From positions 1 through 35,173 of the forward strand of contig JANXBA010000023.1 of assembly GCA_025062075.1 (NCBI GenBank): a stretch of 35,173 nt of DNA. Direction: 5' to 3'. Below, piece after piece: positions 1-35,173 of this stretch. Within the stretch, counting starts at the first letter, position 1, and the number at the start of each line of letters is the position of its first letter. Source of the DNA: Aquificaceae bacterium. Lineage in GTDB: Bacteria; Aquificota; Aquificia; Aquificales; Aquificaceae. Both the position numbers and the translations under genes were made by a program. The notes beneath the pieces were generated by a model that was given only the letters and a program-made list of their open reading frames with translations, had not been told where the DNA came from and searched no databases.

Positions 1-335
1 AGGCCTGCGGGACCAGCGGTATGAAGGCGGGGATGAACGGCGTGCTGAACTTCTCCACCTGGGACGGCTGGTGGCTGGAGGGAGGAATAGAAGGCGTCAA
101 CGGCTGGGGCATAGGACCCAAACCCGCATGGCAGGACATGAGCCCCTCCGACGATGAAAAGGATGCGGAGGACCTCTACAACAAGCTCCTCTACACCATA
201 ATACCTACCTACTACAGAAGGGAGGAGTGGCTCAGAATGATGAAAAACAGCATAGCCACCGTGGGTTCTTACTTTAACACCCACAGGATGGTGAACGAGT
301 ACCTGAGTAAAATATACATACAACTCCTGAGGTGA
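1..335 (+). CDS. glgP: alpha-glucan (glycogen) phosphorylase, C-terminal fragment
   Basis: The window opens inside this gene; the frame is read from position 3. The visible 110 or so residues begin with ACGTSGMKAGMNGVLNFST and continue into DGWWLEG, the hallmark region near the pyridoxal-phosphate/phosphate site of GT35 alpha-glucan phosphorylases of the short Thermotoga/Aquifex type. The enzyme releases glucose-1-phosphate from glycogen or maltodextrin in the cytoplasm. The fragment ends with a helix-rich tail that fits the family's C-terminus. Its stop (TGA, 333-335) overlaps the ribosome-binding region of the next gene, so the two are probably co-transcribed. The start and the rest of the protein lie upstream of the window. 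Confidence 0.88.
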   Translation, partial: ACGTSGMKAGMNGVLNFSTWDGWWLEGGIEGVNGWGIGPKPAWQDMSPSDDEKDAEDLYNKLLYTIIPTYYRREEWLRMMKNSIATVGSYFNTHRMVNEYLSKIYIQLLR

Positions 336-340
336 AGGTC

Positions 341-1231
341 ATGGACAGAAAAGAGACCATAAAGATACTCCTTTACGACGTGGCTTTGGAGCACTCCGCC
401 ATAGTGCAGTATCTATACCACATATTTCTTATCTCTGACGGCAACATAACCTCGGAGATAGAGGAGATAGCTCGGCAGGAGATGAGACATCTCAAGTGGT
501 TTGCCCAAAAAGTGGTCCAACTGGGAGGTCAGGTAGTTTTGGACAGACTGGAGGACATGATAAGGATAGGGGGGCCAGACTGGGCGGACATGCTCTCCAT
601 GGACGTGTGGGCGGAGGACGAGGCCATAAAAACTTACACTCGGCAGTTGGAGCTCGTGAAGGAGGATTCGGTGAAGAGACTCTTAGAGAGGGTCATAAAG
701 GACGAGGAGGCTCACAAGGTGGAGTTTTACGAGCTCATAGAAAAGGTAAAGGAGAGCGCGCTTGGCGTGCCCCAGCAGGAGCAGAAGGCTGACCCGCGCA
801 CCGTAGAATTGCTCAACAAGTTCCTCAAAGAGGAGTACCAGACCATCATCAACTACCTTTATCAGTTCTTCCACTCCAAGAACTGCGACTACAAGGATAC
901 CATGTTAGACCTCGCCATAGAGAGCATGGTGCACATGGGCAAGCTAGGGGAGAAGATAGGTGAGCTTGGGCACATGCCGGACATAGCCAGGGTGGACTTC
1001 TCCCCCAAGCCTTCAAAGAGCCTTCAGGAGCAGGTAAAGGCGGAGATAGCCTACGAGCAGTCAACGGGAAGAGATTACAGCAGGGAGACCGCCTCGGTGC
1101 AAGACCCTGACATAAGGAGACTCTTCCAGTTTATAGAGCATCAGGAAGAGTATCACAAGCACAAGCTTATGGAGTTTTTCAGGCTTATGAACCGCCTCAC
1201 CGTGGGAAGTCTCAAAAAGGAAAATGCTTGA
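341..1231 (+). CDS. tandem ferritin-like (rubrerythrin/bacterioferritin-type) diiron protein
   Basis: The product is about 296 residues with two four-helix ferritin-like domains in a row. Domain 1 (about 1-140) has a full ligand set: E17, E47xxH50, E94 and E122xxH125. Domain 2 (about 155-295) keeps a helix-1 Glu near 164, H198, E239 and E269xxH272, but has Ser195 where domain 1 has its helix-2 Glu. I chose ATG 341 because AGGTGA lies five bases before it; an in-frame GTG at 332 would overlap the phosphorylase stop. A role in iron or peroxide handling is an inference from the fold. No rubredoxin domain is present, so it is not a classical rubrerythrin. It overlaps gmhA by 8 nt. Confidence 0.8.
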   Translation: MDRKETIKILLYDVALEHSAIVQYLYHIFLISDGNITSEIEEIARQEMRHLKWFAQKVVQLGGQVVLDRLEDMIRIGGPDWADMLSMDVWAEDEAIKTYTRQLELVKEDSVKRLLERVIKDEEAHKVEFYELIEKVKESALGVPQQEQKADPRTVELLNKFLKEEYQTIINYLYQFFHSKNCDYKDTMLDLAIESMVHMGKLGEKIGELGHMPDIARVDFSPKPSKSLQEQVKAEIAYEQSTGRDYSRETASVQDPDIRRLFQFIEHQEEYHKHKLMEFFRLMNRLTVGSLKKENA

Positions 1232-1787
1232 CCTGGTCAGGAGCGCCTTCCGGGAGAGTGCCCAGACCAAGCTGGCCTTTGTAGAGCTCTACGCAGAGAG
1301 CGTCCTACAGGTAGGTCAGATAATAGTTCAAGCCCTAAAAGATGGCAACAAGGTTTTGCTCTTCGGCAACGGAGGCAGTGCGGCAGACGCCCAGCACATA
1401 GCAGGAGAGCTCGTAGGCAGGTTTAAGAAAGACAGGAGAGCCCTGCCGGCCATAGCTCTCACTACGGACACCTCCGTGCTGACCGCGCTGGGCAACGACT
1501 ACGGCTTTGAGAGCGTTTTTGAGAGGCAAGTGGAGGCCCTCTGCATGCCTGGGGACGTGGCCATTGGCATTACCACCTCTGGAAACTCTCCCAACGTGGT
1601 CAGAGGTCTCATGAGGGCTCACGACTTGGGTGCAACCACCGTAGCCTTTACGGGCAAAGGTGGGGGGAAGGTGGTAGAGGTAGCCCACTACAGCTTTGTG
1701 GTGCCCTCCTACGACACCGCGCGCATACAGGAGTGTCACATCACTTTGGGTCATGTGCTCTGCGAGATAGTGGACCACCTTCTATGA
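1224..1787 (+). CDS. gmhA: phosphoheptose isomerase (sedoheptulose-7-phosphate isomerase)
   Basis: A 187-residue single SIS-domain protein, the usual GmhA length. Diagnostic stretches are NGGSAADAQHIAGELVGRF (substrate phosphate loop and the catalytic Glu) and TTSGNSPNV, plus the late His in IQECHITLGH. GmhA turns sedoheptulose 7-phosphate into D-glycero-D-manno-heptose 7-phosphate, the first step of ADP-heptose synthesis for the LPS core. The start ATG lies within the last codons of the ferritin-like gene, preceded by AAAAAGG, so the two are translationally coupled. The later heptose genes (gmhB, hldE) are not in this window. The SIS fold is shared with DiaA-like proteins, but motif and length fit GmhA best. 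Confidence 0.9.
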   Translation: MLDLVRSAFRESAQTKLAFVELYAESVLQVGQIIVQALKDGNKVLLFGNGGSAADAQHIAGELVGRFKKDRRALPAIALTTDTSVLTALGNDYGFESVFERQVEALCMPGDVAIGITTSGNSPNVVRGLMRAHDLGATTVAFTGKGGGKVVEVAHYSFVVPSYDTARIQECHITLGHVLCEIVDHLL

Positions 1788-2605
1788 AGGCTCTACTCTT
1801 CGTCAAAGATGCACCCTCCGCCCGTAGCACAGCCCAGGATGTGGAGCGCCTTCTCAAGCTCTTCGGCTTTGAAGTGGAGACCTTCTTCAACAACAGAGAA
1901 GCCAAAGAAAAGCCCTCGGTGGAAGGCTTTGAACTGGTGGTGGTAGTAGGGGGTGACGGCACCTTTCTGGCAGGCGCAAGGCTTGCCTCCAGGCACCGCG
2001 TCCCACTCTTAGGGATAAACCAAGGACGCTTCGGCTTTCTAACGGAGGTAGAGAAGGAAGAGGTAGAAGAGGTGCTCCAGAGCTTGCTGAGAGGAGAGCT
2101 CAAGGTCCAAAGGCGCATGATGCTGGAGGCCACTCTCATAAGAGGCGGTCAAGAGCTCCCCTTAGGGAGCTACCTGAACGACGTGGTTCTATCCAAGGAG
2201 AGTCTTGCTCGAATGGTGGAGGTGGAGGTGCTGGTAGAAGAAGAGCATGTGCTCAAGGTTTACGGAGACGGGGTCATAGTCTCTTCCCCTACGGGTTCTA
2301 CCGCCTACGCCCTGTCCGCAGGAGGACCTATCATCTACCCCCTGTCGGAGGCCTTGCTTCTTGTTCCCATATGTCCTCACACCCTCTCCAACAGACCTCT
2401 CCTGCTACCCTCCGAGGTAAGGCTAAAGCTGATAAACCTCTCCGACTCCGGCATGGCTTACCTGACGCTGGACGGACAGGAGGGCATGAGCCTACAGAAG
2501 GGGGACGCGGTAGTGGTAAGAAAGTCTGAGCGCCACTGCCTTATGTACCCAAACCCGAAGAGGAGCTTCTTTAGTATCCTAAAGGAAAAACTGCGTTGGG
2601 GGTAG
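1784..2605 (+). CDS. nadK: NAD kinase
   Basis: A 273-residue ATP-NAD kinase that makes NADP from NAD in the cytoplasm. The hallmark GGDGT motif is near residues 56-60 (VVVVGGDGTFLAGAR). The conserved NDVV and GDGVIVSSPTGSTAYALSAG segments follow, and a DGQ in the C-terminal beta domain. The start ATG at 1784 overlaps the gmhA stop as ATGA. The frame is open about 50 nt further upstream, but that extension would lie inside gmhA and does not fit the family N-terminus (KALLFVKD). Confidence 0.95.
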   Translation: MKALLFVKDAPSARSTAQDVERLLKLFGFEVETFFNNREAKEKPSVEGFELVVVVGGDGTFLAGARLASRHRVPLLGINQGRFGFLTEVEKEEVEEVLQSLLRGELKVQRRMMLEATLIRGGQELPLGSYLNDVVLSKESLARMVEVEVLVEEEHVLKVYGDGVIVSSPTGSTAYALSAGGPIIYPLSEALLLVPICPHTLSNRPLLLPSEVRLKLINLSDSGMAYLTLDGQEGMSLQKGDAVVVRKSERHCLMYPNPKRSFFSILKEKLRWG

Positions 2606-2608
2606 CCC

Positions 2609-3343
2609 ATGTTTGACCGATACAAGGCATTTCGCTTCAGAGAGGGAGAGCTCCAGCCAGTGTCTTACCCGCACGTGCCAGACTTCAACAGCCTCCTCCA
2701 CATAGACTACCAGAAGGAAGTGCTTTACAGGAACACTCTTCAGCTCCTGCACGGGTTGCCTGCCAACGACGCCCTCTTGTGGGGAGAAAGGGGGACGGGC
2801 AAGTCCTCTCTGGTAAAGTCCCTGCTGGGGCTTTTCGCTCCAATGGGCCTGAAGCTGGTGCAGGTTTACAAGATGGACATAATGCAGCTCTCGGACCTCT
2901 ACGGAGTTTTGAGAGACCGACCGGAGAAGTTTATTCTTTTCTTTGACGACCTCTCCTTTGACCCCTCGGAGGACAGCCTGCACGCGCTAAAGTCCGTGAT
3001 GGAGGGGGACGTAGAGGAGAGGCCCTCCAATGTGGTGGTCTACGCCACCTCCAACCGGAGGTACCTCATGCCCCAGAGGGAAGAGGAGGAGAAGTTTCCG
3101 GAGGAGAGCTACTCAGAAAGGGCTTCTCTGGTGGAGCGCTTCGGTATAAGGCTTGCCTTTCTTGCCTTTGGCAAAGAGCAGTATCTCTCCATCGTGAAAC
3201 ACTTAGCCCGCGGAGTTGAGCTGGAAGAGGAGAGGTTAGAGGCTCTCGCTCTTGAGTGGGCTCTTCAGAGAGGCTTTTCTGGGAGAAGTGCCAGCCAGTT
3301 TGTAAAACACCTGCAAGGCATGAAGGCTCTCGGCCTTTTGTGA
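2609..3343 (+). CDS. DUF815-family AAA ATPase
   Basis: A 244-residue P-loop ATPase. Walker A is GERGTGKSS (about residues 59-67) and Walker B is FILFFDDLSF. Downstream comes VVVYATSNRR, the sensor-1 region. The pattern of a short N-terminal stretch with VPDFNSLLHIDYQ before the Walker A is typical of the DUF815 group of AAA proteins, whose cellular role is poorly known. It starts 3 nt after nadK and ends 3 nt before the DNA ligase, so it is part of the same operon. A link to DNA transactions because of the ligase neighbour is only an inference. Confidence 0.85.
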   Translation: MFDRYKAFRFREGELQPVSYPHVPDFNSLLHIDYQKEVLYRNTLQLLHGLPANDALLWGERGTGKSSLVKSLLGLFAPMGLKLVQVYKMDIMQLSDLYGVLRDRPEKFILFFDDLSFDPSEDSLHALKSVMEGDVEERPSNVVVYATSNRRYLMPQREEEEKFPEESYSERASLVERFGIRLAFLAFGKEQYLSIVKHLARGVELEEERLEALALEWALQRGFSGRSASQFVKHLQGMKALGLL

Positions 3344-3346
3344 GAG

Positions 3347-5128
3347 ATGCTCTTCAAAGAGCTTGCCCAGTACTTTCAGAGGGTAGAGGAGACCACCAGC
3401 AGGCTGGAGATGGCGGACCTACTTCGGGAGCTCCTCCAGAGTGCGGAGGCCGGGGAGGTGGACAAGGTGGTCTACCTGACGCTGGGAGAGTTGATGCCCT
3501 CCTTCAGGGGCGTGGAGTTTGGGGTGTCGGAGAAGCTCCTCATGGACGCCCTCTCCAAGGCCTGCGGTATAAAGGTAAAGCAGGTGGAGGAGCTCTACAA
3601 AAAGAGAGGTGACCTTGGGCTGGTAGCTCAGGAGATAGTAAGGTGGCAAGGCAGAGAGCTCCAACTCCTGCAGGTTTACGCAGAGCTCAGCGAGATAGCC
3701 CTGAGCAGGGGCACGCTGGAGAAGGTGATGGGGCTTGTCAACCTCCTCAAGGGTCTTTCTGGCTTTGAGGCAAAGTACGCGGTCAGGATAGTGTTGGGCA
3801 AGCTCAGGCTGGGGGTGGGCGACGCCACCGTAATCGAAGCCCTTTCCATGCTCTCGGGGGACAGGAGCGTAAAGCCCCTCGTTGAGAGGGCTTACAACCT
3901 CTGCTCTGACCTTGGGCTGGTGGCGAGGCGAATAAAGGAGGGGGGAGCAAAGGCACTGGAGGACTTTAGGGTGCAGGTGGGCTACCCCATAAGGATGGCA
4001 CTTGCGGAGAGGGTGGCAAGCGCCCAGGAGGTGGTGGAGAGACTAAACAGGTGCGCAGTGGAGGCAAAGTACGACGGTCTGAGGCTTCAGGTGCACAGAG
4101 AGGGCGAGAAGGTGGAGATATACTCCAGAAACCTTGAGCGCGTAACGGGGATGTTTCCCGAGATAGTCAGGGCGGTCCTGCAGGAGGTAGGAGCTCAGAG
4201 CTTTATCTTGGAGGGGGAGGCGGTTGCGCTGGACGAAGAAACTGGGGACTTCCACCCCTTTCAGGTCCTCATGCAGAGAAAGAGAAAGCACAACGTAGAA
4301 GAGTACGCCCGAGAGTACCCCATCAAGCTCTTCTGCTTTGACTTGCTTTTTCTCCAAGGTGAGGACTACACGCTCAAGCCCTTTATCCAGCGCAGGGAAA
4401 AGCTCCAGGAGCTCATAAAAGAAGGGAACACCCTCAGGCTCTCCCAGATGCTCCTAACGGACAGCGTGGAAGAGGTGGAGTCCTTCTTTCAAGAGGTAGT
4501 CAGCCAAGGGCTGGAGGGCATAATGGCAAAGAGGCTGGACGCACCCTACACCGCAGGTGCCAGAAACTTCAACTGGATAAAGCTAAAGTGCAGCTACAGG
4601 GGGACGCTGGCGGACACGGTGGACGTAGTGGTGGTGGGCTACTACTACGGCAGGGGCGCGAGGGCAAGGCTGGGCATAGGCGGACTGCTGGTGGCCCTCT
4701 ACGACCCGCACACGGACACTTTCAAGACCGTGAGCAAGGTGGGCTCGGGCTTTACGGAGGAAGAGTGGATAAGGCTCAGGGAGATGCTCCAGCCCCACAG
4801 GCTTAGCTGCAAGCACCCAAGAGTAGACAGCCTCATGGAGGTGGACGTGTGGGTAGAGCCTAAGTATGTCATAACGGTGAACGCAGACGAGATAACCCGC
4901 TCGCCCCTACACACCGCAGGTAGGAGCCCCCAGGAGCCCGGCTACGCTTTGCGCTTTCCGAGGGCGGTGAGTTTTGTGAGAGAGGACAAAAATCCCGAGG
5001 ATGCTACCACGGTGGAGGAGCTCATAAGACTCTACCAGCTTCAGAAAAAGGTGTCAACTCAGTGGTGGCGGCGGGAGGACTCGAACCTCCGACCTGAGAC
5101 TTATGAGATCTCCGCTCTAACCAGCTGA
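3347..5128 (+). CDS. lig: ATP-dependent DNA ligase (archaeal type), with an unusual C-terminal run-on
   Basis: A 593-residue ligase of the archaeal/Aquifex family that seals nicks using ATP. The N-terminal DNA-binding domain covers roughly 1-210. Motif I is AKYDGLR with the adenylated Lys241; LEGEAVALD is motif III, EGIMAKRLD motif IV and WIKLK motif V. An OB-fold domain follows. Family homology appears to end near the LIRLYQLQKK segment. The frame then continues about 23 residues through the antisense of a tRNA gene, giving WWRREDSNLRP, and stops at a TGA inside that gene's D-loop. The enzyme call is firm; whether the tRNA-derived tail is present in the mature protein is unknown. It is the last gene of the glgP-lig run. 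Confidence 0.93.
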   Translation: MLFKELAQYFQRVEETTSRLEMADLLRELLQSAEAGEVDKVVYLTLGELMPSFRGVEFGVSEKLLMDALSKACGIKVKQVEELYKKRGDLGLVAQEIVRWQGRELQLLQVYAELSEIALSRGTLEKVMGLVNLLKGLSGFEAKYAVRIVLGKLRLGVGDATVIEALSMLSGDRSVKPLVERAYNLCSDLGLVARRIKEGGAKALEDFRVQVGYPIRMALAERVASAQEVVERLNRCAVEAKYDGLRLQVHREGEKVEIYSRNLERVTGMFPEIVRAVLQEVGAQSFILEGEAVALDEETGDFHPFQVLMQRKRKHNVEEYAREYPIKLFCFDLLFLQGEDYTLKPFIQRREKLQELIKEGNTLRLSQMLLTDSVEEVESFFQEVVSQGLEGIMAKRLDAPYTAGARNFNWIKLKCSYRGTLADTVDVVVVGYYYGRGARARLGIGGLLVALYDPHTDTFKTVSKVGSGFTEEEWIRLREMLQPHRLSCKHPRVDSLMEVDVWVEPKYVITVNADEITRSPLHTAGRSPQEPGYALRFPRAVSFVREDKNPEDATTVEELIRLYQLQKKVSTQWWRREDSNLRPETYEISALTS

Positions 5129-5139
5129 GCTACGCCGCC
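5063..5139 (-). tRNA. tRNA with CAU anticodon, probably elongator Met
   Basis: Read on the minus strand from 5139, a full cloverleaf is visible. The acceptor stem GGCGGCG pairs with CGCCGCC; the D stem is GCTC/GAGC; the anticodon stem is GAGAT/GTCTC with loop CTCATAA; the T stem is GGAGG/CCTCC around TTCGAGT. The discriminator is A and CCA is encoded (5063-5065). The anticodon is CAU. The paired G1-C72 end argues against the initiator. Its resemblance to bacterial elongator tRNA-Met (GTAGCTCAG-TGGTTAGAGC) favours Met, but the lysidine-modified Ile tRNA cannot be excluded by eye. The gene overlaps the 3' end of the ligase frame in antisense. Confidence 0.95.
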
Positions 5140-5150
5140 TTACGCATTTA

Positions 5151-5180
5151 ATTATACGCCATCCAGGAATTCCCGAACAA
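5151..5180 (-). promoter_or_regulatory. likely promoter of the tRNA gene
   Basis: On the minus strand a perfect TATAAT (5151-5156) lies 11 nt before the tRNA 5' end. A weak -35, TTGTTC (5175-5180), sits 18 nt further upstream. The TAATAT box includes the TAA stop codon of ppx (5152-5154). Confidence 0.55.
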
Positions 5181-6057
5181 GTATTCCCTCTTTCAGACCC
5201 CAGTCGCTCACCCTCAGCTGGTCTTTTCCGAAGAGGAGCATGCTCCTGTAGAAGATAAGAAGTCCGGGGATTATAACCCTTGCCCTCTTGGGCTCTATGT
5301 GAGGAAAGGTGGAGATTCTCTGGCTCTCCTTCATGGCGCTGAGTGTCTCTATCCAGAACATGAGCCTGTCAAGGCTCAGAGTCTTTCCGTGCACCTCTTC
5401 CCCTTTGTAGGGGTATATGTTGTGCTCTATGGCAATCAGAGTAGTTATAGTGCCTCCAAGTCCCACAAGCTCGTCGCAGGGCTGGACCACCTCTTTTATG
5501 TGTTCGTCCAGAAAGTTTTTCAAAGATTCCAGCTCGTAGTTTCTGGGCGGGTCGTGCCTGAGGAACTCCTCCGTAAGGTTCACTATACCAAAGGGAAGAG
5601 ACTTGAGGCTCTCTACCTGGTATCCCATCCCGCACACGAACTCGGTGGAACCTCCCCCTTGGTCTATCACGCAGAACCTACCCGTAGGTCTGAGAGAGTA
5701 GGCAACGGACAAAAAGGCGTACCTGCCCTCTTCCTCTGGCGATATCACCTCCAGCTGGTAGCCGGTGAGCTCCTCAAGCCTTCGCAGAAACTCCTGGGAG
5801 TTCTTTGCCCTGCGCAGGGCCTCCGTCCCCACCAGTCTGACCCGCTCCGCACCCAGAGACTCCGCCTTTTTCAAAAACTCCTCCACCACGCTCAGGGTCT
5901 CTGCCATTCTATCCTCTAAGAGCATTCCGCTCTCCTGCAGGCGGGTGGCCAAGGCGGTTATTCTCCCCTCTTCGTGAATTATCTTCAGCTCCTTATCTAT
6001 GTGGGCAACGCTTAGCCTCACCGAGTAGGAACCCACATCTATGCTGGCAACCTTCAT
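5152..6057 (-). CDS. ppx: Ppx/GppA family phosphatase (exopolyphosphatase / pppGpp phosphohydrolase)
   Basis: A 301-residue two-domain ASKHA-fold protein, close in length to the Aquifex aeolicus Ppx/GppA enzyme of known structure. The first phosphate loop is SIDVGSYSVRLSVA at the N-terminus (the common form has N instead of Y). The second is IDQGGGSTEF near residue 138, and GLGGTITTL follows. It lacks the long C-terminal HD-like extension of E. coli Ppx/GppA. The family degrades polyphosphate and/or pppGpp in the cytoplasm; sequence alone does not say which. It is divergent from trxB with 59 nt between starts. A TATAAT lies 7 nt before its ATG and there is no Shine-Dalgarno. Confidence 0.88.
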   Translation of the reverse strand: MKVASIDVGSYSVRLSVAHIDKELKIIHEEGRITALATRLQESGMLLEDRMAETLSVVEEFLKKAESLGAERVRLVGTEALRRAKNSQEFLRRLEELTGYQLEVISPEEEGRYAFLSVAYSLRPTGRFCVIDQGGGSTEFVCGMGYQVESLKSLPFGIVNLTEEFLRHDPPRNYELESLKNFLDEHIKEVVQPCDELVGLGGTITTLIAIEHNIYPYKGEEVHGKTLSLDRLMFWIETLSAMKESQRISTFPHIEPKRARVIIPGLLIFYRSMLLFGKDQLRVSDWGLKEGILVREFLDGV

Positions 6058-6064
6058 GACCAGT

Positions 6065-6070
6065 ATTATA
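6065..6070 (-). promoter_or_regulatory. -10 box of ppx, start-codon proximal
   Basis: TATAAT on the minus strand, separated by 7 nt from the ppx ATG. There is no purine-rich ribosome-binding site between, so transcription should start at or within a base or two of the ATG. No convincing -35 was seen. Confidence 0.5.
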
Positions 6071-6079
6071 AAAGCCTTG

Positions 6080-6108
6080 TTGAAATCACCCCCTTGGGAG
6101 GATATATT
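6080..6108 (+). promoter_or_regulatory. promoter of trxB
   Basis: TTGAAA (6080-6085), a 17-nt spacer, then TATATT (6103-6108). The -10 ends 8 nt before the trxB ATG, so the mRNA is predicted to be leaderless or to have a leader of only one or two bases. Confidence 0.6.
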
Positions 6109-6116
6109 TAATAGGA

Positions 6117-7088
6117 ATGGAGTTCACGCTAGACTTTAACAGCGACAAGGTTTACGACGTGGTCATAATAGGGGCAGGGCCGGCAGGGTCCTCTGCGGCC
6201 ATATACACGGCCAGAGCCGGGCTTTCTACGCTGGTGCTCTTCAGGGCGGAGGCGGACGGGGCACTCGGGGTCACCCAGCAGATAGAGAACTACCCGGGCA
6301 TAAGAGGTCCCATCTCTGGCTACGAGCTCCTCAAGCTGATAAGAGACCACGCAAAGGCCTTTGGGGCTGAGTTCGTAAGGGGGAAGGTGATAGCTACGGA
6401 CTTGCTGGGAGAGGTAAAGAAGCTCTACACCATAGACGGAAGAGAGTTCAAGGGCAGGGCGGTCATAGTGGCTTCTGGTGCTATGGAGAGGACCAACAAG
6501 TACAAGGGCGAGGAGGAACTCTTGGGCAGGGGCATCTCCTACTGCGGCGTTTGCGACGCGGCCTTCTTCAAAGGCAGACCGGTGGCGGTGGTGGGAGAGG
6601 ACGACTACGCCCTTGAGGAGACCGAGTTTATAGCACGCTTTGCCAGCAAGATATATCTGGTGGTGCCCTCCAGCAGGATAAAGGCCCCTCACGAGATGGT
6701 CTCTGAGATAGAGTCCAACCCGAAGGTGGAAGTGCTCCTCCACCACAGGGTGTTGGAAGTGGCCGGGAACTCCGTGGTAGAAGGTCTGTGGGTGCAGAGC
6801 GTGTCCACCAAAGAGAAGAAGCTCCTACCTGTGGACGGCGTTTTTATATTTCTGGGCGGGAACAAGCCCTCTGTGGACTTTCTCATGAACCAGGTGGAGA
6901 TGACCGACGAGCACTGCATAGTGGTAAACGAGGAGATGATGACCTCGGTGCCAGGCGTGTTTGCTTGCGGGGACGTGCTTTGCAACAACATAAAGCAGGC
7001 GGTCATAGCGGCCGCAGACGGCGTAAAAGCGGCCCTTGCGGTGGACAAGTACCTGAACAAGAAGGCAAAGATTACCGCCCAGTGGTAG
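6117..7088 (+). CDS. trxB: thioredoxin reductase-like flavoprotein with altered NAD(P)H site
   Basis: A 323-residue FAD protein of the low-molecular-weight thioredoxin reductase family. The FAD Rossmann motif VVIIGAGPAGSSAA is near residue 15. The redox disulfide is C143-G-V-C146-D, and the C-terminal FAD motif is VPGVFACGDV. The NAD(P)H domain is unusual. The normal GGGxSA turn reads G160-E-D-D-Y-A165, and the HRRxxxRA motif that grips the NADPH 2'-phosphate reads V-P-S-S-R-I-K-A (183-190). Family membership is clear; use of NADPH as electron donor is doubtful, and reduced ferredoxin is a plausible alternative. It is first in a plus-strand run that continues with the prenyl synthase, and its transcript is predicted leaderless. 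Confidence 0.85.
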   Translation: MEFTLDFNSDKVYDVVIIGAGPAGSSAAIYTARAGLSTLVLFRAEADGALGVTQQIENYPGIRGPISGYELLKLIRDHAKAFGAEFVRGKVIATDLLGEVKKLYTIDGREFKGRAVIVASGAMERTNKYKGEEELLGRGISYCGVCDAAFFKGRPVAVVGEDDYALEETEFIARFASKIYLVVPSSRIKAPHEMVSEIESNPKVEVLLHHRVLEVAGNSVVEGLWVQSVSTKEKKLLPVDGVFIFLGGNKPSVDFLMNQVEMTDEHCIVVNEEMMTSVPGVFACGDVLCNNIKQAVIAAADGVKAALAVDKYLNKKAKITAQW

Positions 7089-7103
7089 ATTAAGGTTATA
7101 CTG

Positions 7104-8012
7104 TTGCAGCGCATGTTGAGCGCCCAGCACATAAAGGAGAAGATACTACACTACTTAGACCCTGAAGTAAGAGAAGTTCTTGACATAGGGCGCTACCTTA
7201 TCACCTCCGGTGGGAAGGGGATAAGACCTCTCCTGACCCTGATGGTGTGCGACGCCTTGGGTGGGGATGTGGAGAAAGTCTTGCCCTTGGCGGTAGGCAT
7301 AGAGTACGTGCACGTTGCCTCCCTTCTTCACGACGACGTGGTGGACGGAGCTCAGACCAGAAGGGGTAAAAAGAGCGCCAATGTGCTCTTTGGCAATCAG
7401 GCGTGTATTCTGACGGGAGACTACATGTACGCAAAGGCGCTCTCTCTCTACGCCCGGTACGGCAACCTTCAGAGCGTAGAGGTGCTGAGCGATGCGGTCA
7501 TGAAGATGTCTCAGGGACAGCTCGTAGAGCTCAGAAGCCTTGGCCAGCTCATTGACATGGGAACTTACATAAAGATAATAGACTACAAGACTGGAGCTCT
7601 CTTCGGTGCCTGTATGGCGGTAGGAGCTCTGATGGCAGGCAGGAGAGACTACTGGGACTTTTACAGAGTAGGTATTTTGGCGGGCAGGGCCTTCCAGCTG
7701 GTGGACGATGCTCTGGACTACTCGGGGCAGGAGGAGAGGTTGGGCAAACCTGTGGGCTCGGACTTGGCGGAGGGCAAGTGCACCTACCCTCTTATATGCC
7801 TCTACCCTATTTTGGGAGACGAGGTAAAAGCTCTTTTCTACGAAGGGAGGCACGATGAGCTCAGGCGTAAGGTGTTGGAGCTGGGCGGGGTGGACACGAC
7901 CGTTCGTAGGGCTCAGGAGGAGTTAGACAAGGTCTTGGACTTTCTGCAGGGCCTCGGCGTGGGGGAGCAACTCAGGGAAATCCTCGTCAAACTCGTTCAG
8001 AGGGAAAGTTAG
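7104..8012 (+). CDS. ispB: trans-polyprenyl diphosphate synthase (octaprenyl-type)
   Basis: A 302-residue all-helical prenyltransferase with both aspartate-rich motifs: DDVVD at 77-81 (LLHDDVVDGAQTRRG) and DDALD in FQLVDDALDYSG. GGKGIRP near residue 36 is the diphosphate-binding part of helix B. It condenses isopentenyl diphosphate onto an allylic primer to make the quinone side chain. Small residues before the first motif are compatible with a long-chain product, but chain length cannot be read reliably. The start is either TTG at 7104 (AAGG eight bases before it) or ATG at 7113, which lacks a good ribosome-binding site. It follows trxB by 15 nt. Confidence 0.88.
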   Translation: MQRMLSAQHIKEKILHYLDPEVREVLDIGRYLITSGGKGIRPLLTLMVCDALGGDVEKVLPLAVGIEYVHVASLLHDDVVDGAQTRRGKKSANVLFGNQACILTGDYMYAKALSLYARYGNLQSVEVLSDAVMKMSQGQLVELRSLGQLIDMGTYIKIIDYKTGALFGACMAVGALMAGRRDYWDFYRVGILAGRAFQLVDDALDYSGQEERLGKPVGSDLAEGKCTYPLICLYPILGDEVKALFYEGRHDELRRKVLELGGVDTTVRRAQEELDKVLDFLQGLGVGEQLREILVKLVQRES

Positions 8013-8014
8013 AG

Positions 8015-8905
8015 GTGTTGACAGAGGAGAGCCTAAAGAGGACCTACGAGAGGAACTACCAGATTATGGGGGCGAGAGCTCCGGGACTCCTCCAGACCCT
8101 GCTACCCTTTCAGAAGAGCTACAGGCTGATTCTACAGGAGGGCAAGCTGGACGTGGACTTTGGAAGAGGGGGCATATACAGGGGAGACGCCCTTAAGTTT
8201 AGCTTGCTTCAGGTGCAGGCCTTTGAGAGGCATCCCACCAGGCTTTTCCCGGACTTTGACTTTGGGAGCGACAGCTTTTCTACGGACGGAAGTCTCATCT
8301 CCCACAGATACGCAGGCGAGCTACACAAGAAGCTAAGGGGGAGCTTCAAACTTCTGCCCCTTGAAGAGAGCAGGCACATACCTCTGCTCGTCTTGGCGGG
8401 CTTGGGCTTTGGCTTTCATCTGAGAGCTCTCCTCGAGCGTTACGAGGTCCAGAACTTGATAATTTTGGACGTGCCTGCCTTTTTTGCCCTGAGCTTGCAC
8501 ACCTTGGACTGGGGCCTAGTCTTTGACTACTACTCAAAGCCCGGCAGGAGCTTGCACCTGATAGTCGACGACAAGCTACTGCTGGAAGAGAACAAGGACA
8601 AGGCTTTTGAGGAGGTCCTGAGAGTGGCTCAGCGGATAAACCCTGGCCTCTTCTACTGGGGTTACTACCTTGAACACCTCCAGTACACGCCCACCCTTGG
8701 GTTCACAGAGTGGCTTCAAAGCTCGCCGCTTTTTGCGGAGCTTTTTCTGGGCTACTTTGACGACGAGCTGTGGTCTCTCAGGTGGACGCTGGAAAGGTGC
8801 AGAGGAAAATACCTCTCTACTTTCCTGAGAAAAAGGTCCCGCAGGGCTCGGTGGCCTTCGTGCTGGGAGCAGGTCCTTCTCTTGACCCGGCCATGGAGAA
8901 GATAA
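8015..8905 (+). CDS. Maf-like flagellin glycosyltransferase, N-terminal part (frame disrupted)
   Basis: Residues 1 to about 265 look like the N-terminal half of motility-associated-factor (Maf, COG2604/DUF115) proteins: an ERNYQIM-type opening, a glycine-rich LLVLAGLGFGFHLRALLER segment, then DVPAFFALSLH and a FDDELWSLRWTLE run that normally leads straight into the DUF115 domain. After about 8810 this frame turns into an arginine-rich, unrelated tail and stops at 8905. The DUF115 domain continues in the -1 frame from the same place. I therefore read 8015-9948 as one roughly 644-residue gene with a one-base frameshift. The family transfers nonulosonic acids to flagellin, which fits pseI and pseB downstream. 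Confidence 0.7.
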   Translation: MLTEESLKRTYERNYQIMGARAPGLLQTLLPFQKSYRLILQEGKLDVDFGRGGIYRGDALKFSLLQVQAFERHPTRLFPDFDFGSDSFSTDGSLISHRYAGELHKKLRGSFKLLPLEESRHIPLLVLAGLGFGFHLRALLERYEVQNLIILDVPAFFALSLHTLDWGLVFDYYSKPGRSLHLIVDDKLLLEENKDKAFEEVLRVAQRINPGLFYWGYYLEHLQYTPTLGFTEWLQSSPLFAELFLGYFDDELWSLRWTLERCRGKYLSTFLRKRSRRARWPSCWEQVLLLTRPWRR

Positions 8906-9948
8906 GAGACTGCCAAGATAGGGCAGTCATCTTCTCCTGCGGTTCTACCATCTCCGCCTTGAAGAGGGCAGGCATAGTTCCCGACTTTCACGTGGAAACC
9001 GAGAGGACTAAGTACACCTACGAGCTTCTGGTAGAAGTAGGAAGGGACTTTCTCAAGAAGACCCGGCTCATAGCCAACAACCCCCTGTGGACCGACTGCT
9101 TTAAGCTCTTCAAAAAGGGCTACATGTTTCTCAAGCTCAACGACACAGGTGCTTTGCTACTTGAGCAGGCAGGCTCGCCCATCATATGGCACACTGGACC
9201 TACAGTGACTGCGGCGGGCGTAGCCCTTGCGGCGGAGCTCGGCTTTGAGGAAATATATCTTTTCGGCGTAGACCTTGGCTCAAAGAACCCGCAAAGGCAC
9301 CACTCGGCGCTCACCAACTACTACGACCCTGGGAGCATACTCTCGAAGACTCCCGTGGAGCTCAGTATGACTGCCCCCGGAAACTTTGGTGGTACAGTTT
9401 ACACCAACCGGTGGTTTGCCTCCACCAGGTACTCCATAGAGCAGACTATAAGGAAAAAAGGTGTAAAGGTTTACAACGCCTCGGACGGCCTACTCATAGA
9501 GGGAGCCATACCGACGCCCCTTGAGACCTTACGTCTTGAAAGGACCATCCACAAGGAGCAAGTCATAAAAGCGGTGGAAGAGAACTTCCACACAAGATAC
9601 CTGAAGGTGGTAAGACCCACCGAGCACCTTCAGAAGCTGGTTTTGGACTTTGAGAACCTCGCGGAGAGGGTAAAAGACTACGGCAAGAGGTTTGACTTCA
9701 GGAAAAGAGAGGAGGCGGTGCAGAGCTTTACCGAGCTTGTAAAAGACCTCATTGGCCTGAAAAACCCCCTTCTGTATAACCTTCTGTATCACAACACTCA
9801 CCAGTGGAGTCAGATAGCCCTCGGACAGGCCCTCAGCATGGAAGAGGGAGAAAGAGAGGAGTTCCTGCGCTTTTTCTGGGAGCTCTACAGGGCTTTTCTA
9901 AAAGAGGCTACTGGGCAGGTCAAAAAACTTGCGGAGGAGTTCCGATGA
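8770..9948 (+). CDS. Maf-like flagellin glycosyltransferase, DUF115 part
   Basis: This frame carries the DUF115 (MptE-like) domain: SVAFVLGAGPSLD, then FSCGSTISALKRAGIVPDF, HTGPTVTAAGVALAAELG and IYLFGVDLG. A helical C-terminal region of about 150 residues follows, as in Maf proteins. A GTG at 8770 could start it on its own, but the first 20 residues would then be read inside the upstream part and no ribosome-binding site stands out. More likely it is the second half of one gene. The stop overlaps the pseI start as ATGA, so it is coupled to the pseudaminic-acid genes. Confidence 0.8.
   Translation: MVSQVDAGKVQRKIPLYFPEKKVPQGSVAFVLGAGPSLDPAMEKIRDCQDRAVIFSCGSTISALKRAGIVPDFHVETERTKYTYELLVEVGRDFLKKTRLIANNPLWTDCFKLFKKGYMFLKLNDTGALLLEQAGSPIIWHTGPTVTAAGVALAAELGFEEIYLFGVDLGSKNPQRHHSALTNYYDPGSILSKTPVELSMTAPGNFGGTVYTNRWFASTRYSIEQTIRKKGVKVYNASDGLLIEGAIPTPLETLRLERTIHKEQVIKAVEENFHTRYLKVVRPTEHLQKLVLDFENLAERVKDYGKRFDFRKREEAVQSFTELVKDLIGLKNPLLYNLLYHNTHQWSQIALGQALSMEEGEREEFLRFFWELYRAFLKEATGQVKKLAEEFR
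8806..8834 (+). other. frameshift zone joining the two Maf frames
   Basis: Going from the first to the second frame requires re-reading one base, that is a one-base loss or a -1 slip. Two A-runs are candidates: four A at 8806-8809 (in GGAAAATACC) and five A further on (in GAGAAAAAGG). The first gives the smoother protein, joining RGK to IPLYFPEK. Confidence 0.6.
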
Positions 9949-10982
9949 TAGACATAGGCGGAGTCAAGGTAGGTGAGAAGGTCCTTATCGTGGCAGAGCT
10001 CTCCGCCAACCACCTGCAGAGCCTTGACCTCGCCCTCAAGACCATAGAGGCAATAAAGGAGGCAGGTGCGGACGCGGTCAAGCTCCAGACCTACACGCCC
10101 GACACCATAACCCTGCCGGTGAAGAGCTCCCACTTTAGGATACAGGAGGAGACGCTCTGGGACGGGCAGTACATGCATGAGCTCTACAAAAAGGCCTACA
10201 CGCCCTGGGAGTGGCATCCAAAACTCTTTGAGTTTGCCCGACAGCTGGGTCTTGTGTGCTTCTCCTCTCCCTTTGACAGGACTGCGGTGGACTTTTTAGA
10301 AGAGCTCGGCACGCCTGCCTACAAAGTGGCCTCCTTTGAGATAACGGACGTACCCCTCATAGAGTACATAGCCAGCAAGGGCAAGCCCGTAATCATATCC
10401 ACGGGCATAGCCACCCTGTCGGACATAGAGGAGGCCCTCCGGGCCTGCAGGAGGGTGGGCAACGAGCAGGTGGTTCTCCTCAAGTGCGTCTCTGAGTACC
10501 CTACGCCCTACGAGGACGTAAACCTCAGGACCATTCCCAACATGAGGGAGACCTTTGGAGTGCCCGTAGGCCTGTCAGACCACACCTTGGGCATAGCGGT
10601 GCCCGTAGCAGCCGTGGCCTTGGGCGCGGTAGTGGTAGAAAAGCACTTTATACTCGACAGGTCCTTGGGAGGGCCGGATGCGGAGTTTTCCTTAGAGCCT
10701 GCGGAGTTCAAAGCCATGGTGGAGGCAGTGCGTCAGGTAGAAAAAGCTCTGGGTAAGGTCACTTACGAGCTCACAGAAGGTCAGAGGAAAATGAGAAAAT
10801 TTGCCCGAAGCCTCTTCGTGGCGGAGGACATAAAGGCAGGAGAGGTGTTCACAGAAAAAAATGTAAAGAGCGTGCGACCCGGCTACGGACTCCCACCCAA
10901 ACACCTGAAGGAAGTCTTAGGAAAGCGGGCGAGGGTTGACCTTCCCAAGGGCACGCCCCTGAGCTGGGAGGTGATAGAGTGA
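9945..10982 (+). CDS. pseI: pseudaminic acid synthase
   Basis: A 345-residue NeuB/PseI-family synthase that condenses a 6-deoxy amino sugar with phosphoenolpyruvate. Features in order are LIVAELSANH near the start, GADAVKLQTYTPDTI and CFSSPFDRTAVDFLE. YKVASFEITD, typical of PseI (sialic acid synthases differ here), GLSDHT and VVEKHF follow, with the C-terminal SAF (antifreeze-like) domain after about residue 285. The start ATG overlaps the preceding stop (ATGA), and the gene in turn overlaps pseB. The frame is open further upstream, but that stretch lies in the DUF115 coding region. PseI fits better than NeuB or LegI from the SFEITD motif and the pseB neighbour. Confidence 0.9.
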   Translation: MIDIGGVKVGEKVLIVAELSANHLQSLDLALKTIEAIKEAGADAVKLQTYTPDTITLPVKSSHFRIQEETLWDGQYMHELYKKAYTPWEWHPKLFEFARQLGLVCFSSPFDRTAVDFLEELGTPAYKVASFEITDVPLIEYIASKGKPVIISTGIATLSDIEEALRACRRVGNEQVVLLKCVSEYPTPYEDVNLRTIPNMRETFGVPVGLSDHTLGIAVPVAAVALGAVVVEKHFILDRSLGGPDAEFSLEPAEFKAMVEAVRQVEKALGKVTYELTEGQRKMRKFARSLFVAEDIKAGEVFTEKNVKSVRPGYGLPPKHLKEVLGKRARVDLPKGTPLSWEVIE

Positions 10983-12013
10983 GCTTTTTAGAGGGCAAAG
11001 TCCTGCTCATAACAGGAGGCACGGGCTCTTTCGGCAGAGCTCTGACCCGCCACCTCTTGGAGCACCACAGACCCAGAAAGATTATTATCTTCAGCAGGGA
11101 CGAGTTCAAGCAGTGGCAGATGTCGAAGGAGTTTCCCGAGGAGCTCTACCCACAGCTCAGGTTCTTCCTCGGGGACATAAGGGACAAGGACAGGCTCTGG
11201 TTTGCCCTTGACAGGGTGGACTACGTGGTGCACGCAGCGGCTCTCAAGCACGTGCCCATCCTCGAGTACAACCCGCTGGAGGCGGTCAAGACCAACATAC
11301 TGGGTGCGCAGAACCTGATAGAGGTGGCTGTAGAGAAGGGGGTGAGGAAGGTGGTAGCCCTCTCTACCGACAAGGCGGTAAACCCCGTAAACCTCTACGG
11401 GGCCACCAAGCTCACCATGGAAAAACTCTTCATCGCAGGAAACGTGTACGCAGGGGCAAAGGAGACCTCTTTTTGCGTGGTTAGGTACGGCAACGTAGTG
11501 GGAAGCAGAGGTAGCGTCATACCCTTTTTCCTCAAGCTCCTGTCGCAGGGGGAGAGGGAGCTCCCCATCACCGACGAGAGGATGACGCGCTTTTGGATAA
11601 CTCTGGAGGAAGGCATCAGGCTGGTGCTCTTTGCCCTGGAGCACGGCGAGGGGGGCGAGGTGTTCGTCCCCAAAATACCGAGCGTGCGGATAGTGGACAT
11701 AGCGAGGGCCCTCTGCCCTAAATGCTCTCTCAAAATAGTAGGCATAAGACCAGGGGAGAAGCTCCACGAGACCCTGATATCAGAGGAAGAGTCCAGAAAC
11801 CTTTACCTGGTTAAGCACGACGGGAGAGAGTACTTTGTCCTGCTACCACAGTTCCAGTTTGAAGCAAGAGCCCCCAAAAAGTGGCTGAGCTATCCCAGAG
11901 TGCCTGAGGGCTTTTTCTACAGGAGCGACGCCAACGACTGGTGGCTGGAGGGGGAAGAGCTCAAGGAGTTTCTTCGGAAGGCTATAGGGGGCCTGCAGGC
12001 CCCGGCGGATTAG
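10979..12013 (+). CDS. pseB: UDP-N-acetylglucosamine 4,6-dehydratase (inverting)
   Basis: A 344-residue short-chain dehydrogenase of the PseB/FlaA1 type, the first step of pseudaminic acid synthesis. The NADP Rossmann motif is TGGTGSFG at about 13-20; HAAALKHVP and STDKAVNPVNLYGATK contain the active-site region with the YxxxK. GEKLHETLIS in the C-terminal part is typical of PseB. It starts at GTG 10979 overlapping the pseI stop. Its 3' end carries a perfect 16-bp palindrome and overlaps the convergent porG by 4 nt. The remaining pathway genes are not in the window. Confidence 0.9.
   Translation: MSFLEGKVLLITGGTGSFGRALTRHLLEHHRPRKIIIFSRDEFKQWQMSKEFPEELYPQLRFFLGDIRDKDRLWFALDRVDYVVHAAALKHVPILEYNPLEAVKTNILGAQNLIEVAVEKGVRKVVALSTDKAVNPVNLYGATKLTMEKLFIAGNVYAGAKETSFCVVRYGNVVGSRGSVIPFFLKLLSQGERELPITDERMTRFWITLEEGIRLVLFALEHGEGGEVFVPKIPSVRIVDIARALCPKCSLKIVGIRPGEKLHETLISEEESRNLYLVKHDGREYFVLLPQFQFEARAPKKWLSYPRVPEGFFYRSDANDWWLEGEELKEFLRKAIGGLQAPAD
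11988..12003. repeat. perfect 16-bp GC-rich palindrome at a convergent gene end
   Basis: GGGGCCTGCAGGCCCC reads the same on both strands and can fold into a six-pair stem with a TGCA loop in either transcript. It lies in the last codons of pseB, 7 nt from the overlapping convergent stop codons. No T-run follows on either side, so a standard intrinsic terminator is not shown. Confidence 0.6.
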
Positions 12014-12723
12014 ACCGCTACCTTCTTGGGCGGTGGTGGCAGGAAAGCCTCAAGCCCCTGCTCCTGAGCCCACCTCTGGGCAAGCTCGTAGGCTGCCCTT
12101 GCGGTGTTTAGGTTTTTCTCTATAAGCTCCAGCTTCTTCTTGAACTTCCTCTCAAGGGCGGAGTCCAAGGAGGCAGTCCCGCCGGAGGCCACAAACTTCT
12201 TCAGGAACCTTGACTTTATGCCCTCTTCGATGGCCTCTACACCTACCACGCCTATGGCACCGAAGAGAGCTCCTATCATAGCCATGTTGGTGGAGAGCTC
12301 CGTGCCTGCGATGTCAATGGCGAACTTGGTGGCAGGGAAGTTAAGAACCTTCACCTCCAAGCTCTCCAACCTCTCTTTGTCCTCCTCCGTCAGCAGGTCT
12401 TCCTCCGTGTTTATTATCACCAGACCCTTTCTTTTTATGCCGGAGTAGAAGGGCATGGTGTAAGACTTGCCCATGGTTATGACCTGCGGGTGGAAGACCA
12501 TTATCACGTCCGGGTAGACCACCTCGCCCCTGTCGTAGATGGGCTCCATGCCTATGCGGGCGTAGCTCTCCGCCGGTGCCATCCTCTTCTCCGCGCCGAA
12601 GAAGGGGTTAGAAACTGCGTAGTAGCCCTCGTAGTCCGCCGCGGTAGCTATGATGTGCGCTGCGGTGACCGCACCTTGACCACCCAGCGCAGGCATGCGT
12701 ATGTTTACCCTTCTCCTCTTCAT
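12010..12723 (-). CDS. porG: 2-oxoacid (pyruvate):ferredoxin oxidoreductase, gamma subunit
   Basis: A 237-residue gamma subunit. MPALGGQGAVTAAHIIATAA at the N-terminus and NPFFGAEKRMAPAESYARI are the usual CoA-domain signatures, and an insert-rich C-terminal helix follows. The complex carboxylates acetyl-CoA to pyruvate (or an analogous 2-oxoacid step) with reduced ferredoxin, central to the reductive TCA cycle. It is the last gene of the minus-strand operon and its start overlaps the beta-subunit stop by 4 nt. Its stop overlaps that of pseB on the other strand. Pyruvate versus 2-oxoglutarate specificity cannot be settled by eye. Confidence 0.88.
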   Translation of the reverse strand: MKRRRVNIRMPALGGQGAVTAAHIIATAADYEGYYAVSNPFFGAEKRMAPAESYARIGMEPIYDRGEVVYPDVIMVFHPQVITMGKSYTMPFYSGIKRKGLVIINTEEDLLTEEDKERLESLEVKVLNFPATKFAIDIAGTELSTNMAMIGALFGAIGVVGVEAIEEGIKSRFLKKFVASGGTASLDSALERKFKKKLELIEKNLNTARAAYELAQRWAQEQGLEAFLPPPPKKVAV

Positions 12724-13580
12724 AGCAGACCCTCCTCTTTCTTGCGCTCTATGACCTCCTTTGCGGGCTCGCTCATGTACTCAAAGAAGGAGAACCTCTC
12801 CTTGTCCCTCTGTCTCATCTCGTCCAGACCGTCGTCGGAGTTAAGACCTATCTCAAGAATGCAGGGCGTATACAGGTGCACGTAGGTGGGTCCTACTTCC
12901 CTTGCTACGTATATGGCCTTCTTTATGACCGTTTCCACCCTCTTGGGGGAGGACACGGTAAGCCTTGCCACGTAGTGGCATCCCGAGTCTATGGCTATCT
13001 GCCAGAAGGGCACCTTGTCCCACTGCTTGCCCTTGGGTGCCATCTTAAACACGTGCCCCTTTACCGTTAGACCGCTCTCCTGACCACCCGTGTTGGCGTA
13101 GACCTCGTTGTCAAAGCATATGGTGGTTATCTTCTCCTGTCTAAAGAAAGACTGAAGAGTGCAGTCCAAACCTATGTCCACCGTGGCACCGTCGCCCGCC
13201 AGCACCACTACATCTTTGACCTTGTCAGGAAACCTCCACTCCAGCACCCTCTTTATGCCGGAGGCCACCGCGTTCTGGTTTCCAAACAGGGAGTGAACCG
13301 TGTGCAGGGCTATGTGAGGAAAGACCAAGGAGGTGCATCCGGTGGAGTTTACTATGATGGTGTCCTCGGGGTTGGGCAGGGAAGCCAGTATGTACCTCAA
13401 GGCCATGGACTCGGGGCATCCCGCACAGAGGGAGTGCTCCTCTATGAGCTCCTTGGAGTAGGGCAGGTCCATCACACCCCTTTTGGGGTTGCCCCAGGTG
13501 GCTTTAAACTGCAGGTCTTTTATCTCCTGGGGCATCACATCCAGCAGGTCTTCGTTTATCTCGTATACCTTATAGGACAT
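12720..13580 (-). CDS. porB: 2-oxoacid (pyruvate):ferredoxin oxidoreductase, beta subunit
   Basis: A 286-residue thiamine-diphosphate subunit. HSLCAGCPE and NSTGC supply cluster ligands near the start, and a further Cys lies in YTPCILE near residue 250. The TPP motif is GDGATVDIG followed by FDNEVYANTGGQ. It transfers the hydroxyethyl (or acyl) unit and electrons through a [4Fe-4S] cluster. A strong AGGAGG lies before the ATG, and the gene overlaps the alpha-subunit end by 11 nt, so the order alpha-beta-gamma is tightly coupled. Confidence 0.9.
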   Translation of the reverse strand: MSYKVYEINEDLLDVMPQEIKDLQFKATWGNPKRGVMDLPYSKELIEEHSLCAGCPESMALRYILASLPNPEDTIIVNSTGCTSLVFPHIALHTVHSLFGNQNAVASGIKRVLEWRFPDKVKDVVVLAGDGATVDIGLDCTLQSFFRQEKITTICFDNEVYANTGGQESGLTVKGHVFKMAPKGKQWDKVPFWQIAIDSGCHYVARLTVSSPKRVETVIKKAIYVAREVGPTYVHLYTPCILEIGLNSDDGLDEMRQRDKERFSFFEYMSEPAKEVIERKKEEGLL

Positions 13581-14775
13581 GTTTTACCTCCTTGCCGGTA
13601 AGTTTCATAACCTCTTTCACTATAAACTCTGGGGGCATGGTCATTCCGCCTGCCACTCTGGGAGCTCCTATTACCTCCGCGTCGCACACGCCGTAGAGGT
13701 ATCTCCTCACCTCACGCTCTAACCAACCTACCACATTGAACTCGGGCACGAAGATGTACTTGGCACCCTTGACCGCCTGTCTGAGCTCTTCTACGGGGAA
13801 GGGTCTTATGGTCTTGAGCTTTAGCACTCTGGCCTTTATGCCCTCTTCCTCTAAAAGCCTTACCGCTTCCTTTGACTGGGCAGCGGCGGTTCCGCAGGCT
13901 ACGAACAGGAGCTCTGCGGTCGGGTCTCCGAACTCCTCGGTGAGACCTCTCAGGTAGTGCTTTGCATATGGTCTTGACCTTTCAATGGCTGACCTTACCT
14001 CCCACTGCCAGCTGGCGTGAGTGGCGTAGGATATGTAGTTAGACTTCATGACGAAGGGGTCTCTAAGAAACCTTCCCGGGGGCACTTCCGCATCTATGAC
14101 AGGCATGGGTGCTTTGTAGGGGTTGTAGGGTGGCAGGGCTATGTCGTCAGGCGGTAGCATGACCGCCTCTCTGGTGTGAGAGACGAAAAAGCCGTCCACG
14201 GCGGTTATCACTGGGACATGCACATCTGGCTGTTCTGCCACCACGAAGCCTGCGATTATCATGTCAAAGAGGTCCTGGGCGTTCTCCGCGTACCATATCA
14301 TGCACCCCGTATCGAGGAGGAAACTTACCTCCAAGTTGTCAGGCTGTATGGAAAGAGGGGAGTTTACACCTCTTGCCATAAGCACCAGCTGGACAGGTAT
14401 GCGGGTACCCGCCCACATGGGGAAGTTTTCCATAGCTCTCAGCGTTCCCGGGCCTGAGGTGGTGGTTATGGCCCTCGCACCGGCCATGGCACAGCCTGCC
14501 AGCTCGGACATAACTCCAAACTCCGACTCGCCCCTGAAGTAAACACCCACATAGCCCTCCACCCAGAGCTCTCCTATCAAGTGCGCCGCCTCTGACTGGG
14601 GCGTGATAGGATAAGAGACTGAGGCGTCCACGGAGGACCTCTTGACCGCCTCCTTGACCGCTTCTGAGCCGGTCATGAAGTGTTTGGTTCTGGGCGCTTC
14701 AAAAAGAAGGTAGTCTGGCGAGACCACTCTCTGCCCCGCCCTGTTGTATACCACTGTCTCTGTAACGGTTTGCAT
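13570..14775 (-). CDS. porA: 2-oxoacid (pyruvate):ferredoxin oxidoreductase, alpha subunit
   Basis: A 401-residue alpha subunit with SYPITPQSEAAHLIGEL, the pyrimidine-binding signature, near residue 54. TTTSGPGTLRAMENFPMWAGTR follows, and a C-terminal transketolase-like domain containing VACGTAAAQSKEAVRLL comes after about residue 250. GGAGG sits 6 nt before the ATG. A 58-nt gap separates it from the Uma2-like gene upstream, the largest gap in the operon. It forms the catalytic core together with the beta and gamma subunits. Confidence 0.9.
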   Translation of the reverse strand: MQTVTETVVYNRAGQRVVSPDYLLFEAPRTKHFMTGSEAVKEAVKRSSVDASVSYPITPQSEAAHLIGELWVEGYVGVYFRGESEFGVMSELAGCAMAGARAITTTSGPGTLRAMENFPMWAGTRIPVQLVLMARGVNSPLSIQPDNLEVSFLLDTGCMIWYAENAQDLFDMIIAGFVVAEQPDVHVPVITAVDGFFVSHTREAVMLPPDDIALPPYNPYKAPMPVIDAEVPPGRFLRDPFVMKSNYISYATHASWQWEVRSAIERSRPYAKHYLRGLTEEFGDPTAELLFVACGTAAAQSKEAVRLLEEEGIKARVLKLKTIRPFPVEELRQAVKGAKYIFVPEFNVVGWLEREVRRYLYGVCDAEVIGAPRVAGGMTMPPEFIVKEVMKLTGKEVKHVL

Positions 14776-14833
14776 GGCAACCTCCTTAAAGTTTTATTTA
14801 AATGTATAGAAGCGGGGGGTTAAAAGCATGATT

Positions 14834-15376
14834 TTAGTCACCAAACACCTCCTTCAGATCCACGCACAGACCTTCCAACAGCTTGGAACACACTTGACCT
14901 TGTTCGTAAGCCCAAGAGTGCACCTTGTACTCTAAGCCTTCAAGGGTGAAAACTTCTATGACCTTCTCTTCTGGGAAAAGAAGCCAAAGCTCCTTGATGC
15001 GGTAGCTAGCGTAAAGCCTTCTTTTGTCCTCCGTGTCTTTCTTAAGGCTTGAAGGTGAGACTATCTCAACCACTAAGTCAGGTGCACCAAAAATGCCCTT
15101 CTCCTTTACCACGGAGAGGTTCTCCTTCAAGACCACCACCAAGTCAGGCTGAACCACGTTTTCTTCGCTCAAGACCACATCAAAGGGGAGGAGGTAAACC
15201 TCGCCCACCGCCTTTTCCTCTACATGTTTGCTAAAGGCAAGGGCAAGCCTAGGGGCGGTTCTCTGATGCTTCCTGCTTGCGCTGGGCACAGGGTAGAGCT
15301 CCCCTCCTATTGTCTCATACCCTTCGTCCTCATCCAGCTTAAGGTAATCTTGATAGGTCCAGACAGTGGTTTTCAT
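14834..15376 (-). CDS. Uma2-family (DUF820) restriction-endonuclease-like protein
   Basis: A 180-residue protein with the PD-(D/E)xK fold typical of Uma2 proteins. The opening WTYQDYLKL and GYETIGGELY come first, then QPDLVVV, and the core motif PDLVVEIVSPSS followed by KRRLYASYRIKELWLLFPE. The start ATG (15376) overlaps the stop of the PorE-like gene as ATGA, so it is translated with the oxidoreductase operon. A longer upstream frame exists but would lie inside that gene. The biological role of Uma2 proteins is largely unknown. Its third-position bases look more A/T-rich than those of the flanking subunit genes, which hints at late insertion. No metabolic role in the oxidoreductase is evident. 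Confidence 0.85.
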   Translation of the reverse strand: MKTTVWTYQDYLKLDEDEGYETIGGELYPVPSASRKHQRTAPRLALAFSKHVEEKAVGEVYLLPFDVVLSEENVVQPDLVVVLKENLSVVKEKGIFGAPDLVVEIVSPSSLKKDTEDKRRLYASYRIKELWLLFPEEKVIEVFTLEGLEYKVHSWAYEQGQVCSKLLEGLCVDLKEVFGD

Positions 15377-15942
15377 AGGCCTAACTCTTTTTTTACCTCT
15401 TCCGCAACCCTTATGAACTTCTCCATCTCCTCCACATGCTGGTCTCTTAGGGTTATCATGGCATCTTCGTGCCCTGCCATACCGCACATGGCTATGGTAA
15501 AGCAGTCTGTTTCAGCCCTTATTATCTTGAGTGCCACGTTGGCGTAGTGACAATGCACGCCCACAAAGATGCAGGCCTTTATCCTGTTGTGCCATATGGT
15601 CAGGTTGGGGTGGTTGGGGTTTATCTCCACCGCAGGGTTTATCTTTGGGTACTTCGGTCTGTAGTCGTACATGGGGATTATTTTTGCGCCCAGCACCTGA
15701 GCCATTTTCTTGACAAGCTTTGCTTTCTCTTTGGCCTCCTCGTTCCAGGCGTAAAGCACCTGAGGTCCGGGGAAGATGGTGGGGTTTGCTCTGGTGAGCA
15801 TGGCCTTTGCCGCCTCTCTCATGGCCTGTTCCTCTTCCACTATCTCGTTAAACATGAGGGCGTATCCGGGCGGCGGGTTTAAAAGACCTTCGTAAACTGC
15901 CACTGGGTAAGGTGAAAAGCCACTCGGTCCAAGTGTAGCCAC
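15373..15942 (-). CDS. small PorE-like subunit of the Aquificales-type oxidoreductase
   Basis: A 189-residue protein in the position of the extra small subunit of five-subunit pyruvate/2-oxoglutarate oxidoreductases of Hydrogenobacter-type bacteria. The second half, CIFVGVHCHYANVALKI followed by DCFTIAMCGM, looks like a nucleotide- or flavin-type alpha/beta fold. My recollection is that such proteins are related to a CO-dehydrogenase/acetyl-CoA synthase small-subunit family, but I cannot verify this. It starts at GTG 15942 behind GGAGG with a 6-nt spacing, 15 nt after the ferredoxin subunit. Its exact function is not established. Confidence 0.7.
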   Translation of the reverse strand: MATLGPSGFSPYPVAVYEGLLNPPPGYALMFNEIVEEEQAMREAAKAMLTRANPTIFPGPQVLYAWNEEAKEKAKLVKKMAQVLGAKIIPMYDYRPKYPKINPAVEINPNHPNLTIWHNRIKACIFVGVHCHYANVALKIIRAETDCFTIAMCGMAGHEDAMITLRDQHVEEMEKFIRVAEEVKKELGL

Positions 15943-15957
15943 AGCTTACCTCCTTTT

Positions 15958-16188
15958 TTACTTCTCTGCATGCACTTCTGGCATTATCATGTGTATGGCG
16001 TTTCTTTTAAGGAGGTTCACGCACACATACACGCAGAGGGCACAGCCCTTACAGCGGTTTTGGACCACAAAGGCGTGATGCTCCTCGTCAGTGTACATCA
16101 GGGTGTTAGGCTCCGGGCAAAAGAGCGTGCACTGTTTGCAGTTGTACTTGGAGCACTCCTCATTTATGACCTCCGCCACGTAGTACAT
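15958..16188 (-). CDS. porD: 2[4Fe-4S] ferredoxin subunit of the oxidoreductase
   Basis: A 76-residue ferredoxin with two cluster motifs. The first has an extended spacing: C12-x4-C17-x2-C20-x3-C24-P. The second is C46-x2-C49-x2-C52-x3-C56 and has Val where Pro usually follows the last Cys. This is the delta-type subunit that passes electrons between the TPP subunit and external ferredoxin. AGGAGG lies just before the ATG. It is the first gene of the minus-strand operon and is divergent from ctpA. A TTGACA on the minus strand at 16247-16252 is a candidate -35, but the nearest TATAAA is 21 nt away, so the promoter is not firmly placed. Confidence 0.85.
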   Translation of the reverse strand: MYYVAEVINEECSKYNCKQCTLFCPEPNTLMYTDEEHHAFVVQNRCKGCALCVYVCVNLLKRNAIHMIMPEVHAEK

Positions 16189-16277
16189 GCCTTGCCTCCT
16201 GATAGCCTGTTTTAGTGGCTTTATAAGTTATTACCCTTGAAGCTTTTGTCAACAGAATTATATTTTCTTTAGAATAT

Positions 16278-17390
16278 ATGGGTACATACCTGCTTCTGAT
16301 ACTGCTACTCTTTCGTGTAGCCACTGGGGCGGAGTCCTGCTCCCGCGAAGAGCTCTTCTCAAGACTTAACGCGCTCCTGGAGAAGCACTACCTGTGGTGG
16401 GACAGGATAAAAGACGCAAGCTGGAAGGACGAGAAGGAGCTTATGGAGCAACTTAGAAAGATAGGGGACCGGTGGACCTCCATAACCCGGCAGGAGGAGG
16501 ACAGGCTCTGGTACTTAAGCTCCCGTATGGTGGGCTTGGGCATAAGGTGGGACAACAACGGGTATGTGACCAAGGTCTTTCCGGGCTCGCCCGCAGAGAA
16601 GCACGGTATAAGAGAAGGTGACCTGATAGTATCCATACAGGACATAACTGACAAAAACCTCTGGAGGAAGGCCATAAGAGAGGTAGAGAGAGGACAGCCC
16701 ATTAGGGTAGAGCTCATAAGGGACGGGCTTTTCCTGAGTTTGCAGGTGGAAAAGGGGGACTTCGTAGTCTCGCCGATTGAGGAGGTCAGGATAATAAGGC
16801 AAGGAGACAAGGAGCTAGGCTACATCAAGTTAACCAACTTTACCCAGCCTGCCCTGCAGGGCTTTAGGGAAGCCATGGAAAACTTCAAGACCAGAGGGGT
16901 GGACGTCTTGCTCATAGACCTGCGGGACAATGGCGGTGGTCTTATCTCGGTGGCAAAAGGCATCGTGGACATGCTGGTAGGGGGTGAAGGCATCATGTTC
17001 TACTTGGAAGGTCGGAAGGGTAACATGGGCGTGTATCAGTTTAAAAACCCTGAAGGCTTCAAAAAGCCCGTGGTGGTGCTCGTCAACAGGCAGACCGCTT
17101 CAGCTGCGGAGCTGATGGCAGTGCTTTTAAGACGCTATTCTAAGGCGATTATCGTGGGCGAGAACACGGTAGGCAAGTACGTGGGGAGCAATCTCTTTAC
17201 CCTTGATACCTGCCTAGGTTTGGTGCTCAGGTTGATTACCTTTGAGATGAAGCTACCTACCGGCGAAGCGATTACCTCAGAGAGGGGTATAACCCCAGAC
17301 TGTAGGCTCGAGAACAAAGACCCTATTCAGGTCTCTCTAGAGTGCCTCTCCAACCATTCTGTAGGAGTATTTCCTGCAGGGCAACCTTGA
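16278..17390 (+). CDS. ctpA: carboxy-terminal processing peptidase (S41), exported
   Basis: A 370-residue protease. The hydrophobic segment YLLLILLLFRVATGA is a signal peptide, so it acts in the envelope. A PDZ domain (about 80-160) contains VFPGSPAEKHGIREGDLI. The S41 core follows with IDLRDNGGG, nucleophile Ser275 in QTASAAEL and general-base Lys300 in VGENTVGK. There is no Shine-Dalgarno before the ATG, and AT-rich -10-like boxes (TATATT 16259-16264, TAGAAT 16270-16275) lie directly upstream. The last 68 nt overlap the convergent kinase gene. The true substrate is unknown. Confidence 0.88.
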   Translation: MGTYLLLILLLFRVATGAESCSREELFSRLNALLEKHYLWWDRIKDASWKDEKELMEQLRKIGDRWTSITRQEEDRLWYLSSRMVGLGIRWDNNGYVTKVFPGSPAEKHGIREGDLIVSIQDITDKNLWRKAIREVERGQPIRVELIRDGLFLSLQVEKGDFVVSPIEEVRIIRQGDKELGYIKLTNFTQPALQGFREAMENFKTRGVDVLLIDLRDNGGGLISVAKGIVDMLVGGEGIMFYLEGRKGNMGVYQFKNPEGFKKPVVVLVNRQTASAAELMAVLLRRYSKAIIVGENTVGKYVGSNLFTLDTCLGLVLRLITFEMKLPTGEAITSERGITPDCRLENKDPIQVSLECLSNHSVGVFPAGQP

Positions 17391-17865
17391 GCTCCTCCCT
17401 GCTCCGTTGGGTGTTCACAGGTATAGCGTAAGAGGGAGGCGTAAAGCTCTCCTTCTGCTTGAGGTAGACCTCCACTCCTGCGTCGGATATGTCTTTCCTG
17501 TCTCTGAGCCTTTTTAGAATTTCCTTCTCCTCCGCCTGAGCCAGCAGGAAAAGGGCTTGGGGGAAGCTATCTCTTACTAAGTTTCTTTGCCAGCTTTCTA
17601 GAAAGGTGGCGTCCAAAACTACATCTTTGCCCTGCTCTGCTATCTGTTGAGCTCTTCTCATGAGCTCTTGGTAAACTCTCTTTGTCCACTCTTGGGAATA
17701 TATGCCTTGGCGGTAGTCCGCTGAGGCCTTCGTGTTTGGGTCTATGCCTGCCAGCTCTTTGCGTATCTGGTCGCTCCTGAGCCATTCAAAACCTAAGTCC
17801 TCGTGGAGTATGCGGGAAAGGAAGGACTTGCCGGAACCGGAAAGACCCATAAGTACCACTATCAT
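17323..17865 (-). CDS. small P-loop kinase (AAA_33 / gluconate-kinase-like)
   Basis: A 180-residue nucleotide kinase-like protein with Walker A GLSGSGKS at residues 7-14. FEWLRSDQIRKEL comes next, and VVLDATFLESWQRNLV is the strand that in this family carries the substrate-binding Asp. AEEKEILKRLRDR is an arginine-rich lid. It belongs to the broad AAA_33 group that includes small-molecule and RNA-end kinases, and the substrate cannot be told. Its start overlaps the stop of the DsbC-like gene (ATGA). Its final 23 or so codons overlap ctpA on the other strand. Confidence 0.75.
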   Translation of the reverse strand: MIVVLMGLSGSGKSFLSRILHEDLGFEWLRSDQIRKELAGIDPNTKASADYRQGIYSQEWTKRVYQELMRRAQQIAEQGKDVVLDATFLESWQRNLVRDSFPQALFLLAQAEEKEILKRLRDRKDISDAGVEVYLKQKESFTPPSYAIPVNTQRSREELKVALQEILLQNGWRGTLERPE

Positions 17866-18359
17866 TTGATGCCCAGCTCTTCCAGAAGCTTTGGGCTGTA
17901 GCCTTCTATCACCTTATAACTGCCCAGAATTATGTTGTAAGGAGTGCCTTGCACGTTTAGCTTCTCCGCTATCTTTATGTGTTCTTGAAGCAGGGGACAG
18001 TCTCTGGTCTGCGGAGGCCTGCCGTCAAACTTGCCCGAGAGCACCTCCTCCAGCGCCCGGAGCTTGTCCTTGGAGCAGGCTATGTATCGGGACTTTGCCT
18101 CGCTCTCGGGAAAGTTCTTAAAGGGCAGGAGAAAAATGTAAACCTTGACCTTGTCTAAGTGGGGTTTGAGGGCCTGCCACTCTTTCCTGCAGTGCCCGCA
18201 GTCTGGGTTTATGAAGGTTATGAGCTGTTTCTCACCTTTGCCTACCACCAGGGCCTTCTGGAGGGGAATTTCTCTGACCTGGGCTTTTATGTATTCGGTG
18301 TACAGGTCCTGTGCCCAAAGAAGGCCGAAGGCAAAAAGCATAAAAAGCACGAGCCCCAT
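17862..18359 (-). CDS. exported DsbC-like thioredoxin-fold protein
   Basis: A 165-residue protein with an N-terminal signal (GLVLFMLFAFGLLWA). Its thioredoxin fold has the active site C54-G-H-C57 in INPDCGHCRKEW, and the cis-proline loop is GTPYN. Two further Cys (in IACSKDK and TRDCPLL) lie in the helical insert, as in DsbC/DsbG. It has no separate N-terminal dimerisation domain, being shorter than E. coli DsbC (about 216 mature residues). It is probably a periplasmic disulfide oxidant or isomerase. A TATAAT containing the ispH stop codon lies 8 nt before the ATG and there is no Shine-Dalgarno. Confidence 0.8.
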   Translation of the reverse strand: MGLVLFMLFAFGLLWAQDLYTEYIKAQVREIPLQKALVVGKGEKQLITFINPDCGHCRKEWQALKPHLDKVKVYIFLLPFKNFPESEAKSRYIACSKDKLRALEEVLSGKFDGRPPQTRDCPLLQEHIKIAEKLNVQGTPYNIILGSYKVIEGYSPKLLEELGIK

Positions 18360-18367
18360 ACTTTTGG

Positions 18368-18373
18368 ATTATA
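18368..18373 (-). promoter_or_regulatory. -10 box of the DsbC-like gene, built on the ispH stop
   Basis: Minus-strand TATAAT, 8 nt before the ATG at 18359. Its TAA is the stop codon of ispH (18369-18371). No clear -35 was seen. Confidence 0.45.
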
Positions 18374-19229
18374 CCACCAGCTCTTGAATGCGTCGCACCG
18401 TCTGCTGTATTATCCAGTCCGGGGTAGAGGCCCCTGCGGTGATGCCCACCTTTTTCACGCCCTGGAACCACTCTCTTTGGAGCTCTTCCGGGGTCTCTAT
18501 GTGGTAGCTCTTGGGGTTGAGGCTCTTGGATATCTCGTAAAGCCTGCGCGTGTTTCCGCTGTTCTTGCCCCCCACTATCACCATAAGGTCCACCTGCGGT
18601 GCCAGCTGGTAAACGTCCTCCTGCCTCTCCGAGGTGGCATTGCATATGGTGTTTATGACCTTGACTTCTCTTGCCCAGAGAGCTATCTCGCCTACCACCT
18701 CCTTAAAAAACTGCTCGTTCTGGGTGGTCTGGGCCACTATGCCCACCTTGTCTTTGCCAAGCACCTGTTTTAGGTCTTCCCTGCTTTCCACTACCACTCC
18801 CTTTCCACCGCACTCTTGTAAGTATCCCAGAGTGCCTATCACCTCCGGGTGTCTCTTTTCTCCCACCAGCACTACGAAGTAGCCCTCCTTGGACAGCTTT
18901 ACCACCGCCTCGTGGACCGCCTTTACGAAGGGACAGGTGGCATCCACCAGCTTGACCCCCTTAGAGAGGAGCTCTCTTTCCCGCTGAGGTGGTATGCCAT
19001 GAGAGCGCACTATGACCGTGCTGTTCTCTCCCAGAGAATCTTCCTCTTGGAGAAGACTAAGGCCTTGCCTTTCCAGCCTATGAACCTCCTGAGGGTTGTG
19101 AATGAGAGGACCCATGCTGAAGACTTTTCTACCTTGATTGGTGTCTTTCAAGGCCTCTTCCGCAAGCTGTATGGCCCTCTTGACTCCGAAGCAGAAGCCT
19201 GCGTGCTCCGCCACAATTATTTGAACCAT
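18369..19229 (-). CDS. ispH: 4-hydroxy-3-methylbut-2-enyl diphosphate reductase
   Basis: A 286-residue iron-sulfur enzyme, the last step of the MEP isoprenoid pathway. The three cluster cysteines are C13 (GFCFGVKRAI), C99 (DATCPFV) and C196 (NTICNATSERQ). The conserved H and T/E residues are visible in RSHGIPP and in TTQNEQ. It makes isopentenyl and dimethylallyl diphosphate, the substrates of the prenyl synthase encoded at 7104-8012. It lies 18 nt after dapF. A TATAAT 7 nt before the ATG and the lack of a Shine-Dalgarno suggest its own leaderless transcript. Confidence 0.95.
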   Translation of the reverse strand: MVQIIVAEHAGFCFGVKRAIQLAEEALKDTNQGRKVFSMGPLIHNPQEVHRLERQGLSLLQEEDSLGENSTVIVRSHGIPPQRERELLSKGVKLVDATCPFVKAVHEAVVKLSKEGYFVVLVGEKRHPEVIGTLGYLQECGGKGVVVESREDLKQVLGKDKVGIVAQTTQNEQFFKEVVGEIALWAREVKVINTICNATSERQEDVYQLAPQVDLMVIVGGKNSGNTRRLYEISKSLNPKSYHIETPEELQREWFQGVKKVGITAGASTPDWIIQQTVRRIQELVV

Positions 19230-19236
19230 GGTATGT

Positions 19237-19242
19237 ATTATA
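19237..19242 (-). promoter_or_regulatory. -10 box of ispH, start-codon proximal
   Basis: Minus-strand TATAAT lying wholly in the 18-nt dapF-ispH gap, 7 nt before the ispH ATG. No matching -35 was found within 16-18 nt. Confidence 0.5.
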
Positions 19243-19247
19243 TGCCT

Positions 19248-20114
19248 CTAACCTTGACCGTGGTTGAGCTCTCTCATGCAGAGGAGGGCTTCCTCCGTCA
19301 GGATGCCTTCAAAAACTTTGCAGACACCCCCTTCCAAGAAAACCTCTTCCATTTTCTCGTCGAAGTCTATTCTCAGGAGCTCTCCGCCTGCGGTGAGCAC
19401 CTCCACGGGTTTTTCCCGCACAAGACCTTTCCCGTAGGCCACCAGGGCGGAGGCGGTGGCACCCGTTCCGCAGGCAAGGGTCTCCGCCTCCACGCCCCGT
19501 TCGTAAGTCCTGACCTTTACACTGCGGGAGGAGACCGCCTGCACAAAGTTCACGTTAGTGCCCCAAGGTTGGAAGGCCCGGTGAAATCTGAGAGCTCTGC
19601 CCAGCCCTGCCACGTCTACCGCTTGCACATCCTGAACTATGACCACCAGGTGGGGCACGCCCGTATTCAGAAAGCTCGCCTGTATGAGCTCTCCTTCTAC
19701 CTCCAAGGAGACCTCCCTGTAGTCCTTGGGCTTCGTCAGTTGGACTTTGACCCTGCTACCCCCCTCCAGCACCTGGGCCCTTATCACGCCTGCGAGGGTT
19801 TCAAAACTTACCTGCTCTCCCGCTATTCCCATCTCGTAGGCAAACCTGACCGCACAGCGAGAGCCGTTTCCGCACATCTCCGCCACCGAGCCATCCGCGT
19901 TGAAAAAGCGCCACCTAAAGTGGTTTTTAGGGTCTTGAGGGTGCTCTATGAGTATGAGCCCGTCCGCACCTACGCCCGTGTGAGGCCTGCAGAGGTTGAC
20001 CACCAGCTCCTGAATTGACATACGGAGTTTCTGGAGTAAAAGCTCTACCTTGTCGTCCCTGTTGTCTATCAGGATAAAGTCGTTACCTGAGCCTTGCAAC
20101 TTGCTAAATTTCAT
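19248..20114 (-). CDS. dapF: diaminopimelate epimerase
   Basis: A 288-residue epimerase that turns LL- into meso-diaminopimelate for lysine and peptidoglycan. The first catalytic Cys81 is in EMCGNGSRCAVR and the second, Cys215, in ACGTGATASA; KLQGSGNDFILID is the family N-terminus. It complements dapL in this window, so this organism uses the aminotransferase variant of the pathway. There is no Shine-Dalgarno directly before the ATG. AT-rich -10-like sequence (TTTAAT 7 nt before the ATG) and a small strongly led upstream frame overlap its start. Confidence 0.95.
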   Translation of the reverse strand: MKFSKLQGSGNDFILIDNRDDKVELLLQKLRMSIQELVVNLCRPHTGVGADGLILIEHPQDPKNHFRWRFFNADGSVAEMCGNGSRCAVRFAYEMGIAGEQVSFETLAGVIRAQVLEGGSRVKVQLTKPKDYREVSLEVEGELIQASFLNTGVPHLVVIVQDVQAVDVAGLGRALRFHRAFQPWGTNVNFVQAVSSRSVKVRTYERGVEAETLACGTGATASALVAYGKGLVREKPVEVLTAGGELLRIDFDEKMEEVFLEGGVCKVFEGILTEEALLCMRELNHGQG

Positions 20115-20157
20115 GTATATAATTAAATAATATACCTCTTACCCCCAGCAACCCCAT
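20104..20157 (-). CDS. possible 17-residue leader peptide overlapping the dapF start
   Basis: On the minus strand the ribosome-binding sequence AGGAGGTGA is followed by GCC and an ATG (20157). The frame runs 17 codons (MGLLGVRGILFNYIHEI) to a TAG at 20104-20106, inside the first codons of dapF. The match to the anti-Shine-Dalgarno is the best in the window apart from the main operon genes, while dapF itself has none. It could couple translation into dapF or be a chance frame. Confidence 0.3.
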   Translation of the reverse strand: MGLLGVRGILFNYIHEI

Positions 20158-20640
20158 GGCTCACCTCCTCCTTCCCCCCGACCCGGGGGGATGAAAAATA
20201 CGGTCACGGGCTTAAAAGTGCTTGCCACAAGCTTACTTTGGTGCTATTCTTTAGAGAACTTACTCCTGCAAGTGTGGTGCGGTCAAATCAAGTGCATATT
20301 CCTGTCCCACCAAGACCCAGACATAGTGGCTTCTCTAAACGGCTGGCTTATGACCACAAAGCTCTGGATGCGTTTTCTACCGCACTTCGGGCTGGACTCT
20401 CAACTGACATGGTCTTTCCCGCAGATAACCGCAAGACCGTGCTGACGCTTGGAGGCGACTGTAAGATTTACCTACTGCCTGTATGCACTCTGAAAGATTC
20501 TGTACTTCGTAGCTGAGGACTTTGACAAGCACGTGAGATACATGGAAGGGTTCCACAGAAGGCACATGGTGAGCAACAAAGTGCTCCGTTTCTGGGCAAA
20601 CATGGTAAGGCAGTTGGACATTGAGATGATAGTACCATAG
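20127..20640 (+). pseudogene. gene-poor stretch with unrecognised, probably decayed coding remnants
   Basis: The 568 nt between dapF and atpG hold no recognisable gene. On the plus strand one frame is open from 20127 to 20516 and includes QVHIPVPPRPRHSGFSKRLA and YDHKALDAFSTALRAG. A second frame (20494-20640) continues with YFVAEDFDKHVRYMEG and stops at TAG. The two could be one gene broken by a frameshift. Codon choice (AGT, CGG, TCA, AAT, CAA, ATT) differs from the neighbours. I recognise no family; a mobile-element remnant or an unannotated RNA are both possible. I also looked for tmRNA and SRP RNA hallmarks and saw none. Confidence 0.3.
20174..20190. repeat. C6/G6 inverted repeat upstream of dapF
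   Basis: Six C, the loop GACCC, then six G: a short, very stable hairpin in either strand. In the dapF-directed transcript it ends a few bases before the Shine-Dalgarno of the small upstream frame. No T-run follows, so it is not a classical terminator. Confidence 0.5.
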
Positions 20641-20663
20641 CACGGTGCCATAGTCAAAGTAAA

Positions 20664-20698
20664 GGAGGCGGTAAACCGTTGCTTACTTCATCGCCTCC
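20664..20698 (-). terminator. possible terminator at the atpG end
   Basis: Minus-strand GGAGGCG and CGCCTCC, 7 pairs with a loop of about 20 nt, straddle the atpG stop codon and are followed by TTTACTTT. The T-run is interrupted, so strength is doubtful. Confidence 0.35.
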
Positions 20699-21549
20699 AC
20701 TGCGTTTACTATGTCTATGAGCTCTGAGGTTATGGACTCCTGACGGGCCTTGTTGAAAAGGAGCGTCCAAGTTTTGACCAGCTCGTCCGCGTTTCTGGTG
20801 GCGTTGTCCATGGCCACCATGCGGGCAAAGTGCTCAGAGGCGTTAGACTCAAGCATCGCCCTGTAGAGCTGATAGTTCAGGTAAAGGTCTATCAGTTTGT
20901 TTAGAAAGAGCTCTCTGTCCACCTCAAACTCGTAAACCGCAAAGTCTGAACCGCCCTCGGGCTTTTCAAAGGGCAGGAAGGTTCTTACCACGGGCTTGTA
21001 GTTTACCCGAGTGGTCATCTCGTTGTTGACCAGATACACCCCGTCCGTCTCCTTGCGGGCGTACCTCTCCCTAAGGAGCTCTCCCACCTCCTTAACTACG
21101 CCGAAGTTTATCTCCTTGCGGAAGACCTCCTCGTAGGCTTTTAGAATAGGATAGGCACGCTTGCCAAAGTGCTGGACGCCCTTGCGTCCAATCAGGGTAA
21201 GGTGCACCTTTACGCCCTTTTCCTGCTTTTCCTTTATTATGTCTTCGACCCGCTTTATCAGGTTGGAGTTGAACGCCCCCGCAAGACCTCTGTCTGCGGT
21301 TATGACCACTATGTCGCAGACCCTTTCTTCTCTGGTTTCAAGAAGGGGATGGCTCTCGGGGTCTATGTGGGTGGCCAAGCTTCTGAGCATCTCGTAGAGC
21401 TTCTCCGAGTATGGTCTGGAGGCGTAGATGAGCTCCTGGGCTCGCCTGAGCTTGGCGGCGGAGACCACCTTCATGGCGTTGGTTATCCTGCGCGTGTTTT
21501 TGATGCCTTGAATTTTCCTCCTTATGTCCCTGGGCGAGAGCTTTGGCAT
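20683..21549 (-). CDS. atpG: F1F0 ATP synthase gamma subunit
   Basis: A 288-residue gamma subunit, the rotor stalk of the F1 sector. The N-terminal MPKLSPRDIRRKIQGIKNTR and TNAMKVVSAAKLRRAQ and the C-terminal ERMAxMDNATRNA-like stretch (here HFARMVAMDNATRNADEL) are diagnostic coiled-coil regions. ITADRGLAGAFNSNLIK lies in the central domain. The ATG at 21549 fits the family; a GTG at 21567 would add six residues and overlap trpB. No other ATP synthase gene is next to it. A TATAAT 6 nt before the ATG includes the trpB stop codon. Confidence 0.95.
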   Translation of the reverse strand: MPKLSPRDIRRKIQGIKNTRRITNAMKVVSAAKLRRAQELIYASRPYSEKLYEMLRSLATHIDPESHPLLETREERVCDIVVITADRGLAGAFNSNLIKRVEDIIKEKQEKGVKVHLTLIGRKGVQHFGKRAYPILKAYEEVFRKEINFGVVKEVGELLRERYARKETDGVYLVNNEMTTRVNYKPVVRTFLPFEKPEGGSDFAVYEFEVDRELFLNKLIDLYLNYQLYRAMLESNASEHFARMVAMDNATRNADELVKTWTLLFNKARQESITSELIDIVNAVEAMK

Positions 21550-21555
21550 GGAGAT

Positions 21556-21561
21556 ATTATA
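21556..21561 (-). promoter_or_regulatory. -10 box of atpG, built on the trpB stop
   Basis: Minus-strand TATAAT, 6 nt before the atpG ATG. Its TAA is the trpB stop codon (21557-21559). No Shine-Dalgarno lies between, so a leaderless atpG mRNA is predicted. Confidence 0.45.
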
Positions 21562-22762
21562 GCACACCCATGTGGCTCATCACGTGCATCATGTCCTTGT
21601 CGCCCCTTCCGGAGAGGTTAAAAAGCACTATGCCCTCCTTTCCCAGCTCTCGGGCCAGTTCTACCACCTTGAGGACTGCGTGGGCGGGCTCTAAGGCAGG
21701 GATTATGCCTTCAAGTTTGGAGAGGAGCTTAAAGCCCTCTAAGGCCTCCTGGTCGGTGGCGTAGGTGTACTCAGCCCTTGAGCTGTTAAAGAGGTAGGCG
21801 TGCTCCGGTCCTACACCTGGGTAGTCCAGCCCTGCGGAGATGGAGTGGGTGGGTAGTATCTGACCCTCCGGGTCTTGGAGAAAGTAGGACTTCATGCCGT
21901 GAAGCACGCCCGGAGAGCCACCGCACAGAGAGCTGGCGTGTTTTCCGCTCTCCAGCCCAAGACCGCCTGCCTCCACCCCCACGAGCCTCACCTGAGGGTC
22001 TTCTATGAAAGGGTAGAAAATGCCTATGGCGTTGGAACCTCCGCCCACACAGGCAACTACCGCATCGGGAAGCCTTCCCTCCACCTGCAGGAGCTGAGCT
22101 CTGGCCTCCTCACCTATGACCTTCTGAAAGTCCCTGACCATCATGGGAAAGGGGTGAGGCCCTACCACCGAGCCTATTATGTAGTGGGTGGTCTCCACGT
22201 TGGTAACCCAGTCTCTGAGGGCCTCGTTGATGGCGTCCTTTAGCGTCCGTGAACCGCTTCTTACCACCTCCACCCTTGCACCGAGGAGCTCCATCCTGAA
22301 AAGGTTAAGCTTTTGCCTTTGGGCGTCTTCCTCGCCCATGTAGACTACGCACTCAAGACCCAGCAGTGCACAGGCGGTAGCGGTTGCCACGCCGTGCTGT
22401 CCTGCCCCCGTCTCCGCTATGACTCTTTTCTTGCCTATCCTCTTTGCCAGAAGTGCCTGTCCCAGCGTGTTGTTGAGCTTGTGAGCCCCCGTGTGCAGGA
22501 GGTCTTCCCGCTTTATGTATATCTTGGCACCGCCCGCGTGCTGGGTGAGCTGTCTGGCGTAGTAAAGGGGCGTGGGCCTGCCTGCGAAGGTGGTAAGGTA
22601 GTGGCCGAGCTCCTCCCAAAAGCTTGCGTCTTCTTTTATCTGGGCGTAGGCCCTTTCCAGCTCCTCCAGAGCGTACATGAGGGTCTCTGGCACGTACCTG
22701 CCACCAAAGTCTCCGAAGTATCCTCTCTCGTCCGGGGCGGTGTAGCTTTTGACCTTCGTCAT
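21557..22762 (-). CDS. trpB: tryptophan synthase beta chain
   Basis: A 401-residue TrpB1-type PLP enzyme that joins indole and serine. [16 protein letters not shown] opens the family domain. The PLP lysine is Lys95 in HTGAHKLNN, and [19 protein letters not shown] and the phosphate loop [10 protein letters not shown] follow. It normally pairs with TrpA, which is not adjacent. AGGAGAGG before the ATG and an 11-nt gap after mqnE point to co-transcription with that gene. Confidence 0.96.
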
Positions 22763-22773
22763 GACGCCTCTCC

Positions 22774-23883
22774 TTATGGGTATATGGCCAAGGGTCTGTA
22801 GAAGGTGTCCCTTTCCACGGGCACCTTTCCCGCATCTCTTATGAGCTTTATGAGCCTTTCCTTTGTGTGCCCTACCGCAGACTGGGTGCCTGCGGCGTGA
22901 ACGATTCTCTCCTCCTGCACGGTGCCGTCAAGGTCGTCCGCACCCATGTTGAGGGCTAGCTGTGCCACCTTCTCCCCGAGGGTCACCCAGTAGGCCTTTA
23001 CGTGGTCAAAGTTGTCCAGGAAGAGCCTGGCTACCGCTATGGTTTTGAGGTCGTCCACGGAGGAGGTTCTCTTGCCCCCTAACCTGTTGCCCTCGGGCCA
23101 GTAAGCGAGAGGTATAAAGACCTGAAAGCCCCTCGTCTGGTCTTGGAGCTCCCTGAGCTTTTCCATGTGCTGGACTCTCTCTTCGTAGGTCTCCACGTGT
23201 CCGTATAGCATGGTAGCGTTTGTGGGTATGCCTAACTGGTGGGCGGTGCGGTGCACCTGCAGGTATTCCTCCGCACTTGCCTTGTAGGGGGCTATTATCT
23301 TTCTCACTCGGTCTGAGAAAATCTCCGCACCACCGCCGGGCAGGGCGTCCACGCCTGCCTCTTTGAGCTCTTCAAGCACCTGCGCATAGCTCTTGCCGGA
23401 GATTTTGCTCATGTGGTGTATCTCCACTGCAGTCCAGGCCTTTACCACAATCTGGGGAAAGGCCCTTTTTATCTCCCTTACCAAGTTCAGGTAGTCCTCG
23501 TAGCGCCAGTGAGGTGGTATACCGCCCACTATGTGCACCTCGGTGCCACCTTGAGTGTAGGTCTCCTCCACCTTCTGGAGCACCTCCTGAAGGCTCAGCT
23601 CGTAAGCCCTTGGGTCCGACCTGCTGACCCCAAAACTGCAAAAGCTACAACTGTATATGCACACATTTGTAGGATTTATCTGACGGTTTACCACAAAGTA
23701 GGCAAACATACCGCTCTTTTTCCTGTTGACATGCTCGGCCAGGCTTGCCACGTAGCTAAGGTCCCCCTTGTAGAAGAGGCTGAGAGCCTCCTCGGGGGAG
23801 AGCCTCTTGCCCTCTAATACCTTCTCGCCTATGGCTCGGAGAGCTCCGTCTTTGTTCCTTTCCACGAGCAGTTCTACCTGCAT
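22774..23883 (-). CDS. mqnE: aminodeoxyfutalosine synthase (radical SAM)
   Basis: A 369-residue radical SAM enzyme of the futalosine pathway to menaquinone-type quinones. The cluster motif is C75-x3-C79-x2-C82 ([13 protein letters not shown]). [26 protein letters not shown] and [16 protein letters not shown], then [11 protein letters not shown], are the MqnE pattern; MqnC differs in these positions. GGAGG lies before the ATG and a TATACT further upstream could be a -10. It is flanked by polX (30 nt away) and trpB. Confidence 0.92.
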
Positions 23884-23913
23884 CTTTTCCTCCTGACGAG
23901 CAATTAGTATAGG

Positions 23914-25647
23914 CTAACCCAGCAGTTTTCTCTTCATCTCTACAAACTTCCTGATGCCGTGGATGTCTTGAGTGTTTAGCACCCGCTCGGGGGTTGCCCA
24001 GCCCCTTCTTGCCAAACCCACGCCCAGCTCCATGTAAGAGAGGTGCCTGACCGAGTGGGCGTCGGTCACCACGGCGATGGTCACACCCGCCTCCACGCAC
24101 TTTCTTATTCGCTCCGGCGAGAGGTCCGCCCGGGGGGTGTTTAGCTCCAAGGCGGTGCCCGTCTCCTTTGCCACTTGGATTACCTTGTCCATCTGGAGGG
24201 GATAGCCCTCCCGACTGCCGTAGGCCTTGCCGGTGGGATGTCCTATGAGGTTCACGTAGGGGCTCTCCATGGCTTTGAGTATCCTGTAGGTGTTGTCCTG
24301 GTTGAGCTTCATGTGGATTGAGGCCACCACGAAGTCAAACTCCTCCAAAAACCCCTCAGGCAGGTCTAAAGAGCCGTCGGGCAAGATGTCTACCTCGCAA
24401 CCTCTGAGTATGTAAAAGCCCAAGGGCTCGTATTGCTCTCTCAATCTCTCTATTAGCCTGAACTGCTCTCGGTAGCGGGCGGGGTCCAGTCCGTTGGCAA
24501 CCTTGGAAGACTGAGAGTGGTCTCCTATGACCATGTACTGGTAGCCCAGCTGGTAGCAGGCCTGCACCATCTCCTCCAAGCTGTTGGCCCCGTCGCTCCA
24601 GTTGGAGTGCATGTGAAAGTCTCCCTTTATGTCTTTCAGTTCCACCAGTCTGGGCAGAGCTCCTGCCATGGCCAGCTCTATCTCGCCAGCGTTTTCTCTG
24701 AGCTCGGGCGGTATCCACTCCATGCCCAGTAGGCGGTAGACCTCCTCCTCTTCCCTTCCGCCTATCCGCTCGCCCGTGTCCGCCCGGAAAAGGCCATACT
24801 CGCTCAGCTTTAGCCCGAGAGCTCTGGCCATGTCCCTTAGCCTTACGTTGTGCTCCTTTGAGCCGGTAAAGTACTGGAGGGCGGAGCCCCACTGCTCTGG
24901 CTCCACCGTTCTAAGGTCCACCTGCCTGCCCTCCTGCGTAAGCAGGCTAGACTTGGTCTCACCCCGCAGGAGCACCTCCTCGCAGGGAGACTTGACAAAG
25001 TGCTGGTGGAGTCTTTCCCAGTTTTCCCTTTTGGCGGACAGAAGGAGGTCTATGTCTCCCACGGTTTCTTTCCTCCTGCGCAGGCTACCTACCAGCTCTG
25101 CTCTCTCGTAGAGGTCTTTTAGGGGCTCAAAGTGCTTTAGAAGAGCTTTTCCTAAGTCGTAAGCCTGGATAAGGCTCATGCGTTTTTTGCTGTTTTCCCA
25201 GAGCTCAAGCCCTCGCATCAGCTTCTGAACCTTTTTGTCTCCCATGCCGGGCAAGAAGGCTATGCGCCCGCTTCTGACCGCCTGTATAAACTCTTCCTTG
25301 CTTCTTACTTTTAGCTTGTCGTAGGCAAGCCTCAGGGTTTTCACGCCAAGGCCGGGCACCTCAAGGAGCTCCATGAGCTCCTCCGGAACCTTTTCTTTTA
25401 GCTCTTCGTAGGCCTTTATCTTGCCCGTGCGGAGGTACTCCTCTATCTTCTCAAGGGTGGCCTCGCCGATGCCGTGCATCTGGCGGAGCTTACCACTCGC
25501 AAGGAGCTCCTGCAGGTCCTCCCCAAGCTGGGACAGGAGCTCCGCCACCCGCCGGTAGGCCCTCACCCGGTAGTGGTTCTCCCCCAAAAACTCCAACATG
25601 TCCGCCATTCTCTCAAAGAGGTGGGCAAGCTCTTTCTCCTTGTCCAT
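23914..25647 (-). CDS. polX: DNA polymerase X with C-terminal PHP domain
   Basis: A 577-residue repair polymerase/exonuclease of the bacterial PolX type. Helix-hairpin-helix DNA-binding segments cover residues 1-150 (MHGIGEATLEKI, VPGLGVKTL, LPGMGDKKV). The polymerase palm has D198/D200 in VGDIDLLL and D244 in QVDLRTV. The PHP metallo-domain begins near 340 with DFHMHSNWSDG (H345, H347) and includes later His and Asp motifs (GDHSQSS, IGHPTGK, VVTDAHS). It is divergent from the ABC permease, with only 16 nt between start codons. Confidence 0.94.
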   Translation of the reverse strand: MDKEKELAHLFERMADMLEFLGENHYRVRAYRRVAELLSQLGEDLQELLASGKLRQMHGIGEATLEKIEEYLRTGKIKAYEELKEKVPEELMELLEVPGLGVKTLRLAYDKLKVRSKEEFIQAVRSGRIAFLPGMGDKKVQKLMRGLELWENSKKRMSLIQAYDLGKALLKHFEPLKDLYERAELVGSLRRRKETVGDIDLLLSAKRENWERLHQHFVKSPCEEVLLRGETKSSLLTQEGRQVDLRTVEPEQWGSALQYFTGSKEHNVRLRDMARALGLKLSEYGLFRADTGERIGGREEEEVYRLLGMEWIPPELRENAGEIELAMAGALPRLVELKDIKGDFHMHSNWSDGANSLEEMVQACYQLGYQYMVIGDHSQSSKVANGLDPARYREQFRLIERLREQYEPLGFYILRGCEVDILPDGSLDLPEGFLEEFDFVVASIHMKLNQDNTYRILKAMESPYVNLIGHPTGKAYGSREGYPLQMDKVIQVAKETGTALELNTPRADLSPERIRKCVEAGVTIAVVTDAHSVRHLSYMELGVGLARRGWATPERVLNTQDIHGIRKFVEMKRKLLG

Positions 25648-25651
25648 ACAG

Positions 25652-25657
25652 TAGAAT
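25652..25657 (+). promoter_or_regulatory. -10 box of the ABC permease, start-codon proximal
   Basis: TAGAAT, 6 nt before the ATG at 25664, with no Shine-Dalgarno. The -35 would have to lie inside the first codons of the divergent polX. Confidence 0.35.
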
Positions 25658-25663
25658 TTATGG

Positions 25664-26479
25664 ATGGATATGCTTTTTTACTCCCTTTTTTGGGAGGGTC
25701 TTCTGTCCGCCCTCTTTATAGCCCTCTCCACCTCGCTGGTGGGGGTCTTCCTGCTCATTAAAAGGCTTGCCATGCTGGGGGCTGGGCTCTCTCACGCCGC
25801 CTTTGGGGGCGTTGCCCTGGCGGTGGTGCTCCAGTTAGAGCCCATGGTCTTTACCCTGTTCTACACGGTGCTCTTGGGCCTGCTTACGCAGTTTCTTACA
25901 GAGAAAAAGTCCCTACCTGCGGACACGGTGGTGGCCCTGTTCTTCTCGCTGGGGGGAGCTCTTGCAGTTCTGGTGCTGGGCATCACCGACAACTTGGGGG
26001 CAAATGTTTTTTCCTACCTTTTTGGGAGCATGCTTACCGCCACCGAGATGGACCTCCTGCTTGCCCTGAGTGTTTTCTCCCTTACGCTACTGTTTGTTAC
26101 GCTCAACTACAGAGCTCTTGTGCTCCTCTCCTTTAACGAGGAGCTGGGAAGGCTCAGAGGTGTGAGGGTGAGCCTGCTGAACTACCTGCTGGTGGCCCTG
26201 TCTTCTGCCAACGTAGTGCTCTCCATAAAGGCGGTAGGGCTGGTGCTGTCCGCCAGCTTTATCTCCATACCCGCCATGACCTCTCTGATGGTCTCTAACT
26301 CCCTTCTTCAGAGCTTGATTTTTTCTACCGCCTTTTCTCTGCTTTCCCTGCTCTTTGGGGTGCTTCTGTCTTTTCTTTTTAACCTACCGCCCAGCGGTGC
26401 GGTGGTAGGCTGTATGGTCTTGCTCTTTCTGCTGGTATCTTTGGGCAAGTTCATAAGAAGAAAGTTTTCAGGAGTTTAG
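25664..26479 (+). CDS. zinc/manganese-type ABC transporter permease (ABC-3 family)
   Basis: A 271-residue membrane protein with about eight hydrophobic segments. LLIKRLAMLGAGLSHAAFGGVALA near residue 30 is the coupling/signature region of ZnuB/MntB/TroC permeases, and ALVLLSFNEELGRLRGVRV and KAVGLVLSASFISIPAMTS follow as expected. It would work with a metal-binding protein and an ATPase, but neither is adjacent, so its partners are elsewhere. The start may also be at ATG 25670. Its last 29 nt overlap the convergent rnhC. Confidence 0.85.
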   Translation: MDMLFYSLFWEGLLSALFIALSTSLVGVFLLIKRLAMLGAGLSHAAFGGVALAVVLQLEPMVFTLFYTVLLGLLTQFLTEKKSLPADTVVALFFSLGGALAVLVLGITDNLGANVFSYLFGSMLTATEMDLLLALSVFSLTLLFVTLNYRALVLLSFNEELGRLRGVRVSLLNYLLVALSSANVVLSIKAVGLVLSASFISIPAMTSLMVSNSLLQSLIFSTAFSLLSLLFGVLLSFLFNLPPSGAVVGCMVLLFLLVSLGKFIRRKFSGV

Positions 26480-27230
26480 CGCTCTCCACGGGGTCTTTCC
26501 TGTGGAGCTCTCTGGCTAAGGTCATAACCTCCGGGGAGGAGCCCTTGGGTAGCTGACGCTTTTTGAGCCACTTTAAAAACTCTGCCCTGGCCAACACGCT
26601 GGCAACCGCCACGGGAAGCCTCTTCTCCCCGCCGGGCTCAAAGACCACCCAATCGCCGAAGGGGTTCTTGGAAGAGTAGGCATCCACGAAGAAGTCCGCA
26701 AAGGGGTGCTCAGCTCTGAGGGGCTCCAAGAGCTCTCCGTAGAGGCGGTCAAGCAGGCGGTTTAGGTTGCCCACCTGTCGGTGCATCGCGTTTAACTCCT
26801 GGGGCTCTACCACCTTGCAAGTGTGCTCGCCAAAGGAGCTGTAAAGGTCAGCCTTTCTGAGGACCTCTTCGTCTTTTATCCTCTTGCAGTCCTTTAGGTT
26901 GAGCTCTAACACCTTCGCGTAGTAGTCGGGTCTGAGAAGGGCACAGCACAGCACGAGAGGTCCAAAGACGTCCCCCTTGCCGGACTCGTCACAGCCCACC
27001 GAGCACCTCTGCGGCAGGCCCACCTTGGAAAGGAGAAAGTCCTTAAAAAGAGGGGCTCCCTTGCCCTGCAGCAGGAGCGTGCCAGAAGGGTAGAGAAGAA
27101 GGTGCACTCCTTCCTTGCTCACAGACCACTTGGTGCCGGGGACCTCCCTCTTGCGAAAGCCTACGGACAGGAGTTCCCGCAGTAGGGCTTCCTGAAGTTC
27201 CTCAGGCACTTTCAAAGTCAGACCGCTCAT
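26451..27230 (-). CDS. rnhC: ribonuclease HIII
   Basis: A 259-residue RNase H type 2 enzyme of the HIII class, which removes RNA from RNA/DNA hybrids. An N-terminal TBP-like substrate-binding domain (about 1-75) precedes the catalytic domain. The DE pair is in GCDESGKGDVFGPL, as in HIII enzymes (HII has DEAGRG); a further Asp is in NLKDCKRIKD and another in FFVDAYSSKN. TATTAT lies 6 nt before the ATG with no Shine-Dalgarno, another possible leaderless start. The promoter region is shared with dapL. Confidence 0.9.
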   Translation of the reverse strand: MSGLTLKVPEELQEALLRELLSVGFRKREVPGTKWSVSKEGVHLLLYPSGTLLLQGKGAPLFKDFLLSKVGLPQRCSVGCDESGKGDVFGPLVLCCALLRPDYYAKVLELNLKDCKRIKDEEVLRKADLYSSFGEHTCKVVEPQELNAMHRQVGNLNRLLDRLYGELLEPLRAEHPFADFFVDAYSSKNPFGDWVVFEPGGEKRLPVAVASVLARAEFLKWLKKRQLPKGSSPEVMTLARELHRKDPVESAKLLKTFFL

Positions 27231-27235
27231 GGAAT

Positions 27236-27260
27236 TATAATAGAGACATTCCTAAGGAGG
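27236..27260 (+). promoter_or_regulatory. -10 box and ribosome-binding site of dapL
   Basis: TATAAT (27236-27241) is followed by a leader of about 20 nt that includes AAGGAGG, with the ATG at 27268. This is the conventional, SD-led arrangement, in contrast to the divergent rnhC start that shares the same AT-rich core. Confidence 0.5.
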
Positions 27261-27267
27261 TGCGTGA

Positions 27268-28431
27268 ATGCTTGAGTACGCCCAGAGGATAAAAAGCCTG
27301 CCCCCCTACCTTTTTGCCCAGATTGACCAAAAAAAGAGGGAAAAACTGGCTCAGGGTGTGGACCTCATTGACTTGGGCGTGGGGGACCCTGACATACCCA
27401 CCCCCCAGCCGGTGGTGGAGGCTATGAAGAGGGCGGTGGAAAAGCCGGAGAACCACCGCTACCCTTCCTACGAGGGCATGCTCTCTTTCAGGGAGGCGGT
27501 GGCGGACTGGTACAAAAGGCGCTTCGGCGTTCAGTTAGACCCTGCCACCGAGGTGGTAACCTTGATAGGCTCCAAGGAGGGCATAGCTCACTTCCCGCTG
27601 GCCTTTGTAAACCCCGGGGACGTGGTACTGTGCCCAGACCCGGCTTACCCGGTCTACAAGATAGGCACGCTCTTTGCCGGCGGTGAGCCCTACTTTATCC
27701 CCTTGAAGGAGGAGAACGGTTTTCTGCCGGACTTTAGGAGCGTGCCCGAGGCGGTGCTCAGAAGGGCAAAAATCATCTGGGTCAACTACCCCAACAACCC
27801 CACCTCCGCCACCGCCGATGAGTCCTTCTACAGGGAGCTCCTCCAGTGGGCAAGAGAGAGAAATATCGTAGTAGCTTCAGACCTTGCCTACTCGGAGATA
27901 TACTTCGGAGACAGAAAGCCCCCTTCCATCCTGCAGATAGAGGGGGCCAAGGAAATAGCCATAGAGTTTCACTCCTTTTCCAAGACCTTTAACATGACGG
28001 GCTGGCGCTTGGGCATGGCGGTGGGCAACAAAAACCTCGTGGCAGGCCTTGGAAAGGTCAAGACCAACGTGGACTCAGGACAGTTCCAGGCGGTGCAGGA
28101 GGCGGGCATAACCGCCCTGAACCTGCCCGAGAGCGAGCTTGAAAAAATAAGAAGCACCTACAGGGAAAGAAGGGAGGCCATGGTGAGAGCTCTACAGGAG
28201 GTGGGTCTGGAGGTCTTCAGGTCGGAGGCCACCTTTTACCTTTGGGTAAAAGTGCCCAAGGGATACACCTCTGCGGAGTTTGTCTCTAAGCTCTTGGAAG
28301 AGTGCGGTATCGTATGCACGCCCGGCAACGGCTTTGGGGAGCACGGGGAGGGCTACTTTAGAATCTCCCTTACCGTGCCCACGCGCAGACTCTTGGAAGC
28401 AGTGGAAAGAATAAGAGGTCTGAAGCTATGA
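27268..28431 (+). CDS. dapL: LL-diaminopimelate aminotransferase
   Basis: A 387-residue fold-type I PLP enzyme. IDLGVGDPDIPTPQPVVEAM, YPSYEGMLSFREAVADWY and NYPNNPTSATA come in order, and the PLP lysine Lys239 sits in FHSFSKTFNMTGWRLG. This pattern matches DapL enzymes that convert tetrahydrodipicolinate directly to LL-diaminopimelate. With dapF in the same window it gives a two-step route to meso-diaminopimelate. It opens an operon: the next start overlaps its stop by 4 nt (ATGA). Aspartate aminotransferase is the alternative, but the motifs favour DapL. Confidence 0.88.
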   Translation: MLEYAQRIKSLPPYLFAQIDQKKREKLAQGVDLIDLGVGDPDIPTPQPVVEAMKRAVEKPENHRYPSYEGMLSFREAVADWYKRRFGVQLDPATEVVTLIGSKEGIAHFPLAFVNPGDVVLCPDPAYPVYKIGTLFAGGEPYFIPLKEENGFLPDFRSVPEAVLRRAKIIWVNYPNNPTSATADESFYRELLQWARERNIVVASDLAYSEIYFGDRKPPSILQIEGAKEIAIEFHSFSKTFNMTGWRLGMAVGNKNLVAGLGKVKTNVDSGQFQAVQEAGITALNLPESELEKIRSTYRERREAMVRALQEVGLEVFRSEATFYLWVKVPKGYTSAEFVSKLLEECGIVCTPGNGFGEHGEGYFRISLTVPTRRLLEAVERIRGLKL

Positions 28432-29930
28432 AGAGAGAGGTTTGGGCTTCAAGGGTAGGGCTTGTCTTTGCGGCGGCGGGCAACGCAGTGGGCCTTGGAA
28501 ACCTCCTCAGGTTCCCCTCCAAGGTGGCGCTCTACGGCGGTGGTGCCTTTATGTTGCCCTACTTCGTGGCCCTCTTCCTGCTAGGCATACCGCTGATGGT
28601 CTTGGAATGGGTAATGGGAAGGTATGCGGGGGCAAAAGGGCACGGCTCCATGACAGGCATAATGGGCTCTCTCTTTGACAACGCCCACTGGGCGAGGGTG
28701 TTGGGTTCTCTGGGCGTGGCCATACCTTTCCTAATAGCCTGCTACTACATCTACATAGAGTCCTGGACCTTGGGCTTTGCGGTGCTTTCCCTACTTGGTC
28801 AGATGCCAGAGCCAGTAGAGAGCCCAGACCCAAAGACCGCCATGGAGCCCTACGTGAAGTTTTTCAACGACTACACCGCTCCCTCAAAGCTGGCAATTTT
28901 CTTTCTCCTCGTGACCTTGGGGATAAACTGGCTGGTGCTCCAGAGGGGGGTGGTCAAGGGCATAGAGCTCACCGCCAAGTTTGGCATACCCGCACTGCTC
29001 CTCATGGGCATATTCCTGGGCGTGGTCTCCCTGTCCATAAGAGGAGGCAAAGGCTTAGAGGGGCTGCTTTACATATACACGCCGGACTTCAGCAAGGTGT
29101 GGGACCCGCAGGTGTGGCTGGAGGCCTCAGGTCAGATATTCTTTACCCTTTCTTTGGGCATGGGGGCCATAGCCACCTACGCCAGCTATGTGAAGGAGAA
29201 GGAGGACGTCCTTAAAGCAGGCCTGTGGACTGCGGGCATCAACGAGTTCGTGGAGGTGGTCATAGGGGCCTCCATCGCCATACCGGCCGCCTTTGCCATG
29301 TTTGGGGCCATGGCAGTGCCCGAGCTTGCCAAGGAGGGCATCTTTCGTCTGGGCTTTATGTCCATGCCGGCGGTCCTGATGGCCCTGCCCTTGGGCTGGC
29401 TTCTCTCTGCGGTGTGGTTTTTCCTGCTCTTTATTGCCGCCCTTACCTCTTCCCTTGCCCTGATGCAACCCTTGGTGTCTCTCTTTGAGGACGAGATGCG
29501 CTGGAGTCACTCTACTGCGGTCGGCGTGTCCATACTCATGTTAACTGCGGGAGCCCTGCTCTCCGCCTTTCTCCCCGGCTTTGTTGACGAGGTGGACTTC
29601 TGGGCTGGGACGCTCATGCTGGTCTTTTTTGCCCTTGTGGAGATAGTGGTCTTCGTGTGGGTCTTCGGCGTTCACAGGTTTCACCACGAGCTTACCAGAG
29701 ACGTGTTTCTCAAGGTGCCCAAGGGCGTAGTCTACTTCTTTGCGGTGGTCTCTCCCCTATTTCTGCTGGTGCTCCTCTACCAGTGGGGCGTGGTCAAGCT
29801 ACCCCAAGTGCTTGCCAACAAGGACGTTAACATAATACTTGCCAGACTCTTTGTTCTTGCTACGCTGGTGCTTATGGCCTTCTTTGCGGTAAAGAGCAGG
29901 AAAAGGTACCTCTCGGGACCGCACCTATGA
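28428..29930 (+). CDS. LeuT-like sodium:neurotransmitter-symporter-family transporter
   Basis: A 500-residue, twelve-segment transporter, strikingly like Aquifex aeolicus LeuT along its whole length. Segment 1 carries NAVGLGNLLRFP (the unwound Na/substrate region). Segment 6 is GQIFFTLSLGMGAI, where LeuT has Phe259 at the position of Met. INEFVEV keeps the Na1 Asn and the LeuT Glu290 equivalent that replaces chloride. Segment 8 keeps LTSS, with Leu where LeuT has Ile359. It therefore probably imports small hydrophobic amino acids with Na+, with a slightly altered pocket. It is coupled to dapL upstream and to the CBS/Cache gene downstream (ATGA overlaps). Confidence 0.93.
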   Translation: MKREVWASRVGLVFAAAGNAVGLGNLLRFPSKVALYGGGAFMLPYFVALFLLGIPLMVLEWVMGRYAGAKGHGSMTGIMGSLFDNAHWARVLGSLGVAIPFLIACYYIYIESWTLGFAVLSLLGQMPEPVESPDPKTAMEPYVKFFNDYTAPSKLAIFFLLVTLGINWLVLQRGVVKGIELTAKFGIPALLLMGIFLGVVSLSIRGGKGLEGLLYIYTPDFSKVWDPQVWLEASGQIFFTLSLGMGAIATYASYVKEKEDVLKAGLWTAGINEFVEVVIGASIAIPAAFAMFGAMAVPELAKEGIFRLGFMSMPAVLMALPLGWLLSAVWFFLLFIAALTSSLALMQPLVSLFEDEMRWSHSTAVGVSILMLTAGALLSAFLPGFVDEVDFWAGTLMLVFFALVEIVVFVWVFGVHRFHHELTRDVFLKVPKGVVYFFAVVSPLFLLVLLYQWGVVKLPQVLANKDVNIILARLFVLATLVLMAFFAVKSRKRYLSGPHL

Positions 29931-31207
29931 GGGACATAGAGCTCTCCCAGCTTGCTACCGGCGTGCCCAAAATTCACTTTGACCTGAGCGTGAGAGAAGC
30001 CCTGCGCTCCTTTGAGGAATACGGGCTTTACGAGTTTCTGGTGGTGGAGCGCAACCGCAAGCCCGTGGGCATAGTAAACAGGCTGGACCTCGTAAAGGCT
30101 CAGCACAAGGAGAGCCTCACGGTGGGAGACCTAGCCCGACCTCTGATGAAGCTAAGGACATGCTCGGTCAAAGACGAGGAACTCATATACCTGCTGGACT
30201 TTTTCAACGCGGAAAGGACCCCACTCCTTCTGGTGGACAGAAAGGGCGCTTACGTGGGAGTTCTCTTCTACCAAGTGATTCTCCACCACATAAGCCTCCT
30301 GAAGGAAACCGTCGTCCCCATATTCCAGAGACTTAGAGCTCTCTTAGGCCGTGAGCACTACTTTTATTGCTTCTACATGGGCGACCTTAAAGGTTTAGAG
30401 GCGTCCACGAGGCAGAGCCTCCAACGCATACTGTACGAGGGGGTAAAAAACGGCGTGCCCGGTGATGTGGGCATGTCCTATCAGGAGGGCGAGGTGTACG
30501 TTCTGTCCAAAAGCAGAGTTGACGAGGAGGAGATAAAGGAGCTCTACCGGGAGTTTCACAGGGAGTACACCCTGCTCTTTGGGGAGGCAAGACCTGTTTA
30601 CCTCTACGGCTACTGCTTTTCTCTGAAAGAGGTGCAGAACTTCGAGGAGTTCTTTAGCCTGAGCTCCGAGCTGAAAAAGAGGATGAAAGGCGTGCAGGAG
30701 GTCTCTTTCTTTATCTTCCACGGGGAGAAGACCTCGGTAGTGCTCTGCGAGTACGAAAGGCGTGAGCTCATACACCAGATAAAGCTGAAGATAAAAAGGG
30801 ACTTTGAAAAAATAGTGGAAGGCCTGAAGAGGATGGACAGGGACCTGTGGGAGGTAACCCTCTATGACCTTTTCAAGGCCTACCCCTACTTTGAACTGCT
30901 TTACATCATAGGGGAGAGCGGACTTCAAGTGTCCAACAACGTAGTAAACCCCAAGCTCGCTTACCCCGTCAAGGCGGGCAAGAAAGGAGCGGACAGGTCA
31001 GGAAAGGAGTACTTCAAGAAGGCCTCTCACGAGGATGTGTTCATATCCAACATATACATCTCCCAAGCCACGGAGGACTTCTGCATCACCGTGTCCAAAA
31101 GGTTTACCTACGGGAGCAAAACCTACGTGCTTGCGGGGGACATAAACTACAGAGAGATTCACACGCTGGTAAAAGCCTATGCGGAGACAGGCGAAGCTGA
31201 TAGGTAG
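29927..31207 (+). CDS. CBS-pair protein with degenerate GGDEF-like middle and C-terminal Cache/PDC-like domain
   Basis: A 426-residue soluble protein with no visible membrane segment. Two CBS motifs occupy about 5-118 (LSVREALRSFEEYG, then LVVERNRKPVGIVNRLDLVK; the second ends LLLVDRKGAYVGVLF). Residues 135-300 have the helix/strand rhythm of a GGDEF fold, but the signature reads SYQEGEVYVL, so it is likely catalytically dead. From about 315, LLYIIGESGLQVSNNVV, DRSGKEYFKKA and SNIYISQATEDFCITVSKRF are the pattern of PDC/Cache sensor domains. It probably senses a small ligand plus adenine nucleotides. It is coupled to the transporter and overlaps the deacetylase gene by 29 nt. Confidence 0.75.
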   Translation: MRDIELSQLATGVPKIHFDLSVREALRSFEEYGLYEFLVVERNRKPVGIVNRLDLVKAQHKESLTVGDLARPLMKLRTCSVKDEELIYLLDFFNAERTPLLLVDRKGAYVGVLFYQVILHHISLLKETVVPIFQRLRALLGREHYFYCFYMGDLKGLEASTRQSLQRILYEGVKNGVPGDVGMSYQEGEVYVLSKSRVDEEEIKELYREFHREYTLLFGEARPVYLYGYCFSLKEVQNFEEFFSLSSELKKRMKGVQEVSFFIFHGEKTSVVLCEYERRELIHQIKLKIKRDFEKIVEGLKRMDRDLWEVTLYDLFKAYPYFELLYIIGESGLQVSNNVVNPKLAYPVKAGKKGADRSGKEYFKKASHEDVFISNIYISQATEDFCITVSKRFTYGSKTYVLAGDINYREIHTLVKAYAETGEADR

Positions 31208-32312
31208 CTTCAAGTACAAAAGTCTAAGGTACGCCCCGAACCACCCCTTGAGGATACCCCGGGTCTCGCTCCTGCTGGAGCTCTTGCAGTCCTTGGGGCT
31301 GGTAGAAGACCGGGAGAGGGTAGAAAGCAGGGAGGCCCTGTGGGAAGAGCTCCTACTTTTTCACACTGAGGAGTACCTGAGGGCTTTGCGGGAGTGCGAA
31401 TCAAAGGGGCGCTTAAGCAGGGAGCAAAGAGAACTCTTTAACTTGGGCAACTACGAAAATCCTATATCTCCTGCCACTTGGAGAGGTTCTCTCTTGGCTA
31501 CTGGCTCTTCCCTGCAGGCAGTGGAGCTCTTTCAGGCTGGCTATGTCCCTTTTAACCCCGCCGGGGGCATGCACCACGCTTACCCCTCTAAGGCAAACGG
31601 CTTTTGCTTTATCAACGACCCGGGCATAGCCCTTCAGGAGCTCCTAAGAAGGGGCTACAGAAGGGTGCTTTACATAGACTTGGATGCGCACCACTGCGAC
31701 GGCGTGCAGGACTTTTTTTACGAGGAAGATAGGGTCTTCGTCCTGTCCCTGCACCAGTCTCCCGAGTACGCCTTTCCTTTCAGAAGAGGTTACCTGCAGG
31801 AGAGGGGCGAAGGCAGGGGCAAGGGCTACAACCTGAACCTACCTCTGCCGCCGGGCGTAGGAGACAGGGAGTTTCTCTATGTCTTAGAAAAAACCCTGCC
31901 TTTGGTGGCAGAGCTCTACAGACCTCAGGTCTATGTGCTACAGCTTGGCACGGACACGCTGCGGGAGGACTACCTTTCCAAGTTTGAGCTTTCCAACGAG
32001 GGTCTTCTCAGAGCCTTTGACTTAGTGAGGGAGGTCTTGGGAGAGGGGATATACTTGGGCGGAGGGGGGTACCATCCGGTAGCCTTGGCCAGGGCTTGGA
32101 GTCTTCTGTGGTGCAGGCTCAGCGGTAGAGAGGTGCCAAAGAGCCTAAACCCAGAGGCCAAAAAACTGCTCCTGTCAGTAGACTTTGAAGAGTTTGACGA
32201 GGAGGTGGACAGAGGCTACCTCTACGAGAGGCTTTTGGACCCTCTCAGGGAAGGAGACCTCCGGCCAGAGGTAAAAAAGGTGGTGCAGGAAGCCCTATCT
32301 TACTACTTGTGA
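31179..32312 (+). CDS. histone deacetylase-like protein (HDLP / AcuC family)
   Basis: A 377-residue zinc hydrolase aligning by eye from end to end with the Aquifex aeolicus HDLP of known structure (offset of one residue). The active site is complete: H132-H133 in AGGMHHA, zinc ligands D169 and H171 in YIDLDAHHCDG, D259 in LQLGTDT, and Tyr298 in GGGGYHP. It removes acyl groups from amines, but the natural substrate (protein, polyamine or acetoin-related) is not known. Its ATG lies inside the end of the CBS/Cache gene, so the two are translated together. It ends 19 nt before thiS. Confidence 0.93.
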   Translation: MRRQAKLIGSFKYKSLRYAPNHPLRIPRVSLLLELLQSLGLVEDRERVESREALWEELLLFHTEEYLRALRECESKGRLSREQRELFNLGNYENPISPATWRGSLLATGSSLQAVELFQAGYVPFNPAGGMHHAYPSKANGFCFINDPGIALQELLRRGYRRVLYIDLDAHHCDGVQDFFYEEDRVFVLSLHQSPEYAFPFRRGYLQERGEGRGKGYNLNLPLPPGVGDREFLYVLEKTLPLVAELYRPQVYVLQLGTDTLREDYLSKFELSNEGLLRAFDLVREVLGEGIYLGGGGYHPVALARAWSLLWCRLSGREVPKSLNPEAKKLLLSVDFEEFDEEVDRGYLYERLLDPLREGDLRPEVKKVVQEALSYYL

Positions 32313-32331
32313 CTTATATTTATTTAGGGCC

Positions 32332-32538
32332 ATGACCCTCAGAGTAAACGGCAAAGAGATACAGGTAGAGGACCATATAACTCTGCAGGAGCTCCTCAAC
32401 CACTTGGACATACCGATAAGACCCGTGGGTCTTGCGGTGGCGGTCAACGAAGAGGTGGTCCCCAAAAGCAGGTACGGAGAATATGTGCTAAGGGACGGAG
32501 ACCGTGTGGAGATAGTAAACCTTGTAGGAGGTGGTTGA
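32332..32538 (+). CDS. thiS: sulfur carrier protein ThiS
   Basis: A 68-residue ubiquitin-fold sulfur carrier for the thiazole moiety of thiamine. [10 protein letters not shown] opens the fold, [15 protein letters not shown] is typical, and it ends in VNLVGGG with the C-terminal Gly-Gly needed for thiocarboxylation (one Gly more than the usual VxGG). No TPP riboswitch fits in the 19 nt before it; that gap holds only AT-rich sequence (TATATT 32315-32320) and no good Shine-Dalgarno. It overlaps thiG. Confidence 0.9.
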
Positions 32539-33341
32539 TGCTTGACTACGAGAGACTCTTGGAAGAGGACTACCTTGAGATAGCGGGTAGGCGCTTCCGC
32601 TCAAGGCTCATCATAGGCTCTGGCAAGTTCAAGAGCTTTCAGGAAAACAAAGAGGTGCTTGAAGCCTGCGGTGCGGAGATGATAACAGTGGCGGTCCGCA
32701 GGGTCAACATAACGGACAGGAGCAGAGAGAACCTGCTGGACTACATAGACCCCAACAAATACCAGATACTTCCCAACACCGCAGGTTGCTACACCGCAGA
32801 GGAAGCCATAAAGACCGCCATGCTGGCCAGGGAGGCCACGGGCATAGACTGGATAAAGTTGGAGGTCATAGGCGACCAAAAGACGCTCCTGCCCGACATG
32901 GAGCAGACTCTCAAGGCGGCGCAGTTTTTAGTGAAAGAGGGCTTTGTGGTCCTGCCCTACATCTTTGACGACCCGGTCTATGCCAAGAAGTTTGAGGATG
33001 TGGGCTGTGCGGCGGTGATGCCCTTGGCCGCACCCATAGGCTCCGGGCTTGGCCTGCAAAACCCTTACAACCTCATCTTCATAAAGGAGGCAGTCTCTGT
33101 GCCCGTCATAGTGGACGCAGGCATAGGGACCGCAGGGGACATACCGCCGGTGATGGAGCTGGGCGTGGACGCCATACTCACCAACACCGCACTGGCGGAG
33201 GCAAAAGACCCCATAAAGATGGCGGTGGCCATGAAGTATGCGGTCATAGCGGGCAGGCTTGCCTACTTGGCAGGCAGGATGCCCAAGAGGACCTACGCAG
33301 TCTCCTCCTCTCCCCTCAAGGGCATACCCTACAAAACATGA
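32538..33341 (+). CDS. thiG: thiazole synthase
   Basis: A 267-residue TIM-barrel enzyme that makes thiazole phosphate from DXP, dehydroglycine and ThiS-thiocarboxylate. [13 protein letters not shown] opens it. [12 protein letters not shown] and WIKLEVIGD (with the Schiff-base Lys) follow. [11 protein letters not shown] and [12 protein letters not shown] are the phosphate loops. I chose ATG 32538, which overlaps the thiS stop with GGAGGTGG before it, rather than the TTG three bases earlier. It overlaps the hemY start (ATGA). Confidence 0.95.
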
Positions 33342-34654
33342 TAGAGGTTGCGGTAGTAGGTGCGGGCATCTCGGGCCTCTCCGTGGCCTGGCACCTCTCC
33401 CAGAAGGGCTACCGCGTGCTGGTCTTTGAAAAGGAGGAGGTACCGGGTGGAAACATACAAACCTTGAGAAAAGACCGCTACCTTTTGGAGCTGGGGCCGC
33501 AGACAATCTTGGCGGACAAGAAGGTAGAAGAGTTCTTCAGTCAAGTGGGCATAAAGCCCGAGCACGCAAAGGAGAGCTCGAAGATAAGGTACGTTTACAA
33601 AAAGGGCAGGCTCATCCCCCTGCCCCTGTCCCCTCTGAGCTTTTTTACCTCTCCCTTGCTGTCCCTTGGCTCAAAGCTCAGAGTTCTAAAAGAGCCCTTC
33701 GTGCCTCCTTCCCCAAAGAGCGAAGAGAGCGTGGCAGAGTTCGTCCGCCGCAGGCTGGGTAGGGAGTTCTTAGACTACATAGTCGCCCCCTTCATCTCTG
33801 GCGTCTACGCAGGAGACCCGGAGGAGCTCTCGGTCAAGCACGCGGTCAGAAGGGTTTACGAGCTGGAGCAGAAGTTCGGAAGCCTCATAAAGGGTGCCAT
33901 AAAGCTCAGAGCTCTCGGCCCCGGCGGGAGGCTGGTCTCCTTCCCGGGCGGAAACCACGCCCTTATAGAGCACCTGTCTTCTAAGTTAGAGGTGGACACA
34001 GAGAATGTAGTGCTAAGAATAAGACGCAAAGAAGACAGGTATGTGCTAGAGGCCAAAAAGGGCAAGTACGAGGCAAAAAGCGTGGTGGTTACCGCACCTG
34101 CCACGTCCGCAGGTTATCTCCTGCGGGACATCTCCTGGAGTGCCTCGCAGGAGTTTGACAAGGTCTACTACGCCCCAGTAGTGGTGGTCCATGTGGTGGT
34201 AGAGTCGGGGGCAGTCCCGCCAGGCTTTGGCTTTTTGGTGCCAAGGGTAGAAGGAAAGAGAATGTTGGGAGTTCTTTTCTCCTCCCAGCTCTTTGAGGGC
34301 AGAGCTCCAGAGGGAAAGGAGCTCCTCACAGTTTACTTAGGAGGTGCCACAGACCCAGAGCTGGTAGAGCAGGAGGAAGAGACTATAAAGGCCACGGTGG
34401 AAAAAGAGCTGAGGGAAATCCTCTCCGTAGGCAAGGTAGAAATCCTTCACACTACCCGCTGGAAAAAGGCCATACCCCAGTACACGCTGGGCTACGGCAA
34501 GTACTTGGAGCTGGCACAGACCTTGGAAGGCGAAAACCCGGGGCTTTTCCTTGCGGGCAACTACCTCTTCGGCGTCTCCGTGTCCGACTGCATAAGAGCT
34601 TCCTACCAGGTGGCCAAGAAAGTGGAAGAATACCTGTCAGGTGCGCCTGATTAG
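33338..34654 (+). CDS. hemY: protoporphyrinogen/coproporphyrinogen oxidase (HemY type)
   Basis: A 438-residue FAD oxidase of the HemY family acting late in heme synthesis. The N-terminal dinucleotide motif is [19 protein letters not shown] with [12 protein letters not shown] next. The central [25 protein letters not shown] stretch and the C-terminal [20 protein letters not shown] are diagnostic. Whether it oxidises protoporphyrinogen or coproporphyrinogen cannot be read from sequence. Its start overlaps thiG (ATGA). No clear terminator follows in the 137 nt before the next gene. Confidence 0.9.
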
Positions 34655-34728
34655 CTTCAGAGTGGAAGGGGCACCTGGACTGCACAAGCGGGCTTTGGCA
34701 AAGGCCGGCTCGTTGCCCCTCAAAGTGC

Positions 34729-34757
34729 TTGACAGGCAAGTCAGCAGTCAGTATATT
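34729..34757 (+). promoter_or_regulatory. near-consensus promoter of the beta-helix lipoprotein gene
   Basis: TTGACA (34729-34734), exactly 17 nt, then TATATT (34752-34757). It is followed by a leader with GGAGGAGG before the ATG at 34792. This is the best sigma-70-type promoter in the window. The rest of the 34655-34791 gap shows no gene. Confidence 0.75.
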
Positions 34758-34791
34758 ATATTTTTAGCCAAAAAATTTGGAGGAGGAAGCC

Positions 34792-35173
34792 ATGAAAAAA
34801 GCTCTGTTTGTCCTACTCCTGGCATGTGTGGGCCTTCTCTCTTCCTGCGGAGGTGGAGCAGGCGATAGCATCAGGTCTGCCCTCTTTGGAGAGGGCGCAA
34901 GGCTGAGACCTATGCAAGCCTGCGACATCACCGTAAACAGCGTAAGTGCCCTTCAGGTAGCTCTGACGCAAGCCCAGAGCAACAACCAAAACGATGTCAT
35001 ATGCATACAGGCGGGCGAATACGAAGTGACCCAGACGCTGACCTACATCACGCCCAACGGCGACGATGGACACAAGCTTACTATAAAGGCAGTGGGCGGA
35101 ACTGTGAGGCTGAACGGTAACAACTCTGTGCAGATAATGAGAATTGACACGGACAGCGACTACAGCGCAAGCA
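34792..35173 (+). CDS. lipoprotein with beta-helix-type domain, 3' truncated by the window
   Basis: The visible 127 residues start MKKALFVLLLACVGLLSSC, a lipoprotein signal with lipobox LSSC and a Gly-rich start after the Cys. From about residue 50, ALQVALTQAQSNNQNDVICI then QAGEY, LTIKAVGGTVRLNGNN and so on match the opening turns of right-handed parallel beta-helix proteins (pectate-lyase-like or PbH1-repeat surface proteins). The gene is intact at the 5' end and runs off the window, so length and function are unknown. A near-consensus promoter and a strong ribosome-binding site suggest high expression. Confidence 0.75.
   Translation, partial: MKKALFVLLLACVGLLSSCGGGAGDSIRSALFGEGARLRPMQACDITVNSVSALQVALTQAQSNNQNDVICIQAGEYEVTQTLTYITPNGDDGHKLTIKAVGGTVRLNGNNSVQIMRIDTDSDYSAS

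Follow-up and report, generated by a model that had tools for sequence, protein, structure and literature searches.

Ferredoxin-dependent flavin thioredoxin reductases (FFTRs) are defined by a CxxC site, a GxGxxG motif, GR/KG and FF motifs and the loss of GxGxxA/G (PMC9025218), and the literature we searched describes them from cyanobacteria and clostridia and does not name the Aquificota among their hosts. In the cyanobacterial enzyme a tryptophan of the C-terminal tail reaches across to the partner protomer and stacks on its FAD, NADPH is unusable and ferredoxin is the donor (PMC12796991; PMC8469568). For the Gloeobacter enzyme (GvFFTR), potentials of -448 mV for the FAD and -424 mV for Fdx1 have been reported, and NADPH is not used (PMC12796991). 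This protein was once called "DTR"; later work identified it as a ferredoxin enzyme, and it now goes by the name FFTR (PMC9025218; structure 6XTF in PMC12796991). Both Gloeobacter and Prochlorococcus possess an FFTR and lack the Fe-S enzyme FTR (PMC9025218).

In this study, we describe a reductase gene in a 35,173-nucleotide stretch of DNA (the window, meaning the whole stretch that was analysed) whose product is most probably, judging from sequence comparisons, an FFTR from the W-tailed branch represented by Gloeobacter and Prochlorococcus. The features that bear on this reading are as follows:

6117-7088, forward strand: FFTR-like flavin disulfide reductase P0001 (ATG start, 323 amino acids)
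6171-6188, forward strand: FAD motif GAGPAG, residues 19-24 (located in the translation)
6525-6533, forward strand: thioredoxin-binding motif GRG, residues 137-139 (from the sequence; motif definition from PMC9025218)
6543-6554, forward strand: redox disulfide CGVC, residues 143-146 (located in the translation)
6564-6569, forward strand: thioredoxin-binding motif FF, residues 150-151 (from the sequence; motif definition from PMC9025218)
6594-6611, forward strand: GEDDYA, residues 160-165, in place of GGGxSA (motif location and orthologue comparison)
6663-6686, forward strand: VPSSRIKA, residues 183-190, in place of HRRxxxRA (motif location and orthologue comparison)
6954-6974, forward strand: second FAD motif GVFACGD, residues 280-286 (located in the translation)
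7062-7085, forward strand: C-terminal tail KAKITAQW, with W323 at 7083-7085 aligned with the FAD-stacking W315 of GvFFTR
7104-8012, forward strand: polyprenyl synthetase, which follows the reductase in same-genus relatives as well
12010-14775, reverse strand: 2-oxoacid:ferredoxin oxidoreductase (Por/Kor) gamma, beta and alpha genes

The 323-residue product is a thioredoxin-reductase-type flavoprotein by NCBIfam and Pfam profiles, and its score of 343.2 against TIGR01292, the profile of the NADPH-dependent enzymes (NTRs), lies just under the NCBIfam cut-off of 343.45. It is like the NTRs in fold, FAD site and CxxC, but the NADPH motifs GxGxxA and HRRxxxR are missing. All the sequence features by which FFTRs are recognized (CxxC, GxGxxG, GR/KG, FF, the loss of GxGxxA/G and the tryptophan tail) are present. 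The first-pass annotation had described the two replaced motifs and had called both FAD motifs and CGVC intact; we found each of them at the residues it gave. It had mentioned neither the terminal tryptophan (W323) nor the reassignment of the Gloeobacter "DTR" as a ferredoxin enzyme.

Both replaced regions recur in orthologues from 37 genomes at 58-90% identity, the first as [DE]DDY[AG] (DSEYA in one family, f3) and the second as VPxxxxKAP or a near variant, and the tryptophan is the last residue of this type of enzyme in 37 of the 37 genomes. The substitution rates are a dN of 0.06-0.17 against a dS of about 1.7 or saturated, and dN is at most 0.31 even in the former NADPH domain (NG86). Since the replaced regions recur in this way and dN is low relative to dS, sequencing error, decay and a pseudogene were rejected as explanations.

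The closest sequence match in the PDB is the Gloeobacter FFTR (5J60/6XTF) with 253 bits, against 224 or fewer for the NADPH enzymes, and the alignment extends to the terminal tryptophan. Over its whole length the protein is 43% identical to GvFFTR, the sequence of which was assembled from the printed PDB alignment (chain residues 9-318). The two proteins share the CxxC, the FAD motifs, GRG and FF, the loss of both NADPH motifs, the tryptophan tail and a set of signature residues: A49, L72, R211, K250, K293 and W323 are common to the window type and the cyanobacterial FFTRs and seldom or never occur in the 30 NTRs compared. They differ in that the window chain stops at the tryptophan whereas the GvFFTR tail reaches His317, in that GEDDYA stands opposite GLNPEA, and in that the host of the window protein is thermophilic and non-photosynthetic and its relatives often carry the gene beside that of an AhpC-type peroxiredoxin. 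The Prochlorococcus FFTR, which is the sole thioredoxin-reductase-like match in one Prochlorococcus genome, belongs to the same clade and likewise has a tryptophan tail and no NADPH motifs; unlike the window protein, it continues past the tryptophan (..DWVHS) and has a cyanobacterial host.

In a tree of 62 rows, the window type, the cyanobacterial FFTRs and one Neobacillus protein are joined at 100/100, and the grouping of the window type with the cyanobacterial FFTRs holds at 100/98 on the FAD domain alone, that is, on 178 columns without the former NADPH domain and tail. Another reading would be that the NADPH motifs were lost independently from a local Aquificota NADPH reductase, the likeness to FFTRs being convergent. 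Such losses do seem to occur in the phylum: in family f4, two thioredoxin reductases (L047 and L048) have changed NADPH motifs (GRGEIA, LNKK) and no tryptophan tail, and they fall near the NTRs of family f5 in a quick tree, so that their motif loss is apparently, from these sequences, separate from that of the window type. However, AU tests reject a union of the window type with the f5 NTRs (p 5.7e-7) or with the canonical paralogues of its own family (p 8.9e-5), and together with the FAD-domain tree they lead us to reject convergence, which we regard as hardly credible. Membership of the W-tailed FFTR branch is thus well supported by the sequence comparisons.

Clostridial FFTR (6GNA-D) is likewise a flavin enzyme without NADPH motifs, for which ferredoxin is the donor in the literature, but it is shorter (about 288 amino acids) and has no C-terminal tail. 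The window protein was not grouped with it in a quick tree, a weak test given the very long clostridial branch. Among the matches listed outside Aquificota and cyanobacteria are two thioredoxin-reductase-like proteins. In Neobacillus massiliamazoniensis (L079:5668-6933) a single chain combines a glutaredoxin (CPHC) with an FFTR-like domain that lacks the NADPH motifs; the fusion protein ends in ..RPQYS, with tyrosine replacing tryptophan, its gene adjoins a Dps-like gene, and the genome has two more thioredoxin-reductase-like genes. In a Nitrososphaeria archaeon (L101:1209-2156) a thioredoxin-reductase-like protein with GDGNIA and TRRASLSG has a tail containing tryptophan (TVDWHK). A quick tree places it beside one group of Aquificota paralogues (type C, below), and the tail tryptophan may therefore have arisen more than once.

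Because the closest characterized relative runs on ferredoxin, the use of ferredoxin by the enzyme in these CO2-fixing thermophiles is very probable. Some thioredoxin-reductase-like enzymes bind nucleotides in unusual ways, and the altered Rossmann domain keeps its fold in the AlphaFold2 (AF2) model, so that NADH or NADPH might still be used through a non-classical site. We consider this quite unlikely, as GxGxxA is broken and the arginine cluster gone, both conserved in that state among the orthologues, and NADPH is no donor for GvFFTR, the characterized relative (PMC12796991). That the donor is another low-potential carrier, such as flavodoxin, another flavoprotein, a membrane donor or one yet to be named, is also unlikely. 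Sequence alone names no donor, and the window's own genome encodes several Fe-S carriers, among them a plant-type [2Fe-2S] protein (L173) and a small [4Fe-4S] protein (L178); yet the tested member of the clade uses a [2Fe-2S] ferredoxin, and the window type and FTR, itself driven by ferredoxin, exclude each other.

The AF2 monomer has the thioredoxin reductase fold (pLDDT 88.8) and contains neither a dimer partner nor a ferredoxin. In a fold search, 5J60 ranked first by E-value, and closed NTR crystals fitted better by TM-score (about 0.9, against 0.55 for 5J60) because the domains are modelled closed. The domain arrangement of the model is the closed one of an NTR. AF2 on the FFTR rows alone gave a poor, low-confidence model. 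The closed monomer comes from an NTR-containing alignment, which such models follow, and is neutral toward the donor claim.

In a phylum sample of 136 genomes, with families coded f1 to f5 (f1 being, at a guess, Aquificaceae and f2 Hydrogenothermaceae), the window type (A) was present in 64: 58 of the 64 genomes of f1, six of the seven of f3 and none of the 41 of f2. The catalytic subunit of FTR was found in 36 genomes, all belonging to f2 (36/41), and the two occurred together in none of the 136; FTR (PF02943 catalytic subunit) was also not found in the window's own genome. FTR resembles the window enzyme in its supposed role of passing electrons from ferredoxin to thioredoxin, but is an unrelated protein. 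The Fisher p for the exclusion is 5e-13, which is overstated, as genomes from one family cannot count as independent observations; the exclusion rests on few independent family-level events, since the split follows family lines. The pattern in the phylum matches that reported for Gloeobacter and Prochlorococcus, which have FFTR and no FTR (PMC9025218). Seven f1 and f3 genomes lack type A, which may in part reflect assembly gaps; one of them, G043 (99% completeness), carries the canonical type instead.

Three reductase lineages occur in f1: A; B, with GGGDSA and HRRDxLRA intact; and C, with GGGNSG and no HRR, which is nearest to Sulfolobus TrxB-3. The canonical paralogue B of relatives scores 387.4 on TIGR01292. 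The window's genome (1.25 Mb, 99.7% complete) has A and C, and the canonical NTR (B) was not found in it. Its second thioredoxin-reductase-like protein (L002, G000:C56:12779-13666) has an intact GxGxxG and no HRR cluster, is closest to Sulfolobus TrxB-3 and could serve as a PDO reductase linked to NAD(P)H. Type A is the only thioredoxin-reductase-like enzyme (E<=1e-10) in G001 (99% complete), G010, G063, G106 and G107; several f1 genomes retain a canonical NTR alongside it, so that A stands alone in some genomes only.

The Por/Kor genes are a plausible source of reduced ferredoxin. They lie 5 kb from the reductase gene in the window and adjoin it in one relative (L059) but not in another (L066), and gene order is therefore weak evidence for the donor. 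Between the prenyl synthetase and this cluster (8015-12013) are genes for pseudaminic acid synthesis and a Maf-like glycosyltransferase (PseI, PseB). Upstream of the reductase, the window encodes a Ppx whose top PDB match is 1T6C/2J4R, the Aquifex aeolicus enzyme; on this ground the phylum of the host is taken to be Aquificota. At 332-1231 it encodes a 299-residue protein that has a pair of ferritin-like domains and matches EncB (encapsulin cargo) weakly, under the cut-off.

As to the acceptor, no WCGPC thioredoxin was found in the window's own genome in a PF00085 search, and a PDO or a peroxiredoxin is therefore as likely an acceptor as a classical thioredoxin. As regards the acceptor, the other option named in the first-pass annotation, another disulfide flavoenzyme, may thus still apply. 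It is conceivable, if somewhat doubtful, that the main client is a peroxiredoxin, reached directly or through PDO or glutaredoxin-like carriers, and not classical thioredoxin, which would be compatible with ferredoxin as the donor. In 20 of 37 loci, each from a distinct genome, the reductase gene is preceded at a distance of 33-74 bp by a same-strand gene for an AhpC-type peroxiredoxin, and the window's genome encodes a PDO over the NCBIfam cut-off (L072); in L060 a divergent PDO gene is near type A. On the other hand, the thioredoxin-binding motifs GRG and FF are retained, and the window's genome keeps the enzyme though no AhpC-type gene was found in it beyond distant matches (39 and 31%).

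The first-pass annotation had proposed a ferredoxin-driven reductase of the FFTR/DTR type, and the top PDB match, the tree, the tail tryptophan, the signature residues and the exclusion with FTR, all read from sequence, point the same way. For such a ferredoxin-dependent enzyme, electrons would most likely flow from ferredoxin to FAD, to the CxxC and on to a thioredoxin-like protein or PDO, and possibly from there to peroxiredoxin. The enzyme would be a homodimer in which, in the open state, each subunit's W323 stacks against the partner's FAD. Two reduced ferredoxins, from Por/Kor or a hydrogenase, would each donate one electron to the FAD; the CxxC domain would then swing in and the tryptophan out, allowing the reduced FAD to reduce the disulfide. 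The resulting dithiol would reduce a carrier of the thioredoxin type (in this genome, PDO or a small protein resembling thioredoxin), which in relatives may recharge the AhpC-type peroxiredoxin encoded directly upstream.

The point of interest is the exclusion between FTR and FFTR beyond cyanobacteria, which suggests that the Fe-S and flavin solutions replace each other. A thermostable FFTR would also be useful for capturing the closed conformation, so far unseen by crystallography. Tentatively, Aquificaceae-type bacteria may run a dedicated chain from ferredoxin through FFTR, with PDO or directly, to AhpC, fed from the reductive TCA cycle's pool of ferredoxin, with FTR and FFTR interchangeable and swapped separately in Aquificota and cyanobacteria. 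That the W-tailed type occurs across a family of chemolithoautotrophic thermophiles, and never alongside FTR, suggests that linking thiol redox control to ferredoxin does not require photosynthesis.
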